A stretch of DNA of 64,000 nucleotides from NCBI GenBank assembly GCA_020851455.1, contig JADZCT010000041.1, positions 62,001 through 126,000 on the forward strand, given 5' to 3'. Source of the stretch: Gemmatimonadaceae bacterium (GTDB lineage: Bacteria; Gemmatimonadota; Gemmatimonadetes; Gemmatimonadales; Gemmatimonadaceae). The position numbers and the translations under genes are program-made. The notes beneath the pieces were generated by a model that did not search any database, had not been told where the DNA came from, and saw nothing but the letters and a program-made list of their open reading frames with translations. This document shows, in pieces, positions 1 to 64,000 of this stretch (position 1 is the first letter of the stretch; every line of letters begins with the position of its first letter).

Positions 1-289
1 TCGTGGGCAGGAATGGATTGAAGAACAGATTGGCCATTCCCTTCAGCCGGCTGTGCAGGCGGAGCTGCAGTTTTCCGTAACTGTCCTTCTGCCACCCGCC
101 CTTGTACTTCTCCTGGTCTTCCCAGAGGGTTGGGTAGCCCGTGCCAGGCTTCGTCTCGACGTTGTTCCACCACATGTATTCGGTGCCCTTGCGGTCGGTC
201 CAGATGTTCTTGCACGCGACGCTGCACGTGTGGCATCCGATGCACTTGTCGAGATGGAAGACCATTGACACTTGTGCGCGAATATCCAT
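1..289 (-). CDS. narH: Nitrate reductase beta subunit NarH, N-terminal part (cut by window edge)
   Basis: This is the electron-transfer subunit of respiratory nitrate reductase, which carries iron-sulfur clusters between the quinol side and NarG. About 96 codons are visible, beginning MDIRAQVSMVFHLDKC. Residues Cys16, Cys19, Cys22 and Cys26 form a C-x2-C-x2-C-x3-C ferredoxin motif, the first 4Fe-4S ligand set of NarH. The stretch EYMWWNNVETKPGTGYP is also typical of the family. The ATG at 289 has a GGAG-type ribosome site a few bases upstream (revcomp CGGAGCAAGGC). It lies 75 bp downstream of narG in the same direction, so the two are almost certainly one operon. The frame is open to position 1, and the rest of narH, with narJ and narI, is expected outside the window. 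Confidence 0.93.
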   Translation of the reverse strand, partial: MDIRAQVSMVFHLDKCIGCHTCSVACKNIWTDRKGTEYMWWNNVETKPGTGYPTLWEDQEKYKGGWQKDSYGKLQLRLHSRLKGMANLFFNPFLPT

Positions 290-364
290 GCCTTGCTCCG
301 TTAGGTCAGTACTGCGGCACTTCGTGAGCCGGCGGCGCGGTGCGGCGGGGGCCGCACCGCACGG

Positions 365-3300
365 TCACCACTCCAGCTTCTCCATCTTGCGCACCACGCA
401 GTACGTGTCGCGCGTGAACACGCCGATCGGCCCCCAGTAGTTGAAGCCGTACGTGAATTGGGCGTATCCGCCGGCCAGTTCCACCGGGTTGATCCGCGTG
501 CGCGTCAGGCGGTTGTGTCCGCCCGCGCGCCTGCCGCCCCTCACCTGCGACTTGGGGATGAAGATCGTGCGCTCAACGGCGTGGTAATACAGGCAGGTAC
601 CCGGCTGCACGCGCGCGCTGACGGCCGCGCGCGTGACCACGACGCCGTTGTCGTTGTGGACCTCGACCCAGTCGTTGTCCTGGATGCCGACGCTCTCGGC
701 TTCCTTGTCGTTCAGCCACACCGGATCCATGCCGCGCGAGAGCGTCAGCATGCGGTGGTTGTCCTTGTAGGTGGAATGGATATTCCACTTGCCATGCGGC
801 GTGATGTAGTTGAGGATAAGGCTCTTGTCGTCAACGGGGCTGCTGACGATGTCGCCTATCTTCTTCCAGTCGCCGGGCTTCGTCACGAGTTTCGGCTTGA
901 ACGTCGGCAGATTCTCACCGAAGTCCATGTAGTACGGGTGGTCAATGTAGAAGTGCTGGCGGCCTGTAAGCGTGCGCCACGGCACGCGGCGTTCGACGCT
1001 CATGCACCAGGCCGAATACGCGCGTCCGTTGTTCACGATTCCCGACCAGCATGGACTGATGAGCGTTCGCCGCACCTGCCGCGTGAGGTCGAAGAACGTC
1101 ATGCGGACGTCGCGCACGCCTTCGGCCAGGTCGGCGAGCGGCATACCGACCCTCTCCTCCTCGTGCTTGAACGCAGCGTACGACACCTCGCCGTTGGTTT
1201 CCGGCGCCAGGTAGAGGAGGACGTTTGCGGCGTCGAGCGCGTCCTCGACGGACGGGTACCGGTTGCCACCCCACTCGACGCAGCGCATGTGACGGGGGTC
1301 GGGTGAGCCGCCGACAGGATTCTTCAGCAGGTCGTCGTAGAACTTCGCCACCGGCACGTGGACGCCGTTACCGCTGACGCCTTCGGTGCGGAGCCGGGGG
1401 CCGAGTGAGATGAACTTGTTGTAGAGGTTGGCGTAGTCACGCTCGACCACACGGAAGTGCGGCATGCTCTTGCCCGGGATCGCTTCGCACTCTCCCGCGC
1501 GCCAATCCTTCACGTCGGTCTGCGCGATTTCGTCTGCCGTATCGTGCTGCAGCGGCCCCATCACGACGTCCTTCACGGGCTCCGGAAAGACGCCGCCCGA
1601 CATCTCGCTGATCTTCTTCGCGAATGCCTTGAAGATTTCCCAGTCGGTCCTGGACTCCCACACGGGCGGCACGGCCTGGCCAAGCGGATGGACGAACGAG
1701 TGGAGGTCCGTGGTATTGAGGTCGTTCTTCTCGTACCAGAACGCCGCCGGGAGCACAATGTCGGAGTAGAGCGCGGACGAGTCCATGCGGAAGTTGAGGT
1801 CAACCACGAGGTCCATCTTCCCGCGTGGCGCAGGCTCGCGGAACTTGACGGTCTTGACCTTGTCCTTCGCGTGCTCCTCGGCGATGATGTTGTCGTGCGT
1901 GCCGAGGTAGTGGCGGAGAAAGAACTCGTGGCCCTTGGCGCTCGACTGGATCGCGTTGCCGCGCCAGATGATCCAGACGCGCGGCCAGTTTTCCGGCGCG
2001 TCGGGGTCGTCCACGGCAAGCTCGAGCTTGCCGTCCTTCAGCTGCCCCGCCGTCCAGCTGGCGATGTCTTCCGGAGTCTTCGCGCCCGCCTCTTCGGCCT
2101 GCCTGGCAACGTCGAGCGAGTTGGCCTTGAACTGCGGAAAGTAAGGCATCCATCCCATGCGAACCGCCATTGCCTCGAGGTCAATCGCATGGCCATTGGC
2201 CCATTTCGTCTTTGGCGGAACATGGGCGTAGTCGGTGAAGTTGCCTTCGTACCGCCACTGGTCGCTGTTCACGTAGTGCCATGTGGGCGACTGTTGCTGG
2301 CGCGGCGGCCTCTGCCAGTCGAGGGCGAACGCCAGTGACGTCCACGGGGCTACCAGCGTGAGCTTTTCCTGCCCCACGTAGTGGTTCATTCCGCCACCGT
2401 TGACGCCGCAGCACCCGCAGAGGATGAGGGCGTAGATCGGCGCTCGGTACACGAGGTTGTTGTTGTACCAGTGGTTGATACTTGCGCCGATGATGATCAT
2501 TGACTTGCCGTTGGTGGCCTCCGCGTTCGAGGCGAACTCGCGGGCAAGGCGAATGACCGTCTCGCGTCCGATTCCGGTGTAGCTCTCCTGCCACGCGGGC
2601 GTATACGCGCCGACTTCGTCGTAGCTCTTCGGGTAGTCGCCCGGAAGGCCGCGGCCCACGCCGAACTGCGCGATCACGAGGTCGAATACGGTGGTGACCA
2701 GTTTTCGGCCCTGGCTGGTCTCGATCCACTTCGCCGGGACGCCGCGAATCGCGGCCTTGCGCTCGGCGAACTCGAAGAACGCGACGTTCGCCGTCTCGTC
2801 CTGCGAGCCGAGGAAGGACACGGCCGGCTCGATAGGCTGGTCGTCGAGCCCGTCCTCCATCTTGATGTTCCACTTGCCCTTCTCCTTGCTCCATCGGTCG
2901 CCGACCGCACCCTTGGGCATGCGTGGCGAGTTCGCCTTGACGTCGTACACGAGGAACTTCCACTCGCCGTTCTCGACGCCTTCGTAGCGCTTCACCGTGC
3001 TGGCGCGGATATAGCGCCCCGCCTTGTACGAATCGCCGTCCTTTTCGAGTTCGATCAGGAACGGCATGTCCGTGTTTTCCTTCAGGTAATTCACGAAGTA
3101 CGGGACCTGCCGGTCGGCGTAGTACTCCTTGAGGATGACGTGATTGACGGCCATCCAGATTGCCGTGTCCTGGCCAGCCTTTACGGGGATCCACCAGTCG
3201 GAGTACTTCGCGACCTGCGAGAAGTCCGGCGCGATGACGACGAACTTGGCGCCTTCGTGCCGCGCCTCTGAGATGAAGTGCACGTCGGGCGTGCGCGTCA

Positions 3301-4021
3301 TGTTGAGGTTCGCGCCCATCGAGACGATGAACTTGCTGTTGTACCAGTCGGCCGACTCGCAGACGTCGGTCTGGTCGCCCCAGATCTCCGGGAACGCGTT
3401 CGGCAGGTCGGCGTACCAGTCGTAGAAGCTCATGTTCACGCCGCCGAAGAGCTGCAGGAAGCGCGAGCCGCCGCCGTAGGAGAGGTACGACATTGCCGGG
3501 ATGGGCGAGAAGCCGAACACACGGTCCGGGCCGTGCTCCTTCGCCGTGTACAGGCTCGCCGCGGCGACGATCTCGAGCACCTCATCCCACTTCGTGCGGC
3601 GGAATCCACCCTTGCCGCGCGCCTTCTGGATCCGCTTGCGCTTGGCCTCGTCCTGCACGATAGACGCCCACGCCTCCACGGGTTCCATAGTCTTGCGCGC
3701 CTCGCGCCAGAAGTCGAGCAGCACGCCGCGCGCGTACGGGTACTTCACGCGAATCGGGCTGTACACGTACCACGACGCCGATATTCCGCGCTGGCAGCCG
3801 CGTGGCTCGTAGGGAGGAAGGCCGTCCTGGAGCAGCGGGTAGTCCACCTGCTGCATCTCCCACGTGATGATGCCGTCCTTCACGTAGACCTGCCACGAGC
3901 AGCCGCCCGTGCAGTTCACGCCGTGGGTGCTGCGCACGATGTTGTCGTGCTGCCAGCGGCTCCGGTAGAGCTGCTCCCACTGGCGGTTCTCCGGCTTGAT
4001 CAGATCCTTGATCCAACCCAT
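365..4021 (-). CDS. narG: Respiratory nitrate reductase alpha subunit NarG
   Basis: This is the molybdopterin-guanine-dinucleotide catalytic subunit that reduces nitrate to nitrite. It has 1218 residues, close to the usual ~1240. The N-terminus carries the family FS0 cluster ligands His33, Cys37, Cys41 and Cys76 (HGVNCTGGC ... PRGCQRG). The stretch FYDWYADLP at about residues 199-207 holds the expected Asp ligand of molybdenum. No twin-arginine signal is visible at the N-terminus, so a cytoplasm-facing enzyme of the E. coli NarGHI type is expected. It sits between a membrane-anchored cytochrome c gene upstream and narH downstream. A nitrite-oxidising (Nxr) role of the same family cannot be excluded from sequence alone, but nitrate reduction is the default. 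Confidence 0.95.
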
Positions 4022-4099
4022 GTTCGGCGGCTCCGTTGTCTGTACCGCGACATTGTCACGGCGTCGTTCGCCCTGCGCTGCGCAGGACGCCGTGCGCTG

Positions 4100-4981
4100 C
4101 TATCCCCGCTTCATCGAGTACGTCCGCGCGATCATCGGCTTCCGCACCCCCTTCGAGCGTTTGCGCCAGTACAGCTGCGCGACCACGACCATCAGAGCGG
4201 CGCCCGCAAAACAGAGCAGCGCGATCTGCAGCAGCGCATCCGGTTCGCGCTGCTGCACTGCCGCCTTGCTCAGGAATGCGTAGAGGTCCGCCTGCTCCTG
4301 CGTGGTGAGCGGAGTCTTCGCCCAGATCGCGGCCATCGTCGTCGTAGACGGCGCGCCTATGAATGCGGCAAACGCCGGCTCGGACTTCACGTATCCGCTG
4401 TTGGTAAGGTCGGGCCCCAGGTTGCCGCCGCCGAGCGAGCTGAGCCCCGCGACGCTGTGACACGAGATGCAGTGCGGGCCGCCGTTCGTGAAGCCGGTGC
4501 CGCCCACGAAGTACGAGCGCCCGCGCGCGGCTTCCCCGGCCGGCAGTGGCGCGGGAGCGGCAGATCCCGCGGCAGCCGTCGTTGCGCCGCTCTCCAGATA
4601 TGCAATCACCGACGCGACCTGCGCCGCAGTGAGCCCGAAGTCGGGCATCGTGACCTTGTTGTACTGGTTGAACAGCTCGGTCGCGGTAGGGTCGTGAGCC
4701 GCCAGCATCTTGCTGGGCGCCGCGATCCAGCGTGCAAGCCAGTCTTTCGCGCGCAACTTCGTGACACCGGCGAGATCCGGCCCGACCAGCGCCCCGCCAC
4801 CGATCGTGTGGCACGCCTTGCACATCCCCGCAAACAGCGTCTGTCCGTCAGCAGCCGTCTGCGCGCGCGCGCCGCGCGGCGCCGCCACGCCAAGGACTCC
4901 ACAGCATGCCAGCGTGATCAGTGCGCCCGGCAGGCGGCAGGGCATGCCGACGGTGAAGCGTCTTGTCGCGCCTTGCGTCAT
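4100..4981 (-). CDS. Membrane-anchored di-heme cytochrome c of the nar cluster (NarC-like)
   Basis: The protein has 293 residues from an ATG at 4981. An upstream in-frame start would add 48 Arg/Cys-rich residues that do not look like a signal sequence. Visible in order are an N-terminal signal peptide ending near RGARA, a first heme site CKACH, a second heme site CISCH in a second cytochrome domain, and one C-terminal membrane segment (ALLQIALLCFAGAALMVVV) followed by basic residues. It should face the periplasm while tethered to the membrane. The gene ends 78 bp before narG in the same direction. In Thermus, narC, a di-heme cytochrome c gene, precedes narGHJI, so a role in electron transfer to or from the nitrate reductase is likely, but this is inferred from context. 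Confidence 0.85.
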   Translation of the reverse strand: MTQGATRRFTVGMPCRLPGALITLACCGVLGVAAPRGARAQTAADGQTLFAGMCKACHTIGGGALVGPDLAGVTKLRAKDWLARWIAAPSKMLAAHDPTATELFNQYNKVTMPDFGLTAAQVASVIAYLESGATTAAAGSAAPAPLPAGEAARGRSYFVGGTGFTNGGPHCISCHSVAGLSSLGGGNLGPDLTNSGYVKSEPAFAAFIGAPSTTTMAAIWAKTPLTTQEQADLYAFLSKAAVQQREPDALLQIALLCFAGAALMVVVAQLYWRKRSKGVRKPMIARTYSMKRG

Positions 4982-5332
4982 GAGGAGCAGCTCCACGGTT
5001 CGCAACGGGGAGAAGGCAGCCGCTTGCGCTCTCGCACAGACCGCGCGGCTCGTGCAGCACAAAAGCGAAGTGCCGCGCGGCGCCGTGCAGAAGCGCATCC
5101 GCGCGAACGGTGTCCGGCGGGTCACACCCGGTCAATCAAGGTTTCCACCACACCCGATGTAGGGTTATTCGCTACGCAGCGAATCCCGAGCGAATGAGTC
5201 CGCGATGGTCATAGAGTGAGACGCATCGCACTGAATGCCGAACGAATCGTTCCACAATGAACAACGAGCAAATCGCTCGGCGATCGGGAACGCGTACGAG
5301 TGCGGTTGCTGCACCGAGAGCGCGGTCAACAG
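4982..5332. other. Intergenic region upstream of the nar cluster
   Basis: This is 351 bp without a convincing gene. It should carry the promoter of the leftward cytochrome c/nar operon and the 3' end of the leftward methyltransferase transcript. A 7-bp inverted repeat with a 4-base loop (attcgct acgc agcgaat) lies at 5167-5184. A single TTGAT-like half site (revcomp of caatcaag, 5133-5140) is present, but I see no complete FNR/Dnr palindrome. Confidence 0.5.
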
Positions 5333-6139
5333 CTACGGCGCGCGCGCTACTGCAATCAGGTTGTCGGAGAAGCGACGCCCGCGCAACGTGCCAAGCGAGA
5401 CGTGCTGCCATGTGAACGCGAACCTGGGCACACGGCCGGCGTTCGAGTATCCGATGCGGATTTCCGTGAAGCCCGCTTCGCGCAGCACTCGCTTCACATC
5501 CTGCGCCGTGAGCGCGGTGATGTGGGCAGGATACGATGGCTCGGTAAACGCAAGGAAGTGCCCGCGAAACACGAGGGCAAGCAGAGACCGGATGCTCTCG
5601 ACGTTTGGCGTTGACATGACGAGCGATCCGCCTGGCTTGAGCAGCCGCAGCCACTCGCGCGCAGTCGCGCGCGGATTTTCCAGGTGTTCGATGACTTCGA
5701 CGGCCGTGATGAGATCGAACTGATGCGCTTCGAGTGTCAGCGGCTCGTTCAGATCGGCGGTGATCCACCGTACCGCGCCTGGTGGCGGGGGCGACGCAGG
5801 GGGCACGATGTCGGCCGCGACCGATTCCGTAACGAGCGGCTCCGCGGCGAGCCGGGCGGCGACCGCGCCGGTACCGGCGCCGAAGTCAAGCACTCGTTCC
5901 TTCGCGAGCGGCAGCGCGGCGGCGAGAACGGCCTCGTAGATCGGGCCGTGACTCACGCCGGCAGTGCGCTCCGCGTTCGCCAGCCGCTTGCGGGCAAGGC
6001 CCGGATACATGCTGCCCTGCGGGCCATTGTCGGTGTCTGTCGGCACGATGCCGAAACTACGCGATACGGCGCCTCTCAGGGAGGACCAGCCGGCCATGAG
6101 CGGGCGCTGCGGCAGCCGGGCGATATTGCACGCGGCCAC
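5333..6139 (-). CDS. Class I SAM-dependent methyltransferase (UbiG/Methyltransf_11-like)
   Basis: This predicted soluble methyltransferase has 268 residues if it begins at the GTG at 6139; an ATG at 6097 is an alternative. Motif I, VLDFGAGTGAVAARL, binds S-adenosylmethionine. It is followed by the acidic strand end (AADI), then FDLITAVEVIEHLENP and LLKPGGSLVMSTPN, the usual motif II and III regions of ubiquinone/small-molecule methyltransferases. The substrate cannot be named. The gene is divergent from the PhzF-like gene with about 25 bp between the chosen starts, so the promoters must overlap or lie inside coding sequence. This makes the shorter start somewhat attractive. Confidence 0.82.
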   Translation of the reverse strand: MAACNIARLPQRPLMAGWSSLRGAVSRSFGIVPTDTDNGPQGSMYPGLARKRLANAERTAGVSHGPIYEAVLAAALPLAKERVLDFGAGTGAVAARLAAEPLVTESVAADIVPPASPPPPGAVRWITADLNEPLTLEAHQFDLITAVEVIEHLENPRATAREWLRLLKPGGSLVMSTPNVESIRSLLALVFRGHFLAFTEPSYPAHITALTAQDVKRVLREAGFTEIRIGYSNAGRVPRFAFTWQHVSLGTLRGRRFSDNLIAVARAP

Positions 6140-6164
6140 TCACCGCTCATCTAGAGGTGCTTTC

Positions 6165-7079
6165 GTGCAGGCACGCTACTTCACCGCCGACGTGTTCACC
6201 GACCGCCGGTTTGGCGGCAACCAGCTCGCGGTATTTCCCGACGCCCGTGGGGTTCCGGAAGATCTGATGCTCACGATCACGCGCGAGTTCAACTACTCCG
6301 AGACAACGTTCGTGCTGCCTCCATCCGACCCACGCAACACGCGGCGCGTGCGCATCTTCACGCCAGGCGGGGAGGTTCCATTCGCCGGCCACCCGACGGT
6401 CGGCACCGCGTACGTTCTGGCGCACGCGGGCGAGGTGAAGCTCCAGGGCCCGGAAACGCGCATCGTGTTCGAGGAAGGTGTCGGGCCGGTGCCCGTGACG
6501 ATCCGCGCTCGCGACGGCGTGCCGACGTACTCGCGACTCTCGGTCGCGAAGCTGCCGGAGAGGGGGCCGCTACCGCCCGAGCCCGGGGACCTTGCGCGCG
6601 CGCTGTCGCTGGACGAAGGCGACCTCGTTGGCGGAGATTGGGCAGCCGAGGTATGGTCGTGCGGCCTGCCCTTTCTCTTCATTCCGCTGCGCAACCGTGA
6701 CGCCGTCCGCCGGGCGCGCGTGCGTCTCGACGCATGGGAAGCGGAGTTGAGCAATTTCGCCGCGCCGGAGATGTTCGTCTTCGCGCTCGACCCTGAACGT
6801 GAAGGTTCGGATATTCGCGCGCGGATGTTTGCTCCGGGCCTGAGCGTGCCGGAAGATCCTGCTACGGGAAGTGCATGCGCTGCTCTCGCCGGCTATCTCG
6901 CGGCGCGCAGCCCGGGCACAGGGGGACCGCTGGGCTGGGTCGTCGAGCAGGGATTCGAGATGGGGCGGCCGAGCATAGTCGAGGTAGAGGCCGAGCGGCG
7001 GAACGGCACGGTGACGGCGGTAAGGGTCGGTGGGTCGAGCGTGATCGTCTGCGAGGGCGTGCTCCACCTGGACACGTGA
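6165..7079 (+). CDS. PhzF-family isomerase/epimerase
   Basis: This 304-residue protein of the phenazine-biosynthesis PhzF / diaminopimelate-epimerase-like fold has the usual family length. The GTG at 6165 is chosen because AGAGG (6153-6157) lies at good spacing and translation then begins VQARYFTADVFTDRRFGG, the family N-terminus. Further signatures are the GNQLAVF turn, NYSETTFV with the catalytic Glu, GGEVPFAGHPTVGTAY, and SVPEDPATGSACAALAGYL near the C-terminus. No phenazine genes are nearby, so the physiological substrate is unknown; many PhzF-like proteins are uncharacterised. Confidence 0.9.
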   Translation: MQARYFTADVFTDRRFGGNQLAVFPDARGVPEDLMLTITREFNYSETTFVLPPSDPRNTRRVRIFTPGGEVPFAGHPTVGTAYVLAHAGEVKLQGPETRIVFEEGVGPVPVTIRARDGVPTYSRLSVAKLPERGPLPPEPGDLARALSLDEGDLVGGDWAAEVWSCGLPFLFIPLRNRDAVRRARVRLDAWEAELSNFAAPEMFVFALDPEREGSDIRARMFAPGLSVPEDPATGSACAALAGYLAARSPGTGGPLGWVVEQGFEMGRPSIVEVEAERRNGTVTAVRVGGSSVIVCEGVLHLDT

Positions 7080-7113
7080 AGCGGTAGCGCTGAGATCCGG
7101 CCGGGTAGCAGGT

Positions 7114-8769
7114 TCAGCGTGAGACCGAATCGCGCGCGGCCTGCTCGCGTGCCCGTGCCAGCGCCTGTTCCACGTCCGCTACGCCCGGCATCAGAACGAG
7201 CGATGCCGTGAAGTGCCGCACGGCATCCGCGGCTCCATGCGGCTGGCTCAGTGATTCGAGTCCCAGCAGGTACTCCGCGCTCGCGACGAGCGGTCTATTG
7301 AAGGGCTCCATCCGTTCGGCTGCCTCGAGGTGCGGCACCGCCTCTGCGCCGCGCCCGGCCCTCTGCAGTGCGAGGCCGAGGCTGTAATGCGCCCGGGCGT
7401 GATCCGGCTTGAGCCCGATCGCCGCCTCGAAATGCGCGATCGCCTCGTCGAGGCCGTCGGCACGGCGCAGGAGCATGCGGCCGAGGTTGTTGTGCGCCAT
7501 CCAGCTTGCGGGGTTCGCGGCGAGCACGGCCCGGTAAAGGCTCTCGGCGTCGCGGTACTCTCCTGCCTGCCGCCACGTGAGCGCGCCGAGGACCGCAAGT
7601 GCCGCAGCGAGCAGCGCCGGCGCGGCAAGCGATGTCCGCGCCGCGCGTGCGAGTGGCCCCGACAGCGCGCGCGCAAAGAAGTCCGGCGCCAGGGTCAGTG
7701 TGGCGCCGACCGGCAGCGCAAGGGCAACGTCGGCATGATACTGGAAGTGATCGGCAACGAAGCTGTACCGGAACGGGTACACGTTGAGGAAGCCAATCGC
7801 CGGAAAGAGCGTTCCCGCGAAGACGAGGAAGACGGCGAGCGGCGCGCGCGCCTGCCGCCGCATCCGCCATAAGACCGCCAGGAGCAGGAGTGCAGAAGCT
7901 GGATAGAGCCAGCCGCCTGCGTTCCGCGCGTCGAGCGTCCAGCGCGGATACATGAACGCGAGGGAGGACGGCCACGCAAACGCTCCCAGGTAGTGCCAGA
8001 GAGCGCGCCCGGCCACGAGCAGGCGCTCTGCGATGGACAGTGTGTGTTCCGCGCCCTCCGCGCCAATCAGGTGACGTTCGACCCACGCCGTGAGGAGGCC
8101 CCCTGCCATGCCAAGCACGAGCCACGGGACAAGGGGTGCAGCATCGCGCTTCCATTCGATGCGTCCTCTCTTCCACCATGCCGCGACCAGCAGCGCGCAC
8201 GGCAGCGTTGCCGTTACAGTCTTCGATCCGAGCGCGAGCGCGAAAAACAGGAACCCCGCCCACCAGGCACGGCTCGAGCGTGAATCATCGAACCGCAGCC
8301 ACGCCAGGACCGCAAGCAGATAGAACACGAGGGAGAGCGTGTTCTTCTGCTCAGATATCCAGGCGACCGATTCCGCATGCACCGGGTGCAGGGCGAAGAT
8401 GAACGCCGCGATCCACCCTCCGCGCACGCCGAGTGCGCGGGCTACGAGCACCAGGAGACAGGCGCTGAGCGAATGCAGGCCGGCATTGACGAGATGGTAG
8501 CCCGGCATGAGCTCGCCCCACAGCTTGTACTCAACCCAGAAGGCGGAATGGAGGACCGGGTAGTACTGCTGCGTTGCGCCAAGGGTGAACCAGATGCGGC
8601 GCAGGCCGTCCCAGCCCTGGAGCGTCGCGCTCGTGATATGCCGGTCGTCGTCCCAGACCGGCGTGCCCGCAAGCGCGGGCCAGTAAGCCGCCAGGACGGC
8701 GGCGATCAGGAGGATGCCGAGCGCGGAGTCGGAGCGATACCAGGGAGACGGAGAACGGGCGCGCATCAT
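7114..8769 (-). CDS. TMTC-like polytopic membrane protein with C-terminal TPR repeats (GT-C type)
   Basis: The protein has 551 residues. After an N-terminal membrane helix comes the short loop PVWDDDRHI; an acidic pair at this position is the metal/donor-phosphate motif of GT-C glycosyltransferases. HPVHAESVAWISEQKN is characteristic of the TMTC/DUF1736 family, whose eukaryotic members transfer O-mannose. About eight to ten further hydrophobic helices follow. The last ~150 residues are TPR-like (AHNNLGRMLLRRADGLDEA, ARAHYSLGLALQRAGR). It is likely an inner-membrane lipid-linked-sugar glycosyltransferase, but donor and acceptor are not known. It has no obvious functional partner here; both neighbours are on different themes. 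Confidence 0.8.
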   Translation of the reverse strand: MMRARSPSPWYRSDSALGILLIAAVLAAYWPALAGTPVWDDDRHITSATLQGWDGLRRIWFTLGATQQYYPVLHSAFWVEYKLWGELMPGYHLVNAGLHSLSACLLVLVARALGVRGGWIAAFIFALHPVHAESVAWISEQKNTLSLVFYLLAVLAWLRFDDSRSSRAWWAGFLFFALALGSKTVTATLPCALLVAAWWKRGRIEWKRDAAPLVPWLVLGMAGGLLTAWVERHLIGAEGAEHTLSIAERLLVAGRALWHYLGAFAWPSSLAFMYPRWTLDARNAGGWLYPASALLLLAVLWRMRRQARAPLAVFLVFAGTLFPAIGFLNVYPFRYSFVADHFQYHADVALALPVGATLTLAPDFFARALSGPLARAARTSLAAPALLAAALAVLGALTWRQAGEYRDAESLYRAVLAANPASWMAHNNLGRMLLRRADGLDEAIAHFEAAIGLKPDHARAHYSLGLALQRAGRGAEAVPHLEAAERMEPFNRPLVASAEYLLGLESLSQPHGAADAVRHFTASLVLMPGVADVEQALARAREQAARDSVSR

Positions 8770-8873
8770 GGGTACGATAGCAGCGCGACCACGCTGCTGT
8801 ACCCCGCAGCCCTGCTACGACGGGCCGGAAGAAATCGAGTACTCGTCCTTACGGACGGCGCGACACCTCAGCG

Positions 8874-9764
8874 TCAGGGCGTCGCCGGCGGAGGAGGCGG
8901 CTCCAGGCCATCCACCGTGAACACCCCCGGCACGGCGCCGCACGCAACCACGATGGACACCGTGCCAGGTCCGGCACGCGTAATCAGCGCGTCGCGCTTC
9001 GAAGCGTCTCCGACGAAAGCGATCATCACTACGCCGTTCGCGCTGGGCGCCCACTGAAACGTGCAAACCGACGAGATATCGGCGCCGACGGCGTTGTACG
9101 CGAAGGCGCGCACCGACACGGAAGTCCCCAGTGCGGTGAGATGCGCAAGGTTCGAGCACGATCCAACCGCAACGCGGTCGCAGACGACCACGCGATCTAC
9201 CGCGCCCGCAGTCACGCTGAGGCCGACCGAGCCGCTGATGCCTCCGGCGGACGCCGTAATCGAGACATTGCCGGCGCCGCGGGCCGTCACCTCGCCGTTC
9301 GCGGAGACTGCCGCCACCGCGGGATTGGAGCTTGCCCAGGTGACGGCCGGGGCCGGGATGGCGGCAACGACCTGAACCGCGAGCTGCACGGCCTGGCCAA
9401 TCACGAGCGCGGTGAGCGGCGCGGTAACCGTGACAGAGCTGACGCCGGTGGTGACCGTAACGTCAGCCGTGGCGCTCAGGCCCCCGGAGGCCGCGGTAAT
9501 CTTCGCTGTCCCGGGCGCCTTCGCGGTAACGACTCCGGCGTCTGAGACCGTCGCCACGGCCGGATTCGAGCTTGTCCACGCAACGGTGGCGCTGCCATAG
9601 CCGCCGGACACCGAGGCAGTGAGCGTCACCGTCTGGCCTACCAGCAACGAACTCGAGGTTGGCGATACTGTCACGGCGGTAATCGGCCTGCTGGGAGCAA
9701 GCGTTGTGTCGTTGTTGCACCCGCCGAGCAGTACAAGCATCGCCGGTGCCAGCAGTCGCCGCAT
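8874..9764 (-). CDS. Ig-like (BIG2) repeat lipoprotein
   Basis: This 296-residue exported lipoprotein begins MRRLLAPAMLVLLGGCNN, with lipobox LGGC at residues 13-16. Two consecutive bacterial Ig-like domains of the BIG2 type follow. Each ends in the repeat pattern (A/T)W(A/T)SSNPAVA-VS-G-VTA--G---ITA: first at about residues 62-93, then at about 142-172. A third, divergent domain lies near the C-terminus and contains Cys residues in the stretch CDRVAVGSC. Such proteins usually sit at the outer membrane or cell surface and act in adhesion or as scaffolds; no specific ligand can be proposed. It is transcribed away from the Clp N-domain gene. Confidence 0.85.
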   Translation of the reverse strand: MRRLLAPAMLVLLGGCNNDTTLAPSRPITAVTVSPTSSSLLVGQTVTLTASVSGGYGSATVAWTSSNPAVATVSDAGVVTAKAPGTAKITAASGGLSATADVTVTTGVSSVTVTAPLTALVIGQAVQLAVQVVAAIPAPAVTWASSNPAVAAVSANGEVTARGAGNVSITASAGGISGSVGLSVTAGAVDRVVVCDRVAVGSCSNLAHLTALGTSVSVRAFAYNAVGADISSVCTFQWAPSANGVVMIAFVGDASKRDALITRAGPGTVSIVVACGAVPGVFTVDGLEPPPPPATP

Positions 9765-10138
9765 CTGTGAAGTGCCTCCGAATCGTTATCCGACAGCACC
9801 GAAACTCCAAGCCAGCCAATCGCAACGCGTTCGCGCCTCGCGCGCGCGTGCTGCTCTCGGAGTGGGAGACTGCCAGCGCCTGAAACAGTAACGTAAGATG
9901 GCGCATGCCGCCGTGCGCGACGAGTGCCACGGCTGGACTGTCGAAGAACGAGACAGCACGGAGCACGCTCGGGAAGCGTCGGGCAGGCGCGCATGGCGCG
10001 ATGCACTACACGATGTCGGGGTAGAGCTGATTTGCAAACCGGCCCGGATTTCTGCAACATATGGAAAGCGGAGCCCTCAGCGATTGCTCTGGAGCCCAAT
10101 CTCGCGTCCGCCATCAGCCGCCACGGAGGGATCGCCCC
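9765..10138. other. Divergent intergenic region
   Basis: This 374 bp stretch lies between the leftward Ig-like lipoprotein and the rightward Clp N-domain gene and should contain both promoters. Short open frames inside it look random in composition and start/RBS context. A possible sigma70-like pair for the rightward gene is TTGCAA (10032-10037) and AACATA (10056-10061) with an 18-bp spacer; this is weak. Confidence 0.4.
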
Positions 10139-10624
10139 ATGATCAACGTTTCGCCTGATCTCCACCTCGCCGAGCGTGTGCGAAAGGCAGTGGAGATCGC
10201 CAATGATGAAGCCGTGCGCCGTCACCACGAATACGTTGGGACGGCGCACTTGCTTCTCGGGCTCGTCGCGTCGGAAGAAGCAATGGCAGCAAGCGTAGTG
10301 CGCAACCTTGGGCTGCCGCCCAGCGAACTGCGAAAGCGGCTGGAAGTGGTCATCGAGGAAGGCGGACACTTTCCGGAAGGAGTCGCGCTGGAGCGTGCGC
10401 TCACCACCAAGGCGCGGAAGGTTTTTGCGTACGCGGAAGAAGAGGCGCGCGACCTTGGCCACAGTTGCATCGGCACGGAGCACTTGCTGCTTGGCCTTCT
10501 CAACGAACCAACGTGCCCTGCGGCTCAGGTTCTGATAGACGCCGGGATCAACGAGGAGAACGCGCGCCAGGAAGCGCTGCGGCTGCTGGGGCCATCGCGC
10601 GAGGGAACGATCCAGCCTTCCTGA
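10139..10624 (+). CDS. Stand-alone Clp N-terminal (Clp repeat) domain protein
   Basis: This 161-residue protein consists of a double Clp N-domain: repeat 1 around EYVGTAHLLLGLVASEE and repeat 2 around SCIGTEHLLLGLLNEP. The pattern is that of the N-domain of ClpC/ClpA. The rest of the chaperone, including both AAA+ ATPase modules, is absent. The ATG at 10139 follows a strong GGAGGG (10125-10130). Such isolated N-domains (ClpS-like adaptors, ClpC-N or plant ClpT types) may bind substrates or dock on Clp machines; that role is inferred. A GC-rich hairpin lies just downstream. Confidence 0.88.
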   Translation: MINVSPDLHLAERVRKAVEIANDEAVRRHHEYVGTAHLLLGLVASEEAMAASVVRNLGLPPSELRKRLEVVIEEGGHFPEGVALERALTTKARKVFAYAEEEARDLGHSCIGTEHLLLGLLNEPTCPAAQVLIDAGINEENARQEALRLLGPSREGTIQPS

Positions 10625-10662
10625 ACGCCTGGTGCGGGGCGGCAGGCCGCCGCGACACGAGA

Positions 10663-10695
10663 GCCCCCGCCGCGGCGCTTCGCCACGGCGGGGGC
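10663..10695. terminator. Bidirectional terminator-like hairpin
   Basis: A 10-bp perfect inverted repeat (gcccccgccg ... cggcgggggc) with a 13-base loop lies between the convergent Clp N-domain and M28 peptidase genes. There is no clear T-run, so termination efficiency is uncertain. Confidence 0.6.
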
Positions 10696-10726
10696 TGGTT
10701 GCTTCACGCGCCTCGTGTTCCCGCGA

Positions 10727-12517
10727 CTACAGGCGCGGCTTGGTCTTCCTGGGCGCCTTGCCGCAGTTCTCCGGCCAGTTGGCGGGCCATGTACCCGGTG
10801 AACGCTCACGCGAGATGAACTGCGGATCCTCGGATGCAAGGTACGCGAGCGTTGCCGCGAGGGTCGCGTTGTGCTTGAGGTCATCGAACACGACCTTGTC
10901 GTACGTGTCGCGGTTCGTATGCCAGGTGTACGTGCTGTAGTTCCAGTTGAGTGCGCCCAGGCCGAAGCTTGGCGTGCCGAAGCAGGCGAAGACCGCGCCG
11001 TCAGTACCGCCCGGGTTGCCGGTCGGAACGTCGTTGAAGCTCCACGAAACCGCGTTGGCGCTCGTGGAGTCGGTGAAGTATCCCGGCAGCCTCTCGTACC
11101 ACGCCTTCAGGTGACTCCCAATGCTGGTGAGTCCGGATGAGCTGATGGACTGCACGCGGCCGGTGCCGTTGTCCTGGTTGAAGAGCGCCTGCAGGCCCTT
11201 CATGACCTCGGGGTGATCCTCGGTGAACGCGGTGGATCCGTTGAGTCCCTGTTCCTCGCTCGCCCAGTGGCCGACCATGATGGTCCGCCTGGGGTGCGGG
11301 TAAGCGAGCTTGAGAATGCGCATCGCTTCCATTGCCATCATCGTGCCGGTACCGTTGTCGGTCGCGCCCGAGGAGCCGTCCCAGGAGTCGAAGTGAGCCG
11401 AGAGCATCACGTACTCGTCGGGCTTCTCGGTGCCCTTGATGGAGCCGATGACGTTGAACGTTGGCTGCTCGCCGAGGAGTTGCGCGTCGAGGTCGAGCCG
11501 CACCATTGGCTTCTGCTTGTTCGCCGCGAGGCGGTAGACCAGGCCGTAATCCTCGCATGTGAGCGTAACGGCAGGCGCAACCGTGTTGTAAGTCTCGAAG
11601 ACCTCGATCGTGCCCCATCCGCCGCTGCCGCCGGGTCCTGCAAACCGGGCCTGGTCGGCCTGGGTGAGGGCCGCAGTCCTGCCGCCGCCGCGTGCGCTGT
11701 TGCCGCCCGGCGCGCCGCCGCGGCCGCCGAACCCGCCGCGCCCGCCTGCGCCTCCGCGGCCGCCGGCCTGCGCGAACGGATTCGCGAAGCCGCTGAACTT
11801 GGTGCGCGAACTGATCATTCCCGCGACGCCCGCCTTCTCGAGCCGCATTCCAAGCGTGCCGGTGCCAAGCGCGAGTGAGTAGCCGGTGCCGCGGTAGAGC
11901 TTCGCCGAGTCACGATCCACCGCCCAGTCCTGCTGCATGCGCGCGATCGCGGTGTCCATGCGCGCGATTCCCTCGGGGGTGCCCCAGCGCAGCCAGTCCT
12001 CAGAGGGGCGGCACGTCGGCCACTCGGGAGAGAGGAGAACGATCTTGCCCCTGGCCTGCGGCAGCCACTTAACGAACTCCGTGCTGTCCTGGAACTTCGG
12101 AAGAATAATCGCCTCGGCCGTGACGGCTTTCCCCCCGGTGCCCGGGCTCCACGCCAGCATCGTGCCCTCGAGCGAGCGAACGCGCGGCTGCATGAGGTCA
12201 ATGTGAGAGACACCGCGCCGCCAGCCGCGCCATGTGCCGTACTGGTCCTTCTTCGCGTCAATCCCCCACTGTTTGTACATCTTCACCACCCAGTCGCCCG
12301 CTGCGTGGTGGCCGGGGCTGGCCGTGAGGCGTGGACCGATGGAGTCCATGAACGTCTGGGACAGCTGCTCGGTCCACGAGCTGTCCATACCGAGGCGCCA
12401 GATGCGCTGGATGACGGGGTCGCTCGTGGGGAAGGCGGTCTGCTGCTGTGCGATTGCGGGTACGCCAAGCAGGCCGCCCGCTGCTGCCGAGATGAGGACG
12501 AGGCGTGTGCGGTTCAT
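10727..12517 (-). CDS. Secreted M28-family zinc peptidase with Gly/Arg-rich insert
   Basis: This is a 596-residue exported aminopeptidase/carboxypeptidase-type M28 enzyme. The ATG at 12517 gives a clean signal peptide (MNRTRLVLISAAAGGLLGVPAIAQQ). Zinc-binding motifs are LSAHFDSWDGSSGATDNGTG (His and Asp ligands) and HWASEEQGLNGSTAF (catalytic Glu-Glu). Further ligands are FNQDNGTGR and the final HTNRD. Between the PA-like domain and the catalytic domain sits a ~30-residue run made almost only of Gly, Arg and Ala, encoded around 11685-11775. A similar insert occurs in two unrelated secreted hydrolases of this window. It follows, 59 bp away, the histidine kinase gene read in the same direction. 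Confidence 0.9.
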   Translation of the reverse strand: MNRTRLVLISAAAGGLLGVPAIAQQQTAFPTSDPVIQRIWRLGMDSSWTEQLSQTFMDSIGPRLTASPGHHAAGDWVVKMYKQWGIDAKKDQYGTWRGWRRGVSHIDLMQPRVRSLEGTMLAWSPGTGGKAVTAEAIILPKFQDSTEFVKWLPQARGKIVLLSPEWPTCRPSEDWLRWGTPEGIARMDTAIARMQQDWAVDRDSAKLYRGTGYSLALGTGTLGMRLEKAGVAGMISSRTKFSGFANPFAQAGGRGGAGGRGGFGGRGGAPGGNSARGGGRTAALTQADQARFAGPGGSGGWGTIEVFETYNTVAPAVTLTCEDYGLVYRLAANKQKPMVRLDLDAQLLGEQPTFNVIGSIKGTEKPDEYVMLSAHFDSWDGSSGATDNGTGTMMAMEAMRILKLAYPHPRRTIMVGHWASEEQGLNGSTAFTEDHPEVMKGLQALFNQDNGTGRVQSISSSGLTSIGSHLKAWYERLPGYFTDSTSANAVSWSFNDVPTGNPGGTDGAVFACFGTPSFGLGALNWNYSTYTWHTNRDTYDKVVFDDLKHNATLAATLAYLASEDPQFISRERSPGTWPANWPENCGKAPRKTKPRL

Positions 12518-12576
12518 GATGCTGGGGAAAGGTGTCCACCGACTCGCGCCGCCACGGTGGCGGCATCGCGACAAAG

Positions 12577-13668
12577 CTACTCCGTACCACCCGCAGGTGG
12601 CAGCCGAAGCGTGAAGACGGTGCCGCCGCCGGGGCGGGATGCGTGGGTCAGGGTGCCGCCCTGCACCGTGGCGAGCCGGCGAGCGACCGCCAGCCCGAGC
12701 CCGGAGCGGCCAGCGGGCCTGGATCCGCCCCGGTAGAACGGTGTGAACACCGCTTCGGCCTCGGATGGCGCAATTCCGGGCCCGCGGTCGGCAACTGTGA
12801 ACTGAAGCCAGCCTCCGACTGCCGCAACCGCAACGTCCGCGCTTCCACCGGCCGCGGTATAGCGCAGCGCGTTCTCCACCAGGTTGGTGAGGATGCGCAG
12901 TGTCTGGACGAAGTCGAACCGGCCGAGGAGTGGCTGATCCGCGGAGCCGATATCAACCACGAGATGCTTGCCCTCGAGCAGCGGCCTCGTCTGCCGCACC
13001 AGGGCACCGATGACGTCGTCGGCGGTGTTCACCTCGACGTCGCGCGCCTGGGTGCCGATGTCCGTCTCGACGAACCCGAGCGCATCCTCGACGAGACGCG
13101 AGAGGAGCGCGGCCTGTTCCGCAATGGTGACGCCGGCGGGGTCGCCGGCAGCCGCCAGTGCCTGGGCATGCGCGCTGATGCTGGTGAGCGGCGTTCGCAG
13201 GTCGTGCGACATTGCGGCCAGTGTCAGTTCCTTGAGCCGGCTTGCCTCGGCTGCCGCTTCTGCGCGTGCGGCTTCGTCTGCGAACCGGCGCGCGTCGGCA
13301 GCGCTCCGTCGCGCCTCGGCCGCCTGCCGGCGCGCGCGGGTGAGCAACGCCGTGGCAACCATCGCCGTCAGGAGGAACGTGACGAGGACGAGCATGTCCA
13401 CGCGCTTGTCCACGGATATCAGGTCGAACGGCTCCTGGAAGAAGAAGTCAATGCACGCTACCGATGCGGCAGCCATCACGACTCCGATAGCGCCGCCCCC
13501 CGTGGCGCTCGCGCCCAGCACAAGCAACAGGTACACGAGCTCGACGTGCGACAAGTCCGCCGCCTCGCGTGTCACCCGGAGCACGATCGTGACGGCCGCC
13601 ATCGCGAGGAGCCACCCCGCCCAGAGGGCCAGCCGCCGGCGTGGGGGCTGACGCACGGCTTCAGTCAT
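12577..13668 (-). CDS. Short KdpD-like sensor histidine kinase
   Basis: The kinase has 363 residues and starts at an ATG at 13668, one base after the stop of the response-regulator gene (TGA-C-ATG), so the two are translationally coupled. The N-terminal ~110 residues contain four hydrophobic helices of the KdpD DUF4118 type (LSHVELVYLLLVLGASATGG; FFFQEPFDLISVD). A coiled linker comes next, then the HisKA phospho-acceptor MSHDLRTPLTSISAH. The HATPase domain has its N box (NLVENALRYT), G1 (DRGPGIAP) and G2 (GRSGLGLAVARRLA). The cytoplasmic N-terminal KdpD and universal-stress domains of full KdpD are missing, and no kdpFABC is present nearby. Confidence 0.9.
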   Translation of the reverse strand: MTEAVRQPPRRRLALWAGWLLAMAAVTIVLRVTREAADLSHVELVYLLLVLGASATGGGAIGVVMAAASVACIDFFFQEPFDLISVDKRVDMLVLVTFLLTAMVATALLTRARRQAAEARRSAADARRFADEAARAEAAAEASRLKELTLAAMSHDLRTPLTSISAHAQALAAAGDPAGVTIAEQAALLSRLVEDALGFVETDIGTQARDVEVNTADDVIGALVRQTRPLLEGKHLVVDIGSADQPLLGRFDFVQTLRILTNLVENALRYTAAGGSADVAVAAVGGWLQFTVADRGPGIAPSEAEAVFTPFYRGGSRPAGRSGLGLAVARRLATVQGGTLTHASRPGGGTVFTLRLPPAGGTE

Positions 13669-13669
13669 G

Positions 13670-14389
13670 TCACGGATCGCTGACGTGGCCGCCGGTTGGC
13701 GGGGCCTCGCACCTGTACCCCACACCCGGCTCGGTAACGATCAGCTCCGGATCGGCCGGATTGCGCTCGATCTTGCGGCGCAGGTGCGTGATGTGCACGC
13801 GGAGGTGCTGCTGTGCATCTCCGTACGTCTTTCCCCATGCGGCGTGAAAGAGCTGCTGATGGGTGAAGGTGCGGCCGGGCTGTGCAGCCAGCACTCGCAG
13901 GAGGTTCCACTCCACAGGAGTGAGCCGGATTGGCTCGCCGGCCCTGGCGGCTGTCCGGCGATCGAGGTCAATGACGAGGTCGCCAAGCGCCAGTCTCTCG
14001 GGTCTTCCGCTCCCATACATGTTTGCCCGCCGCAGCTGGGCGAGCACGCGAGCGACGAATTCAGGGAGGCTGAACGGCTTGGCGACGTAGTCATCCGCGC
14101 CGGCATTGAGGAGCGCAACCTTCTCCGCTTCCTGGTGGCGGGCGGAAAGCACCACGATCGGCGCGCCGCTGAGCTCGCGGATCCTCCTGCATGTATCCCC
14201 GCCGTCGGCGTCCGGCAGGCCAAGGTCGAGTACCACCAGGCCTGGTGGCTCAGCCCTGATGCTCGCCAGTGCATCAGAGGCGGTGGCGACGCCGCGAACG
14301 ACGCGGGCAACGTCGCGCAGGGCGGAAACGACGATTTCCCGAATGCGCTCGTCGTCCTCGATGACCAGGATGGATTCAGCGTATGACAC
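13670..14389 (-). CDS. OmpR/KdpE-family response regulator
   Basis: This 239-residue protein has an N-terminal receiver domain and a C-terminal winged-helix DNA-binding domain. In the receiver the acidic pocket is Asp12/Asp13, the phospho-acceptor Asp55 (VVLDLGLPD) and Lys104 (YVAKPF). The OmpR-type effector domain includes RLTPVEWNLLRVLAAQPGR and LRVHITHLRRKIE. It is the first gene of an operon with the KdpD-like kinase, and perhaps the M28 peptidase downstream. Closest family resemblance is KdpE, but without a potassium pump in view its regulon cannot be named. Divergent from the Ig-like lipoprotein gene at 14581. Confidence 0.92.
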   Translation of the reverse strand: MSYAESILVIEDDERIREIVVSALRDVARVVRGVATASDALASIRAEPPGLVVLDLGLPDADGGDTCRRIRELSGAPIVVLSARHQEAEKVALLNAGADDYVAKPFSLPEFVARVLAQLRRANMYGSGRPERLALGDLVIDLDRRTAARAGEPIRLTPVEWNLLRVLAAQPGRTFTHQQLFHAAWGKTYGDAQQHLRVHITHLRRKIERNPADPELIVTEPGVGYRCEAPPTGGHVSDP

Positions 14390-14580
14390 CAGTGCCGCTC
14401 TCCGTTGCAGGTGCTCCCTGCGCTCCGCGGACCGCAGCCGGCAGACGCCCCCACAAAGAACCCGTTAAGACACGCGGCTCCTGCGAACAGCGGCCGCACT
14501 CGCGCGTTCTACTCAACACACGAGTGTACGCACCACGCGCAGTGGCCGGAACACCCGGAACATTAACCGGAGATCACAGG

Positions 14581-15312
14581 ATGCCCACCAACAGTACGTC
14601 ACGCCAATCGCGCCGCGCCATCATGGCTGGCGCAATCCTTGCGTCAGCGCTGGCTGCAGCGGCGTGCAAGGATACGTCCACCGAACCAGCCACGACGCCG
14701 AACCACGAAGTCTCGATAGTGAGCGGAGCGGAACAGCAGGTGCAGGTTGGTACCGCGCTCGGACAGCCGGTGGTTCTGCTGGTCACGGACCGGAACAAGC
14801 AGCCAGCTCCGGGAGTGGCAGTCGAGGTGTACGTACCGTTCGGCGATGGGTCCGTCGCGGGACCAACGACGATAACCTCGGATGCAAACGGCCAGGTCTC
14901 GGTATCATGGACGCTCGGTACTGCGGCCAAGCCCGACACGCTGATAGCCTCAATCCCGAGCGAGAGCGGCGTGGAAGGCGCGGTCGTCGAGGAGATAGCA
15001 ACCGCAGGACCTGCCGCGCAGCTCACGGTGGTGTCGGGGAACAACCAGTCGGCAGCCGAGGGTGCGACCCTCGCGCCCATCACGGTGCAGGTGCTTGACG
15101 CATACGGGAACGCGGTGCCCGGCGCGACGGTGACTTTCGCCGACGATGACGGTGGCACGTTCTCGGTGAACTCCATCGCGACGGATGCCACCGGCACGGC
15201 CTCCGTGCAGCTTACGCTGACCGGCGCGCCCGGGGTGGACGATGTTACGATCACGGTTGGGAGTGCGGACGGAGCGGTGACGGCCACGGCGCACGAGACC
15301 GAGACTCAGTGA
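14581..15312 (+). CDS. Ig-like (invasin/BIG1-type) repeat lipoprotein
   Basis: This 243-residue exported protein starts at an ATG at 14581, preceded by ACCGGAGATC. The N-terminus has a basic stretch, a hydrophobic core and a lipobox-like LAAAAC, indicating a lipoprotein. Two Ig-like domains follow with the invasin/BIG1 pattern: VLLVTDRNKQPAPGVAVEVY then SDANGQVSVSWTLG, and ITVQVLDAYGNAVPGATVTF then TDATGTASVQLTL. A surface adhesion or structural role is likely; nothing more specific is visible. It is transcribed divergently from the two-component operon, with a 191-bp shared promoter region, and ends just before a very strong hairpin. Confidence 0.82.
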   Translation: MPTNSTSRQSRRAIMAGAILASALAAAACKDTSTEPATTPNHEVSIVSGAEQQVQVGTALGQPVVLLVTDRNKQPAPGVAVEVYVPFGDGSVAGPTTITSDANGQVSVSWTLGTAAKPDTLIASIPSESGVEGAVVEEIATAGPAAQLTVVSGNNQSAAEGATLAPITVQVLDAYGNAVPGATVTFADDDGGTFSVNSIATDATGTASVQLTLTGAPGVDDVTITVGSADGAVTATAHETETQ

Positions 15313-15348
15313 CGAAGGCAGCGGTGGTGATGCACAGCCAGCAGCACG

Positions 15349-15385
15349 GCACCGGGCCGGTGGCACCAAGCCACCGGCCCGGTGC
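15349..15385. terminator. Perfect 16-bp hairpin serving two convergent genes
   Basis: The arms 15349-15364 and 15370-15385 are perfectly complementary around a 5-base loop (accaa). The element lies between the stop of the Ig-like lipoprotein gene (15312) and the stop of the S51 peptidase gene (15389). It is palindromic and can act on both strands, although no T-run follows. Confidence 0.7.
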
Positions 15386-15388
15386 AGT

Positions 15389-16189
15389 TCAGCCAAGCCG
15401 TTCGAGCTCGAACGCCCGCTCCACAACCGTTCCCGCCGAAGCACTCACGTAGTAGACCCCGGCACCCTCGCGGGCGCTGAGGAACCGTTTCGGCTCCTTC
15501 TCCTCGTAGTAGATCCCGGCGTCGTTGTCGCACGCATAGCCGGGCTGCAGCTCCCCCGACCCGATGAGGCGGTGGTAGAGCGGCCGGCGCCCTGCCTCGG
15601 CATCGTAGTGGGGCGAATGGCTCCCGGACAGGAAGCCAAGGCATTTCACCACCGAGAGCGTCTTGGGGCGTGAGTCGGTGGTGCCTTCGTCGAACCAGCA
15701 CAGCGAACCGGCGCTCGCGCCGCCAAGCACGATGCCGCGGTCCCACGCCTCCTTCAGCACTGCGTCTATTCCCTGTGCCTTCCAGATGGCCTGCTGATTG
15801 AGGGTGTTGCCGCCGGAGACCACGATAGCGTCCATCGAAAGCAGCACCTCGTCCCACCCCTGCTTCTGGGAGAGCGACTCGATGAAGCTGCCCTGGACGA
15901 ATGGCTCCACGCTCAGGGGCGCGCAACTCCGAAAGAAGGTGATGGTGCCGGCGGGGCTGTCGGCGCTCGCGGTTGGCAGGTAACAGACGCGGGGTCTGGG
16001 CTTGCCCGTGAGCCGCGCCATTTCACGGATCCATGCGCCGTTGAAGTTGCCGCCGGCTATCAGGATTTTACGGCCGGCATAGACAGGAGTCGCGCTGTCC
16101 ATTGCTTCGGCGGCGCCTGGAATCAGCTGGCTCGCGCTGGCGGCGACCGAGCCGATCGCTGCCTTCATGATGAAATCGCGACGTTCCAC
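15389..16189 (-). CDS. Exported S51-family peptidase (peptidase E/cyanophycinase-like)
   Basis: The 266-residue form starts at a GTG (16189), preceded by GGAGAG at 5-base spacing. This start yields VERRDFIMKAAIGSVAASAS, a twin-arginine (Tat) signal, whereas the internal ATG (MKAAIGS) would delete the twin Arg. The mature part has the S51 hallmarks: a strand-turn SGGNTLNQQ and the nucleophile elbow GGASAGSLCWF with the catalytic Ser. These are followed by a His-containing segment (GSHSPHYD). Family members cleave Asp-X dipeptides or cyanophycin. A Tat-exported form would act in the periplasm. Substrate is unknown. Confidence 0.85.
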   Translation of the reverse strand: MERRDFIMKAAIGSVAASASQLIPGAAEAMDSATPVYAGRKILIAGGNFNGAWIREMARLTGKPRPRVCYLPTASADSPAGTITFFRSCAPLSVEPFVQGSFIESLSQKQGWDEVLLSMDAIVVSGGNTLNQQAIWKAQGIDAVLKEAWDRGIVLGGASAGSLCWFDEGTTDSRPKTLSVVKCLGFLSGSHSPHYDAEAGRRPLYHRLIGSGELQPGYACDNDAGIYYEEKEPKRFLSAREGAGVYYVSASAGTVVERAFELERLG

Positions 16190-16326
16190 GCATGCTCTCC
16201 GGGTATTGGTCGCCGGTAGTATGGCCACCCAGCGAGTCACGCGGCAACGCGCCCCGGCGATTTCGCACGGAGGCCGCCCGAAGGAGCTATAGTACTCGTC
16301 ACGCACCCCGTACCGCGAGGCGACAA

Positions 16327-18018
16327 ATGAACCGGCATGCGCTTGGCATCCTCGTTGGCTGCACCGCAGCCGCGGCCTGTGGTGGACGATCCGGACCCGG
16401 CTCCGGTCCGCCACTGCCAGCGGCGGCGCTCGCCGCGATCGACACCGCGATGCTCATGGGGCACATTCGCGCCCTCAGCGCCGATTCGATGATGGGACGC
16501 GCCCCGGGCACCGCGGGGGAGGACAAGGCGGTCGCGTACATCGAGGCCCAGTTCAAGGCGCTTGGGCTCAAGCCGGGCAATACGGACGGCACTTACATAC
16601 AGCGCGTCCCGCTGGTCGGGATCACCGTCAAGGGCGCGCCCATGATGACGTTCGCGAAGGCCGGGAAGACCGAATCGCTGAAGTGGCGCGACGACTACGT
16701 GGCCTGGACGAAGCACGTCGCGACGAGCGCGTCCATCAAGAACTCCGATCTGGTGTTCGTGGGATACGGCGTGGAAGCGCCCGAGTTCAACTGGGACGAC
16801 TACAAGGGGTTCGACGCAGCGGGCAAGACGCTGGTGATGCTCGTGAACGATCCGCCGCTTGCCGACACGTCGCAGTTCGGTGGGCCCCGCATGACGTATT
16901 ACGGACGCTGGACGTACAAGTTCGAGCAGGGCGCGAAGCACAAGGCGGCCGGCGTAATCGTGATCCACGAGACTGGGCCCGCGGGCTACCCGTTCTCCGT
17001 GGTGCAGGGCAACGCAGCGGAGAAGTTCGACCTGGTAACACCCGACAAGAACATGTCCCGCTCCAACATCGAGGCGTGGATTACGCTCGACAAGGCGAAG
17101 GCGCTGTTCGCGATGGCCGGGCAGGATTTCGACTCGCTCAAGTCGCGCGCCGCGACGCGCGACTTCAAGCCGGTTCCGCTTGGCGTGACCGCGAGCCTCA
17201 CTCTCGACAACACCCTCCGCACCGTTGACTCGCGCAACGTCATCGCCAGACTCGACGGCAGCGACCCGGTGCTGAAAGACGAATACGTGATCTACGACGC
17301 CCACTGGGATCACTTCGGCATCGGAGCGAAGGTGAACGGCGACAGCATCTACAACGGCGCGGCCGACAACGCGACCGGGACCGCCGGGCTCATCGCCATC
17401 GCCAAGGCGTTCACCGCGATGCCAACGCCGCCAAAGCGCTCGATCCTCTTCCTGGCAGTGACCGCGGAAGAACAGGGGCTGCTTGGGTCGGCCTACTATG
17501 CAACGCAGCCGATCTACCCGCTTGCGAAGACCGCCGCGGTGATCAACATGGACGTGCTCAATACGGCGGGCGAGACGGCGGACCTGACGGTCATTGGGCT
17601 CGGCGCATCGGAGCTTGACGACTACGCGCGCTTCGCGGCGGCCGAGCAGGGACGCACCCTTCGTCCGGACGCGGAACCGGAGAAGGGCTTTTACTACCGC
17701 AGCGACCACTTCAACTTCGCCAAGGAAGGCGTTCCCGCGTTCTACGCGGAAGGCGGGATCGAATTCATCGGCAAGCCGCCCGAGTACGGCAAGCAGAAGC
17801 GCGACGAATACACGACGAAGTACTACCACACGCCGCAGGACGACATCAAGCCGGACTGGGACCTGCGGGGAGCGGTGAAGGACCTCGACCTGTACCTCGC
17901 CATGGGCTACCGCGTGGCAGAGGCCGCGAAGATTCCCGAGTGGCGCCCCGGCAACGAGTTCAAGGCCGCGCGCGACAGAATGCTCGGCAAGGGAGGGCCG
18001 GTGGAGCAGAAGCCGTAG
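16327..18018 (+). CDS. M28-family zinc peptidase, lipoprotein
   Basis: This 563-residue enzyme starts at an ATG at 16327 with GAGGCGAC upstream. The N-terminus MNRHALGILVGCTAAAACGG carries a lipobox-like AAAC. A PA-type inserted domain precedes the catalytic M28 domain. Metal ligands and catalytic residues are YDAHWDHFG (His, Asp), GAADNATGTAGL (Asp), VTAEEQGLLGSAYY (Glu-Glu), NMDVLN (Asp) and KYYHTPQDD (His). The C-terminal pattern YHTP-x-D ... GYRVAEA ... PG is repeated in the broken fragment at 39033. It is probably membrane-anchored and degrades peptides arriving in the periplasm. Confidence 0.9.
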   Translation: MNRHALGILVGCTAAAACGGRSGPGSGPPLPAAALAAIDTAMLMGHIRALSADSMMGRAPGTAGEDKAVAYIEAQFKALGLKPGNTDGTYIQRVPLVGITVKGAPMMTFAKAGKTESLKWRDDYVAWTKHVATSASIKNSDLVFVGYGVEAPEFNWDDYKGFDAAGKTLVMLVNDPPLADTSQFGGPRMTYYGRWTYKFEQGAKHKAAGVIVIHETGPAGYPFSVVQGNAAEKFDLVTPDKNMSRSNIEAWITLDKAKALFAMAGQDFDSLKSRAATRDFKPVPLGVTASLTLDNTLRTVDSRNVIARLDGSDPVLKDEYVIYDAHWDHFGIGAKVNGDSIYNGAADNATGTAGLIAIAKAFTAMPTPPKRSILFLAVTAEEQGLLGSAYYATQPIYPLAKTAAVINMDVLNTAGETADLTVIGLGASELDDYARFAAAEQGRTLRPDAEPEKGFYYRSDHFNFAKEGVPAFYAEGGIEFIGKPPEYGKQKRDEYTTKYYHTPQDDIKPDWDLRGAVKDLDLYLAMGYRVAEAAKIPEWRPGNEFKAARDRMLGKGGPVEQKP

Positions 18019-18105
18019 CGGCCGGCGCCCGCAACACCCTTCCGGAGATGACAGGGTCATTGCACCGCGTTCACCTCGCGTAGAGGCGCGCTAAGAAGCC
18101 GCTAA

Positions 18106-18133
18106 CGCCCCGCTGCAGAGCAAACGCGGGGCG
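18106..18133. terminator. Possible hairpin downstream of the M28 lipoprotein gene
   Basis: An 8-bp inverted repeat (cgccccgc ... gcggggcg) with a 12-base loop lies in the 246-bp gap between the M28 gene and the small secreted protein gene. There is no T-run; this is a modest candidate. The rest of the gap shows nothing gene-like. Confidence 0.4.
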
Positions 18134-18264
18134 CCAGCGAGCGTCTCCCGGGGTACAAGGATTACAGAAGGGCGTGCGCGGACACGCAGTGGTGAACGCA
18201 ACGCCGCAGGGAATGACCTGATGCAGCATGGCGTCCGGCTGGACGCCCAAACTCCGGAGGATGT

Positions 18265-18627
18265 ATGATCAACGCACTCCCACTCGCACTCGCAGCGTTC
18301 CTCTCGCTTGCGCCAGCCAAGCCGGCTCACAAGCCGGTCGTGGCAAGCCCGGTTGCCGACAACGCCAGTTTCGTGCTGGTCGAGAACCACCGCAATGTCC
18401 CGGTCGAGGTGTTCGTCGAGGCGTTCGACGGCGAACAGTCACTCGGCATGGTTGCGCCAGGCGCGGCTGAGACCCTTGCTCTCGACCCCGCAATCACGAG
18501 CGATCACGAGGTGAGCTTCCTCCTCGACCCGAAGGGCGAAGAGGTACAGGCCACGCAACTGATTCCGCTGACGCCAGGCAAGGGCATCGAGCTCAAGGTT
18601 CCGGCACGTCCGAACCTGCTCTGGTAG
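18265..18627 (+). CDS. Small secreted protein of unknown function
   Basis: This 120-residue protein starts at an ATG at 18265 preceded by CCGGAGGATGT, a strong ribosome site. It has a short signal peptide (MINALPLALAAFLSLAPA). A beta-rich region follows (FVLVENHRNVPVEVFVEAF ... LGMVAPGAAETLAL ... EVSFLLDPKGEEVQATQLI). The pattern suggests a single small beta-sandwich exposed in the periplasm or outside. I do not recognise a named family. It is monocistronic, closed by a very good terminator immediately downstream. Confidence 0.78.
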   Translation: MINALPLALAAFLSLAPAKPAHKPVVASPVADNASFVLVENHRNVPVEVFVEAFDGEQSLGMVAPGAAETLALDPAITSDHEVSFLLDPKGEEVQATQLIPLTPGKGIELKVPARPNLLW

Positions 18628-18639
18628 GCCGCGATGCGG

Positions 18640-18688
18640 GCAGCGGCGGCGGGGTGGGTCGCCAACCACCCCGCCGCCGCTGCATTTT
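18640..18688 (+). terminator. Rho-independent terminator
   Basis: A perfect 18-bp inverted repeat (arms 18640-18657 and 18666-18683, 8-base loop) is followed by ATTTT. It lies 13 bp after the small secreted protein gene and 63 bp before the S45 acylase start. Confidence 0.85.
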
Positions 18689-18751
18689 GGGGTGATCATG
18701 GCGCGGCGCGTCCGCGTCCATCCCCCGGCATCCATCGTGCAGGAGTTCGCC

Positions 18752-21049
18752 ATGCGGAAGTCAGTCATCGCCCTCGCCATCGCGGCAACCGTGCTTGGCC
18801 CGGCGGCGCCCCGAACGACGATCGGCCCATCGGTTGCTGGCTCCAAGGCAGACGTTGCGAGGTGGCAGCAGCGGGCCCGCGACGTCACGATAGTCCGCGA
18901 CGACTGGGGAATCGCCCACATCACCGGCAGGACCGACGCGGACGCGGTATTCGGCATGGTGTACGCCCAGGCGGAAGACGACTTCAACCGCGTCGAGACG
19001 AATTTCATCAACTCGCAGGGCCGGCTGGCAGAGGCCGAGGGTGAGGCGGCGATCTGGCGGGATCTGCGGATGAAGCTTTTCATTGACCCGGATTCCATGA
19101 AGGCGCTCTACGGGAAGAGCCCCGCTTGGCTGCAGACGCTGATGGTAGCGTGGGCCGATGGGCTCAACTACTACCTCGCGACGCACCAGAGCGTGAAGCC
19201 ACGCGTGATCGCGAGATTCGAACCGTGGATGGCGCTCACGTTCAGCGAGGGATCGATCGGCGGCGACATCGAGGCGGTGAATCTGAACGGGATCCAGGCG
19301 TTCTACTCAGGGACCGGCCTCAGGGCCGAGCCGGGCTCGGCTCGTGACGACGGCGCGGGCGTCGGCGCCGGGTCGGCGCTTGAACGCGCGGGAGCGGCGA
19401 CCTTCGACGCCAACGGTCTGTACAATGATAGCGAGCCGCGTGGTTCGAACGGGATGGTGGTGGCGCCGAAGAACACCAGGAACGGGCGCGCGCTGCTCCT
19501 CATCAACCCGCACACCTCGCACTACTTCCGCTCCGAGCTCCAGATGACGAGCGGCGAGGGGCTCAATGCCTACGGCGCCGCGACGTGGGGCCAGTTCTTC
19601 ATTTACCAGGGTTGGAACGAGCGCGCCGGATGGATGCATACCACGAGCGCGGTGGACGCAACCGACGACTACCTGGAGACCGTTTCGGAGAAGGATGGGA
19701 AGTATTACTACAAGTACGGGAACGAAGAGCGTCCCTTCATCGCGAAGCATGTCACGATCCCGTACAAGACGGCCTCCGGGATGGCGAAGCGCGAGTTCAC
19801 CGTGTACTACACGCACTTCGGACCCGTCATCAGGTCACAGGGCGGCAAGTGGGTGGCGTACCGGCTGATGCAGGATCCGGTGAACGCGCTGATTCAGAGC
19901 TACATGCGCACCAAGTCGCACACGATGGATGACTACAAGAAGTGGATGGCGCTGCACGGCAACTCGTCGAACAACACGGTGTACGCGAACGCCGACGGCG
20001 ACATCGCGTTCTTCTTCTCGAACTTCGTGCCGCGGCGTGACCCGAAGTTCGACTGGCGACAGCCGGTGGACGGCAGTGACCCGGCCACTGAATGGAAGGG
20101 GCTGCTACCGTTCGACGAGGTTCCCAACTCCGTGAATCCGGCGAGCGGATGGGCGTACAACTCGAACGACTGGCCGTGGGCAGCTTCGGGACCGAGCAGC
20201 CCCAGACGTGAGGATTTCCCGCCCTACGTTGACAAGGGGAGCGAGTCTCCGCGCGGGCGTCATGCGGTGATGGTGCTCGAGAACAAGAAGGACTTCGACA
20301 TCGAGGGGCTGCGCGCCGCGGCGTTCGACACCTACCTGCCCGGGTTCGAGCAGTCCATTCCGGCGCTGGTCGAGGCATACGACGCCACGCCGGCTTCGAA
20401 CCCGCTGAAGGCGAGGGTCGCCGACCAGGTCGAGCAACTCCGCAAGTGGGACCTTCGATGGAGCGTGTCGTCCGTGCCGACCACGCTCGCGATCTTCTAC
20501 ACGACGGCGCTTCAGCAGGCGGGCCGCGGAGCGGGGGGGCGCGGTGCCAGGGGTGGCGCAGCGGCAGGAGGCCGTGGCGGGGCGGCGGGTGGCGCGCCGA
20601 CGGCGGAGGCGCGGCTGCAGGCACTGGCCTCGGCGTGCGAGAAGCTCACGCAGGACTTCGGCAAGTGCAACACTCCGTGGGGTGAGGTCAACCGGTTTCA
20701 GCGGATCGTGAACACGATTGATCCGCAGTTCGACGACTCCAAGCCGAGTATCCCGGTTGGCTTTCCGTCGGCAACGTACGGGTCACTCGCGTCCTACGGC
20801 GCGCGCGCGTACCCGAACACGAAGAAGTGGTACGGCACCAGCGGGAACAGCTTCGTGGCGGTAGTCGAGTTCGGCAAGGATAGCGTGCGTGCCGTCGCGG
20901 TGACGGCGGGCGGCGAGAGCGGCGACGTGAAGTCGAGACACTTCAACGACCAGGCCGAGCGTTTCGTCACCGGGAACCTTCGGCCGGTGTACTTCTATCC
21001 GAACCAGCTGAAGGGGCACACGGAGCGCACTTATCACCCGGGCGAGTAG
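18752..21049 (+). CDS. Penicillin-acylase family (S45, Ntn-hydrolase) secreted amidase
   Basis: The precursor has 765 residues from the ATG at 18752, with AGGAG at 18741-18745; the start gives a signal peptide (MRKSVIALAIAATVLGPAAP). Like other S45 enzymes it should be self-cleaved into alpha and beta chains. The predicted new N-terminal nucleophile is Ser232 in PRGSNGMVVAP. Beta-chain signatures include LLINPHTSHYF, HTTSAVDATDDY and GNSSNNTVYANADGDIAFF. Natural substrates of such enzymes include acylated amino compounds such as N-acyl homoserine lactones; the substrate here is unknown. A Gly/Arg/Ala-rich insert of ~30 residues is encoded at about 20515-20600. Confidence 0.9.
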   Translation: MRKSVIALAIAATVLGPAAPRTTIGPSVAGSKADVARWQQRARDVTIVRDDWGIAHITGRTDADAVFGMVYAQAEDDFNRVETNFINSQGRLAEAEGEAAIWRDLRMKLFIDPDSMKALYGKSPAWLQTLMVAWADGLNYYLATHQSVKPRVIARFEPWMALTFSEGSIGGDIEAVNLNGIQAFYSGTGLRAEPGSARDDGAGVGAGSALERAGAATFDANGLYNDSEPRGSNGMVVAPKNTRNGRALLLINPHTSHYFRSELQMTSGEGLNAYGAATWGQFFIYQGWNERAGWMHTTSAVDATDDYLETVSEKDGKYYYKYGNEERPFIAKHVTIPYKTASGMAKREFTVYYTHFGPVIRSQGGKWVAYRLMQDPVNALIQSYMRTKSHTMDDYKKWMALHGNSSNNTVYANADGDIAFFFSNFVPRRDPKFDWRQPVDGSDPATEWKGLLPFDEVPNSVNPASGWAYNSNDWPWAASGPSSPRREDFPPYVDKGSESPRGRHAVMVLENKKDFDIEGLRAAAFDTYLPGFEQSIPALVEAYDATPASNPLKARVADQVEQLRKWDLRWSVSSVPTTLAIFYTTALQQAGRGAGGRGARGGAAAGGRGGAAGGAPTAEARLQALASACEKLTQDFGKCNTPWGEVNRFQRIVNTIDPQFDDSKPSIPVGFPSATYGSLASYGARAYPNTKKWYGTSGNSFVAVVEFGKDSVRAVAVTAGGESGDVKSRHFNDQAERFVTGNLRPVYFYPNQLKGHTERTYHPGE

Positions 21050-21063
21050 CGGCGGCTGGCGGG

Positions 21064-23739
21064 TCAGAGCCACGCCCTGAACCGCCGGATGTACCTGACC
21101 TTCAGGATCTGCGTCAGCACCATGTAGGAAATGAGGATGAGCAGGAGGAACGCGAAGAAGCCGGCCGGCGGCGGCTGGAATCCGGTGGTTGCACCGAACC
21201 GCGTGAAAGGAATCCACGCTCCGATGGCGATCACGAGACCTGTCATCGCGAGCACCGGCGCGGCTGCGCGGCTCTGCACGAACGGCACCTTTGCCGTGCG
21301 GATCATGTGAACGATCAGCGTCTGCGATACCAGCCCCTCGATGAACCAGCCAGCCTGAAAGAGCGGTGCCCGCGCCGGCGCATTTGCGCCAAACACGTAC
21401 CACAGCACGGCGAATGTGACAATGTCGAAGATCGAGCTGATCGGGCCGATCAGCACCATGAACCGCCCGATGTCATCCGCGCGCCACTTGCGCGGCTGGG
21501 CGAGGTACTCGGGATCCATGTTGTCGAACGGGATCGCCGTCTGCGACACGTCGTACAGCAGGTTCTGGATGAGCATCTGCACGGGCAGCATCGGCAGGAA
21601 CGGCAGGAACGCGCTCGCCACGAGCACGCTGAACACGTTCCCGAAGTTCGAGCTCGCGGCCATCTTGATGTACTTGATCGTGTTGCCGAAAGTGCGGCGC
21701 CCCTCGACTACTCCCTGCTCAAGCACCATTAGGCTCTTTTCGAGCAGGATGATATCGGCCGACTCCTTTGCGATATCCACGGCGGAGTCCACCGAAATTC
21801 CGACGTCCGCCTCGCGCAGCGCCCCCGCGTCGTTGATGCCGTCGCCCATGAACCCCACGGTGTGACCCGCCGCGCGCAGCGATCGCACGATCCTGACCTT
21901 GTCATCCGGGGCGAGCTTGCAGAAGACGGTCGTACCGTGCGCCAGCAGCCCAAGCGCGGCGTCATCCATCCCCGCGATCTCGGCGCCGAGGACGATGCGG
22001 CCCGGGTCGAGCCCGACATCGTGGCAGATCTTCCGGGAAACGAGGTCATTATCGCCGGTGAGGATCTTCACCGCCACTCCGTGGGCCGCCAGCGCGCGGA
22101 GCGCGGGCGCCGCGGTTTCCTTGGGCGGGTCAAGGAACCCGATGAAGCCGGCAAGAACGAGCCCCGACTCGTCGGCCACGTGGTATGGCCCGCTGCGCGG
22201 CTCGAAGTCACGGTAAGCCACGGCTACAGCGCGGAACCCATCCTCGTTCATCTCGGCGACGAGCCCGCGCGCGTCCGCCAGCGTCGTGGCGTCGAGGGGA
22301 ATCACCCGATCCTCGTCGTGCACCTGCGTGCAGATCGCAAGTATCTCCTCGGCCGCGCCCTTGCAGATGAGCTGGTGGTGCCGGCCTTCGTGGTCCACCA
22401 CGACGGACATCCGCCGGCGTGAGAAATCGAACGGGATCTCGTCAACCTTGCCGTAGGCCTTGTCAATCGCCATCTCGCGCTTGATTTCCCCGTGCTCGAG
22501 CACCGCCACGTCGAGCAGGTTCCTGAGTCCCGTCTGGTAGTAAGAGTTCAGGTATGCGAGCGAAAGGACCCAGTCGTCCTCCTCCCCGATCGCATTGACG
22601 TAGCGCTCCAGCACCACCTTGTCCTGCGTAAGCGTGCCAGTCTTGTCGGCGCAGAGGACGTCCATCGCGCCGAAGTTCTGGATGGAGTTCAGGCGCTTCA
22701 CGATTGTCTTGTGCTTCGACATCGTCACGGCACCGCGGGCGAGGTTCGCTGTCACGACCATCGGCAGCATCTCGGGAGTGAGCCCCACGGCAACAGCGAG
22801 CCCGAAGAGGAACGCCTCCATCGGGCTTCCCTTGGTGAGCCAGTTGATCAGGAACACAACGGGCACCATGACAAGCATGAACGAGATCAGCAGCCAGCTC
22901 ACCTTCTTCACGCCGATGTCGAACGCGGTCATCGTGCGCTGGCCAACCAGCCCCCGCGCCATCCCGCCAACGACGGTGCGGTTGCCGGTGCTCACGACCA
23001 CGGCGCTCGCCGTTCCGCTCACGACGCTCGTGCCGAGGAAGCAGATGGAGGCCAGTTCAGTCAGCCCGGGAGAGCCGGTGACGGCTATCGCGTGCTCGCT
23101 CTTCTCGACCGGAAGGGCCTCGCCGGTGAGCGCGGCCTGGCTGACGAAGAGATCCTTGGCTGCGAGGACGCGAACGTCGGCGGGCACCATGTCGCCCGCC
23201 GAGAGATACACGACGTCACCCGGCACCAGATCGTCCATCTGAACTTCACGGCGGCGCATGGCCGGGGTGGATTCGGGCGCGAAGTCATCGCCTTGGCGCT
23301 CGACGCTGGCGCGCGTGCGGACCATGGCCCTCAGCTCTTCGGCTGCCTTGCTCGACCGGAATTCCTGGGCGAACCGGAGGCCCGTGCTGAGCACGACCAT
23401 CACGCCAATGATGATGCCCGCCTCGTGATCCCCGGTCGCCGCGGAAAGGGTCGCGAGGACGGCCAGCACGAGGTTGAACGGGGCGAGGAAAGCATGCCAG
23501 AGCTGTGCATACCACCCCGGCGGTTTCTCGTGGGCGATGGCGTTCGGGCCAACCTTGGCCCGTCGCGCCGCTGCCTCGTCGTCCGTGAGCCCGCCGCGCG
23601 AGGTTCCGAGCTGCACGAGCACGGCGTCGGCGTCGAGCCCCGCCAGCCGGGCGAGCTCGCCGGTGCGAGCCGGGATGGCGCCCGCATCGCGGCGGGGATC
23701 GTCACGTTTCGATTGCGATGCCGCCGCGGGAGTACTCAC
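21064..23739 (-). CDS. mgtA: MgtA-type P-type ATPase (P3B, Mg2+ import)
   Basis: This inner-membrane ATPase has 891 residues if it starts at the GTG at 23739, preceded by AGGAAGAGG; earlier in-frame starts are possible. The cation-ATPase N domain precedes the first helix pair. The phosphorylation site is CADKTGTLTQD, the nucleotide domain has ICKGAAEE, and the hinge has MGDGINDAGAL. Near the C-terminus LLYDVSQTAIPFDNMDPEYL and QPRKW are diagnostic of the magnesium-transporting P3B subgroup. It imports Mg2+ down the membrane potential using ATP. No Mg-responsive leader or PhoPQ-like genes are evident. It is convergent with the S45 acylase (15 bp between stops). Confidence 0.92.
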   Translation of the reverse strand: MSTPAAASQSKRDDPRRDAGAIPARTGELARLAGLDADAVLVQLGTSRGGLTDDEAAARRAKVGPNAIAHEKPPGWYAQLWHAFLAPFNLVLAVLATLSAATGDHEAGIIIGVMVVLSTGLRFAQEFRSSKAAEELRAMVRTRASVERQGDDFAPESTPAMRRREVQMDDLVPGDVVYLSAGDMVPADVRVLAAKDLFVSQAALTGEALPVEKSEHAIAVTGSPGLTELASICFLGTSVVSGTASAVVVSTGNRTVVGGMARGLVGQRTMTAFDIGVKKVSWLLISFMLVMVPVVFLINWLTKGSPMEAFLFGLAVAVGLTPEMLPMVVTANLARGAVTMSKHKTIVKRLNSIQNFGAMDVLCADKTGTLTQDKVVLERYVNAIGEEDDWVLSLAYLNSYYQTGLRNLLDVAVLEHGEIKREMAIDKAYGKVDEIPFDFSRRRMSVVVDHEGRHHQLICKGAAEEILAICTQVHDEDRVIPLDATTLADARGLVAEMNEDGFRAVAVAYRDFEPRSGPYHVADESGLVLAGFIGFLDPPKETAAPALRALAAHGVAVKILTGDNDLVSRKICHDVGLDPGRIVLGAEIAGMDDAALGLLAHGTTVFCKLAPDDKVRIVRSLRAAGHTVGFMGDGINDAGALREADVGISVDSAVDIAKESADIILLEKSLMVLEQGVVEGRRTFGNTIKYIKMAASSNFGNVFSVLVASAFLPFLPMLPVQMLIQNLLYDVSQTAIPFDNMDPEYLAQPRKWRADDIGRFMVLIGPISSIFDIVTFAVLWYVFGANAPARAPLFQAGWFIEGLVSQTLIVHMIRTAKVPFVQSRAAAPVLAMTGLVIAIGAWIPFTRFGATTGFQPPPAGFFAFLLLILISYMVLTQILKVRYIRRFRAWL

Positions 23740-23904
23740 CTCGACCTCTTCCTCGACGTGGACACTTGAGCAAGGGGGGGGCGCAGGAATGTACGCTGGA
23801 AGTCCCGCCTGAGCGCAACGCCTCGTTGCCCGGTGGCAGTCCCGCACTGCAAATTTCGCTCATGAAGCGTTCGGGCGGTCTGGCAACACGAGGCCGGGAG
23901 TAGC

Positions 23905-24876
23905 GTGCCCGCGATCGCACTGGATCGCCTCCGGCGCGAGTTCGGGTCGCTCGCGGCCGTCGAGGGGTTGTCGCTCGATATCGGCGAAGGCGAGTTCTTC
24001 GGGCTGCTCGGCCCGAATGGCGCCGGCAAGACAACGACGCTCCTCATGCTTACGACGCTGCTCCGCCCCACAAGCGGAACGGCGCTGGTCGGCGGATTCG
24101 ATATCGTCACGCAGCCGCTCCACGTGCGGCGCTCGATCGGGATCGTGTTCCAGGACCCGAGTTCCGACGACACCCTGACGGGCTACGAAAACCTCAAGCT
24201 CCACGGCATGCTTTACCACATGGAGCCCGGGCTCAGGGAGCGGCGCATTTCTGAAGTGCTGGAGCTGGTTGACCTGACCGACCGCAAGGATGGGATCGTC
24301 AAGCACTACTCGGGCGGGATGCGCCGCCGGCTCGAGCTCGCGCGCGGTCTCATGCACCGGCCGCGGGTGCTCTTCCTCGACGAGCCGACGCTCGGACTCG
24401 ACCCGCAGTCGCGCGAGCATATCTGGGACTACGTCGAGCGCCTGGTGGAGGCCGAGGGGATCACGGTGGTGCTGACGACGCACTACATGGAGGAGGCCGA
24501 CCGACTCTGCGACAGGATCGCGATCGTGGATCACGGACGCATCGTGGCGCTCGATACGCCCGCGGAGCTCAAGACCGTCCTGGGAGGCGACGTCATTACC
24601 GTCCGCGCGGCCGCACCCGGTCTCGATGCGGTACGCGCGCTTGGGATAGCCGAGCGCATCGAGCGCCAGGACGGCGCAGTGGCGATCACCGTCCGCGACG
24701 CGCGCACCGCGCTGCAGCCGGTGCTCCATGCGATCGGGCCGGTCGAGTCAGTCGAGGTGCGTCCGGCAACGCTCGAAGACGTATTCATGCACTACACGGG
24801 CCGCGAGATGCGGGATGTGTCGGCGGAGGGGGGATGGGCACAGCGCTCGATGCGGCTGCGCTCCGGAACGAGATAG
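23905..24876 (+). CDS. ABC transporter ATP-binding protein (DrrA-like)
   Basis: This 323-residue nucleotide-binding subunit starts at a GTG at 23905 with GGGAG upstream. Walker A is GPNGAGKTT, the Q-loop is VFQDPSSDDTLTGYENL, the signature is HYSGGMRRRLELA, Walker B is VLFLDEPTLGLDP, and the switch His lies in LTTHYMEEAD. The C-terminal extension (ELKTVLGGDVITV ... LEDVFMHYTGREMRD) is that of the daunorubicin-resistance DrrA/DUF4162 family. Its last 43 bases overlap the permease gene, so the pair forms a coupled two-gene exporter operon. The cargo is unknown; drugs, lipids or polysaccharides are family options. Confidence 0.92.
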   Translation: MPAIALDRLRREFGSLAAVEGLSLDIGEGEFFGLLGPNGAGKTTTLLMLTTLLRPTSGTALVGGFDIVTQPLHVRRSIGIVFQDPSSDDTLTGYENLKLHGMLYHMEPGLRERRISEVLELVDLTDRKDGIVKHYSGGMRRRLELARGLMHRPRVLFLDEPTLGLDPQSREHIWDYVERLVEAEGITVVLTTHYMEEADRLCDRIAIVDHGRIVALDTPAELKTVLGGDVITVRAAAPGLDAVRALGIAERIERQDGAVAITVRDARTALQPVLHAIGPVESVEVRPATLEDVFMHYTGREMRDVSAEGGWAQRSMRLRSGTR

Positions 24877-25634
24877 GCGGCATAGCCGCCATCTGGTACC
24901 GCGAGTGGAAAGTCTTTCTCCGCGAGAAGTCGCGGATCGTCGCGTCAATCGTGAACCCGATCCTCTGGCTCGTCGTCTTTGGAGGCGGCCTGGGGCGCAA
25001 CGTCACTGTGCCCGGCACGAGCTACCAGGCGTTCATCTTCCCCGGGATCCTCGCGCAGGCCGCGCTCTTCTCCTCGGTTTTCTTTGGTGTTTACATCGTC
25101 TGGGACCGGAAGATTGACTTCCTGAAGGAGGTCCTCGTAGCGCCCATCTCGCGGACATCCGTGTTCCTGGGCAAGGTGGCAGGCGGCGCGACCGACTCCG
25201 TGGTCCAGTCGCTGATCCTGCTCGTGCTTGGCGCGATCCTGGGCGCAGCGGGTATCCTCCCGGGCCTCAGCATCACGCCGGCGTCCTTCGGCGCGGCGCT
25301 GCTGATCCTTGCCCTTGCGATCTCGGGACTCGTAAGCGTCGGACTCATCGTCGGGGCCATGATGGACAGCCCCGAGGGCTTCCAGCTCGTGTCGAGCTTT
25401 CTGCTCTTCCCCGCGTTCTTCCTCTCGGGCGCGCTCTTCCCGATTGACCGGCTGCCCGCGTGGCTCACGCCGTTCGTGCTCGCAGATCCGCTGACTTACT
25501 CCGTTGATGCCCTTCGCCACGCGATCCTGGGCACGGCGCACTTCCCGCTCGCGCTCGACATCGGAGTGCTTGGCGTGTTCCTCGCCGCCATGGTGTGGCT
25601 CGGAAGCCGTGCATTCGACCGCATGAGGATCTGA
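24834..25634 (+). CDS. ABC-2 type permease (DrrB-like)
   Basis: This 266-residue integral membrane subunit pairs with the overlapping ATPase gene. Six hydrophobic helices are visible, with the ABC-2 arrangement: an N-terminal amphipathic stretch (IAAIWYREWKVFLREKSR) and first helix (NPILWLVVFGGGLG). The central FFGVYIVWDRKIDFLKEVLV motif and the late FFLSGALFPIDRLP loop are typical of DrrB/NodJ-type permeases. The ATG at 24834 lies 43 bases inside the ATPase gene, with GGAGGGGGG just upstream. The complex would export an unidentified substrate across the inner membrane. Confidence 0.9.
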   Translation: MGTALDAAALRNEIGGIAAIWYREWKVFLREKSRIVASIVNPILWLVVFGGGLGRNVTVPGTSYQAFIFPGILAQAALFSSVFFGVYIVWDRKIDFLKEVLVAPISRTSVFLGKVAGGATDSVVQSLILLVLGAILGAAGILPGLSITPASFGAALLILALAISGLVSVGLIVGAMMDSPEGFQLVSSFLLFPAFFLSGALFPIDRLPAWLTPFVLADPLTYSVDALRHAILGTAHFPLALDIGVLGVFLAAMVWLGSRAFDRMRI

Positions 25635-25662
25635 TGTCTTCACAAGCCACGCCGGACAGGCA

Positions 25663-26298
25663 ATGATTTCCTGCGACTGCGCCGCCAACCATGCACGGAA
25701 GCGGATCGTCCTCACCGGGGGGCCGGGTTCCGGCAAGACAGCCGTGCTCGAGCTGATCAGGATCTTCTTCTGCAGGCACGTGGTGCGGCTGCGCGAAGCG
25801 GCGGGGATCGTCTTTGGCGGCGGGTTCCCGCGCAGCGCCGAGGTGCCCGCGCGGCAGGCGGGCCAGCGGGCGATCTTCCACGTGCAGCGCGAACTCGAGT
25901 GCGTGGCGGACGCACAGAACGCAGCAGTGGTGCTCTGCGACCGCGGCACCGTTGACGGCGCCGCGTACTGGCTGGGCGAAAGTGACCTCTTTTCCTCCGT
26001 TGGCACGACCCTCGAAGCCGAGCTGCGTCGCTACGATTCAGTGATCCACCTCCGCACGCCGTCGGCCGACAACGGCTACGACCACACCAACCCGCTGCGC
26101 ACCGAGACGGCACGTGAGGCGGCGGTGATTGACGAACGTCTGAAGCGCTTTTGGTCGCCACATCCCCGCGTACACGAGGTCCCGGCAACGCAGGACTTCC
26201 TCACCAAGGCCACGCGCGCGCTGGCGTTGTTGCGCGCGGAAGTGCCTACCTGCTGCCGAACGGGCCTGGTGGACTTCCCCTGGAACCACCAGATGTAA
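25663..26298 (+). CDS. AAA_28-type P-loop NTPase
   Basis: This 211-residue soluble protein carries a clear Walker A near the N-terminus (LTGGPGSGKTAVLELI). A Walker B-like aspartate follows in VVLCDRGTVDGAAYW. The DRG-x-x-DG pattern and the late YDSVIHLRTP and IDERLKRFWSPHP segments fit the AAA_28/NadR-like kinase group (Ttd14-like proteins), which may phosphorylate small molecules or nucleotides. It is 28 bp downstream of the ABC permease gene and could share its transcript, but no functional link is evident. The exact substrate is unknown. Confidence 0.75.
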   Translation: MISCDCAANHARKRIVLTGGPGSGKTAVLELIRIFFCRHVVRLREAAGIVFGGGFPRSAEVPARQAGQRAIFHVQRELECVADAQNAAVVLCDRGTVDGAAYWLGESDLFSSVGTTLEAELRRYDSVIHLRTPSADNGYDHTNPLRTETAREAAVIDERLKRFWSPHPRVHEVPATQDFLTKATRALALLRAEVPTCCRTGLVDFPWNHQM

Positions 26299-26448
26299 GC
26301 CGTTCCCTCACGCGGCGGTGATGCTTTCGCCGATTGAGCGCTGATACGGGGCCTCGCAGGATTAGTACGGAAAGCCGGGGATTCGCGGTGCCGACCCGAC
26401 CGGATGTCGCGGAACCACCGTGCCTCGACTGCTCCGCGGGAACTGATC

Positions 26449-27186
26449 ATGCAGACGCTCTTCCACGATCGCCGTGATGCTGGCGCAGCGCTGGGTCATG
26501 AGCTGCGCGGCAAACCGCTGCGCGACCCGCTGGTACTCGGCCTCCCGCGCGGCGGAGTCCCGGTCGCAGACGAGGTGGCGGCAGCCCTCGACGCGCCTCT
26601 GGACGTGCTCGTCGTGCGCAAGATCGGCGTCCCGGGGCATGAGGAGCTCGCCATGGGAGCGATCGCCGCTGGCGGGGTGCTGGTTCTCATGCATTCCCTC
26701 CTCGGGCAGCTTGGAATTGACCGGACCACGATTGACGGCGTGGTGCAGCACGAGACAGCAGAGTTGCTCCGACGCGAGCGTGAATACCGAGGCGCGCGGC
26801 CTTTCCCGGACGTGCGCGGGCGCACCGTGATCGTTGTGGACGATGGAGTCGCGACCGGGGCCACGATGATGGCAGCGATCCGCGCGCTTCGTGCGATGGA
26901 AGCCGGGCGTATCGTGGCGGCTGCGCCCGTCGTGTCGCGCCAGGCGGCCGGCGACCTGGCGGAACTGGCCGACGACGTCGCGTTCGTCGCGCTCCCGGAG
27001 CCGTTCTACGGCGTGGGCGCGTTCTACCGGGACTTCAGGCAAACCACGGACGAGGAGGTCCGGGCGCTGCTGGCCGACGCCGCGGCAAGGATCGCGCGGC
27101 CGTGTGCGGTGGAGCCGTTGGAACGGACGGCGCCTTGGGAGCGCGGCGGCATCGAGTTGCCCAAGACATACCCGAGCGCCCCATGA
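26449..27186 (+). CDS. Phosphoribosyltransferase-family protein
   Basis: This 245-residue protein begins at an ATG at 26449 (MQTLFHDRRDAGAALGHEL). It belongs to the type I PRTase fold. The PRPP-binding loop is TVIVVDDGVATGATMMAAI, and the early loop VLGLPRGGVPVADEVA is typical of the group often annotated as predicted phosphoribosyltransferase. Its stop codon overlaps the ATG of the alpha/beta hydrolase gene (ATGA). In several actinobacteria a homologous PRTase domain and a dienelactone-hydrolase domain are fused in one polypeptide, so the two gene products probably act together. The substrate pair is unknown. Confidence 0.85.
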   Translation: MQTLFHDRRDAGAALGHELRGKPLRDPLVLGLPRGGVPVADEVAAALDAPLDVLVVRKIGVPGHEELAMGAIAAGGVLVLMHSLLGQLGIDRTTIDGVVQHETAELLRREREYRGARPFPDVRGRTVIVVDDGVATGATMMAAIRALRAMEAGRIVAAAPVVSRQAAGDLAELADDVAFVALPEPFYGVGAFYRDFRQTTDEEVRALLADAAARIARPCAVEPLERTAPWERGGIELPKTYPSAP

Positions 27187-27893
27187 ACGACGGAACGCGC
27201 GCGCACGGCTACACACCTCAGCCGGCCGCGGTGCCACAGACGATCACGGTCCCCATTCCCGGAGCGACCAGCGTGCTCGCCGGGGATCTGACGGTCCCGG
27301 GAAACGCCACCGGCCTGGTGATATTCGCGCACGGAAGCGGTTCCAGCCGGCTCAGCCCCCGCAATCGCCTCGTGGCACAAGTGCTCCAGTCCTATGGCTT
27401 GGCGACGCTGCTCTTCGACCTGCTCACGCCAGCCGAGGAAATGGCGGACGCCGAGACAGCTTGCCTGAGGTTCGATATTCCACTCCTCGCGGCCCGCCTG
27501 GCGGCTGTCACCGCGTGGGTAGCGACGCAGCCGCGCCTTCGCGGCCTGCCGATTGGCTACTTTGGCGCCAGCACGGGCGCCGCCGCGGCGCTCGTAACCG
27601 CGGCCGACACCCCCACCGCCGTTGCCGCGGTAGTTTCGCGCGGCGGGCGGCCTGACCTCGCCGCCGACCGGCTGCAAGCCGTACGCGCGCCGACGTTGCT
27701 CATCGTGGGTGAATGCGACCCAGTCGTGATCGGCCTCAACATCGAGGCGCGGCGGAAGCTGGGCGCGCACTCGGCGATGAAGGTCGTGCCCCACGCGACG
27801 CATCTTTTCCCGGAGCCCGGCACGCTCGAAGAGGTAGCGCGCCTGACAGCCGAGTGGTTTGCCCGCTACCTCCGCCCAGCCCCGTCAGCGTAG
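27183..27893 (+). CDS. Dienelactone-hydrolase-like alpha/beta hydrolase
   Basis: This 236-residue protein starts at an ATG at 27183 that overlaps the PRTase stop (ATGA), so translation is coupled. Features are the oxyanion stretch VIFAHGSGSSRLSPRN, the nucleophile elbow GYFGASTGAAAAL (Ser), the acid in IVGECDPVV (Asp), and the catalytic His in VPHATHLFPEPG. This is the usual order of a Ser-Asp-His triad, and the length fits the dienelactone hydrolase/DUF-type cytosolic hydrolases. It heads a short run of small unknown genes. The substrate is unknown. Confidence 0.87.
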   Translation: MNDGTRAHGYTPQPAAVPQTITVPIPGATSVLAGDLTVPGNATGLVIFAHGSGSSRLSPRNRLVAQVLQSYGLATLLFDLLTPAEEMADAETACLRFDIPLLAARLAAVTAWVATQPRLRGLPIGYFGASTGAAAALVTAADTPTAVAAVVSRGGRPDLAADRLQAVRAPTLLIVGECDPVVIGLNIEARRKLGAHSAMKVVPHATHLFPEPGTLEEVARLTAEWFARYLRPAPSA

Positions 27894-27899
27894 AGCAGA

Positions 27900-28175
27900 G
27901 TGCAGTACATCGAGCTGCGCCTTCGCGACGTCCAGCAGGTGATCAACTCACTGTATCCGTCGCCTTCTCTCGTGAAGGACCTGGACGCAAAGGCTGGGCG
28001 CTTCACCGTCGGCTGGTCGCGCGAGATCCCTCCCGCCGAGGCCGTCGGACGCGGGATCCGCGTTGCGCGCGAGTTCACGAGAGAGGAAGCCGCGACCATA
28101 GCTGACGCCGTGCACCACTATTTCGGTGCACACCAACCGTATGGGCCGTGTACGTGCGAGCCGACCCGACCATGA
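27900..28175 (+). CDS. Small protein of unknown function
   Basis: This 91-residue product reads VQYIELRLRDVQQVINSLYP from a GTG at 27900, six bases after the hydrolase stop. It appears soluble, mixed alpha/beta, with two Cys near the end (GPCTCEP) and a His-rich stretch (DAVHHYFGAHQ). Evidence that it is a real gene is its position inside a compact operon and the ATGA overlap of its stop with the next ORF. I cannot assign a family. The start could be wrong, since the ribosome site (GAGCAG) is weak. Confidence 0.5.
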   Translation: MQYIELRLRDVQQVINSLYPSPSLVKDLDAKAGRFTVGWSREIPPAEAVGRGIRVAREFTREEAATIADAVHHYFGAHQPYGPCTCEPTRP

Positions 28176-28393
28176 CCGGCTGGGTGGCGATGTGGCGGCC
28201 GATGCAGATGTACCTTTATGAGTGGTGGCCGGTGCGCCGGGAGATCCGGAACCACGGGCACCTCGCGACGATACCCATCGAGATCTCTTCCGGTGACCAA
28301 CGGAAGCCCTGCCCCCTCTTCCACGATTTCGCCAGACCCACGACCATGCACGACGCCATCGTACCGCACCACCCTGACCGCCGAAGGCGATAG
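28172..28393 (+). CDS. Small Trp/Met-rich protein of unknown function
   Basis: This 73-residue ORF starts at an ATG (28172) that overlaps the previous stop (ATGA). The N-terminal half is rich in Met and Trp (MTGWVAMWRPMQMYLYEWWP) and the C-terminal half is polar with several His. It may associate with the membrane, but no full helix is certain. It ends six bases before the acyltransferase gene. No family is recognised; the coupling on both sides is the main reason to list it. Confidence 0.42.
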   Translation: MTGWVAMWRPMQMYLYEWWPVRREIRNHGHLATIPIEISSGDQRKPCPLFHDFARPTTMHDAIVPHHPDRRRR

Positions 28394-28399
28394 GCGAAC

Positions 28400-29230
28400 G
28401 TGCGCGCATTCACCCCCGGCGACAACCCGGCGCCATCCGGGATCATTGACCGCTTCATACGCCGCTTCCCGCGCACCGCTCACCTGGCCGCCGGCGTCAT
28501 CCTCTACGCGGTCGCCACGCTCGCCGTGGGCATGGCCGCAGCCGTGCCGCTCGGCGTTGCGTCGGCCGTAGGCGGCAGGGTGGCGACCATCGGCTCATGG
28601 ATTCGCTGGCCCGCGCTTGGCGCACTGGTCGCCACGAGCTTCTTCCTGTGGGGCCTCGCGCTGCTCATCGTGGTGCCAGGATTCAACTTCGCGCTCCCCA
28701 CGCGGCTACGGGCGTTCTCCGGCGGCTACTTTACCGCCGCCTCGTTGCCGTGGTACCTGCACAACGGGCTCTTCTACCTCGTGCGATTCACGGTGCTGCC
28801 GTTCGTCACCGCGACCCCGATCGGCACGCTATTCCTTCGTGCGATGGGGATGAAGATGGGGCGTCGCGTGCACATCACGAGCGAGTTCTTCTCGGACGTG
28901 AACATGATCACCATCGGCGACGACGCTGTCATCGGGGGAAGCGCCACGGTATTTTGTCATTACGGCGGCAACGGACGGCTCGTGATCGCTCCTGTCGTCA
29001 TCGGCCGCGGCGCGGTGATCGGCGAGAAGGCCACGATCATGGGCGACGTGGTCGTGGGAGAGGGCGCAACGGTGCTCCCGCACGCCGCCGTGCTTCCCGG
29101 CACGCGGATCGGTCCGCGCGAACGCTGGGGCGGCGCACCTGCGCGCCGGATATCACGCGAAGAGTGGGAGGCGATGAAGGCCTCCCGCACCGAGGTCAAT
29201 GACGATGCCATCCCATCAGTCGCAATCTGA
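28400..29230 (+). CDS. Membrane-anchored hexapeptide-repeat acyltransferase
   Basis: This 276-residue protein starts at a GTG at 28400. Two or three hydrophobic segments occupy the first ~130 residues (LAAGVILYAVATLAVGMAAA; LVATSFFLWGLALLIVVPG). They are followed by a left-handed beta-helix of hexapeptide repeats (VHITSEFFSDVNMITIGDDA; VVIGRGAVIGEKATIMGDVV). The tail GPRERWGGAPARRISREEW is typical of O-acetyltransferase-like LbH proteins. The overall pattern resembles the C-terminal part of the Pls/PosA non-ribosomal-peptide-type proteins. It probably acylates an unknown acceptor at the membrane. Its 3' end overlaps the DUF302 gene. Confidence 0.8.
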   Translation: MRAFTPGDNPAPSGIIDRFIRRFPRTAHLAAGVILYAVATLAVGMAAAVPLGVASAVGGRVATIGSWIRWPALGALVATSFFLWGLALLIVVPGFNFALPTRLRAFSGGYFTAASLPWYLHNGLFYLVRFTVLPFVTATPIGTLFLRAMGMKMGRRVHITSEFFSDVNMITIGDDAVIGGSATVFCHYGGNGRLVIAPVVIGRGAVIGEKATIMGDVVVGEGATVLPHAAVLPGTRIGPRERWGGAPARRISREEWEAMKASRTEVNDDAIPSVAI

Positions 29231-29642
29231 GCGGGCGCTGGGCTTCGAGGTCATGCTCCCGATGCGCCACGCCGACGCCATTCCAGTCGTGCGCGACGCA
29301 CTCAAGGCCGAAGGATTCGGAGTTCTTACCGAAATAGACGTGAAGGCAACCTTCAGGGAAAAACTCGACAAGGACTTCCGCCCGTACACGATCCTCGGCG
29401 CATGCAACCCGCCGCTTGCGCACGCCGCTCTCTCCGCCGACCCCGCAGTCGGGTTGCTGCTCCCGTGCAATGTTACAGTTGAGGAGACAGACGCCGGACA
29501 CTCGATCGTGCGCCTTACCGACCCGGAGGCGATGCTCGCCACGGCCAGTGGCCTTTCGGGTGCGGTGAAGCAGGTCGCGTCCGACGCCCACGAGCGCATG
29601 ACGCGCGTCACCGCGGCGCTGCGCGCGCCGAGGAAGGCCTGA
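29199..29642 (+). CDS. DUF302 family protein
   Basis: This 147-residue protein starts at an ATG at 29199, or the ATG two codons later, overlapping the acyltransferase 3' end. The DUF302 signature is seen in ADAIPVVRDALKAEGFGVLT, EIDVKATFREKLDKDFRPY, TILGACNPPLAHAAL and VGLLLPCNVTVEE. DUF302 proteins are small and often linked to redox or metal stress; biochemical function is not established. Its stop TGA is directly followed by the ATG of the RidA gene, consistent with a polycistronic unit. Confidence 0.9.
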   Translation: MTMPSHQSQSERALGFEVMLPMRHADAIPVVRDALKAEGFGVLTEIDVKATFREKLDKDFRPYTILGACNPPLAHAALSADPAVGLLLPCNVTVEETDAGHSIVRLTDPEAMLATASGLSGAVKQVASDAHERMTRVTAALRAPRKA

Positions 29643-30032
29643 ATGGCTCCGCACCGCTTCATCCAAGCCAACGGCCTTCCGAAGCCGGCCGGCCCGTACT
29701 CGCCGGCGACCGGCTTCGAGCGGCTCGTGTTCGTTTCTGGGCAGGGCGCCACTGACCCCGCGACCGGCAAGCTCGTGGGCGGCGGCGTGGCGGAGCAAAC
29801 GGCGCAGTGCCTGCGGAACGTAGACGCAATACTCAAGGCCGCCGGCTCCGGCCTGGAACACGCGCTCCGCTGCGGCGTCTTCCTCCTCGACATGAAGGAG
29901 TTCCGGCCGATGAACGAGGCGTACGCCAAGGCATTCGGCGACCACCGCCCGGCTCGCACCACAGTGCAGGTGGCCGGGCTGCCGGGCGAAGGGCTGCGCG
30001 TCGAGATTGACTGCATCGCGTACGTTCCGTAG
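29643..30032 (+). CDS. RidA/YjgF-family enamine/imine deaminase
   Basis: This 129-residue protein is the full family length. RidA proteins form trimers that hydrolyse reactive 2-aminoacrylate and other enamines or imines. Seen here: PAGPYSPATGFERLVFVSGQ at the N-terminus, the mid-region EQTAQCLRNVDAILKAAGS, and ARTTVQVAGLPGEGLRVEID at the C-terminus, which contains the conserved active-site Arg. It is the last gene of the operon that begins at the PRTase and is followed by a strong bidirectional hairpin. Confidence 0.92.
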   Translation: MAPHRFIQANGLPKPAGPYSPATGFERLVFVSGQGATDPATGKLVGGGVAEQTAQCLRNVDAILKAAGSGLEHALRCGVFLLDMKEFRPMNEAYAKAFGDHRPARTTVQVAGLPGEGLRVEIDCIAYVP

Positions 30033-30088
30033 GCCCTCCGCCGCCGCGCAGGGTCGGCTGCCTGCCTGCCTGACCGCGGTACGGACGA

Positions 30089-30125
30089 AAAGGCCGCCGC
30101 AACCCAACGGGTTGCGGCGGCCTTT
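30089..30125. terminator. Strong bidirectional terminator
   Basis: A perfect 17-bp inverted repeat (arms 30089-30105 and 30109-30125, loop aac) has an A-run at one end and a T-run at the other. It can therefore terminate both the RidA operon and the convergent secreted-protein gene. Confidence 0.88.
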
Positions 30126-30144
30126 CACTCCCCATCGCCGCTTC

Positions 30145-30855
30145 TTACGGCTTCGTCACCTTGAGGCCGACAACGAGGCCTTCCGTATTATGCGCGAAGC
30201 GCACGCCGTACACACCATCCGTTGACCTTAGGCCCTTGGCCTGGAGATCTGCCTTGGTGTAGGTGGCGACATCGGTTCCGTTGATGTTGCAGGTGACCTT
30301 GTCGCCCTTGACCGACAGCGCGATGTCCTGCGACACCGGCTTGCCCTTGCCCTCGGCCTTGTGCACGGCGTCATTCGGCTGGCCGCGGCCGCCGTTCATC
30401 TGGAACGCAGCCGGTCCGAACCCACGCACGATGAACACGCCGTTGCCGTAGGCCGCGCAGTAGAGGTACGTGCCCTTGTCGGTGCCCATGTCGTTGCCGG
30501 CAATCACGATTCCGTACGGATGCGGGTGGTCGTTCAGCTCCATGTACTTGGGTTCGTTGAACGTCGCCTTCACGGTGTAGTCGCCCGACGCCTTGTTGGC
30601 CGGGTTCCAGAAGGTGGTAGCCGGTCCAGTAACGACATGCAGGCTGCCGCCCATGGACATGAATCGCGAATCCTTGACTGACAGGCCCTGCCCTGCCTCC
30701 CGGTCGTCAACCTTACCCATCCAGCCGGGCACGGAGATTCCGCCACCGCTCACCCGCCGCGTTTCCTCGTTGGCCTGGGCGCTGGCCGATGAAGGGCGGA
30801 CGGCAACAGCCGCGAGCGCTACAGATGCCACTGCAATACCGGTGAGACACCGCAT
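30145..30855 (-). CDS. Secreted beta-rich protein of unknown function
   Basis: This 236-residue protein starts at an ATG at 30855 preceded by AAGGAGC at good spacing. The signal peptide (MRCLTGIAVASVALAAVAVR) is followed by SASAQ. The mature protein looks like one jelly-roll or concanavalin-like domain: LHVVTGPATTFWNPANKASG, DYTVKATFNEP, YGIVIAGNDM and KVTCNINGTDVATYTKADL. This recalls DUF1080-type glycan-related domains, but that is only a resemblance by eye. It is divergent from the OsmC gene and convergent with the RidA operon. Confidence 0.72.
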   Translation of the reverse strand: MRCLTGIAVASVALAAVAVRPSSASAQANEETRRVSGGGISVPGWMGKVDDREAGQGLSVKDSRFMSMGGSLHVVTGPATTFWNPANKASGDYTVKATFNEPKYMELNDHPHPYGIVIAGNDMGTDKGTYLYCAAYGNGVFIVRGFGPAAFQMNGGRGQPNDAVHKAEGKGKPVSQDIALSVKGDKVTCNINGTDVATYTKADLQAKGLRSTDGVYGVRFAHNTEGLVVGLKVTKP

Positions 30856-31042
30856 GGTATGAGCTCCTTCGGATAATGGGCCAGGGAGATGCAGGAATAA
30901 GATAACCCGGCTGGCCCGCCGGGGATCCGCGCGGCAGCCACCGGGCACGTGCAATCGCTATAGCTTGCGGATGCGGGTATGAACACAATCCAACCGCCCC
31001 GCGGCATGAAGTGCCGGCCGGGGCTGCACGGGGGACACGCAC

Positions 31043-31465
31043 ATGGACCGACGCGCTGAAGCACGCTGGAACGGAGACCTCAAGACCGGCAGCGGCACCA
31101 TCAAGATCGAGAGCGGAACGTTCGAGGGGCCGTACTCGTTCGTAAGCCGGTTCGAGAGCGGCAAGGAGGCCAACCCGGAAGAGCTCCTGGGCGCCGCGCA
31201 CGCCGCGTGCTACTCGATGGCGCTCTCCAACAGTCTTGCCAAGGCCGGCCACAAGCCCAGGAGCGTGCACACCACCGCCGTGGTGCGCCTCACGACTGGC
31301 GCCTCGGGACCCTCCATCACCGGCATTGATCTCGTGACACGCGGTGACGTACCGGGGCTCTCGGCCGCTGATTTCCGGAAGTTCGCCGAGGAAACCAAGG
31401 TTGGATGCATCGTATCGCGGGCCCTCTCCGCGGTACCGATGACAGTGGACGCACAACTGGCCTGA
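31043..31465 (+). CDS. OsmC-family peroxiredoxin
   Basis: This 140-residue cytosolic protein of the OsmC/Ohr superfamily reduces organic hydroperoxides with a pair of Cys. The two redox Cys lie in the family contexts AAHAACYSMAL and TKVGCIVSRAL. The N-terminal GDLKTGSGTIKIESG and the Arg-containing SFVSRFESGKEANPEELLGA are also characteristic, and the pattern fits OsmC more than Ohr. It starts at an ATG at 31043. The divergent promoter region (30856-31042) is shared with the secreted protein. Confidence 0.92.
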   Translation: MDRRAEARWNGDLKTGSGTIKIESGTFEGPYSFVSRFESGKEANPEELLGAAHAACYSMALSNSLAKAGHKPRSVHTTAVVRLTTGASGPSITGIDLVTRGDVPGLSAADFRKFAEETKVGCIVSRALSAVPMTVDAQLA

Positions 31466-31522
31466 CCACCCTGCCGGGCCGCCCACGGAGTAATTCGTGA
31501 CGCGGGAGCAGCTATTCGGAAG

Positions 31523-31672
31523 ATGATGTCGTTCATAGGCACGACCGTCGGGAGCACCGCGGGATGGTGGGTCGGCGCGCATGCCGGGATCATGACGGCC
31601 TTTATCCTCAGCATGGTCGGGTTCGGGGCCGGAATGTGGTACGGGCGCCGGCTCGCCGACCGGATCGAGTAA
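31523..31672 (+). CDS. 49-residue integral membrane protein
   Basis: This short ORF reads MMSFIGTTVGSTAGWWVGAH, continues through a Gly-rich hydrophobic stretch (AGIMTAFILSMVGFGAGMWY) and ends GRRLADRIE. It has one or two membrane segments and a basic tail. GGGAGCAG lies about 11 bases upstream of the first ATG. The small Gly-rich helices and the cytoplasmic-type tail resemble small bacterial membrane proteins seen in many genomes without assigned function. It sits between the OsmC and FKBP genes, all on the same strand. Confidence 0.65.
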   Translation: MMSFIGTTVGSTAGWWVGAHAGIMTAFILSMVGFGAGMWYGRRLADRIE

Positions 31673-31762
31673 GTGATGATTGGGGGCAGCCGTCGCGCAT
31701 CGCTAGGTTTCGGGGGCGCCGACGGCTCTCCGCCGGCCCACCATCAAAGGACTTGCCTTCGC

Positions 31763-32245
31763 ATGCCCGTGCCCGCCCGTTCAGTGCTCTGTGCCGCCAT
31801 GCTCGCCATTGCGAGCGCGTCGTGCACGCCGGAGCTTCCCGTAGCACCCGCCACGAATATCGAAAACACGCAGTTTGCGTCGTCGCTGGGCATTGACCTT
31901 GCGAAGATGACGAAGACTGCGAGCGGGCTTTACTACCAGGACACCCAGGCAGGTTCCGGAATAACCGTCGCGGCGGGATACCACGTTACGCTGCACTACA
32001 CGCTCTACCTGGCGAACGGAATCACCATCCAGACGAGCGTCGGCAAGGCGCCGCTGCAGTTCACCGTGGGCGCCAACCCGAAGCAGGTGATCGCCGGGTT
32101 CGACGAGGGGATGATCGGCATGCGCGTGGGCGGCAGTCGCAAGATGATTATCCCGCCGGAGCTGGCGTACGGCGCGGATGGCACGGATGCCATTCCGGGC
32201 AACGCCATTCTCGTGTACACGGTGCAGTTGCTCAGCGTCCCCTGA
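31763..32245 (+). CDS. FKBP-type peptidyl-prolyl isomerase, lipoprotein
   Basis: This 160-residue protein starts at an ATG at 31763, giving a lipoprotein signal with lipobox ASASC. The FKBP domain covers about residues 50-160. Seen are SGLYYQDTQAGSGITVAAGYHV, LHYTLYLANGITIQTS, VIAGFDEGMIGMRVGGSRKM and IIPPELAYG, all family hallmarks. It would catalyse prolyl cis-trans isomerisation in the periplasm and help fold exported proteins, which fits the many exported hydrolases in this window. A GC-rich hairpin follows. Confidence 0.92.
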   Translation: MPVPARSVLCAAMLAIASASCTPELPVAPATNIENTQFASSLGIDLAKMTKTASGLYYQDTQAGSGITVAAGYHVTLHYTLYLANGITIQTSVGKAPLQFTVGANPKQVIAGFDEGMIGMRVGGSRKMIIPPELAYGADGTDAIPGNAILVYTVQLLSVP

Positions 32246-32266
32246 CCTGCGGGCCGAATGAATGCA

Positions 32267-32298
32267 AGCGGGGCCGCCCCCTCCGGGGCAGCCCCGCT
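32267..32298. terminator. Hairpin between convergent FKBP and FecR-like genes
   Basis: An 8-bp outer stem (agcggggc ... gccccgct) encloses a second small GC hairpin. It occupies most of the 86-bp gap between convergent stops and lacks a T-run. Confidence 0.5.
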
Positions 32299-32331
32299 GT
32301 GCTTCCGGAACGCGGACGGAGCCCGTCTGCG

Positions 32332-33198
32332 CTACTTCTTCGCCTTCGCGGCCTTTGCCGCGGCAGCTGGATCGTCCCGGAGGATCGGCGTCGAGCCGTC
32401 GTAACCGAACTTCACGAACGCGGCCGCCTGCAAGGCATCAATGGCCTTCTGCTTCGAGTCGAGATCCGCCTCCATCGTGACCGACCGCGTCAGCAGCGCA
32501 TCGTCCGCAACCTTGAGGTTGAGCGCGTAGTACTTGTTGAAGAGTACCAGCACCTCCTTGAGCGGCGTGTCTTTGATTTCGACCTTGCCCGTGGCCCACG
32601 ATGTGGCCAGGTCGGCCTTGGCGGGATTCGCATCGCTCAGCACCGAGTCCTTGCTCACGTACAGCGTGACGGGACCCGTGACCTCGCGGCGCGCCTCCTT
32701 GGCGCGAATCACCGCCTTCCCCGAAATGACCTTGAACGTGGCATCGCCCTCGTCGCCGTAGCTGCGCACCACCACGGAGCCCTCGTCGAGCACCATGGCG
32801 CCGCCGCCGCCGCGTATTTCGATCGGTGTGCCGGGTGACGCCTTCACGTCCATCGCGATGGTGCCGTCCACCATTATCCCGCGAAAGTTCTCGTTGTAGT
32901 TCGGGATGATGGTGAGCTGCGTCGCAGGCCCGATCTTCAGGGTCGAGCCGTCGCTCAGTGTCACCTCGCCGCGCTGGCCGTTCGACGTGCCGATATGCCG
33001 CACTTCGGATGACTTGAAGAGCGTGTTGAGCCGGTTGTCCTCGCCCTTGCGGTTGAGGTACCACAGGCCGCCGCCGCCCAGCACGGCGACGATGAGGCCG
33101 ACCGTGATGATCTGCCCGATCGGCGCGCCCTGGTCGGCGGTCCCGATATGGGCGTGGTGGTGGGGTTGAGCGCCGGGCTTGTTCTGTTCGCCAGCCAT
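32332..33198 (-). CDS. FecR-domain membrane protein
   Basis: This 288-residue protein has a short His-containing cytoplasmic N-terminus and one membrane helix at about 27-46 (IGQIITVGLIVAVLGGGGLW). A periplasmic FecR domain follows (EVTLSDGSTLKIGPATQLTI ... VDGTIAMDVKASPGTPIEI). The C-terminal region (TPLKEVLVLFNKYYALNLKV) is the STN/DUF4974-like part of FecR proteins. FecR proteins normally relay signals to an ECF sigma factor, but no sigma gene lies next to it here. The N-terminal anti-sigma domain is also shorter than usual, so it may have another role. Confidence 0.8.
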   Translation of the reverse strand: MAGEQNKPGAQPHHHAHIGTADQGAPIGQIITVGLIVAVLGGGGLWYLNRKGEDNRLNTLFKSSEVRHIGTSNGQRGEVTLSDGSTLKIGPATQLTIIPNYNENFRGIMVDGTIAMDVKASPGTPIEIRGGGGAMVLDEGSVVVRSYGDEGDATFKVISGKAVIRAKEARREVTGPVTLYVSKDSVLSDANPAKADLATSWATGKVEIKDTPLKEVLVLFNKYYALNLKVADDALLTRSVTMEADLDSKQKAIDALQAAAFVKFGYDGSTPILRDDPAAAAKAAKAKK

Positions 33199-33350
33199 TG
33201 CGAATCTCCTGGGGTGGGGTCCGACAGTTCACCGGATACTCTACCGCGTGCGGCGCCGGCTGGACAGGGGGGATTCCCCCCCATTCGACAGCGCCGGACG
33301 GGGGAAGTACGTTACCGTACGTAAACCCTCAACCCATCCCGGACGCCCCG

Positions 33351-34793
33351 ATGTCAAACCGTCTCAGCCTTTCGCTCGCAATTCTCGGCATTGCGGCCGC
33401 AGCACCGGCCATGCGCGCGCAGGACGCCGCGCTAGTGGCGAAAGCCAAGGCCATCCATGATCGCGTGATCAAGCTCGACACCCATGTTGACTTCGACCCG
33501 TCGAACATGCGCGACGAGCCGCCCAATTACGTGACCGGTCTCCGCGGGCAGGTTGACCTCCCCAAGATGAAGGCCGGGTACAACGGCATCTTCTTCTCCA
33601 TTTACGTCGGCCAGAGCGACGACCTGACGCAGGCCGGGTTCGACCGCGCTTACGACGCCGACGTCGCGAAGTTCGAGGCGGTGCACAAGCTCGCCGAGCG
33701 CATGGCACCCGACAGGATCGAAATCGCGCGCACCGCGGCCGACGTGCGCCGCATCGTAAAGAGCGGCAAGCTGGTCGCGCTGATGGGCGTCGAGAACGGA
33801 TACGGGATCGGCAACGACATAACGCGGGTCAAGAAATTCGCCGACTACGGCGCCCGCTACCTCTCGCTGGCGCACAACGGCCACAATCAGCTTTCGGACT
33901 CGAACACCGGCGAGGCCGACAACGAGTGGAAGTGGCACGGCGTGAGCCCGTTCGGCAAGCAGGTGGTTGCCGAGGCGAACAAGTGGGGCATCCTCCTCGA
34001 CATCTCGCACCCGTCGAAGGAGTCGAACATGTGGGTGATGGCGAACAGCAAGGCGCCGGTCATTGCATCGCATTCGAGCATCCGCGCCCTCTGCCCGACG
34101 GCATCGCGCGACCTGGATGACGAGCAGCTCATGGCGCTCAAGAAGAACGGGGGCGTGATGCAGACTGTGGCCTTCTCGTCGTACGTCGTGTGCACGCCGG
34201 CGCCTTCCAGGGAGCGGACCGCGGCGATCGAAGCGCTGGCACAGGAGTTCAGCCTCCCGGTGAACGCGGTTGGCCGTGGCGGAGGCGCTGGTGCGGCCGG
34301 GTTTGGCGGCGGACGCGGAGCGGCGGCGCGCTCGGCGGCATGCTCTATCGGCGATCCCCCTGCGGACCCGGTGGCAACCGGTCGTGGCGCCGGCGGCGCT
34401 GGGCGCGGGATGGGGCCGGGGCGCGGCGGCCGTGGCAACCCTATCGCCGCGATGGACGACGCCACCCGCACACGATTCCAGGCCAAGCTCGACGAGATCA
34501 ACGCCAAGTACCCCGCGCCAGCTGCACGACGCGCGAACGTGCAGGACTTCGTAAACCACATTGACTACGCCGTGAAGAAGATTGGAATTGACCATGTAGG
34601 CATCAGTTCCGATTTCGACGGCGGCGGCGGCGTGGACGGCTACAACTGCGCCCCCGAAGCCATCAACGTCACGATCGAGCTCGTGAAGCGCGGCTACACT
34701 GAAGACCAGATCGCGAAGCTGTGGGGCGGCAACCTGCTCCGGGTCATGGAGCAGGCCGAGCAGGTGGCAAAGCAACTTCAGGCAGGCAACTAG
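33351..34793 (+). CDS. Secreted M19-family membrane dipeptidase with Gly/Arg-rich insert
   Basis: This 480-residue exported enzyme starts at an ATG at 33351 with a signal peptide (MSNRLSLSLAILGIAAAAPA). M19 renal-dipeptidase motifs are KLDTHVDFD (His-x-Asp zinc ligands), LMGVENGYGIGND (bridging Glu), LSLAHNGHNQLSDSN, ILLDISHPS and IASHSSIRAL (His ligands), and GISSDFDGGGG near the end. It cleaves dipeptides using two zinc ions. A Gly/Arg/Ala-rich insertion, encoded at about 34270-34440, splits the late part of the domain. Its length is above the typical ~400 because of this. It is followed directly by the GluQ-RS gene. Confidence 0.92.
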   Translation: MSNRLSLSLAILGIAAAAPAMRAQDAALVAKAKAIHDRVIKLDTHVDFDPSNMRDEPPNYVTGLRGQVDLPKMKAGYNGIFFSIYVGQSDDLTQAGFDRAYDADVAKFEAVHKLAERMAPDRIEIARTAADVRRIVKSGKLVALMGVENGYGIGNDITRVKKFADYGARYLSLAHNGHNQLSDSNTGEADNEWKWHGVSPFGKQVVAEANKWGILLDISHPSKESNMWVMANSKAPVIASHSSIRALCPTASRDLDDEQLMALKKNGGVMQTVAFSSYVVCTPAPSRERTAAIEALAQEFSLPVNAVGRGGGAGAAGFGGGRGAAARSAACSIGDPPADPVATGRGAGGAGRGMGPGRGGRGNPIAAMDDATRTRFQAKLDEINAKYPAPAARRANVQDFVNHIDYAVKKIGIDHVGISSDFDGGGGVDGYNCAPEAINVTIELVKRGYTEDQIAKLWGGNLLRVMEQAEQVAKQLQAGN

Positions 34794-34801
34794 CAGGCCT
34801 T

Positions 34802-35620
34802 CTGCAGACGACAACCCGGTTCGCGCCCGCGCCAACCGGCTTCCTCCACCTCGGCCACGCAGCGAACGCGATCGCTGTGTGGCGCGAGGCGGGGCGGCGA
34901 GGCGGATGCGTCCTGCTTCGCATCGAGGACCATGACCGGACGCGCTGCCGGCCGGAGTACGAGGCAGCCATCCGCGAGGATCTCGACTGGCTTGGCTTCA
35001 TGCCCGACGCGGAAGTTCCGCGCCAGAGCGATCGCGGCGCGCGTTACACGGAAGTGCTCGCCGACCTGGAGGCGCGCGGGCTCGCGTACCCATGTTCCTG
35101 TTCGCGTCGCGCGATCGCGTCAACGGGCGGCGACGAACCCAACGCGGAGACGCGTTACCCGGGAACGTGCAGGGATCGCCGCGTTGACCCGGCCTCGACC
35201 CCCGCGCGGCGGGTACGCATGGTGCCCGGCAGCGAGCGCTTCGACGACCTGCGGCTGGGACCGCAGGAACAGGATCCCTCAGAGCAGTGCGGCGATCTGC
35301 TCGTACGCGACCGCAATGGCAACTGGACTTACCAGTTTTGCGTGACGGTTGACGACTTCGACCAGAGCGTGTCGCTCGTCGTGCGCGGGGAGGATCTGCT
35401 TGCGTCCACGGGAAGGCAGGTCCGCCTGGCGCGAATGATCGGGAGAACCGTGATGCCGCAGTATCTGCACCACGGGCTCATCCGGAAGCCGGGGGGCGTC
35501 AAGCTGAGCAAGTCGGACGGCGACACCGGAGTGCGCGACCTGCGCGCCGCGGGCTGGAGCGCAAGCCGGGTGCTCGGGCGGGCGTCAGCGCTGCTCGCCG
35601 ACGCCCGCCCTCTGCCCTGA
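34802..35620 (+). CDS. gluQ: Glutamyl-Q tRNA(Asp) synthetase
   Basis: This truncated GluRS-like enzyme lacks the anticodon-binding domain; it attaches glutamate to queuosine in the anticodon of tRNA-Asp. HIGH-like motif: TRFAPAPTGFLHLGHAANAI. KMSKS-like: GGVKLSKSDGD. The zinc-type Cys motif AYPCSCSRR ... RYPGTCRD is the GluQ-RS hallmark. About 272 residues remain if translation starts at a CTG at 34802; no ATG, GTG or TTG is available close to the conserved start. An in-frame GTG at 34721, inside the dipeptidase gene, would give 299 residues with 27 unconserved extra residues. The start is therefore uncertain. Confidence 0.85.
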   Translation: MQTTTRFAPAPTGFLHLGHAANAIAVWREAGRRGGCVLLRIEDHDRTRCRPEYEAAIREDLDWLGFMPDAEVPRQSDRGARYTEVLADLEARGLAYPCSCSRRAIASTGGDEPNAETRYPGTCRDRRVDPASTPARRVRMVPGSERFDDLRLGPQEQDPSEQCGDLLVRDRNGNWTYQFCVTVDDFDQSVSLVVRGEDLLASTGRQVRLARMIGRTVMPQYLHHGLIRKPGGVKLSKSDGDTGVRDLRAAGWSASRVLGRASALLADARPLP

Positions 35621-35627
35621 GCAGCCG

Positions 35628-37895
35628 TCAGGGCACGATACCCTTCCGCTCGAGGACGTCGGCGGCCTTCCGGATCAGCGCTGCCTCGCGACCGAGCGCG
35701 GCAGACGCTTTCAGTATCTGCTCGTTCGCGAGCGGCCAGTCGTGGAGGTCTATCGCCTCGCGCACACCGGGCATCGTCTTCACTCCGTAGCCGGTGTAGA
35801 GCCCGGGAGCGTACAGCGAGTGCTTGAACCACGGGCGCTTCGGCAGCCCTTCCGGAATCAGCATCTGCTGGTCCGCAGTGCGCAGGAGGCCATTCAGCTG
35901 GCCGAGCGCGACCGAGGCGAGGTTCTGCGCCACGGCGACCTGCATGGCGCGGTCGTAGCGCTGCGCGGCGGCCGATAGCGAGTCAATTGCGTTGTCGAGG
36001 CGGCTGAACTCGAGGCTCGGCGCCAGCGGCTGGCGAGCGGGCAGAGCCACGGGCTTCCAAGGGTCGTTCGCGAGCCGCGCGGTTCCCTCGTCGAGCTGCC
36101 GGTTTGTCTCGGCGATCTGCGCAGCTTCGTCGTCGCGGAGCTTCTTGAGTTCGCCCACGTAGCCGCGCGCCGTCTCGACGAGCTGGTCGAACTGGTACGG
36201 GAGCACGTCCGCGCCGGCGGTGCGCAGCACGAGGGTGCCGACGGTCTGCGCCAGCGCGCGTCCGTACACGAAAGACGTGTCGCTGAAGCGCGTGTACCAC
36301 GCGAACGTATCGTAAATCGAGTGATAGATCCCACCGCCGTCCTCGCCGCCATAGCCAAGGTCGAGAGTGGGAATCCCGAGATGCTGGATGAACGGCGTGT
36401 AGTCGGAGCCGGAGCCCAACGCTCCGATGCGCAGGTTCTCGCGCGCGCCGCGCGCTTCGGCCTTCGTCCTCGCGTCGCCGTTCTGGATCGCTCTCGCCTG
36501 CATTCTCTTCCACACCGTCTCGCCCGTCTCGGGGTCCTGGATCACGCGGGCAACGTCGTTTACAAGCGCTTCGAGGTAGTGCGAACCGCTCGCGCCGAGG
36601 TAGCCGCGGCCGTTGCCATCGGTGTTGATGTAGAGGACTGCCTTCTCGCTGAGTTCCGTCGCGTGTTGCTCGGCCCACTCGGTGGAACCGAGCAGGCCGT
36701 GCTCCTCGCCGTCCCATGCGGCGTAGACGATGGTTCTCTTCGGTCGCCAGCCCTGCTTCACGAGTTCGCCCATCGCGCGGGCCTCCTCGAGCTCGGGCGC
36801 GAGGCCGGCGAGCGGGTCGCTGGCGCCGTTTACCCATCCGTCAATGTGGTTGCCGCGCACGACCCATTCGTCGGGCCAAGTCGAGCCGCGGAGCTTCGCG
36901 ACCACGTCGTAGAGCGGGACGATGTCCCAGTTGAACGTGAGCTTGAGGTGGACCCGGGCTGGGCCGGGACCAATGCGGTAGGTGATCGGGAGAGCGCCGC
37001 GCCACGCGGCGGGCGCGACCGGCCCCGTCATCGCGGCAAGGAGCGGCTGCGCGTCGGCATACGAGATGGGCAGCACCGGGATCTTCATGATCGTCGTTGC
37101 GTCCCTCCAGTCGAGGCGCTGCACGCCTTCCTTCGAGCCAACGCCCGGCGTCGTGGGATCGCCCGGATACACCGGCATGTCCATGACGCTGCCGCGCTGC
37201 ACGCCATCCCTGGGGCGCCACGGGCCCGCCGGGTACACTTCGCCCTGCGCGTATCCGTCGTCCTTCGGGTCGGAGTAGATCAGACAACCCACCGCGCCAT
37301 GCTCGTACGCGACCTTCGGCTTGATCCCGCGCCAGCTTCCGCCGTATCTGGCTATGACGATGGCGCCCTTCACCGACACGCCCTGCCGCTCCAGCACTTC
37401 GTAGTCGGCCGGCGTGCCGTAGTTCACGTACACGAGCGGGGCGGTGACGTCGCCTTCACCGGAGTAGGTGTTGTAGGTGGGCAACTGCTCCGACTTCTGG
37501 GATGTCGAAGGGTCCTCTTTCAGAGCCGGCTCGTCGAGGCGCGCCGTGAACTTCACCGGAGCGACCATTTCGAGTACGCGCTCCTTCGGCGTCGGGAAGA
37601 GAACCCGGAACTCCTCAATTTCCGCCTCCCAGCCGTAGGAACGAAAGGCGTCGCGTACCATTTCGGCGTTCTGCTTCATGTGGGGCGAGCCAAGGTGATT
37701 CGGCCGTGCCGCCAACGTGCGCAGCATTGCCCTGATCCGCCCCGTATCAGGAATTGCCCGGAACTTCTCCTCCCATTCGCGCTGGATCCGGCTTGACTCA
37801 GCCGTGAACCCGCGGAGCGGCGGATCCTCGGCGTGTGCAGCTATGAGAGTGAGCGCGGCTCCCGCCGCAAGGCCTGCGCGCAATGCCCTGTTCAT
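35628..37895 (-). CDS. Exported M28 peptidase, glutamate-carboxypeptidase-II-like
   Basis: This 755-residue protein starts at an ATG at 37895 with GGGAGG upstream and a signal peptide (MNRALRAGLAAGAALTLIAA). The same frame is open for 195 further codons, but those overlap the DinB gene and look random. Domains in order are a PA domain (VYVNYGTPADYEVLERQGV ... AYEHGAVGCLIYSDPKDDGY), the M28 catalytic domain, and a C-terminal TFR dimerisation-like helical domain. Metal and catalytic motifs: VVRGNHIDGWVNGASDP, AAWDGEEHGLLGSTEW, INTDG and YHSIYDTF. This is the layout of human GCPII/NAALADase. Convergent with GluQ-RS. Confidence 0.93.
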   Translation of the reverse strand: MNRALRAGLAAGAALTLIAAHAEDPPLRGFTAESSRIQREWEEKFRAIPDTGRIRAMLRTLAARPNHLGSPHMKQNAEMVRDAFRSYGWEAEIEEFRVLFPTPKERVLEMVAPVKFTARLDEPALKEDPSTSQKSEQLPTYNTYSGEGDVTAPLVYVNYGTPADYEVLERQGVSVKGAIVIARYGGSWRGIKPKVAYEHGAVGCLIYSDPKDDGYAQGEVYPAGPWRPRDGVQRGSVMDMPVYPGDPTTPGVGSKEGVQRLDWRDATTIMKIPVLPISYADAQPLLAAMTGPVAPAAWRGALPITYRIGPGPARVHLKLTFNWDIVPLYDVVAKLRGSTWPDEWVVRGNHIDGWVNGASDPLAGLAPELEEARAMGELVKQGWRPKRTIVYAAWDGEEHGLLGSTEWAEQHATELSEKAVLYINTDGNGRGYLGASGSHYLEALVNDVARVIQDPETGETVWKRMQARAIQNGDARTKAEARGARENLRIGALGSGSDYTPFIQHLGIPTLDLGYGGEDGGGIYHSIYDTFAWYTRFSDTSFVYGRALAQTVGTLVLRTAGADVLPYQFDQLVETARGYVGELKKLRDDEAAQIAETNRQLDEGTARLANDPWKPVALPARQPLAPSLEFSRLDNAIDSLSAAAQRYDRAMQVAVAQNLASVALGQLNGLLRTADQQMLIPEGLPKRPWFKHSLYAPGLYTGYGVKTMPGVREAIDLHDWPLANEQILKASAALGREAALIRKAADVLERKGIVP

Positions 37896-37979
37896 TTCGT
37901 GGTATCCTCCCGTGCCCGATAATACGCAACGCGAGCCGGACGCGACACATGGGCCGGAAGCGGCACGGCAAGGATCGTC

Positions 37980-38549
37980 ATGGAACACACCCTCACCAGC
38001 GCAGCCGCCGTTGGCTATCTTGGCGATGTTGATGAAACCGGACCGGGAACCGTGAATGTGATCGGAGACTACGCGCGATTCTTTGGCCGCGAACTGGCAA
38101 CCGTTCGCGATGAACTCCTTGCTTACCCCGACACCGAATCCATCTGGGCGCTGCCGGCAGGTCTCCCGAATTCCGCGGGAACCCTGGCGCTGCACATTGC
38201 CGGCAACCTGCGCTGGTTCATCGGCGCGCAGCTTGGCGGAAGCGACTACCGGCGAAACCGGGATGCCGAGTTCGCGTTGCGCGGTACCGACCGCGACGAG
38301 CTCGTGCGGCAGATCGAGGCAACGGCCGATGAAGTCGCACGAGCGCTCGCGACGCTGGAAGAATCGCGCCTCGACGAGCCGTTCCCGCTCGAAGTCGGCG
38401 GCGTGCGGCTTCCCACGGGCCGGTTCATTGGCCACCTCGCGGTACACCTCGCGTACCACCTCGGCCAGATGGATTTCCACCGGCGCATCGTGACCGGGGT
38501 CAACAAGCCGCTGGGCGCGCTTGCGCCATCCGCCCTCGCCGACAGGTAG
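37980..38549 (+). CDS. DinB-family protein
   Basis: This 189-residue four-helix-bundle protein of the DinB/YfiT family has the metal-binding His residues in the expected places: GTLALHIAGNLRWFIG in the second helix and HLAVHLAYHLGQMDFHRR in the fourth. Members include thiol-dependent S-transferases (bacillithiol or mycothiol type) and uncharacterised stress proteins. The ATG at 37980 is chosen. A GTG at 38052 is closer to the conserved start of the fold, which would shorten the N-terminus. Divergent from the GCPII-like gene by 84 bp. Confidence 0.85.
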   Translation: MEHTLTSAAAVGYLGDVDETGPGTVNVIGDYARFFGRELATVRDELLAYPDTESIWALPAGLPNSAGTLALHIAGNLRWFIGAQLGGSDYRRNRDAEFALRGTDRDELVRQIEATADEVARALATLEESRLDEPFPLEVGGVRLPTGRFIGHLAVHLAYHLGQMDFHRRIVTGVNKPLGALAPSALADR

Positions 38550-38618
38550 CCCCCTGATGCCATCCGCCGGGGTTCAGGCCCGCGAGACCGGTGGCGCGCC
38601 CCGCGCCAGGAACGTTCG

Positions 38619-39005
38619 ATGATCAAGAGCGTGATCGCGCTGCTTGGCGGATTCGCGATCATGACCTTCTCGCTGCTTATTGCGACCGTCATCGCAGGCG
38701 TCGTACTCGGCCTGCAGCCCGGAGTGCTGAGCACCCAGTTCCTCGCCACGGTACTCACCTGCGGCGTGCTCGCGGCCGGCTTTGGCGGATACAGTACGGC
38801 GGCGCTCGCGCCAAACCGCCACTTCGCGCACGTCCTGATACTTGCAGCCATGGTGCTCCTGATGGCCGTATCGAGTCTCCTGAAGCCGCAGCCGGGGCAG
38901 CCGCTATGGTACCTCGCCACCGCGCTGGCGCTGCAGCCGCTTTCCGTGATCGCTGGCGGCGGCACACGGGTGCTGCGCAAGGCGAGGGCCCGTACGCAAC
39001 AGTAG
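38619..39005 (+). CDS. Small integral membrane protein of unknown function
   Basis: This 128-residue protein starts at an ATG at 38619 (MIKSVIALLGGFAIMTFSLL). Four hydrophobic helices are visible, with few charged residues until the basic C-terminal tail. No catalytic motif or family signature is recognised. It follows the DinB gene by 69 bp on the same strand, and its stop codon is directly followed, in frame, by the peptidase remnant described next. Confidence 0.7.
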   Translation: MIKSVIALLGGFAIMTFSLLIATVIAGVVLGLQPGVLSTQFLATVLTCGVLAAGFGGYSTAALAPNRHFAHVLILAAMVLLMAVSSLLKPQPGQPLWYLATALALQPLSVIAGGGTRVLRKARARTQQ

Positions 39006-39179
39006 CGCGCTCGACGGCAACCCTGGCGACGACATTACCACACCCCGCGCGACAACCCGGACCGCATCGAGTACCCGAAACTCACCCGGATGACGCAGTG
39101 GATGTTTCTCACCGGATGGCCCGTCGCGAACGCGAAAGAGCGGCCCGGCCTGGACCCGGGGTTCCGCCTCGAGCGTTGA
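39006..39179 (+). pseudogene. Vestigial C-terminus of an M28 peptidase
   Basis: From 39033 the frame reads HYHTPRDNPDRIEYPKLTRM, then QWMFLTGWPVANAKERPGLD and PGFRLER before TGA at 39177. This matches the C-terminal pattern of M28 peptidases (YHTP-x-D, aliphatic helix, G-W/Y-x-VA-x-A, PG), as in the intact gene at 16327, which has YHTPQDD ... GYRVAEA ... PGNEF. No start codon or catalytic domain precedes it: codons 39006-39032 are non-homologous and follow the stop of the preceding gene. It looks like the remnant of a deleted fourth M28 gene. Confidence 0.62.
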
Positions 39180-39255
39180 GCGGGCACGCTGCGCGAACGT
39201 GATATGTTGCATAACAACGACAAGCACACAAGCGCACCAACACCACGGTGTCACC

Positions 39256-41016
39256 ATGGCCCAACACCTCGCTGATCCAGACCACAACCACTCCTTCACT
39301 CGCGGCCTGTTCCTCGGCGAGCTGCGCGAAGAACTGCTGCATCCCTTCCCTGCGCCCGACAAGGAAACGAAGGAGAGTCTCGCCGCGATCCTCGATTCGT
39401 TCCGCGAGTTCGCCAAGTCGAACATAGACGCCGCCAGGCACGACCATGACGGCAGATTCGCCGATGAAGTGCGCGCTGGGATGGCCGAGCTCGGACTCAT
39501 GGGGTTGAACATCCCGGAGGAGTACGGCGGGTTCGGCGCGAACGCGATCGTTGCTAATCGCGTCTTCGGCGAGATCGCGGCCACCGACCCGGCGCTCGCG
39601 GTCTACTTTGGCGCCCACCAGTCCATCGGGTGCAAGGGAATCACTCTCTTCGGCACTGACGACCAGAAGAAGCGCTGGCTCACGAAGTGCGCCACGGGCG
39701 AGTGCATTGCGGCATTCTGCCTCACCGAGCCGGGGTCTGGCTCAGACGCGCAGGCAATGCGTACTACCGCCGTCCCGAGCGCCGATGGCAGCCACTACGT
39801 GCTCAACGGCAACAAGATGTGGATCTCCAACGCGGGCTTCGCGGGGCTGTTTACCGTCTTCGCGAAGGTCCCGGTGGAGGCTGACGGCAGGAAGAAGGAG
39901 CGCGTGACGGCGTTCATCGTGGACGCGCGCTCGCCGGGCATTACCCTCGGCAAACTCGAGGAGAAGATGGGGATCAAGGCGAGCGACACGCGAGGTGTGA
40001 CGTTCGAGAACGTGAAGGTACCGGTGCAGGATATGCTGGGTGAGGTTGGCCACGGCTTCAGGATCGCGCTCGAGGTGCTCAACTCCGGCCGCCTCGGCCT
40101 TGCCGCCGCGTCCACCCGCGGCGCGCAGCACATCATGGAGACCGCGCTCGTGTACGCGAAGGAGCGCGAGCAGTTCGGCCGGCCGATCGGCACCTTCGAG
40201 ATGATCCAGCGCAAGTTCGCGTCGCTCGCCGTTGACGTGTACGCCTCCGACGCGGCGTGGATGGTGGCCTCGGGGATGATGGACCGGGGCGGCGTTGACT
40301 ATTCGCTCGAGACCGCGGCATGCAAGGTGTTCGCGTCGGAACTTATCGTCCGGGCCACGAACGAAGCCATGCAGGTCGCCGGCGGTATTGGCTACTCCAA
40401 GGAAGCGCCGTACGAGCGCGCGGTGCGCGACGCGCGCATCAACCTCATATTCGAGGGTACGAACGAGATCCAGCGGGTTCTCATCGCGCTCTCGGGGTTG
40501 CAGCAGCCCGGCGAAGAGATCAAGGCGCTCGGGGAGGCCATCAAGGATCCGATCAACTCTATCGGTGCAATTTCCAGCTACGTGCGCGGACGCGCGCGCA
40601 AGCAGTTCGGCAAGCCGGATTTCGCCCGCGTCCACTCCGCGCTCGCAGCCGAGGCGGCGATGGTGGCTGAGAACATCCACGACCTCGCGCTCGGTGTCGA
40701 GCGCGCCCTGTTCCGCCACGGAAAGTCGGTGATTGACCGCCAGTTCGACCAGGAGCGCATGGCCAACGCCGCGATTGACATCTACGTCGCGTCGGCAACG
40801 CTCGTGCGCGCGTCATGGGCGATCGAGCAGGCCGGCGGCGCCGACAAGGCAGCGGCCGACATTGACCACGCGAAGCTGTTCGTCCCCGCGGCTGCGCGCA
40901 GGGCGCGGCGCGCCATCCGCGCGATGGACCGCAACCAGGACGCGCGCATGAAGGGGATCGCCGAGCGTGCGCTGGCGTCGGGGGTACTCACGGTGCCGGT
41001 CCCGACGGACGGCTGA
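39256..41016 (+). CDS. Acyl-CoA dehydrogenase (VLCAD/ACAD9-like)
   Basis: This 586-residue FAD enzyme catalyses the first beta-oxidation step. The ATG at 39256 is used. Sequence landmarks are GLMGLNIPEEYGGFG, AAFCLTEPGSGSDAQAM (FAD/substrate loop), YVLNGNKMWISNAG, GHGFRIALEVLNSGRLGLAA, and the C-terminal catalytic segment INLIFEGTNEIQRV with the family active-site Glu. A ~150-residue extra helical domain follows the catalytic core, as in very-long-chain and ACAD9-type enzymes, suggesting long-chain substrates and membrane association. No other beta-oxidation genes are adjacent. Confidence 0.94.
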   Translation: MAQHLADPDHNHSFTRGLFLGELREELLHPFPAPDKETKESLAAILDSFREFAKSNIDAARHDHDGRFADEVRAGMAELGLMGLNIPEEYGGFGANAIVANRVFGEIAATDPALAVYFGAHQSIGCKGITLFGTDDQKKRWLTKCATGECIAAFCLTEPGSGSDAQAMRTTAVPSADGSHYVLNGNKMWISNAGFAGLFTVFAKVPVEADGRKKERVTAFIVDARSPGITLGKLEEKMGIKASDTRGVTFENVKVPVQDMLGEVGHGFRIALEVLNSGRLGLAAASTRGAQHIMETALVYAKEREQFGRPIGTFEMIQRKFASLAVDVYASDAAWMVASGMMDRGGVDYSLETAACKVFASELIVRATNEAMQVAGGIGYSKEAPYERAVRDARINLIFEGTNEIQRVLIALSGLQQPGEEIKALGEAIKDPINSIGAISSYVRGRARKQFGKPDFARVHSALAAEAAMVAENIHDLALGVERALFRHGKSVIDRQFDQERMANAAIDIYVASATLVRASWAIEQAGGADKAAADIDHAKLFVPAAARRARRAIRAMDRNQDARMKGIAERALASGVLTVPVPTDG

Positions 41017-41030
41017 GTTCGGACGAGCCG

Positions 41031-41516
41031 TCAGCTCAGCGCAACGTCCGGGCGGAGCTTCTTGTAGGTCGCCATGGCGTTCCGCATGGCGAGCAGGGCT
41101 GACGCCTCGAGTTCATACTCGAGCGCGAGGGCACTGAGCCGCTCGGTGTCGTGCTTGCCGAGCTTCGCCGCGGCGGCGTCGTAGCCGGCGTGACGGCGAC
41201 CGTAGTCGCGCGCCGCGTGCCAGAGCGCATTTGCCGCGTGCCAGTATGCTTCATCGCGGTCTCCCCGTCCGCCCGCGGCCGACGCCTCGTACAGCGCGGC
41301 GCGCTCCTTGAGGTGCCGATGCGTCACGTCGCGCAACTCGGCCGCTTCCTGCATTTCGGAGTGGTGCGCGCCCGCCTTGCTCAGCCTGCCCACGCGCTCG
41401 TGCTGCCGCGCGGCCTCGCATGCGGCGCGATAGAGGGCGTCTGCGGCCGCTTCGAGCGGCACTGGCATCCCCGTGCTGTCACGCGCAGAAACGGTCTTTC
41501 CAGACGTCATGGGCAT
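41031..41516 (-). CDS. Helical protein of unknown function
   Basis: This 161-residue product starts at the ATG at 41516 (MPMTSGKTVSARDSTGMPVP); a second ATG lies two codons later. The body is Ala/Arg/Glu/His-rich and looks almost entirely alpha-helical, without membrane segments (AADALYRAACEAARQHERVG; YWHAANALWHAARDYGRRHA; LSALALEYELEASALLAMRN). No family or catalytic motif is recognised. Ribosome binding site is weak. It is convergent with the acyl-CoA dehydrogenase gene, with 14 bp between stops. Confidence 0.6.
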   Translation of the reverse strand: MPMTSGKTVSARDSTGMPVPLEAAADALYRAACEAARQHERVGRLSKAGAHHSEMQEAAELRDVTHRHLKERAALYEASAAGGRGDRDEAYWHAANALWHAARDYGRRHAGYDAAAAKLGKHDTERLSALALEYELEASALLAMRNAMATYKKLRPDVALS

Positions 41517-41634
41517 CCGGTGAGGGTGCCGAACAATTGCGACACCGCCCGCCCGCGACAAGCCCGGGTTCCCCGCACAGGCCGGTCGGATCGCGCCGAC
41601 GGAGACGCCGCCATGCCAGGCACGGCGCGGGTCG

Positions 41635-42201
41635 TCAGGCAGCGGCTGGGGGAAGCCGCCGCTCGATCGCCTCCAGCCGGCGCAGCACTTCCGTGCGGAA
41701 CGTGTCGGCAGCGCTTGGTTCGCGTACCACGAAACTGAGCGCGCCGCTCACCTCGAGCCGCACCGATTCCACGTCCGAAAGGTGCTGCACGCCCTGCTTG
41801 CGCGCGGCCGCGAGGAGCTCCTCCTTCGTGATGAAGTTCCGCTCCAGCGCGTGCCGAAGGATACGCCCTTCGTGCACGAGGACGTCGGGACGTCCTTCGA
41901 CCGCGCGGCGAAAGCGCGGGTGAGCATATGAGTAGCGCACGAGCAGGTCGTTGATGATGAACAGGACCGCCGCGCCAAGGAGACCCCCGGCAAGTGAGTT
42001 GTCGTTCCCGATGATCGCGTTCTGCACCGTGTTCGAGACGAGCAGCAGCACGATGAAGTCGAGTGGATTGAGCTGGCCAAGCTCGCGCTTGCCGAAGAGC
42101 CGTAGCCCGGCAATCAGGAATCCGTACACGATGACCGTGCGCGCGACCTTCTCCGCCGCAGGCACGCCAAGGGTCATGAGATCAGTCCAGATGCCGGCCA
42201 T
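41635..42201 (-). CDS. YetF/DUF421-family membrane protein
   Basis: This 188-residue protein starts at an ATG at 42201, 33 bp after the fumarylacetoacetase stop. Three N-terminal hydrophobic helices include the family signature RLFGKRELGQLNPLDFIVLL and LLVSNTVQNAIIGNDNS. A cytoplasmic domain follows (PDVLVHEGRILRHALERNFI; VESVRLEVSGALSFV). Family members such as B. subtilis YetF and YdfS are linked to spore or stress functions; the molecular role is unknown. Confidence 0.88.
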   Translation of the reverse strand: MAGIWTDLMTLGVPAAEKVARTVIVYGFLIAGLRLFGKRELGQLNPLDFIVLLLVSNTVQNAIIGNDNSLAGGLLGAAVLFIINDLLVRYSYAHPRFRRAVEGRPDVLVHEGRILRHALERNFITKEELLAAARKQGVQHLSDVESVRLEVSGALSFVVREPSAADTFRTEVLRRLEAIERRLPPAAA

Positions 42202-42234
42202 CCGCTCTCCCCGGGGCAGCGGCCCCGCCAGAGT

Positions 42235-43569
42235 TTACCCGCCCGCGCGCACCGTCCCCCGGCATTCGCCGAATCCGATGCGGCGCGCTCCGTCACGTTC
42301 GCACCAGCCGCGCATGATCACCTCATCGCCGTCCTGCAGAAACGTGCGCGCCTCGCCGCCAGGCAACACAACCGGCGCGGCGCCGCGGCGTGCAATCTCG
42401 AGCAGGCATCCGCGTGATTCGTCGCCGGGTCCGGACGCCGTTCCGCTCCCGAGCAGGTCGCCCGGCCGGAGGTTGCAGCCGTTGCTCGTGTGGTGCGCAA
42501 TCATCTGCGCGGGCGTCCAGTAGAGCGTTGAGGCGTCCGCCACGGACAACCTGTGCGGCGCGAGTCCGGCCGCGCGCATCGTTGCCGTCAGGATCGAAAC
42601 CTCGAGCGTCACGGCAAACGCGCCGCGCGCGCGGTCGGAGGCATCGTCGAGGTACGGAAGCGGTGCCGGGTCGCCTTCAGGTCGAGCGGCGAGCGGCGCA
42701 CGGAACGGCTCGAGCGCGTCGGTCGTGACTACCCACGGCGACACCGTCGTAACGAAACTCTTCGACAGGAACGGGCCCAGTGGCTGGTACTCCCAGCCCT
42801 GGATATCGCGCGCGGACCAGTCGTTGAGCAGGCCGAGCCCCCACACCCTGTCGGCGGCAGCAGCGATGGGCACCGGAGCGCCCAGCGCATTCTCGCCGCC
42901 CACCCAGATCGCCAGCTCGATCTCGTAGTCGAGGCCCGCCGACGGACCAACCACCGGCGAACCTTCACTGCCCGTCCGTACCTGCCCGGACGGCCGCCGC
43001 ACGGGCGCGCCGCTGGCAACGATGGACGACGCCCGTCCGTGATAGCCGATCGGAATCCACTTGTAGTTGGGGGGGAGCGGGCTATCCGGCCGAAAGAGCG
43101 CCCCGACGCGAGTCGCATGATGGATGGACGCATAAAAGTCCGTATAATCGCCGATTTCCGCCGGCACGAGCAGCGACGCCTGCGACACCGGCACGAGGAT
43201 GCGATCCGCAATCTCGCGTGCCGCCTCGGCGGCCGCTCCCCCGGCGGCAAGCATGGAGCTGGCCACATGGCGCACAGCGCGGGCATCCTCGCGCCCCAGC
43301 GCCATCAGGCCGTTCAGCGACCAGCCGTGCAGCGCATCGCGAACGGACGGATCCAGCGTGTCGAAGCAACCGGCCCGCGCTGCTTCCACGCAGTCGAGAA
43401 CCTGATCTCCAATGGCAATGCCCACCCGTGGACGCTCCTCGTATTCGCGCCGGAAGGTGCCAAACGGAAGGTTCTGGACCGGGAAGTCGGCCTGGGGCGC
43501 ATTCGCCGAGTCCACCCAGGATCGCAGCGACGGGTCATGCGTTGCGTCGGTTCGCGCCCGGTCAATCAC
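42235..43569 (-). CDS. fahA: Fumarylacetoacetase
   Basis: This 444-residue enzyme hydrolyses fumarylacetoacetate to fumarate and acetoacetate, the last step of tyrosine/homogentisate breakdown. The GTG at 43569 overlaps the stop of the preceding gene (GTGA), fixing the start. The N-terminal domain contains FPVQNLPFGTF. The catalytic domain contains DYTDFYASIHHATRVG, IPIGYHGRASSIV, the metal-site stretch LDYEIELAIWVGG, LLNDWSARDIQGWEYQPLGP and GSGTASGP. Homogentisate dioxygenase and hydroxyphenylpyruvate dioxygenase genes are not in this window. Confidence 0.95.
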   Translation of the reverse strand: MIDRARTDATHDPSLRSWVDSANAPQADFPVQNLPFGTFRREYEERPRVGIAIGDQVLDCVEAARAGCFDTLDPSVRDALHGWSLNGLMALGREDARAVRHVASSMLAAGGAAAEAAREIADRILVPVSQASLLVPAEIGDYTDFYASIHHATRVGALFRPDSPLPPNYKWIPIGYHGRASSIVASGAPVRRPSGQVRTGSEGSPVVGPSAGLDYEIELAIWVGGENALGAPVPIAAAADRVWGLGLLNDWSARDIQGWEYQPLGPFLSKSFVTTVSPWVVTTDALEPFRAPLAARPEGDPAPLPYLDDASDRARGAFAVTLEVSILTATMRAAGLAPHRLSVADASTLYWTPAQMIAHHTSNGCNLRPGDLLGSGTASGPGDESRGCLLEIARRGAAPVVLPGGEARTFLQDGDEVIMRGWCERDGARRIGFGECRGTVRAGG

Positions 43570-44459
43570 AAGAGCCCTCTCGCGTGGAGATCCGCCACCG
43601 GCTCGCCGAAGGAACACGAGCCGAACGACTGTAGCCCGCCAGCGCGTGCACGCGCAGCGAGCGACACGTCAACCGCTCGGCCGGAAGGGAGCGTAATGGA
43701 CTCATGGGCAATGCGGAATGCCTGGGCTCCGGATGCGAGCACGCGCTCGATCTCCGCAACGGTGGCGCCATCGGCCGCCGCAGCGTCGGCAAGCAGCGCG
43801 TTCATGAACCCGAACATCACCGCGCACGGCGCCGCCGGCTCGTAGGTGAGCGCGTACTCGGCGCGCCAGGCGTGGTGCAGTCCCGCGGTTGCCTTGTACG
43901 GCGTGCCCGCCGCGTGGCACGCAGCTATGAAGCGCGCAACAGAGCCAGGCGACGGAATGGCATCCTGCTTCACGCCGCCGGTCCGCACCTTCGGCCGAAT
44001 GCCGCGACGCGCAAGCTCTTTGACGATGTCCGCGGGGTCGCTCACGAGTCCGACTTCCGCGTACACGCCGTACGATGCCGCCAGTGACGCAAGGCCGTTG
44101 ACGTCACCTGGCGCGACCGGCGGCGCCTCCACCATCTCAATCCTGAGACGCGCGCCATACCGTGCGTTGAACGCCGCCAGCGCCGCAGCGTCCGATGCGC
44201 GGGCAAGCACACTCACTGGCCACGGATCCCGTGGCGGCGCAGCGCCCGCATGCTCGGCAAACGACGCGGCAAGTTCCTCCAGACGGGCAACTGGCACGAC
44301 GAACCTGCCGAGCATCCACGAGTACGGCCCGCGAAGCTGCGCGCCGTAGTCCCGAACGGCGGCGTCCATACTGGCGGCAGCCGGAGGGAAGAGGCCGGCG
44401 TAATCAATGACGCCGCGCATCATCGCGCGCACGACGGCGTTGCCGGTCACGCCGTTCAT
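43566..44459 (-). CDS. Conserved protein of unknown function coupled to fumarylacetoacetase
   Basis: This 297-residue protein starts at an ATG at 44459 overlapping the upstream stop (ATGA), and itself overlaps the fahA start. No signal peptide or membrane helix is visible. Conserved-looking stretches are GVIDYAGLFPPAAASMDAAV, YSWMLGRFVVP, IRPKVRTGGVKQDAIPS and TAGLHHAWR; the LHHA segment could contribute catalytic or metal His. A TIM-barrel-like alternation is possible but not proven. Double translational coupling suggests a shared pathway with fumarylacetoacetase. Confidence 0.7.
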   Translation of the reverse strand: MNGVTGNAVVRAMMRGVIDYAGLFPPAAASMDAAVRDYGAQLRGPYSWMLGRFVVPVARLEELAASFAEHAGAAPPRDPWPVSVLARASDAAALAAFNARYGARLRIEMVEAPPVAPGDVNGLASLAASYGVYAEVGLVSDPADIVKELARRGIRPKVRTGGVKQDAIPSPGSVARFIAACHAAGTPYKATAGLHHAWRAEYALTYEPAAPCAVMFGFMNALLADAAAADGATVAEIERVLASGAQAFRIAHESITLPSGRAVDVSLAARARAGGLQSFGSCSFGEPVADLHARGLL

Positions 44460-45490
44460 GTGGCGCCTTCGCCGCCCGGCCTGGTTACGCGCCAGGTCAT
44501 TGCCCAGCGGGCGGTCGCACCAGGCTCGATCCAGCGCGCCGTTTCCCAGTCGCCAAGCGCGTCGGCGAGCGACTCCGGCGCGCCCAGACACGGGCCAATC
44601 GTGAGCGTAGAGTACGCGCGCGGGCGGCGAAGGCGGATGAGCGGACGCTTGCGCTCCGTGGGCGCGAGCACGCCGCGATTGATCCAGATACCCGCGTGCG
44701 AAAGCTCGCGCCCATGTACCCGCATCTCCAGCGTCAGGTCGCCTTCGCGCACGGCGATCGCGGTCTCGGCGCGCGGCAACTCGACGAACATCGTGCAGGC
44801 GAAACGATCACCCACCGCCGCCGGCCGCGATACGTCCACCAGCCGCACGCCACTTCGTATCCGGGGCCACTCGTGCAGAGCCTCGTCCGCCGCGATTTCC
44901 GTTCCGTCCGACATCCAGATCCTCGTCTTTGCCCCCTTGGGCAGGACGACCTGCGTCCTGCGCCCGAGCGGGAGCACCGGATGGGCGGCCCACAGGAACG
45001 GCAGGCGATGCGCGCCGTCGTTGCGGGCAGTATAGGCGAAATCCACAACCCCTTCCGGGCGGACTGTGACCGTGCGCGTGAACACGAATGCCAGCGGATG
45101 GATCGTCCAGTGGCACTGCGCCGAGGTGCCCCCTTCATCGGTGCCAATCGTCGTCTCGCACCGCTGCTGCCAGAGCGCGCCGCGCTCGGCAATCTTCGCG
45201 CCCGCTGCGCCCTCCACCCAGCCGGGCAGCTTGCAGGCCGCCACCGTCGGGAAGCACTCGTCGAAGCCGCCCGACCCCACCGCCTCGCCAAGCGAGGCAT
45301 CCTCGTCAGACACGGTGAATCGCGCGTCGGGGTTATGCCAGAGCCACTGCCGGCCGCCGAGCCACACGTCGCGCACGCGGCCCCCGAGACTCGGCAGGAG
45401 CGTCACGGCTGCGTCGCCGGCCCTGAGGGTGGCGAATGCTGGGTCGGGCGATGCGTCACGGACGGCGGACGCGCCCTGCGTGGCTGTCAC
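44456..45490 (-). CDS. Aldose-1-epimerase-like protein
   Basis: This 344-residue galactose-mutarotase-like beta-sandwich protein starts at an ATG at 45490. Seen are the N-terminal strand region TLLPSLGGRVRDVWLGGRQW, the loop GSGGFDECFPTVAAC, and the His-containing AHRLPFLWAAHPVLPLG. The late YSTLTIGPCLGAPESLADAL is also typical of carbohydrate-binding mutarotase-fold proteins. Catalytic His/Glu pairs of GalM are not unambiguous, so a non-epimerase sugar-binding role is possible. It lies 20 bp after ispH and is coupled to the unknown gene by ATGA. Confidence 0.65.
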   Translation of the reverse strand: MTATQGASAVRDASPDPAFATLRAGDAAVTLLPSLGGRVRDVWLGGRQWLWHNPDARFTVSDEDASLGEAVGSGGFDECFPTVAACKLPGWVEGAAGAKIAERGALWQQRCETTIGTDEGGTSAQCHWTIHPLAFVFTRTVTVRPEGVVDFAYTARNDGAHRLPFLWAAHPVLPLGRRTQVVLPKGAKTRIWMSDGTEIAADEALHEWPRIRSGVRLVDVSRPAAVGDRFACTMFVELPRAETAIAVREGDLTLEMRVHGRELSHAGIWINRGVLAPTERKRPLIRLRRPRAYSTLTIGPCLGAPESLADALGDWETARWIEPGATARWAMTWRVTRPGGEGAT

Positions 45491-45509
45491 GCGCCGCGCC
45501 GCACCACGG

Positions 45510-46727
45510 TCAGCCGATCGTTGCGGGATCTACCCCGCGAGTGGCGAAGATCCGCGCGATCGTCTCGCCGATCTTGTTGTTCGGCGTGCTCGCGCCTGCT
45601 GTGAGGCCAATGCGCACGGCGCCCGAATCGGGCAGCCAGAGGTCCACCGTCACTTCGGCTTTCGCGCCCACCGGCAGGTGCCGGATCGAGTCGGCCTCCG
45701 GGTCAATGCACGAGGCGTCCGAGATATGGAACGTGGGTACCTTCCGTGCACAGATCGCCGCGAGCGACATCGTGTTGCTCGAGTTGTAGCCGCCGATGAC
45801 GACCATCATGTCGAGCGGCTCCTCGAGGAGCCGGTTCACGGCATCCTGCCGGTCCTGCGTGGCGCTGCAGATTGTGTCGAACGAGCGGAAGTGCTCCGCG
45901 CGGTGCTCCGCGCCAAAACGGCGTTCCATGGCAAGGCCCACTTCCTTCGCGATCGCGAGGGACTCGCGCGCGAGCATCGTGGTCTGGTTGGCCACGCCGA
46001 TGCGCTGCAGGTGCCGGTCCGGGTCGAAGTGCGCGCTTGCCTGTTCGCGGTACTTCTCCATGAACGCTTCGCGGGCAAGACCAGCGCCCTCGATGTAGTC
46101 GCAGACATCCCGCGCCTGCTCCATGTTGCGGACCACCAGGTAGGTGCCGCCCGGATGCCTGCTCGCCTGGGATGCGGTCGAGCGGGTCTCCTCGTGGTAG
46201 TACTTGCCATGTATCAGTGACGTGAATCCGTCCTTCGCGTAGCTCTCGACCCGCTTCCAGACGTTCAGCACCGACCCGCACGTCGTATCCACGACGATGC
46301 AGCCCAGCTTGGTGCGCAACGTCTCGGCGTCGCTGATGGTCACCCCGAACGCCGGCAGGATCACCACGTCCTCGGGGCTGACGGGACTGAAGTCGAATCC
46401 CGCCTCGCCCGATTTGAGGAACTCGATCCCCATGTCCCGCAGCTTCGCGTTCACGTGCGGGTTGTGGATGATCTCGCCGGCAAGGAAGATCCGGCGGTCG
46501 GGGTACCGCCTGCGGGCCTGGTAGGCGTAGTCAACCGCGCGCTCCACGCCGTAACAGAACCCGAACTCGCGCGCGATCTGCACCGTCACGCCCGCGGCCT
46601 CGAGCCGGTAGTCGCGCTCGACGAGCAAGTCCACCAGCCGGCCGGCATAATCGGACGCAAGGGCCTCCTTCACCTCGGCGCCCAGGCCGAAACCCTTGCG
46701 GAAATAGCGGGCAGCGTCAGCAGTCAT
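45510..46727 (-). CDS. ispH: 4-hydroxy-3-methylbut-2-enyl diphosphate reductase, long form
   Basis: This 405-residue enzyme of the MEP isoprenoid pathway makes IPP and DMAPP from HMBPP through a 4Fe-4S cluster. The ATG at 46727 (MTADAARYFRKGFGLG) is chosen; upstream in-frame codons run into the sthA promoter region. Cluster Cys appear in REFGFCYGVERAVD, VDTTCGSVLNVW and SDASCIDPEADS. GGYNSSNT and the two His motifs (IIHNPHVNA, IHGKYYHEET) line the substrate pocket. The ~400-residue length with these motifs is the plant/cyanobacterial-type IspH rather than the ~315-residue E. coli type. First gene of the run ending in fahA/YetF. Confidence 0.93.
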   Translation of the reverse strand: MTADAARYFRKGFGLGAEVKEALASDYAGRLVDLLVERDYRLEAAGVTVQIAREFGFCYGVERAVDYAYQARRRYPDRRIFLAGEIIHNPHVNAKLRDMGIEFLKSGEAGFDFSPVSPEDVVILPAFGVTISDAETLRTKLGCIVVDTTCGSVLNVWKRVESYAKDGFTSLIHGKYYHEETRSTASQASRHPGGTYLVVRNMEQARDVCDYIEGAGLAREAFMEKYREQASAHFDPDRHLQRIGVANQTTMLARESLAIAKEVGLAMERRFGAEHRAEHFRSFDTICSATQDRQDAVNRLLEEPLDMMVVIGGYNSSNTMSLAAICARKVPTFHISDASCIDPEADSIRHLPVGAKAEVTVDLWLPDSGAVRIGLTAGASTPNNKIGETIARIFATRGVDPATIG

Positions 46728-46824
46728 GGTACCCTCGTAAACTAAGGGCCGGCCCGCTTCCGTGCCCGGGAACCGGGCGCTCCGCATTGTGCGACCGCCT
46801 TCTCGTGCGTACCGTTTACCCCAC

Positions 46825-48276
46825 ATGGCCGATCATTTCGACCTGCTGGTCATCGGCGCCGGTCCTGCCGGCGAGAAGGGAGCCGCGCAGGCCGCGTATT
46901 TCGGCAAGCGCGTCTGCGTAGTCGAGCGCGCACCCAGGCCGGGCGGCGCCGCGGTCAACACCGGCACCGTTCCCTCCAAGACGCTCCGCGAGACAGCGCT
47001 CTACTTCTCCGGCCTGCGCCAGCGCGGGCTGTACGGAGTCGAGTACCACGTAAAGCCAGACATCACGATCGCCGACTTCATGTTCCGCGAGCGCGCGGTC
47101 GTCGAGGCGTCGTGGCAGCTCATTGACGAGAACTTCGCGCGCCACGGCATCACGGTCGTGCAGGGGTCGGCCACTGTCATTGACGGCCATACCGTCGAGG
47201 TGACGCGGCACACCGAAACCCGGCGCCTAACCGCCGAAACCATCCTCCTGGCCACGGGCTCCCACCCGCTCCGGCCCGCCGCGATCCCGTTCGACGGCGA
47301 GGTCGTGCTCGACTCCGACGACATCCTGCGTATGCAGTCCATCCCCAGCCGCCTCGTGGTGATCGGCGGCGGCGTCATCGGGTGCGAGTATGCGGGAATC
47401 TTCGGCGCACTCGGCTGCCGCGTCACCATCGTGAACGCCCGCGAGCGGCTCCTCACGCAACTCGACGCGCAGGTGAGCGAGGCGCTGCGGGCGGACATGA
47501 CCCGCCGCCTCGGCGCGCAGGTCATGCTCAACGCCGAGGTGCGCGATATCCGCGTTGATGAAGCCGAGCGCTCGCGCTTCGCGGTCGTGACCCTCACCGA
47601 CGGCACGGAGATCGCAGCCGACGCCGTGCTGTACAGCGTTGGCCGCGAGGGTTCCACGCGCGATCTCGGGCTCGAAAAAGCCGGAATCCGCACCAACGAC
47701 CGCGGCTTCGTGCTCGTTGACAAGCGGTACCGGACCACCGTGCCAACGGTCTATGCGGCCGGCGACGTCATCGGCTTCCCCGCGCTCGCGGCAACCTCGA
47801 TGGAGCAGGCGCGGGTCGCCATGTGCCACGCTTTCGAGCTCAAGTACAAACAGGAGCTCTCACCCGTCCTCCCCTACGGGGTGTGGACGGTGCCCGAGAT
47901 CGCCATGGTCGGCGAGACGGAGGAGTCGGCGCGGGAGAAGGGGCTCGAGTACGAGATCGGCCACTCGAGCTTCCGCCTCAATCCGCGTGGCCAGATCATC
48001 GGCGACCTCGAGGGATTCGTAAAGCTCGTCTTCCGCCCAGGTGACCAGCAACTGCTTGGCTGTTCCGTGTTTGGGGAAGGCGCGTGCGAGATGATCCACG
48101 TAGCTGCGGCAGTGCTATCGTTTGGCGGAACCATTGACTACTTCATCCAGAGCGTCTTCAACTACCCCACGCTCTCGGATGTGTACAAGTACGCTGCATA
48201 CGACGGGCTCCAGCGCCTTGCGCGCCGCCGGTCCAGGGTCGCGAGCCTCCCCTCGAGTGCTCTGCCGGGCTCCTGA
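46825..48276 (+). CDS. sthA: Soluble pyridine nucleotide transhydrogenase SthA
   Basis: This 483-residue FAD flavoprotein of the pyridine-nucleotide disulfide oxidoreductase family interconverts NADPH and NADH. FAD site: LLVIGAGPAGEKGAAQAAYF. The region where disulfide reductases carry Cys-x4-Cys reads GGAAVNTGTVPSKTLRE and has no Cys, which is diagnostic of SthA. The NAD(P) site is LVVIGGGVIGCEYAGIFGAL, and the second FAD motif is TVYAAGDVIGFP. The dimerisation domain ends with QSVFNYPTLSDVYKYAA. It is divergent from ispH with a 97-bp shared promoter region. Confidence 0.94.
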   Translation: MADHFDLLVIGAGPAGEKGAAQAAYFGKRVCVVERAPRPGGAAVNTGTVPSKTLRETALYFSGLRQRGLYGVEYHVKPDITIADFMFRERAVVEASWQLIDENFARHGITVVQGSATVIDGHTVEVTRHTETRRLTAETILLATGSHPLRPAAIPFDGEVVLDSDDILRMQSIPSRLVVIGGGVIGCEYAGIFGALGCRVTIVNARERLLTQLDAQVSEALRADMTRRLGAQVMLNAEVRDIRVDEAERSRFAVVTLTDGTEIAADAVLYSVGREGSTRDLGLEKAGIRTNDRGFVLVDKRYRTTVPTVYAAGDVIGFPALAATSMEQARVAMCHAFELKYKQELSPVLPYGVWTVPEIAMVGETEESAREKGLEYEIGHSSFRLNPRGQIIGDLEGFVKLVFRPGDQQLLGCSVFGEGACEMIHVAAAVLSFGGTIDYFIQSVFNYPTLSDVYKYAAYDGLQRLARRRSRVASLPSSALPGS

Positions 48277-48448
48277 CGGCAACGCCCGGGCCCAGCGCCT
48301 CCGCCCCGGGGTGTCGGGGAAACCAGCGCAACCGGTTCGTAGGTTTGCCGACGGCGTCCGCACGTGAAATGAGTAACCGTTCAGTTGCACGGATGGCCCG
48401 GCAGCGCGCACTTCAGCGCACGCAACGGGCAACAGCGACGGAGGTGAC

Positions 48449-49414
48449 ATGACCCGGCTCGTTCTCGTACCGCTCGACGGCTCCCCACTGGCCGACTCCG
48501 CCTTGCCCCGCGCGGCGCATCTCGCGCGCGCACTCGGGGCGTCGCTTCACCTCGTGCGCGTCCACATTCCCGTGATCGCCTACGCGACGGCCGAATCGGC
48601 CGTCGCCATCCCCGACCCCGCGCTCGACGACAGGATCCGCGAGATCGCACAGAGCTGGCTCGTCAAGAAAGCCGCGGAGCTCAAGACGAGTCTCAAGCTC
48701 GAGGTCACGTTCGAGATGCGCGTGGGCGCTCCCTCGGAGGAGGTGGTGGCTGCGGCGAAGGAGCGACACGCCGACTACATCGTGTGCACGACGCACGGCG
48801 CAGGCGGCTGGGCGCCCAACTGGCTCGGCAGCGTCGCCGACGGAATCATCCGGCATTCCGCGTGCCCCGTACTCGCGATGTCGAAGGCCTCCGTTGAAGC
48901 GCCGCTGGTACTCGATCGCATCCTCGTACCGCTCGACGGGAGCGAGCTCTCAGCAGCCATCCTTCCGTTCGTCAGGGAGATCGCCGCCACGACGGACGCG
49001 ACGATTGACCTTTATCGGGTGGTTTCACCCCCGTGGGCGGGCGATGTGCTCAACGCGCTCGAGAGCAACCAGGTGGATCGCTTTGGCATTGATCCGACGG
49101 CGGACGTCGCCAAGATCGCGCTCGACCGCACTGCGGAAGACCTCGTTGCCGCCGGACTGCGCGCGACCGCCACGGTGGAGGTCGCCACGAACCCGACGCG
49201 CGCAATCCTCGAGCGGATCGAGGCCACGAAGCCGGACCTCGTGGCGATGTCGAACCATGGACGCGGGCTGTCGCGGCTCTTCATGGGATCGGTGGCCGAC
49301 AAGGTCCTGCGCGGCGGTGGGCGTCCGGTGCTGAGCTGGCGCGCGCCGAAGGTCTACGAAGAGAAAGTGAAGGAGCCGCGCATGTACGCAACTGGCGTCT
49401 CAGGCCCGGCGTGA
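48449..49414 (+). CDS. Tandem universal stress protein
   Basis: This 321-residue protein contains two UspA domains. It starts at an ATG at 48449 preceded by GGAGGTGAC. Domain 1 begins RLVLVPLDGSPLADSALPRA and ends with the nucleotide-binding THGAGGWAPNWLGSVAD. Domain 2 begins DRILVPLDGSELSAAI and ends with NHGRGLSRLFMGSVADKVLR. The G-x2-G-x9-G-S type motif in the second domain suggests ATP binding. Usp tandems are usually made in stationary phase, hypoxia or energy stress, which fits a nitrate-respiring organism, although no regulatory site is recognised. Confidence 0.92.
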   Translation: MTRLVLVPLDGSPLADSALPRAAHLARALGASLHLVRVHIPVIAYATAESAVAIPDPALDDRIREIAQSWLVKKAAELKTSLKLEVTFEMRVGAPSEEVVAAAKERHADYIVCTTHGAGGWAPNWLGSVADGIIRHSACPVLAMSKASVEAPLVLDRILVPLDGSELSAAILPFVREIAATTDATIDLYRVVSPPWAGDVLNALESNQVDRFGIDPTADVAKIALDRTAEDLVAAGLRATATVEVATNPTRAILERIEATKPDLVAMSNHGRGLSRLFMGSVADKVLRGGGRPVLSWRAPKVYEEKVKEPRMYATGVSGPA

Positions 49415-49483
49415 ACGCGGCAGCCGGGCTCCGGCAGCGGAGCCCGGCGTCCCACCCAACCGATCGGAGCGAGTCAACCAGTC

Positions 49484-50149
49484 ATGACCGCCGTCCTCCA
49501 GCTTCCTGACCAATCCATCACTCCGCCCCCTGCCGGGTACACCCGGTTCATCGGCGAGCGGCTGTGGCTCGATTTCGTGAACAGCGACCGCGCAGTCATC
49601 AGGCGCGGCCGGGCCGCCGACGCGCTCGACGACTTCGACACGTACATCGGCTGGCTCGGCGCCGTGCGCGTGCTTGACGACGAGCGCGCCGCCTCGATGC
49701 TGCGCCGCGCCCACCAGCAGCCCACGGCTGCCACCACCGCGCTGCATGAGGCACGGCGGCTCCGCAACGTGTTGCGCAACCTTGCCGAGCATGGGCTGGA
49801 CGACCGCCGCGCGCAGGACGCCGCGCTTGCCGAGATCAACCGCATCCTCGGCCGCAGCGCCGGGAGCCGGCGCGTGGAGCCGCGCACCGACGGCGGCTTC
49901 GTGCGCAACTTCGTCACGGCGGGCGATGTATTCGCCGGGCTTCTGGTACCGGTGATCGAGTCGGCCGCCGACGCCCTCGTGCACGACGAGCTCCCGCGCG
50001 TTCGGAGGTGCGCGAGCCCGAAGTGCGTCCGCGTGTTCTACGACGCGAGCCGCAACGGCAAGCGCAGGTGGTGCGAAATGTCCGTCTGCGGGAACCGGGC
50101 CAAGGCCTCGCGGCACCGCCAGAAGGTCCGCGCCGAAAGCGCCTCCTAG
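49484..50149 (+). CDS. ABATE/CGNR zinc-finger regulator
   Basis: This 221-residue protein has an N-terminal ABATE domain (FIGERLWLDFVNSDRAVIRR ... RLRNVLRNLAEHG) and a C-terminal CGNR zinc finger (VRRCASPKCVRVFYDASR ... RRWCEMSVCGNRAKASRHR). The second has four Cys as zinc ligands and a basic tail for DNA or RNA binding. Such proteins are predicted stress-linked transcription regulators. Its stop shares the palindromic CTAG with the stop of the convergent helicase gene. Confidence 0.9.
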   Translation: MTAVLQLPDQSITPPPAGYTRFIGERLWLDFVNSDRAVIRRGRAADALDDFDTYIGWLGAVRVLDDERAASMLRRAHQQPTAATTALHEARRLRNVLRNLAEHGLDDRRAQDAALAEINRILGRSAGSRRVEPRTDGGFVRNFVTAGDVFAGLLVPVIESAADALVHDELPRVRRCASPKCVRVFYDASRNGKRRWCEMSVCGNRAKASRHRQKVRAESAS

Positions 50150-52932
50150 CGGCCGCGTCGTTTCCCGCGCCCCGCGGGCGAACCAGGGCGGTGGGATCCC
50201 GGCCCGCGCCGACGGTTGTCGCCGCGGATCGAACCCCGTTCGCGTGGCTGGGAATCGCCCCGCCCACGCGCTCCGGAGTCGTCCAGCCCACGCCGGACCG
50301 TGCCACGGCCGCGCTCGCGCCACGTGCCGGCGCGCGTCGCCTCATCGTCGGTGAATGGCCGCGCCAGGGCGTCGTGCAGCTCATCGAGCGAATCCGCCTT
50401 CACCGCGCCCCGCCCACCGCGCGTCACCGTGAACCGCAGCGGGCGGTCGAACTCCGGCAACTCCTCGGCGACGAGGCCGCGCGCAACCTTCTCGGGCATC
50501 ACGACGCGCGCCACCCCAAGCGGCGCGCCGCCTTGCTCCTCTACCTCATAGTGCAGCGGACAGGTGCGGCCGCGAATCTCCATCGCCCCGGGCAGCCGCG
50601 CCAGCCGGTCGCGCTCCTCGCGCGACACGAAGGCGTCAGCGTTGAATCGCAGGGGCGCCGCGCGATACTCCTGGAAGGTTCGCGTCGCGCCCAGTTGCGC
50701 TTCATACCACGCGGCAAGTTCCGCCTGGCCGAGCCGCATGGTGCGCCCTCCGCTCCTGCGCCAAGCCTCGCGCACCTGCTCGATTGGCTGCTGGTTGCGA
50801 GGCACGGCTGCGTGCCGCGCCTCGCCGCGTGCCAGCGCGAGCGCGAGCACCCGGCGCGCTTCCTCCTCGAGCCCCGGCGGGAACTCCCGCACCGGCTCTC
50901 GCTCACGCTCCAGTTCGAACCCGAAGTAGCTCACGCGTCGCTCGATCGCGAGCGGCGCCTGCTTGTGCTTCGGGTCGAACACGAGCGCGGGCTTGCTCGC
51001 TGTTGAGTACTTCCGTACGAGCGCGAGGGGCACGTTGGTACCTTCGATTCCCGCGCGTGGCACGCCGAACTTGTCGGCAAAGAATCGCAGCGTTCCGCTG
51101 ATCGCGCCCCACGTGCCGGCCACGCTCGTCTTCGAAACGCGCGCCTCCTCGCCCCATGCCGTCATCTCGTCTATCACGAGGTCGAACGGCTCGAGTCGGG
51201 CGAGAAGGTCAACGAAGCTGCGCTCGACCGCCTCGGTGGCGAGAGGCATCGCCGTCGGCAGTGGAAGGCGCACGGCGCGGTACACGCTGGCCATGGCGAG
51301 GGCAGCGTCCTCGATCGCCTTCACCAGCACGCCGCGCCGCTCCGCCCAGCGCTCCACGCTCTCATCAAAGAGGTGCCGCGGAAGCCCGTACACCTCGCCC
51401 ATGTACCCGCACCTGGTGAACGCCTCCGCGTACACGTTGTATGCAGTGAGGTTGTCGCTCCCGCGTACGATCAGCCCGCCCAGGTCACGGTCCTCGCGCG
51501 TCATTCGGTGGAGCGACTCGATCCCCGCCATCACCGCCACGACCGCCAGCAGCGTGTCGTCGCAATGCACGAGCAACTCGGCCCACGGCCGGTCAACCGG
51601 CATCGCCTCCACCGCTCTGCCGTACGCGGTGAGCCTGCCGTCCTCGACGATCCCGCGCGCCTCGAGCAGCTCGATCGCGCGCAGGTACGCCGGCCGGTCG
51701 AGCGGAACCGGCAGATCGAGCTCGTCGGCGCGCACTCCCAGCGCGGCACAGGTGAGCGCGACGCGCTGGCTATCGCCGGCAAGCTGGAACTCCGGTGCCG
51801 TGGGCCGCAGCGCGCTGAACGCAATGTCGCGGTCCGACAGGATGAACACCCTGCCGCCCGCCACGCGTCCGTGCACACGCCCCGCCATCTGCAGGATTTC
51901 GTTTGCGCCCAGATGCACCTTGGTGAGGACGTTCCGCCCGTTCTCGACGAGGTTCGCGAAACGCGTGTCGTCAATCACCACCGTATCTAGCCCCTGCACG
52001 TTGAGCGCGCTTTGCCCTGCAGCCGTCATCGCGAGCAGGTATGGTTTCTCCACGCTCCCTTCCAGGAACGGCCTGATCACGCGGATCGGCTCGCCGCCGT
52101 GGTAGAACTGCGCCGTCATGCGCGGGAACCGCGCGGCCACGTCGGTCGCCGCCTCTTCCACCGCGGCGCGCGTGGGGAGGAACACGCCCACGCCGCGCTT
52201 CTCCCGTACCACGCGCTGCATGAAGCGGTCGTCGAGGAAGCCCGTGGGGTGCTTGTTCACCACCTGCACGTCGGCTGCCTTCGCCGGATCGAACGCGCTG
52301 CTCTCGACGGTGGACGCCGCGTCGAGATAGCGGGCGTAGACCGTGGGGTCCACCGTCGCCGAGAGCCAGATGAAGCGGCACCCCACGCGCTTGCCGAGCG
52401 CAAGGCAGAGTTCCAGCTCGGCGCTCGTCTGGTGGATCTCGTCAACCACGAGGGTATCCTGCGCACGGATATCGCCGTCCTGGAACCAGCGGCGCGCGAT
52501 TCCCGTGGTGACTATCACCACGTTCCATGTGGGCGAGTCCGGCGTGGCCTCGCGCTCGCGGTTGATCACACCTACGCGCAGCTCGTCCGTGCCGAGGAGC
52601 ACCTGGGCGATGGGGCGGATTCCCAGCGTCTTTCCCGTACCCGTGCCCGCGACGATGCCGAAGCCGCGCCGCCGGACCCCCGGGCGCCATGCGAGGTCTT
52701 CGCCTCGAAACCGCTCGGCAAGACGGGTGAGTTCGTCGCCGTACTCGCGCCAGAGGAGCGTCTCGATATCGAGCGTGAAAGCCAGTTCGATGGTCTCGCA
52801 CGCCGCGCGCGTGGGCGCAATGACGATGATGCGACGCGTGGCGCCCGCCGCAACAAAAGCTTCACGGTCGGGCGGAAGATACGGATCGTGGACGCTCCTC
52901 TTGAGCGGAGAGCGCGCGTCGGGGTGCGCCAT
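50146..52932 (-). CDS. DEAH-box helicase (HrpA/HrpB-like) with Arg/Gly-rich tail
   Basis: This 928-residue superfamily 2 helicase has Walker A AGTGTGKT at residues 95-102, the DEIH box in TLVVDEIHQTS at 164-167, motif III SATVDP, and the Q-x-x-G-R-x-G-R-like motif VI region LQMAGRVHGRVAGG. A winged-helix/ratchet-like region and a domain resembling the C-terminal half of HrpA follow. The last ~55 residues are rich in Arg and Gly (RERGRGTVRRGLDDSGARGR; PAGRGKRRGR), a likely RNA-binding tail. The function is probably RNA remodelling, but a DNA role cannot be excluded. The N-terminal ~90 residues before Walker A are unlike HrpA. Confidence 0.82.
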   Translation of the reverse strand: MAHPDARSPLKRSVHDPYLPPDREAFVAAGATRRIIVIAPTRAACETIELAFTLDIETLLWREYGDELTRLAERFRGEDLAWRPGVRRRGFGIVAGTGTGKTLGIRPIAQVLLGTDELRVGVINREREATPDSPTWNVVIVTTGIARRWFQDGDIRAQDTLVVDEIHQTSAELELCLALGKRVGCRFIWLSATVDPTVYARYLDAASTVESSAFDPAKAADVQVVNKHPTGFLDDRFMQRVVREKRGVGVFLPTRAAVEEAATDVAARFPRMTAQFYHGGEPIRVIRPFLEGSVEKPYLLAMTAAGQSALNVQGLDTVVIDDTRFANLVENGRNVLTKVHLGANEILQMAGRVHGRVAGGRVFILSDRDIAFSALRPTAPEFQLAGDSQRVALTCAALGVRADELDLPVPLDRPAYLRAIELLEARGIVEDGRLTAYGRAVEAMPVDRPWAELLVHCDDTLLAVVAVMAGIESLHRMTREDRDLGGLIVRGSDNLTAYNVYAEAFTRCGYMGEVYGLPRHLFDESVERWAERRGVLVKAIEDAALAMASVYRAVRLPLPTAMPLATEAVERSFVDLLARLEPFDLVIDEMTAWGEEARVSKTSVAGTWGAISGTLRFFADKFGVPRAGIEGTNVPLALVRKYSTASKPALVFDPKHKQAPLAIERRVSYFGFELEREREPVREFPPGLEEEARRVLALALARGEARHAAVPRNQQPIEQVREAWRRSGGRTMRLGQAELAAWYEAQLGATRTFQEYRAAPLRFNADAFVSREERDRLARLPGAMEIRGRTCPLHYEVEEQGGAPLGVARVVMPEKVARGLVAEELPEFDRPLRFTVTRGGRGAVKADSLDELHDALARPFTDDEATRAGTWRERGRGTVRRGLDDSGARGRGDSQPRERGSIRGDNRRRGPGSHRPGSPAGRGKRRGR

Positions 52933-53046
52933 CAGGGATGGAAGCTAGGCGGTTCCCCAGTCTCGCGACGCCACTCCATGGAACGGGGGCCCCAGTATCA
53001 CCTCTATCTCGTCGTCATTTCTTCCGGAAATGCGGAACCGTGCGCC

Positions 53047-53583
53047 TCAGGGCTCCAGCGGCCCCGGCGGCTTCCGGGTTGCCTTTGGCTTCGACGAATC
53101 CGGCCTGGGCGGCACCGTCACCCTGGACGAGGCCGGTGCCAGCGTGCCGCGCGCTCCACGTGCCGGGTTGTGCCGCATCATGGACGAATCCTGCACCAGC
53201 ACACCGTGCGCAGCCCTGCCGGCCGGCGAGAGCGTGTTCATGAGCTGCTTGCCTTCCTGAGCTGGCTGGCCCATCAGGAGCGTCGCATCGCGCGGCCGCG
53301 TGCGAAGGGCGGTTCCGCAATCCGTCGGCGCCGGTTGCTGCCGCTCGGGCACGCCGCGAAGCCATACGCGGCACATCCCTGCCGGTGGCCACGCGGACTC
53401 GGGGATGGCAACGCTCGCGGTGTCCTGGCCTGGTGGCACCGCCTGCGCCACCAATACCGGCGCCGCAAACGCTGTCGCAACACACGCCACGATTACGCTA
53501 CCTCGTGCCACCGCGCCTCCGAAAGCTGCAACTGTACCCCGTCCGGGACGACCCAGCCACCACTCGCGCCACGCACGAGCCAT
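53047..53583 (-). CDS. Secreted protein with a Pro-rich CRVW motif
   Basis: This 178-residue form starts at an ATG at 53583. Earlier in-frame codons are random-looking. A signal/anchor helix (GSVIVACVATAFAAPVLVAQ) is followed by IPESAWPPAGMCRVWLRGVP and then ERQQPAPTDCGTALRTRP. The arrangement PP-x-G-x-CRVW ... G-P-x-x-QQPAPTDC, with two Cys, resembles a short recurrent motif of secreted proteins in several soil phyla; I cannot give it a family name. The C-terminus is Pro/Lys/Arg-rich and disordered. It lies 89 bp after the phosphofructokinase gene. Confidence 0.6.
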   Translation of the reverse strand: MARAWREWWLGRPGRGTVAAFGGAVARGSVIVACVATAFAAPVLVAQAVPPGQDTASVAIPESAWPPAGMCRVWLRGVPERQQPAPTDCGTALRTRPRDATLLMGQPAQEGKQLMNTLSPAGRAAHGVLVQDSSMMRHNPARGARGTLAPASSRVTVPPRPDSSKPKATRKPPGPLEP

Positions 53584-53672
53584 GAATCGCCCTGTCCAAG
53601 GTACTACCCGCACTCCCGGCAGTGGTTCGCCGGCTTTTCCGTCGTGATACCGAAAAGGAACCGGCGCGCGGA

Positions 53673-54752
53673 TCAATCGCCAAAGCTGATGCCCGTGTGA
53701 CGCGCAGTGCGCACGATATCGTGGTTGGGGTCCACCCGCCGAGGGGTGCGAAGCGCCTCCTCGATGGGAATCGTCACGATGTGCGGCGAGTGGAGCGCGA
53801 CCATCTGCCCCCACTTCCCGGCCTCCACCGCCTCGACGGCCGCGCCGCCAAACCGCGTGGCGAGCAGGCGGTCGTAACCGGTAGGCATTCCCCCCCGCTG
53901 GAGATGCCCCAGAACTATCGTGCGGCACTCCTTGCCGGTGCGCTTCTCGATCTCGTACGCTACGCGCTCGCCCACCCCGCCTACACGCCTGTCCTGCCCG
54001 GGGAGCGATGCTCCAATGATTGATTCCTCGCCACCGCTGGGCACGGCGCCCTCGGCCACCACCACCACGTCGAAGTGACGCCCACGCTGCTCGCGCGCCA
54101 TGATGGCATCGGAGACCTTCTGGACGTCGTACGGGATCTCGGGAATCAGGATCACGTGTGCCGCGCCGGCGAGCCCCGCGTAGAGCGCGATGAACCCGGC
54201 GTGGCGCCCCATCACCTCGACGACGATCACGCGATCGTGGCTCTCGGCGGTCGTGTGCAGCTTGTCAATCGCGTCCATCGCCGTGGTCACGGCTGTGTCG
54301 AAGCCGAAGGTCGTGACCGTGCCGCTCACGTCGTTGTCTATCGTCTTCGGCACGCCCACCACGCGCAGCCCCTTTTCCCACAGCCGCTGAGCAATGCGGA
54401 GACTGCCGTCGCCGCCAATCGCGATCACCGCGTTGATGCCAAGGTTGCGCGCGTTCTCGATCAGCTCATCAGAACGATCCACCTCGACGAAGCTGCCGTC
54501 GGCCTGCTTCACGGGATACGAGAACGGGTTCCCGCGGTTGGTCGTGCGCAGGATGGTGCCGCCGAGGTGCCCGATGCCGCGCACGTCGTCGCGTCCCAGG
54601 GGGACGGTATCGTCGTCACCCAGGAGCCCGGCATAGCCCTTCCTGATGCCAAGCACATGCCAGCCGCGGTCAACCGCGGAAAGCACCGCGGCGCGGATCA
54701 CCGCATTGAGGCCGGGGGCATCGCCGCCGCCCGTGGAAATCGCAACGCGCAT
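53673..54752 (-). CDS. pfkA: 6-phosphofructokinase
   Basis: This 359-residue enzyme of the PFK-A family phosphorylates fructose 6-phosphate. The start ATG at 54752 gives MRVAISTGGGDAPGLNAVIR. The donor loop is AIGGDGSLRIAQRL, the catalytic loop is VPKTIDNDVSGT, and the substrate residues lie in VEVMGRHAGFIALYAG and GHLQRGGMPTGYDR. Gly in GGDGS is the ATP-type residue, while Lys in PKTIDND is typical of PPi-using enzymes (E. coli has Gly there). The phosphoryl donor is therefore uncertain. It follows the SelW-like gene by 21 bp on the same strand, probably one transcript. Confidence 0.93.
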   Translation of the reverse strand: MRVAISTGGGDAPGLNAVIRAAVLSAVDRGWHVLGIRKGYAGLLGDDDTVPLGRDDVRGIGHLGGTILRTTNRGNPFSYPVKQADGSFVEVDRSDELIENARNLGINAVIAIGGDGSLRIAQRLWEKGLRVVGVPKTIDNDVSGTVTTFGFDTAVTTAMDAIDKLHTTAESHDRVIVVEVMGRHAGFIALYAGLAGAAHVILIPEIPYDVQKVSDAIMAREQRGRHFDVVVVAEGAVPSGGEESIIGASLPGQDRRVGGVGERVAYEIEKRTGKECRTIVLGHLQRGGMPTGYDRLLATRFGGAAVEAVEAGKWGQMVALHSPHIVTIPIEEALRTPRRVDPNHDIVRTARHTGISFGD

Positions 54753-54773
54753 CGTCAGGTCACCAGTTGGCCG

Positions 54774-55010
54774 TCAGGGCACGGGGTAGAGCTTCTTGAG
54801 ATCGGCCATCACCTCGCCGGGCATCGCATGCCGGCCAAGTTTCGACTTCTCGAACACGGGCCTGCCGTCCGCGACCACCTCGAAGCGACCGCCGCCCGAC
54901 TCATCGAGCGTGACCTCCGCGCCGGGATATCGTTCACGAATCGAAGCCGCCAGACTGACGGCTCGGGCTTCGTAGCTTCAGGAAACGCAGTACTCGATGG
55001 TGACACGCAT
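54774..55010 (-). CDS. SelW/Rdx-family selenoprotein (in-frame UGA = Sec11)
   Basis: Reading from the ATG at 55010 gives MRVTIEYCVS, an in-frame TGA (54980-54978), then SYEARAVSLAASIRERYPGA, EVTLDESGGGRFEVVADGRP, VFEKSKLGRHAMPGEVMADL and KKLYPVP to TGA at 54776-54774: 78 residues with the internal UGA read as selenocysteine. The CxxU motif sits exactly where SelW/SelT/SelH-like (Rdx) thioredoxin-fold proteins have CxxC or CxxU, and the rest of the frame keeps the family pattern. A hairpin follows the UGA (separate entry). The product is likely a small cytosolic redox protein. No selA, selB, selC or selD gene is visible in this window; these must exist elsewhere for decoding. The alternative is a point-mutated pseudogene. 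Confidence 0.82.
54942..54972 (-). promoter_or_regulatory. Candidate bacterial SECIS hairpin
   Basis: In the mRNA, five bases after the UGA, a stem CGAAGCC/GGCUUCG (7 bp) encloses a 3-base bulge (CGA) and an inner GCC/GGC stem. The inner stem is capped by an 8-base loop GUCAGUCU that begins with G. The apical loop starts 18 bases after the UGA. Bacterial SECIS elements lie immediately downstream of the Sec codon with a short apical stem and a G at the start of the loop, so geometry and loop base both fit. Confidence 0.7.
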
Positions 55011-55134
55011 TTGCGGAGCCAGGTTGGGTAAACGTTGAATATCGGCACCTTGCGCCACGTGGCGCCACCGGCGCAATCGGCGTAGCGTTCCGTCCAGCAA
55101 CCGCCGTTCGATTACCTGAGCAAGGAAAGACCAC

Positions 55135-56439
55135 GTGAAGATCCGGGCTCTTGCTGTGTCGGCAGCCGTGCTGGCGTTCGCCGCGCCTGCCTCCGCCCAG
55201 CGTCAGGACGCGCTCGCCGCCGAGATAGACCGCCAGGCCTCCGCGATGGCTGACCAGCTCGCTGCGTGGCGGCACGACATCCACGAGCATCCCGAACTGT
55301 CGTTCCAGGAAGTGCGCACGGCGAAGCTCGCCGCCGACCACCTGCGCTCGCTCGGCATCGAGGTGCGCACCGGCGTTGGCGGCAACGGCGTGGTTGGCGT
55401 GCTGAAGGGCGCGAAGCCTGGCCCGGTGGTGGCGCTCCGCGCCGACATGGACGCGCTTCCCGTGGCGGAGCAGGTGGCCGTGCCATACAAGTCAACGGTT
55501 CGCACGGTGTACAACGGCGTCGAGACCGGCGTGATGCACGCCTGCGGTCACGACATGCACACGGCAATGCTGATGGGCACGGCGACCGTCCTGTCTCGGA
55601 TGAAGGCGCAGCTTCCAGGTACTGTCGTCTTCCTCTTCCAGCCCGCGGAGGAGTCGCCACCAAAGGGGGGCGCCGGGCCGATGATCGCTGACCGCGCGCT
55701 GGACAACCCGAAGGTGGATGCGGTCTTTGGCCTGCATGTGGGGCCGGGCCCGATCGGGATGGTGCAGGTACGCGCGGGGCCGACCACCGCCGCATCCGAC
55801 GCCTTCCGCCTCATCGTGCACGGGAAGCAGGCCCACGGCGCGTTCCCCGCCTCGGGCGTTGATCCCATTGTCGTGGGTTCGCAGATGGTGCTTGCCTTCC
55901 AGACGATCATCAGCCGCCAGGTGGACCTCACGACCGCGCCGGCGGTGATCACGGTCGGGGCGTTCCAGGGCGGACTTCGTGAGAACATCATCCCCGACAG
56001 CGTCTGGATGATCGGCACTATCCGCACCTACGACGAAGCCATGCGCAAGTCAATCCACGACCGGATGCAGCTCATCGCGACCGACATCGCCCACTCCGCG
56101 GGCGCAACGGCAAGCATGACGATCACGCGCGGCTACGACGTGACGATGAACGATACCGGCCTGGTGGCCCGGATGACGCCCACCCTGGAGCGCGTGGCTG
56201 GCAAGGACCGGTTTGGCGAGTCGCGGCCAAGCGTGGCTGGCGAGGATTTCTCCCGCTTTGCCGCGCGCGTGCCAGGAATGTTCGTCAGTCTGGGCGTCAC
56301 GCCGGCCAACCTCGACTGGCGCACTGCGGCAGTGAACCATTCGCCGCTCTTCCAGGGCGATGACTCCGCGCTCCCGGTTGGGGTGCGCGTGATGGCCGCC
56401 CTGGCGGTGGATTACCTGCGGAGCGGGCGGACCCGGTAA
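55135..56439 (+). CDS. Secreted M20 amidohydrolase (hippurate/IAA-amino-acid hydrolase type)
   Basis: This 434-residue protein starts at a GTG at 55135, with GGAAAG upstream, and a signal peptide (VKIRALAVSAAVLAFAAPAS). M20D motifs: WRHDIHEHPELSFQE, ALRADMDALPVAEQ (Asp ligand), HACGHDMHTAMLMG (Cys and His), FLFQPAEESPPKGG (Glu-Glu), GLHVGPG (His), and VNHSPLFQGDD (final His). A lid/dimer domain sits in the middle (RLIVHGKQAHGAFPASGVDP). It would hydrolyse N-acyl or N-aroyl amino acids outside the cytoplasm. Divergent from the SelW-like gene by 124 bp. Confidence 0.93.
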   Translation: MKIRALAVSAAVLAFAAPASAQRQDALAAEIDRQASAMADQLAAWRHDIHEHPELSFQEVRTAKLAADHLRSLGIEVRTGVGGNGVVGVLKGAKPGPVVALRADMDALPVAEQVAVPYKSTVRTVYNGVETGVMHACGHDMHTAMLMGTATVLSRMKAQLPGTVVFLFQPAEESPPKGGAGPMIADRALDNPKVDAVFGLHVGPGPIGMVQVRAGPTTAASDAFRLIVHGKQAHGAFPASGVDPIVVGSQMVLAFQTIISRQVDLTTAPAVITVGAFQGGLRENIIPDSVWMIGTIRTYDEAMRKSIHDRMQLIATDIAHSAGATASMTITRGYDVTMNDTGLVARMTPTLERVAGKDRFGESRPSVAGEDFSRFAARVPGMFVSLGVTPANLDWRTAAVNHSPLFQGDDSALPVGVRVMAALAVDYLRSGRTR

Positions 56440-56451
56440 TCGCCCGGCCCG

Positions 56452-56730
56452 CTACTTCATCACCTGCACACCGGTCGCGTTCGCGAGCCGTTCGATCGTC
56501 GAGTCCTGCTTGGCCACGACAATCGTGAGCGAGTCAAGCTTCTCCTGCATGGCGCCCATGTTCACGCGAATATCATTCACCGCGTCGGCCGCCTCGAGGA
56601 GCTGGCCCTGCATCGCTGTGAGCGAATTCGGTGTTGCGCAACCGCCTGAGAGCGTCGCTCCTGCAACCGCGAGAACTACGGCTGCGCGCGACCGCGCGCC
56701 ACGGGGTCCGCGGAGCACATGGATAATCAT
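56452..56730 (-). CDS. Small coiled-coil lipoprotein
   Basis: This 92-residue protein starts at an ATG at 56730 with GGAGGG upstream. It carries a basic, hydrophobic leader and a lipobox LSGGC. The mature part (SLTAMQGQLLEAADAVNDIR, MGAMQEKLDSLTIVVAKQDS) has heptad-like spacing, so a coiled-coil helix is likely, as in Lpp-type outer membrane anchors. No family name can be given. Convergent with the M20 gene. Confidence 0.72.
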   Translation of the reverse strand: MIIHVLRGPRGARSRAAVVLAVAGATLSGGCATPNSLTAMQGQLLEAADAVNDIRVNMGAMQEKLDSLTIVVAKQDSTIERLANATGVQVMK

Positions 56731-56861
56731 CTGACCCTCCGGTCGTAACGCGCGCCGCTCACCCGCGGCACCGCGGCGATTCGATGGCCTGCGCAATGTG
56801 GTGATGACGCATGGCACCGCGCGGGAACGTACATCATCGGGACGCCCGCCGGGAGCGCCCA

Positions 56862-57290
56862 GTGCCGTCGCGAAGTGCCAATACGCTCATAGAACTCGTC
56901 GTGACGCTCGCGCTGCTGGCGATTGCCGCGGCTGTTGCCGTGCCGAACATCGTAACGATAGTTGACCGCCTGAACGTCCGGGCCGCCGCACACGAGGTGA
57001 CGCTCGGACTCTGGACGGCGCGCAACGCGGCCTCGATGCGCGGCGAGAACGTGCAGGTCACGATAGATGCCGGCACGGGGCGCATCCACGCGCTGGCCGG
57101 CGACGACACCATCTTCACGCGCGACCTCACCCGGCGCCGCGGCGTGCGCCTGGCGGTCACCCGCACCTCGATTGCCTACGCGCCCACGGGCCTCGGCATC
57201 GGTGCGGCGAACACCACGATCGTCGTAACCCGCGGGCGTCGAGCCGACACCGTCACCACATCGCGGCTGGGGCGCGTCGCGATCCGTTGA
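56862..57290 (+). CDS. Type IV pilin-like / pseudopilin (GspH/FimT-type)
   Basis: This 142-residue protein starts at a GTG at 56862, preceded by GGGAG. A very short leader is followed by the prepilin signature SANTLIELVVTLALLAIAAA with the conserved Glu at +5. The usual Gly-Phe at the cleavage point is Ala-Asn here. The rest (NVRAAAHEVTLGLWTARNAA; FTRDLTRRRGVRLAV) matches the GspH/FimT minor pseudopilin layout. No other pilus or type II secretion gene is in the window, so it must work with a system encoded elsewhere or be a relic. Confidence 0.8.
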   Translation: MPSRSANTLIELVVTLALLAIAAAVAVPNIVTIVDRLNVRAAAHEVTLGLWTARNAASMRGENVQVTIDAGTGRIHALAGDDTIFTRDLTRRRGVRLAVTRTSIAYAPTGLGIGAANTTIVVTRGRRADTVTTSRLGRVAIR

Positions 57291-57298
57291 CCGGCGCG

Positions 57299-58678
57299 CT
57301 AAGTCCCGAAATCGTACCCCGGCACCGAGATCCTCGGGATCGGCTGGCCGAGCACCCGCTCGATCGTGCGCACCATGGCGATCTCGTCGGCGCTCATGAA
57401 GGTGAACGCGTTGCCTGTCTTCGCAGCGCGTCCCGTACGGCCAATGCGGTGCACGTAGTCCTCGGCCTGCTGCGGCACGTCGTAGTTCACCACGTGAGTG
57501 ATGTTCGAGATGTCGAGACCGCGCTGGGCGATGTCGGTCGCCACGAGCACTTTCGTCTTCCCCGACTTGAAGTCGGCGAGGGCCTTGGTCCGCTGGCCCT
57601 GCGTCTTGTCGGCATGCAGCGCATCGGCGTCTATACCGTCACGCTTGAGGTTGCGGACCACGCGGTCGGCGCCATGCTTGGTGCGCGTGAACACGAGCAC
57701 GGAGTCCATCTTGTGCTCGCCGATCAGCGCCGCCAGGAGCGACGTCTTCTTGTCGCGTGGGCATGGGTACACGTAGTGCTGCACGGTGGTTGCGGCGGCC
57801 GATCTTCGCCCCACCTGCACCACGACCGGCTTGCGCAGATACTTGCGGGCGAGCGCCTCGACTTCCGGGGGCATCGTTGCGCTGAAGAGCAGCGTCTGCC
57901 GGTACCGGTCAACCTGCGCCACAATCCGGCTGATCTGCGGCGCGAAGCCCATGTCGAGCATCCGGTCGGCTTCGTCGAGCACGAGCACCTCGATCCGGTC
58001 GAACGAAACGTTCTGCTTCTCGAGGTGGTCGAGTAGCCGGCCCGGTGTCGCCACGACGACGTCAACGCCGCCGCGGAGCGCCTTGGTCTGCGGCTCGTAA
58101 CCGACGCCGCCGTAGACGCTCACCACCTTGAGCCCGCTGTGGCGGCCGTACTTGCGGAAGCTCTCCTCGACCTGCTGGCAGAGTTCGCGCGTGGGCGTGA
58201 GGATGAGAGCGCGCGTACGCGCCGGCCCGCCGGCGAGGCGCTCGACGATCGGGATCGTGAACGCTGCGGTCTTGCCCGTGCCCGTCATCGCCAGGCCGAT
58301 CAGGTCCCGACCCTTGAGCGCGAGCGGCACGGCCTCCTGCTGTATGGGCGTCGGATGCGCGTATCCCGCGTCCTTAAGCGCCCGCAGCACCTGCGCCGAC
58401 AGTCCGAGGTCGGCGAAGGTCGTAGACACGGTTGCGGCCTCTGCCGCGGCAAGCGCACCGCTGGGCTCCGGTGCGGGCCCGGAGCTTACGTCCTCCACGC
58501 CCGCCTCGATGAGCCGCTCCACCGCGGGCGCCACGGATCCGGCCGGACCGCCTTCGTCGTCGGGGTCGGAAATCGTGTCGGGGGCAGGCAGGGGCCCTTC
58601 ATCCGCCGCCGCGCGGCCGGGAGCGTCGCCTTCAGCCCCCCCCAACAATCCGCGCAAGAAACCCAGTCGCTTCAGCAC
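57299..58678 (-). CDS. rhlE: DEAD-box RNA helicase (RhlE-like)
   Basis: This 459-residue helicase starts at a GTG at 58678, nine bases after the alpha/beta hydrolase stop. About 85 low-complexity, acidic and Pro/Ala-rich residues precede the core. Core motifs in order: Q motif (YAHPTPIQQEAVPLAL), Walker A (AMTGTGKTAAF), LTPTRELCQQV, TPGRLLD, DEAD in LVLDEADRMLDMG, SATMPPE, VFTRTKHGADRV, VLVATDIAQRGLDI and HRIGRTGR. The short C-terminus ends soon after VPGYDFGT, typical of RhlE rather than DeaD. It probably unwinds RNA in ribosome assembly or decay. Confidence 0.93.
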   Translation of the reverse strand: MLKRLGFLRGLLGGAEGDAPGRAAADEGPLPAPDTISDPDDEGGPAGSVAPAVERLIEAGVEDVSSGPAPEPSGALAAAEAATVSTTFADLGLSAQVLRALKDAGYAHPTPIQQEAVPLALKGRDLIGLAMTGTGKTAAFTIPIVERLAGGPARTRALILTPTRELCQQVEESFRKYGRHSGLKVVSVYGGVGYEPQTKALRGGVDVVVATPGRLLDHLEKQNVSFDRIEVLVLDEADRMLDMGFAPQISRIVAQVDRYRQTLLFSATMPPEVEALARKYLRKPVVVQVGRRSAAATTVQHYVYPCPRDKKTSLLAALIGEHKMDSVLVFTRTKHGADRVVRNLKRDGIDADALHADKTQGQRTKALADFKSGKTKVLVATDIAQRGLDISNITHVVNYDVPQQAEDYVHRIGRTGRAAKTGNAFTFMSADEIAMVRTIERVLGQPIPRISVPGYDFGT

Positions 58679-58686
58679 TCCGAAAC

Positions 58687-59577
58687 CTAGCGCCGCGAAC
58701 CGAGGAACTCCACGAGCATCGAGTTCACCCGGTCGGGAACCTCCTCCATCACCACGTGTCCACCGCCCTCCACCCACTCGAGGCGCCCGGCGGGCAGCCC
58801 GGTCACGATTGCCGCCGTGTCGCGCGGACGCACCGTGCGGTCGGCGGTGCCGAAGACGACAAGCGTCTCGACCCCGAGTGCGCCAGCCATCGCTGGCGAC
58901 AGCGGCTCCCACGGAAACTCGCGCAGCATCTGCAACTGCGCCCGCACCGTAGCCGGGAACTGCGTCGGCGCCCAGTACTCGTCTACGTCGCGCGCGGTGA
59001 ACCAGCCAAGCTTCCCGTGCACACGGCGCTGCACCATCTCCACCATCTGCCTCGTTACGAGCGCTGGGGCGAGATCGCCAACAATGGCGGGAACGATCTC
59101 GGGGATGAACGGCGCGTAAGCGGCCACCGGCGTCACCTGCCCGAATCCAACTGCGCCAAAGAGCCCCAGTTGCGCAGACCGTCCGCGAACGGCGAGTTCC
59201 GCCGCGATCCGTCCGCCCATTGACTGGGCGATCACGACGGGGCGGTCGAGGCCGAGGGCGTCGAACAGCGCTTCAATGTGGCCCGCGAAGGCGCCAAGCG
59301 AATACGCCCCCTTGGCCGAGGGTGCATCCGAGAGGCCGTGCCCCGGGAGGTCGGGCGCGTAGCACCGGTAACCCGCCGCAGCCAGCCCGCGCAGCGTATG
59401 CCTCCACAGGTACGCCGACACCCCCCAACCGTGCAGGAGCACCACGGGGAGGCCGTTCTCCGGCCCCGCCTCCACGACGCGCAGCGTGACGCCGCCGGGC
59501 AGCGTGACGCGCCGGGCCGTGATGCCCTCCCATCCGTGCGGAAACCATTCCGCGGGAGCCAGTCGCGTCGCTGTCAT
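58687..59577 (-). CDS. Alpha/beta hydrolase
   Basis: This 296-residue protein of the alpha/beta hydrolase fold starts at an ATG at 59577. Oxyanion loop: VVLLHGWGVSAYLWRHTL. The APDLPGHGLSD strand-turn is typical of epoxide-hydrolase and haloperoxidase-like relatives. The nucleophile Ser lies in VVIAQSMGGRIAAEL, an acid in VFGTADRTVRPRD, and the His in VEGGGHVVMEEVPDRV. A cap domain is encoded between about residues 140 and 220. The substrate is unknown. Likely co-transcribed with the RhlE gene, nine bases downstream. Confidence 0.9.
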   Translation of the reverse strand: MTATRLAPAEWFPHGWEGITARRVTLPGGVTLRVVEAGPENGLPVVLLHGWGVSAYLWRHTLRGLAAAGYRCYAPDLPGHGLSDAPSAKGAYSLGAFAGHIEALFDALGLDRPVVIAQSMGGRIAAELAVRGRSAQLGLFGAVGFGQVTPVAAYAPFIPEIVPAIVGDLAPALVTRQMVEMVQRRVHGKLGWFTARDVDEYWAPTQFPATVRAQLQMLREFPWEPLSPAMAGALGVETLVVFGTADRTVRPRDTAAIVTGLPAGRLEWVEGGGHVVMEEVPDRVNSMLVEFLGSRR

Positions 59578-59620
59578 GGCTGCGGGCCCCGTGAAGCAGG
59601 AGCGCCGACGCCTCGTGGCG

Positions 59621-60778
59621 TCAGATCAGGTTGATGGGGCGCCCCGAGAGCCGCGCGATCAGCCCCACGCGGAACGTGACGTCCGTCCAGCGATCGTCGC
59701 CCGCGTGCTCCGGCTCGATCGGGTAGGCCGCCCAGCACCAAGGGTTCGCGCTCCGGGGCGTGGCCATGCCCTTATGCGGGTGCCAGACGCCGTCACGGTC
59801 ACAGTCGTCCATGAATCGCTCGTGCATCTTCACCCAGTTCTCGTTCCGCCGAAGGAAGCCGAGCCGCGCTACCAGCTCGAGCCACCCCAGCGCTGCGGGG
59901 ACGTCGGCTTCCACTGCGTTGCGGTGCGGCAGTTCGTCGCCCAGCACCGCCAGCGGGACATTCACCAGCCGCTTCCCGATCAGCTGCACCTTCGCCTGCC
60001 GCGGCAGCGGCCGCACGAGCCACTTGTACAGCGCCTCCATCTCTTTGTAGTGCTCGCTCCGGAAGAGCGGCATGTGCGCCAGCATGTGGAGCGAGTGCAC
60101 GGTGGGCGGGCACGCTTCCGCCGCAAGGACCTGCTTGTTGCCCACGCGGATCCACGGCTTCTCGGCAACGGGGCTGTCGAGGAAGCTGAAGATGCGCCCA
60201 AGGATCCTGCTGGCGGCGCCGCGCACGCGAGGGTCGCCCTCGAACCCCGCCTGGGCGAGCACTGCCGCGGCTGCCTCACGCAGCATCCGACGCGCAAGAG
60301 CCGGTGCGTCAGCATCCATTTTCCGCGATGCGGAGGGTGCGAGCTCGAACAGCAGAGCCGGGTCGTTGTCCTCGGCGAGAAGGCGGAAGAGCACACGCCG
60401 CGCCTGGTGGATGGGCGGCGATTCCTTGTCCCAGCCGAGCTCGACCAGCCTGCGCGTGGCGTGGATCGTGCCGATCCCAGCGCAGTCCGTCGCGCGGTGG
60501 GTCGGCAGCGCCAGCATTGCGTTGCCCCATGTGCCGTCAGCCGCCTGCGCAACCGCCAGCCGCAGCGCTGGCAGGAACGTGTACGGGAGGTTGGCGATCG
60601 CCGAGCCGGACTCTACCGGGAGGTCGGCGACTTCCTTGAACGAGCGGTACTTGATAGGCGCCGCGGCATGATCCAGCAGCCATCCCAAGCCAAAATCGAA
60701 CGGCTCCAGCGGCGCAGGCAGAGGCGGAAAGACGCTCACTGTAGGCGCAGGCGGCAGTGCAACCACGGGCTCAGTCAT
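59621..60778 (-). CDS. Helical protein of unknown function (possible alpha-toroid)
   Basis: This 385-residue protein has no signal peptide or membrane helix and starts at an ATG at 60778 (MTEPVVALPPAPTVSVFPPL). It contains repeated helical segments with turn motifs such as AQAADGTWGN and DDCDRDGVWHPHKGM. These recall the Q-x-x-DG-x-W turns of alpha/alpha-toroid proteins (terpene cyclases, prenyltransferase-like repeats). Catalytic motifs of squalene cyclase (DxDD) are not seen, so enzymatic function is unproven. It may be co-transcribed with the hydrolase and helicase downstream. Confidence 0.62.
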   Translation of the reverse strand: MTEPVVALPPAPTVSVFPPLPAPLEPFDFGLGWLLDHAAAPIKYRSFKEVADLPVESGSAIANLPYTFLPALRLAVAQAADGTWGNAMLALPTHRATDCAGIGTIHATRRLVELGWDKESPPIHQARRVLFRLLAEDNDPALLFELAPSASRKMDADAPALARRMLREAAAAVLAQAGFEGDPRVRGAASRILGRIFSFLDSPVAEKPWIRVGNKQVLAAEACPPTVHSLHMLAHMPLFRSEHYKEMEALYKWLVRPLPRQAKVQLIGKRLVNVPLAVLGDELPHRNAVEADVPAALGWLELVARLGFLRRNENWVKMHERFMDDCDRDGVWHPHKGMATPRSANPWCWAAYPIEPEHAGDDRWTDVTFRVGLIARLSGRPINLI

Positions 60779-60951
60779 ACCAACTCGTTGTGGGTCAATA
60801 ACTTGCGACCTGACGATTGTCCGGTCTCTCGTGCGCCGTCAACGTAAGCGTATTCGGGGAAATGCGCCAGCCCACGCGGCGCACCGGAATCCAGTGACCT
60901 GAAGCCAGTTACGGCATTTCTACGGGTGGCGGTCCAGATGATCCGGATTCG

Positions 60952-62901
60952 TCATCCACCCGGACGCGTGTGAAGACTCCGCACCTCGTCTGCGGCTTCG
61001 ACGGCGCGCCTGACGTCCGCGACCACCGCACGAGCCTCCTGCGTCGCGAGCGTCGAGTCCGCCAGCCTGGATTCCACCCCAGCAGACTGCAGGCGGAGCA
61101 TGTCGAGCTTCATCGTCTGCAACAGGAGACTCGCGTTGTCGAACTGCCGGGCAAGCGCCTCGCGGCGTCCGACGAGGTCGCGGAGCGTGGTGCGCTGGCG
61201 TTCGAGCAGGCCGAGCCGACGCTCGGCCTCGGCGCCGAGATCGCCCGACGCCCTCGCCGCGGCAATGCGCTCGTCGAGCTGGGTCAGAGCGGCGGGTGGC
61301 GCGTCGCGGTCCATCTGGCTGAGCGCGGAGGCGAGCGCGCGCAATCTCTCCTCGAGCGCCTTGGCCGCCTCGGCCACGTCGGGGAGGAGCGCGGCGTCAG
61401 CGGGAGAGAGTCGCTTCACCACGTCCATGATCACCAGCCGTGCATGGGCGGCTTCGCGCACGGCAGCGCCATGCGCGCTGTCGAGCACCTCCGGCGGTAC
61501 GCCGGAGAGGTCGGGCGCGGGCCGTCGCGCGACGGCGCGCACGCCACCGCTCTCGCCAGCCGCCGATGCGGGCGCAGTCGTGTTGTGCGGCCCTCGCGCG
61601 GCGCGCGGCTGGCGCCAGAACAGCCGGTGGAGCGGGATCCCGTCGGCCCATAGGCCACCAATCTTTCTGGCCACATTCACGCCCATGCCCAGCATTGCGA
61701 AGATGAACCACGGGAAGTGCGGCGTTGTGACGAAGTTGATTCCCACGAGGAGCGCGCTCGTCATTGCGTAGCGCGCGATGGCACCCTGCACGCGGCGGAG
61801 CCGTTCTTCGGGCGTAGCGGTCGCGCGCCACAGTTCGCGCTCTTCCCGCCGCGAGAGCGGTTCGTGCGCAATCGGGACCTGGCGATTGCGGTCGCGCCAG
61901 GCGCGTCGTTCCTCACGCCACTGACGGACGGCCTCGGCGCCGGGACCAGTGGCCAGCGCCGGGTCGCGCATTGGGTCGAACCGCCACGGCTTGTTGGCCG
62001 ACGGCCCCTGGTCGGCCCCGTGGATGGGTCCCGGGCTGGCGGCGACTGCCGACTCGTCGAGCGCGTCGCGGAACGCTGCCGCGTTTGCCCAGCGGTCGTC
62101 GCGCGACTTGGACATGGCGCGCTCGATCGCGTACACGAGGTTCGCCGGCAGGCCGGGCCGCACCTCCGGGAGCGGCCGCGGCGCCTCGGAGATGTGCTTC
62201 ATCAGCATCCCGGGCGTGTTCTCCGAGTGAAACGGCAGTTCGCCCGCCAGCATCTGCCAGCCCACCACGCCCAGCGCGTATACGTCTGCCCGCCCGTCCA
62301 CGTCCTTCTCGCCCATCGCCTGCTCGGGGCTCATATACGCCGGCGTGCCGACCGCGGCCCCTGTAGCCGTGAGCCGAAGATCGCCCTCTGCGGCGCGCGC
62401 AATGCCAAAGTCGGTGACTACCGCGCGACCGCTGGCGCGCTCCACGAGGATGTTGTCCGGCTTGATGTCGCGGTGGATCACTCCATGCTCGTGCGCGTAC
62501 GCCAGCCCCGACGCGACATCCTGGAGGATGCGGCGGACGAGCGGCACCTCCGGACGCGAGTCGCTCGCAAGGAGCGATGCGAGCGACTCGCCCTCGACGA
62601 GGCCCATGGCGAACCAGACGACGCCCGCTGTGTCGTCAACGGAGTAGATGGGAACGATGTGCGGATGGGCCAGCTGCGCGGCCAGTTGCGCTTCGCGGAC
62701 GAACCGCGAGCGCACGTCGCTCCGGAACGCCAGGTCCGGCGGAAGCACCTTGAGGGCGACGGGGCGCTTCAGGCGGCGGTCGCGCGCCCGATACACCACC
62801 GCCATTCCGCCACGGCCGATCTCTTCCCCTACATCGTACTGTACACCCACCGCCTCGACGACGCGGCGGCGAAGCTCATCTGCGCGGGCGCCGTCCGTCA
62901 C
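60952..62901 (-). CDS. Membrane-anchored Hanks-type Ser/Thr protein kinase
   Basis: This 649-residue protein starts at a GTG at 62901, five bases after the stop of the related upstream gene. The N-terminal PknB-like kinase domain has the Gly-rich loop IGRGGMAVVYRA, Lys51, the catalytic loop HRDIKPDN (Asp145), and DFG at 164-166, then GTPAYMSPEQA. A linker leads to a pair of membrane helices (YAMTSALLVGINFVTTPHFP; FIFAMLGMGVNV) of 2TM type and a C-terminal coiled coil (LLLQTMKLDMLRLQSAGVES). The kinase domain should be cytoplasmic. It shares its membrane and tail regions with the next protein upstream. Confidence 0.92.
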   Translation of the reverse strand: MTDGARADELRRRVVEAVGVQYDVGEEIGRGGMAVVYRARDRRLKRPVALKVLPPDLAFRSDVRSRFVREAQLAAQLAHPHIVPIYSVDDTAGVVWFAMGLVEGESLASLLASDSRPEVPLVRRILQDVASGLAYAHEHGVIHRDIKPDNILVERASGRAVVTDFGIARAAEGDLRLTATGAAVGTPAYMSPEQAMGEKDVDGRADVYALGVVGWQMLAGELPFHSENTPGMLMKHISEAPRPLPEVRPGLPANLVYAIERAMSKSRDDRWANAAAFRDALDESAVAASPGPIHGADQGPSANKPWRFDPMRDPALATGPGAEAVRQWREERRAWRDRNRQVPIAHEPLSRREERELWRATATPEERLRRVQGAIARYAMTSALLVGINFVTTPHFPWFIFAMLGMGVNVARKIGGLWADGIPLHRLFWRQPRAARGPHNTTAPASAAGESGGVRAVARRPAPDLSGVPPEVLDSAHGAAVREAAHARLVIMDVVKRLSPADAALLPDVAEAAKALEERLRALASALSQMDRDAPPAALTQLDERIAAARASGDLGAEAERRLGLLERQRTTLRDLVGRREALARQFDNASLLLQTMKLDMLRLQSAGVESRLADSTLATQEARAVVADVRRAVEAADEVRSLHTRPGG

Positions 62902-62906
62902 GGGGC

Positions 62907-64000
62907 TTACTTCCGCCGTTCGCCGGAAGTCGGTCCGCCAGGCCGATCCTGCACACGCCTCATTTCGTCGGCCACATACATGGCGTTGTCCACTTCGCGA
63001 GCAACCGCCATCGCCTGCTCTGCAATCGTCGTGACGTGCTGCCACGACTGATCGCCCGTCCTGAGCCGCAGCATGTCGAGTTTCATGTTCTGCAGCATCA
63101 GCGCGCAGTTCTCCAGCTTCGCCGAGAGCTCGCTGCGCCTCTCGCTGGCGGCCGTGGCTCCCCGTCGCTGCCGACGCAGCATCGCCAGCCGCCTCACCCG
63201 CACTTCGCTCGCGTCGCGGTCGAGCGGGTTGGCCTGGCCCTCGAGCACTCTAATCTCGACGTCGAGTGCCTCGGTTGATGCGCCCTCGGGGCCAGTGCGG
63301 TCGAGCTCCCGCAGCCGCACGACGAGCCCCACCACCGATGCGGCAAGCTTGACGGCCGTCGCCGGGACGTCAGTCACGCGGCGCTGTTCCCGGCGCGGCA
63401 GGGCATTGACGAGCTGCACGATCTCGTCGCGGTCGGCAATTGCCTGGCGCGCGATAGCCGCGTTCTGGCCTGAGCCAAGCGCAGCTACGTCGGGCTCGCC
63501 GATGGCGCCGGTCCCGCCGCCTGGCCGCATCCCGGCGGCCACTTCCCTGCGGCGGCGCGCGCGGGCCTCGATGCGCTTCTCCCTGTTCCAACTGCTCACC
63601 ACGTTGAGCGCGAACCACTCCGAGACCGCGTCCCAGAAGAGCCGCTCGCGCGGAACGCGGAACACGTCGTGCCAGTCGTAGCCGTCGCTCCATAGCCGGG
63701 CGTACTTGTACGCAATGCTGATCCCCCAGAACGCGCTGATGAAGAGCAGATTCGTCCCGCTCACCACGCGCATGACGGCGAAGAACGCCGTGAGGAACAG
63801 GAACGGGATGACGTTCTTCCGGAACGACTGCACGGGAGCGGCGTGCCAGCGAACGACCTCGTCCGGGGTCACCTCGGCATCCATCCCAGCCGCCGGCCCG
63901 GCGCCCCTGCCGCCGGGGTGGGTCCCTGCGGGCGACTCGCTCGCGAGAACGGTACGTGGCGCGCGCCACGGCCTTGCCGCCGTGCCTTCCGCGGCGCGCA
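62907..64000 (-). CDS. 2TM/coiled-coil protein, probably the C-terminal part of a second Ser/Thr kinase (cut by window edge)
   Basis: The frame is open from the stop at 62907 to the window edge (about 364 codons). The 325-residue ATG form at 63884 is one option, but the codons upstream (ARPWRAPRTVLASES) resemble the post-kinase linker of the next gene. Two membrane helices (VIPFLFLTAFFAVMRVVSG; LLFISAFWGISIAYKYARLW) are followed by a long coiled-coil region. The end LENCALMLQNMKLDMLRLRT parallels FDNASLLLQTMKLDMLRLQS in the downstream kinase, and ARLWSDG parallels GGLWADG. The two genes are tandem paralogues in one operon. A kinase domain is expected beyond position 64000. Confidence 0.75.
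   Translation of the reverse strand, partial: RAAEGTAARPWRAPRTVLASESPAGTHPGGRGAGPAAGMDAEVTPDEVVRWHAAPVQSFRKNVIPFLFLTAFFAVMRVVSGTNLLFISAFWGISIAYKYARLWSDGYDWHDVFRVPRERLFWDAVSEWFALNVVSSWNREKRIEARARRRREVAAGMRPGGGTGAIGEPDVAALGSGQNAAIARQAIADRDEIVQLVNALPRREQRRVTDVPATAVKLAASVVGLVVRLRELDRTGPEGASTEALDVEIRVLEGQANPLDRDASEVRVRRLAMLRRQRRGATAASERRSELSAKLENCALMLQNMKLDMLRLRTGDQSWQHVTTIAEQAMAVAREVDNAMYVADEMRRVQDRPGGPTSGERRK

Follow-up and report, generated by a model that had tools for sequence, protein, structure and literature searches.

A SelW-type selenoprotein gene with a conserved hairpin upstream of pfkA in Gemmatimonadota

SelW-like selenoproteins with a CxxU motif have been described in Deltaproteobacteria, Clostridia, Symbiobacterium, and marine metagenomes (PMC1794560, PMC2398784), and SelW genes missed by annotation are reported for Epsilonproteobacteria (PMC4607533). 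The locus analyzed here, referred to as selW, lies in a 64,000-nt stretch of DNA (the window) from a 2.96-Mb draft genome of 139 contigs that is 97% complete. With the known bacterial SelW-like selenoproteins it shares a small Rdx/SelW protein and Sec at the second CxxC position, and it differs from them in its phylum, Gemmatimonadota, and in its conserved place before pfkA, which is unmentioned in those reports (PMC1794560, PMC2398784). As for the Epsilonproteobacteria SelW (PMC4607533; NF041051), the likeness consists of the best NCBIfam match and a short apical hairpin after the UGA. Unlike those proteins, however, the window gene scores 79 bits (E 2.3e-22) against NF041051 (SelTWH_Campy equivalog), below the cut-off of 88, and thus does not belong to the same curated subgroup. 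Among solved structures, the Rdx proteins 2fa8, 2obk, 2oka, 2p0g, and 3dex and C17orf37 (2ljk) are relatives by sequence, and selenoprotein W (2npb) by profile. The Rdx structures and 2ljk have the same domain, with their CxxC aligned to CxxU, and in the aligned sequences shown they carry Cys where the selW product has Sec. In the part of the literature searched, no relevant report was found on Gemmatimonadota selenoproteins or on SelW with phosphofructokinase. SelW-type selenoproteins themselves are already known from other bacteria; their Gemmatimonadota-wide presence was not found reported, and the conserved selW-pfkA neighbourhood is apparently unreported as well.

The first-pass annotation had placed a selenoprotein of SelW/Rdx type, with a SECIS hairpin, directly upstream of pfkA, and this proposal is upheld by family profiles, UGA conservation, the Sec machinery, and a covarying hairpin. 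The translation agrees with the suggested frame, which runs from ATG 55010 with a single UGA at codon 11 in the context CVS-UGA, and reads, with UGA as U, MRVTIEYCVSUSYEARAVSLAASIRERYPGAEVTLDESGGGRFEVVADGRPVFEKSKLGRHAMPGEVMADLKKLYPVP, followed by a stop. The only internal UGA (54980-54978) takes the place of the second Cys in the CxxC redox motif, and the terminator is also UGA. Comparison of the 78 residues with SelW/Rdx families, which had been recommended as a check, gives matches above the cut-off for both Pfam Rdx PF10262 (with Cys at position 11: E 3.2e-16, 59.7 bits vs 22.6, covering positions 1-71 of the 74 in the profile) and NCBIfam TIGR02174 CXXU_selWTH (4e-15, 55.9 bits vs 34.2). 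Neither redox position of C8-V-S-U11 varies across 15 aligned relatives when U is written as C. No clear Shine-Dalgarno sequence is present just upstream of the ATG in the window gene. Overall, we are highly confident that selW is a functional SelW-like (CxxU) selenoprotein gene rather than a pseudogene or an error. Its product is probably a small thioredoxin-fold protein, judging by the matches to solved Rdx structures, and would act as a thiol/selenol oxidoreductase. The features of the locus are collected in Table 1.

Table 1. Features of the selW-pfkA locus, in window coordinates
Feature	Position	Strand	Remark
selW, Rdx/SelW-like selenoprotein gene	54774..55010	-	78 residues, CVSU motif at residues 8-11
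In-frame UGA, codon 11 of selW, predicted to be read as selenocysteine	54978..54980	-	
Apical SECIS hairpin (predicted), conserved, AGCCGUCAGUCUGGCGGCU	54945..54963	-	Loop AGUCU, A-U closing, 21 nt after UGA
Full predicted hairpin of the window sequence, weakly conserved outer helix included	54935..54974	-	Fold
pfkA, 6-phosphofructokinase, 359 aa	53673..54752	-	Pfam PFK E 1.1e-101; TIGR02483 PFK_mixed 431.6 bits
Small putative exported protein, PPAGMCRxW motif	53047..53583	-	pfkA neighbour with or without selW; start codon chosen by analyst
DEAH-box helicase-like protein, weak HrpB similarity	50146..52932	-	Conserved end of the selW-pfkA neighbourhood
M20-family amidohydrolase/peptidase, divergent neighbour	55135..56439	+	Conserved next to selW in part of the genus only

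Relatives were sought in 179 genomes of the source's family (Gemmatimonadota), 106 of which have a selW homologue, and covariation was evaluated on 102 distinct sequences, in which the T of the UGA is hairpin position 1. The inner helix shows compensatory changes at pairs 21-33 (CG, UG, GC, UA, and GU) and 18-36 (GC, AU, and CG). Codons 18-20, which span the loop and its closing pairs, have invariant third bases within their commonest residues (GTC in 47 of 47, AGT in 59 of 59, and CTG/TTG in 103 of 103 genes), and most selW codons outside this stretch vary freely at the third base. Thus, according to both compensatory pairs and invariant synonymous positions, the hairpin is conserved beyond the protein sequence. 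Taken alone, the inner hairpin (54963-54945) folds at −10.9 kcal/mol (z −3.87), and the full hairpin of the window's own sequence at −19 kcal/mol (z −1.95). It had been suggested that a hairpin begins 5 bases after the UGA; the hairpin itself stands, but that start belongs to an outer helix of low conservation (32 of the 102 sequences form pair 8-45), and the conserved inner one begins 14 nt after the UGA.

The bacterial SECIS model (PMC13188914) comprises a loop N1-G-[G/U]-N-N2 with N1-N2 pairing, a spacing of 21-22 nt, a stem of at least 7 bp, and an MFE below −7.5. The selW loop A-G-U-C-U and its 21-22 nt spacing fit this model (PMC13188914), from which nothing essential differs; the core GYCRGUYUGGCGGC is particular to the lineage of selW. 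This generic model is passed by 86 of 103 selW genes. It is, however, also passed by 341 of 1060 random TGAs from the same loci (32%) and by both Cys homologues, so we rejected it as proof: in G+C-rich DNA such as this it is not discriminating and alone proves little. Folding energies of selW are modestly below those of synonymous shuffles, with a weak mean z of −0.8, and an Rfam scan of the window gave no match. The conserved hairpin is described here as a predicted SelB-binding, UGA-recoding element. Lying just 3' of codon 11, it would recruit SelB carrying Sec-tRNA(UCA), and selenocysteine would be placed at the second position of the CxxU motif.

As for the neighbourhood, pfkA, a key sugar-breakdown gene, starts at 54752, and the measured gap of 21 nt to selW agrees with the distance first given. 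A possible ribosome site for pfkA itself (GGTGA) lies in this gap. Across the family, pfkA is a close same-strand neighbour 3' of selW in 87 of 106 genomes, with gaps ranging from −4 to 161 nt (median 29) and four-base overlaps in 14 genomes. The same adjacency occurs in 11 of 17 sampled genomes from two other families of the order and is absent from 3 genomes sampled in further families of the class. Within the stretches read, 18 family genomes have selW without an adjacent pfkA (in two cases the stretch breaks off no more than 150 nt from selW), and at least five of them have pfkA elsewhere. At loci lacking pfkA beside selW, the helicase still follows selW in most cases, and the block of pfkA, PPAGMCR protein, and DEAH helicase occurs both where selW is present and where it is missing. 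The small protein (PPAGMCRxW...QQPAPTDC) is part of this conserved post-pfkA block across the family. The arrangement resembles an old operon-like neighbourhood from which one gene or the other has been lost repeatedly, and the selW-pfkA link is not obligatory. The two genes are probably co-transcribed in the same operon, as their adjacency suggests. Of the earlier remark that the context is unusual and hints at redox control of glycolysis or simple co-transcription, the last part remains the better reading; "unusual" does not hold, since pfkA adjacency is the usual arrangement of the family.

The hint of redox control is not borne out, because selW and pfkA each occur alone and no PfkA cysteine tracks selW. 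Such control would make SelW a dedicated redox partner of phosphofructokinase and the two genes a regulatory pair controlling glycolysis. The frequent adjacency, the short gaps and overlaps, and the recurrence of the pair in two other families of the order speak for such a pair, but selW without a neighbouring pfkA and pfkA with its downstream neighbours in genomes without selW speak against it. A scan of PfkA cysteines for a redox target revealed no conserved selW-specific Cys: the one near position 214 is common whether or not selW is present, and the window's PfkA lacks it; C125 and C276 are enriched, yet not conserved with selW. Control of PfkA by this route thus lacks sequence evidence, and we consider a dedicated partnership quite unlikely. 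A second possibility is gating by selenium, in which ribosomes that stop at codon 11 in its absence would lower translation of the downstream pfkA. Such coupling would be possible where the selW stop overlaps the pfkA start by 4 nt, as in 14 genomes, and across the short gaps of most others; gaps up to 161 nt, the candidate GGTGA site in the window, and the frequent breaking of the pair, however, make it very unlikely. Taken broadly, a selenium-responsive unit, in which either Sec insertion gates pfkA translation or SelW directly tunes phosphofructokinase, appears unlikely. SelW, in the reading preferred here, would serve a general redox function and not that of a dedicated phosphofructokinase regulator.

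Conservation of the UGA codon was assessed on the same 106 family homologues, in which codon 11 is TGA in 103, Cys (TGC) in 2, and masked in 1. Codons 12-66 are open in all of them, with stops in 162 of 212 alternative frames, and past the UGA it is the third codon position that changes most often (29.5 substitutions per gene vs 18.0 and 14.6). Since the frame is open throughout and shows this third-position bias, selW is not a chance open frame. In the phylum sample a homologue is found in 192 of 395 genomes, with one TGA in nearly all of the matches listed; a scan of the collection with an alignment of close relatives yields named Gemmatimonadetes/Gemmatimonadota MAGs and two distant Nitrospira/Nitrospirales relatives. 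The in-frame UGA aligns with a conserved Cys and is kept as UGA in relatives, the pattern by which bacterial selenoproteins are recognized. The SelW-type selenoprotein is ancient in Gemmatimonadota.

The source genome also encodes the complete Sec machinery, the absence of which had been named as grounds for dropping the proposal: selA (539.5 bits), selB (336 bits, with SelB winged-helix domains), selD (378 bits), and, beside selD, a tRNA-Sec gene with anticodon TCA (73.5 bits). Contamination is unlikely, as selA is present in every same-genus genome but two incomplete ones. An in-frame stop within a single draft assembly could be taken to mean that a Cys gene has decayed or been misread and that the TGA really terminates it. 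A pseudogene or sequencing error is, however, refuted by conservation and hardly credible, given TGA at codon 11 in 103 genomes, purifying selection after it, and the full machinery. UGA is normally a stop codon and selenocysteine a rare amino acid; a code change by which the source genome would read UGA as Trp or another amino acid, for which the in-frame UGA alone speaks, is refuted by the UGA that terminates selW, the presence of tRNA-Sec(UCA), SelA, SelB, and SelD, and the alignment with Cys in relatives, and is virtually inconceivable. Sec insertion at codon 11 of selW is accordingly the predicted outcome.

UGA-form selW and selA tend to occur together: among the 179 genomes, 94 have both, 10 selW only, 15 selA only, and 60 neither, with the one masked gene counted as UGA-form (Fisher p about 1e-22, in a test that ignores shared descent). 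A selA match is absent from both Cys-form genomes, G149 (one contig, 100% complete) and G134 (71% complete), in which loop codon 19 is Ala, not AGT/GGT. This switch from Sec to Cys is a clear-cut case of Sec loss in nature. UGA-form selW without a selA match is seen in G091 (91% complete) and G139 (96%), both fairly complete genomes, which counts against the selenoprotein reading. Vice versa, selA without a close selW match is seen in family genomes G008, G009, G014, G072, G084, G157, G158, and others, so that in these the Sec system is probably maintained by other selenoproteins.

Two further UGA-containing redox genes are present in the source genome. One encodes an Fdh-like molybdopterin enzyme with an in-frame TGA (CNRT[U]HAPS; G000:C105, some 30 kb ahead of the window). 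Shortly after its UGA lies the hairpin core GTCGTCAGTTTGGCGGC, almost identical to that of selW, GCCGTCAGTCTGGCGGC (17-nt core), which agrees with one SelB recognizing both. The other is a peroxiredoxin gene (G000:C92; TGG[U]TAQ), with the UGA probably at the peroxidatic position; its hairpin differs from the core of selW and the Fdh-like gene.

Gemmatimonadota is a soil and freshwater phylum, and these data show the use of selenocysteine in a SelW-type protein to be both old and widespread there. Ordinary gene callers tend to truncate such a gene or overlook it. For the poorly understood role of bacterial SelW, the conserved place next to pfkA supplies a lead that can be tested, and, if the two genes did form a selenium-responsive unit, selenium or redox state would be linked to glycolytic flux in Gemmatimonadota.
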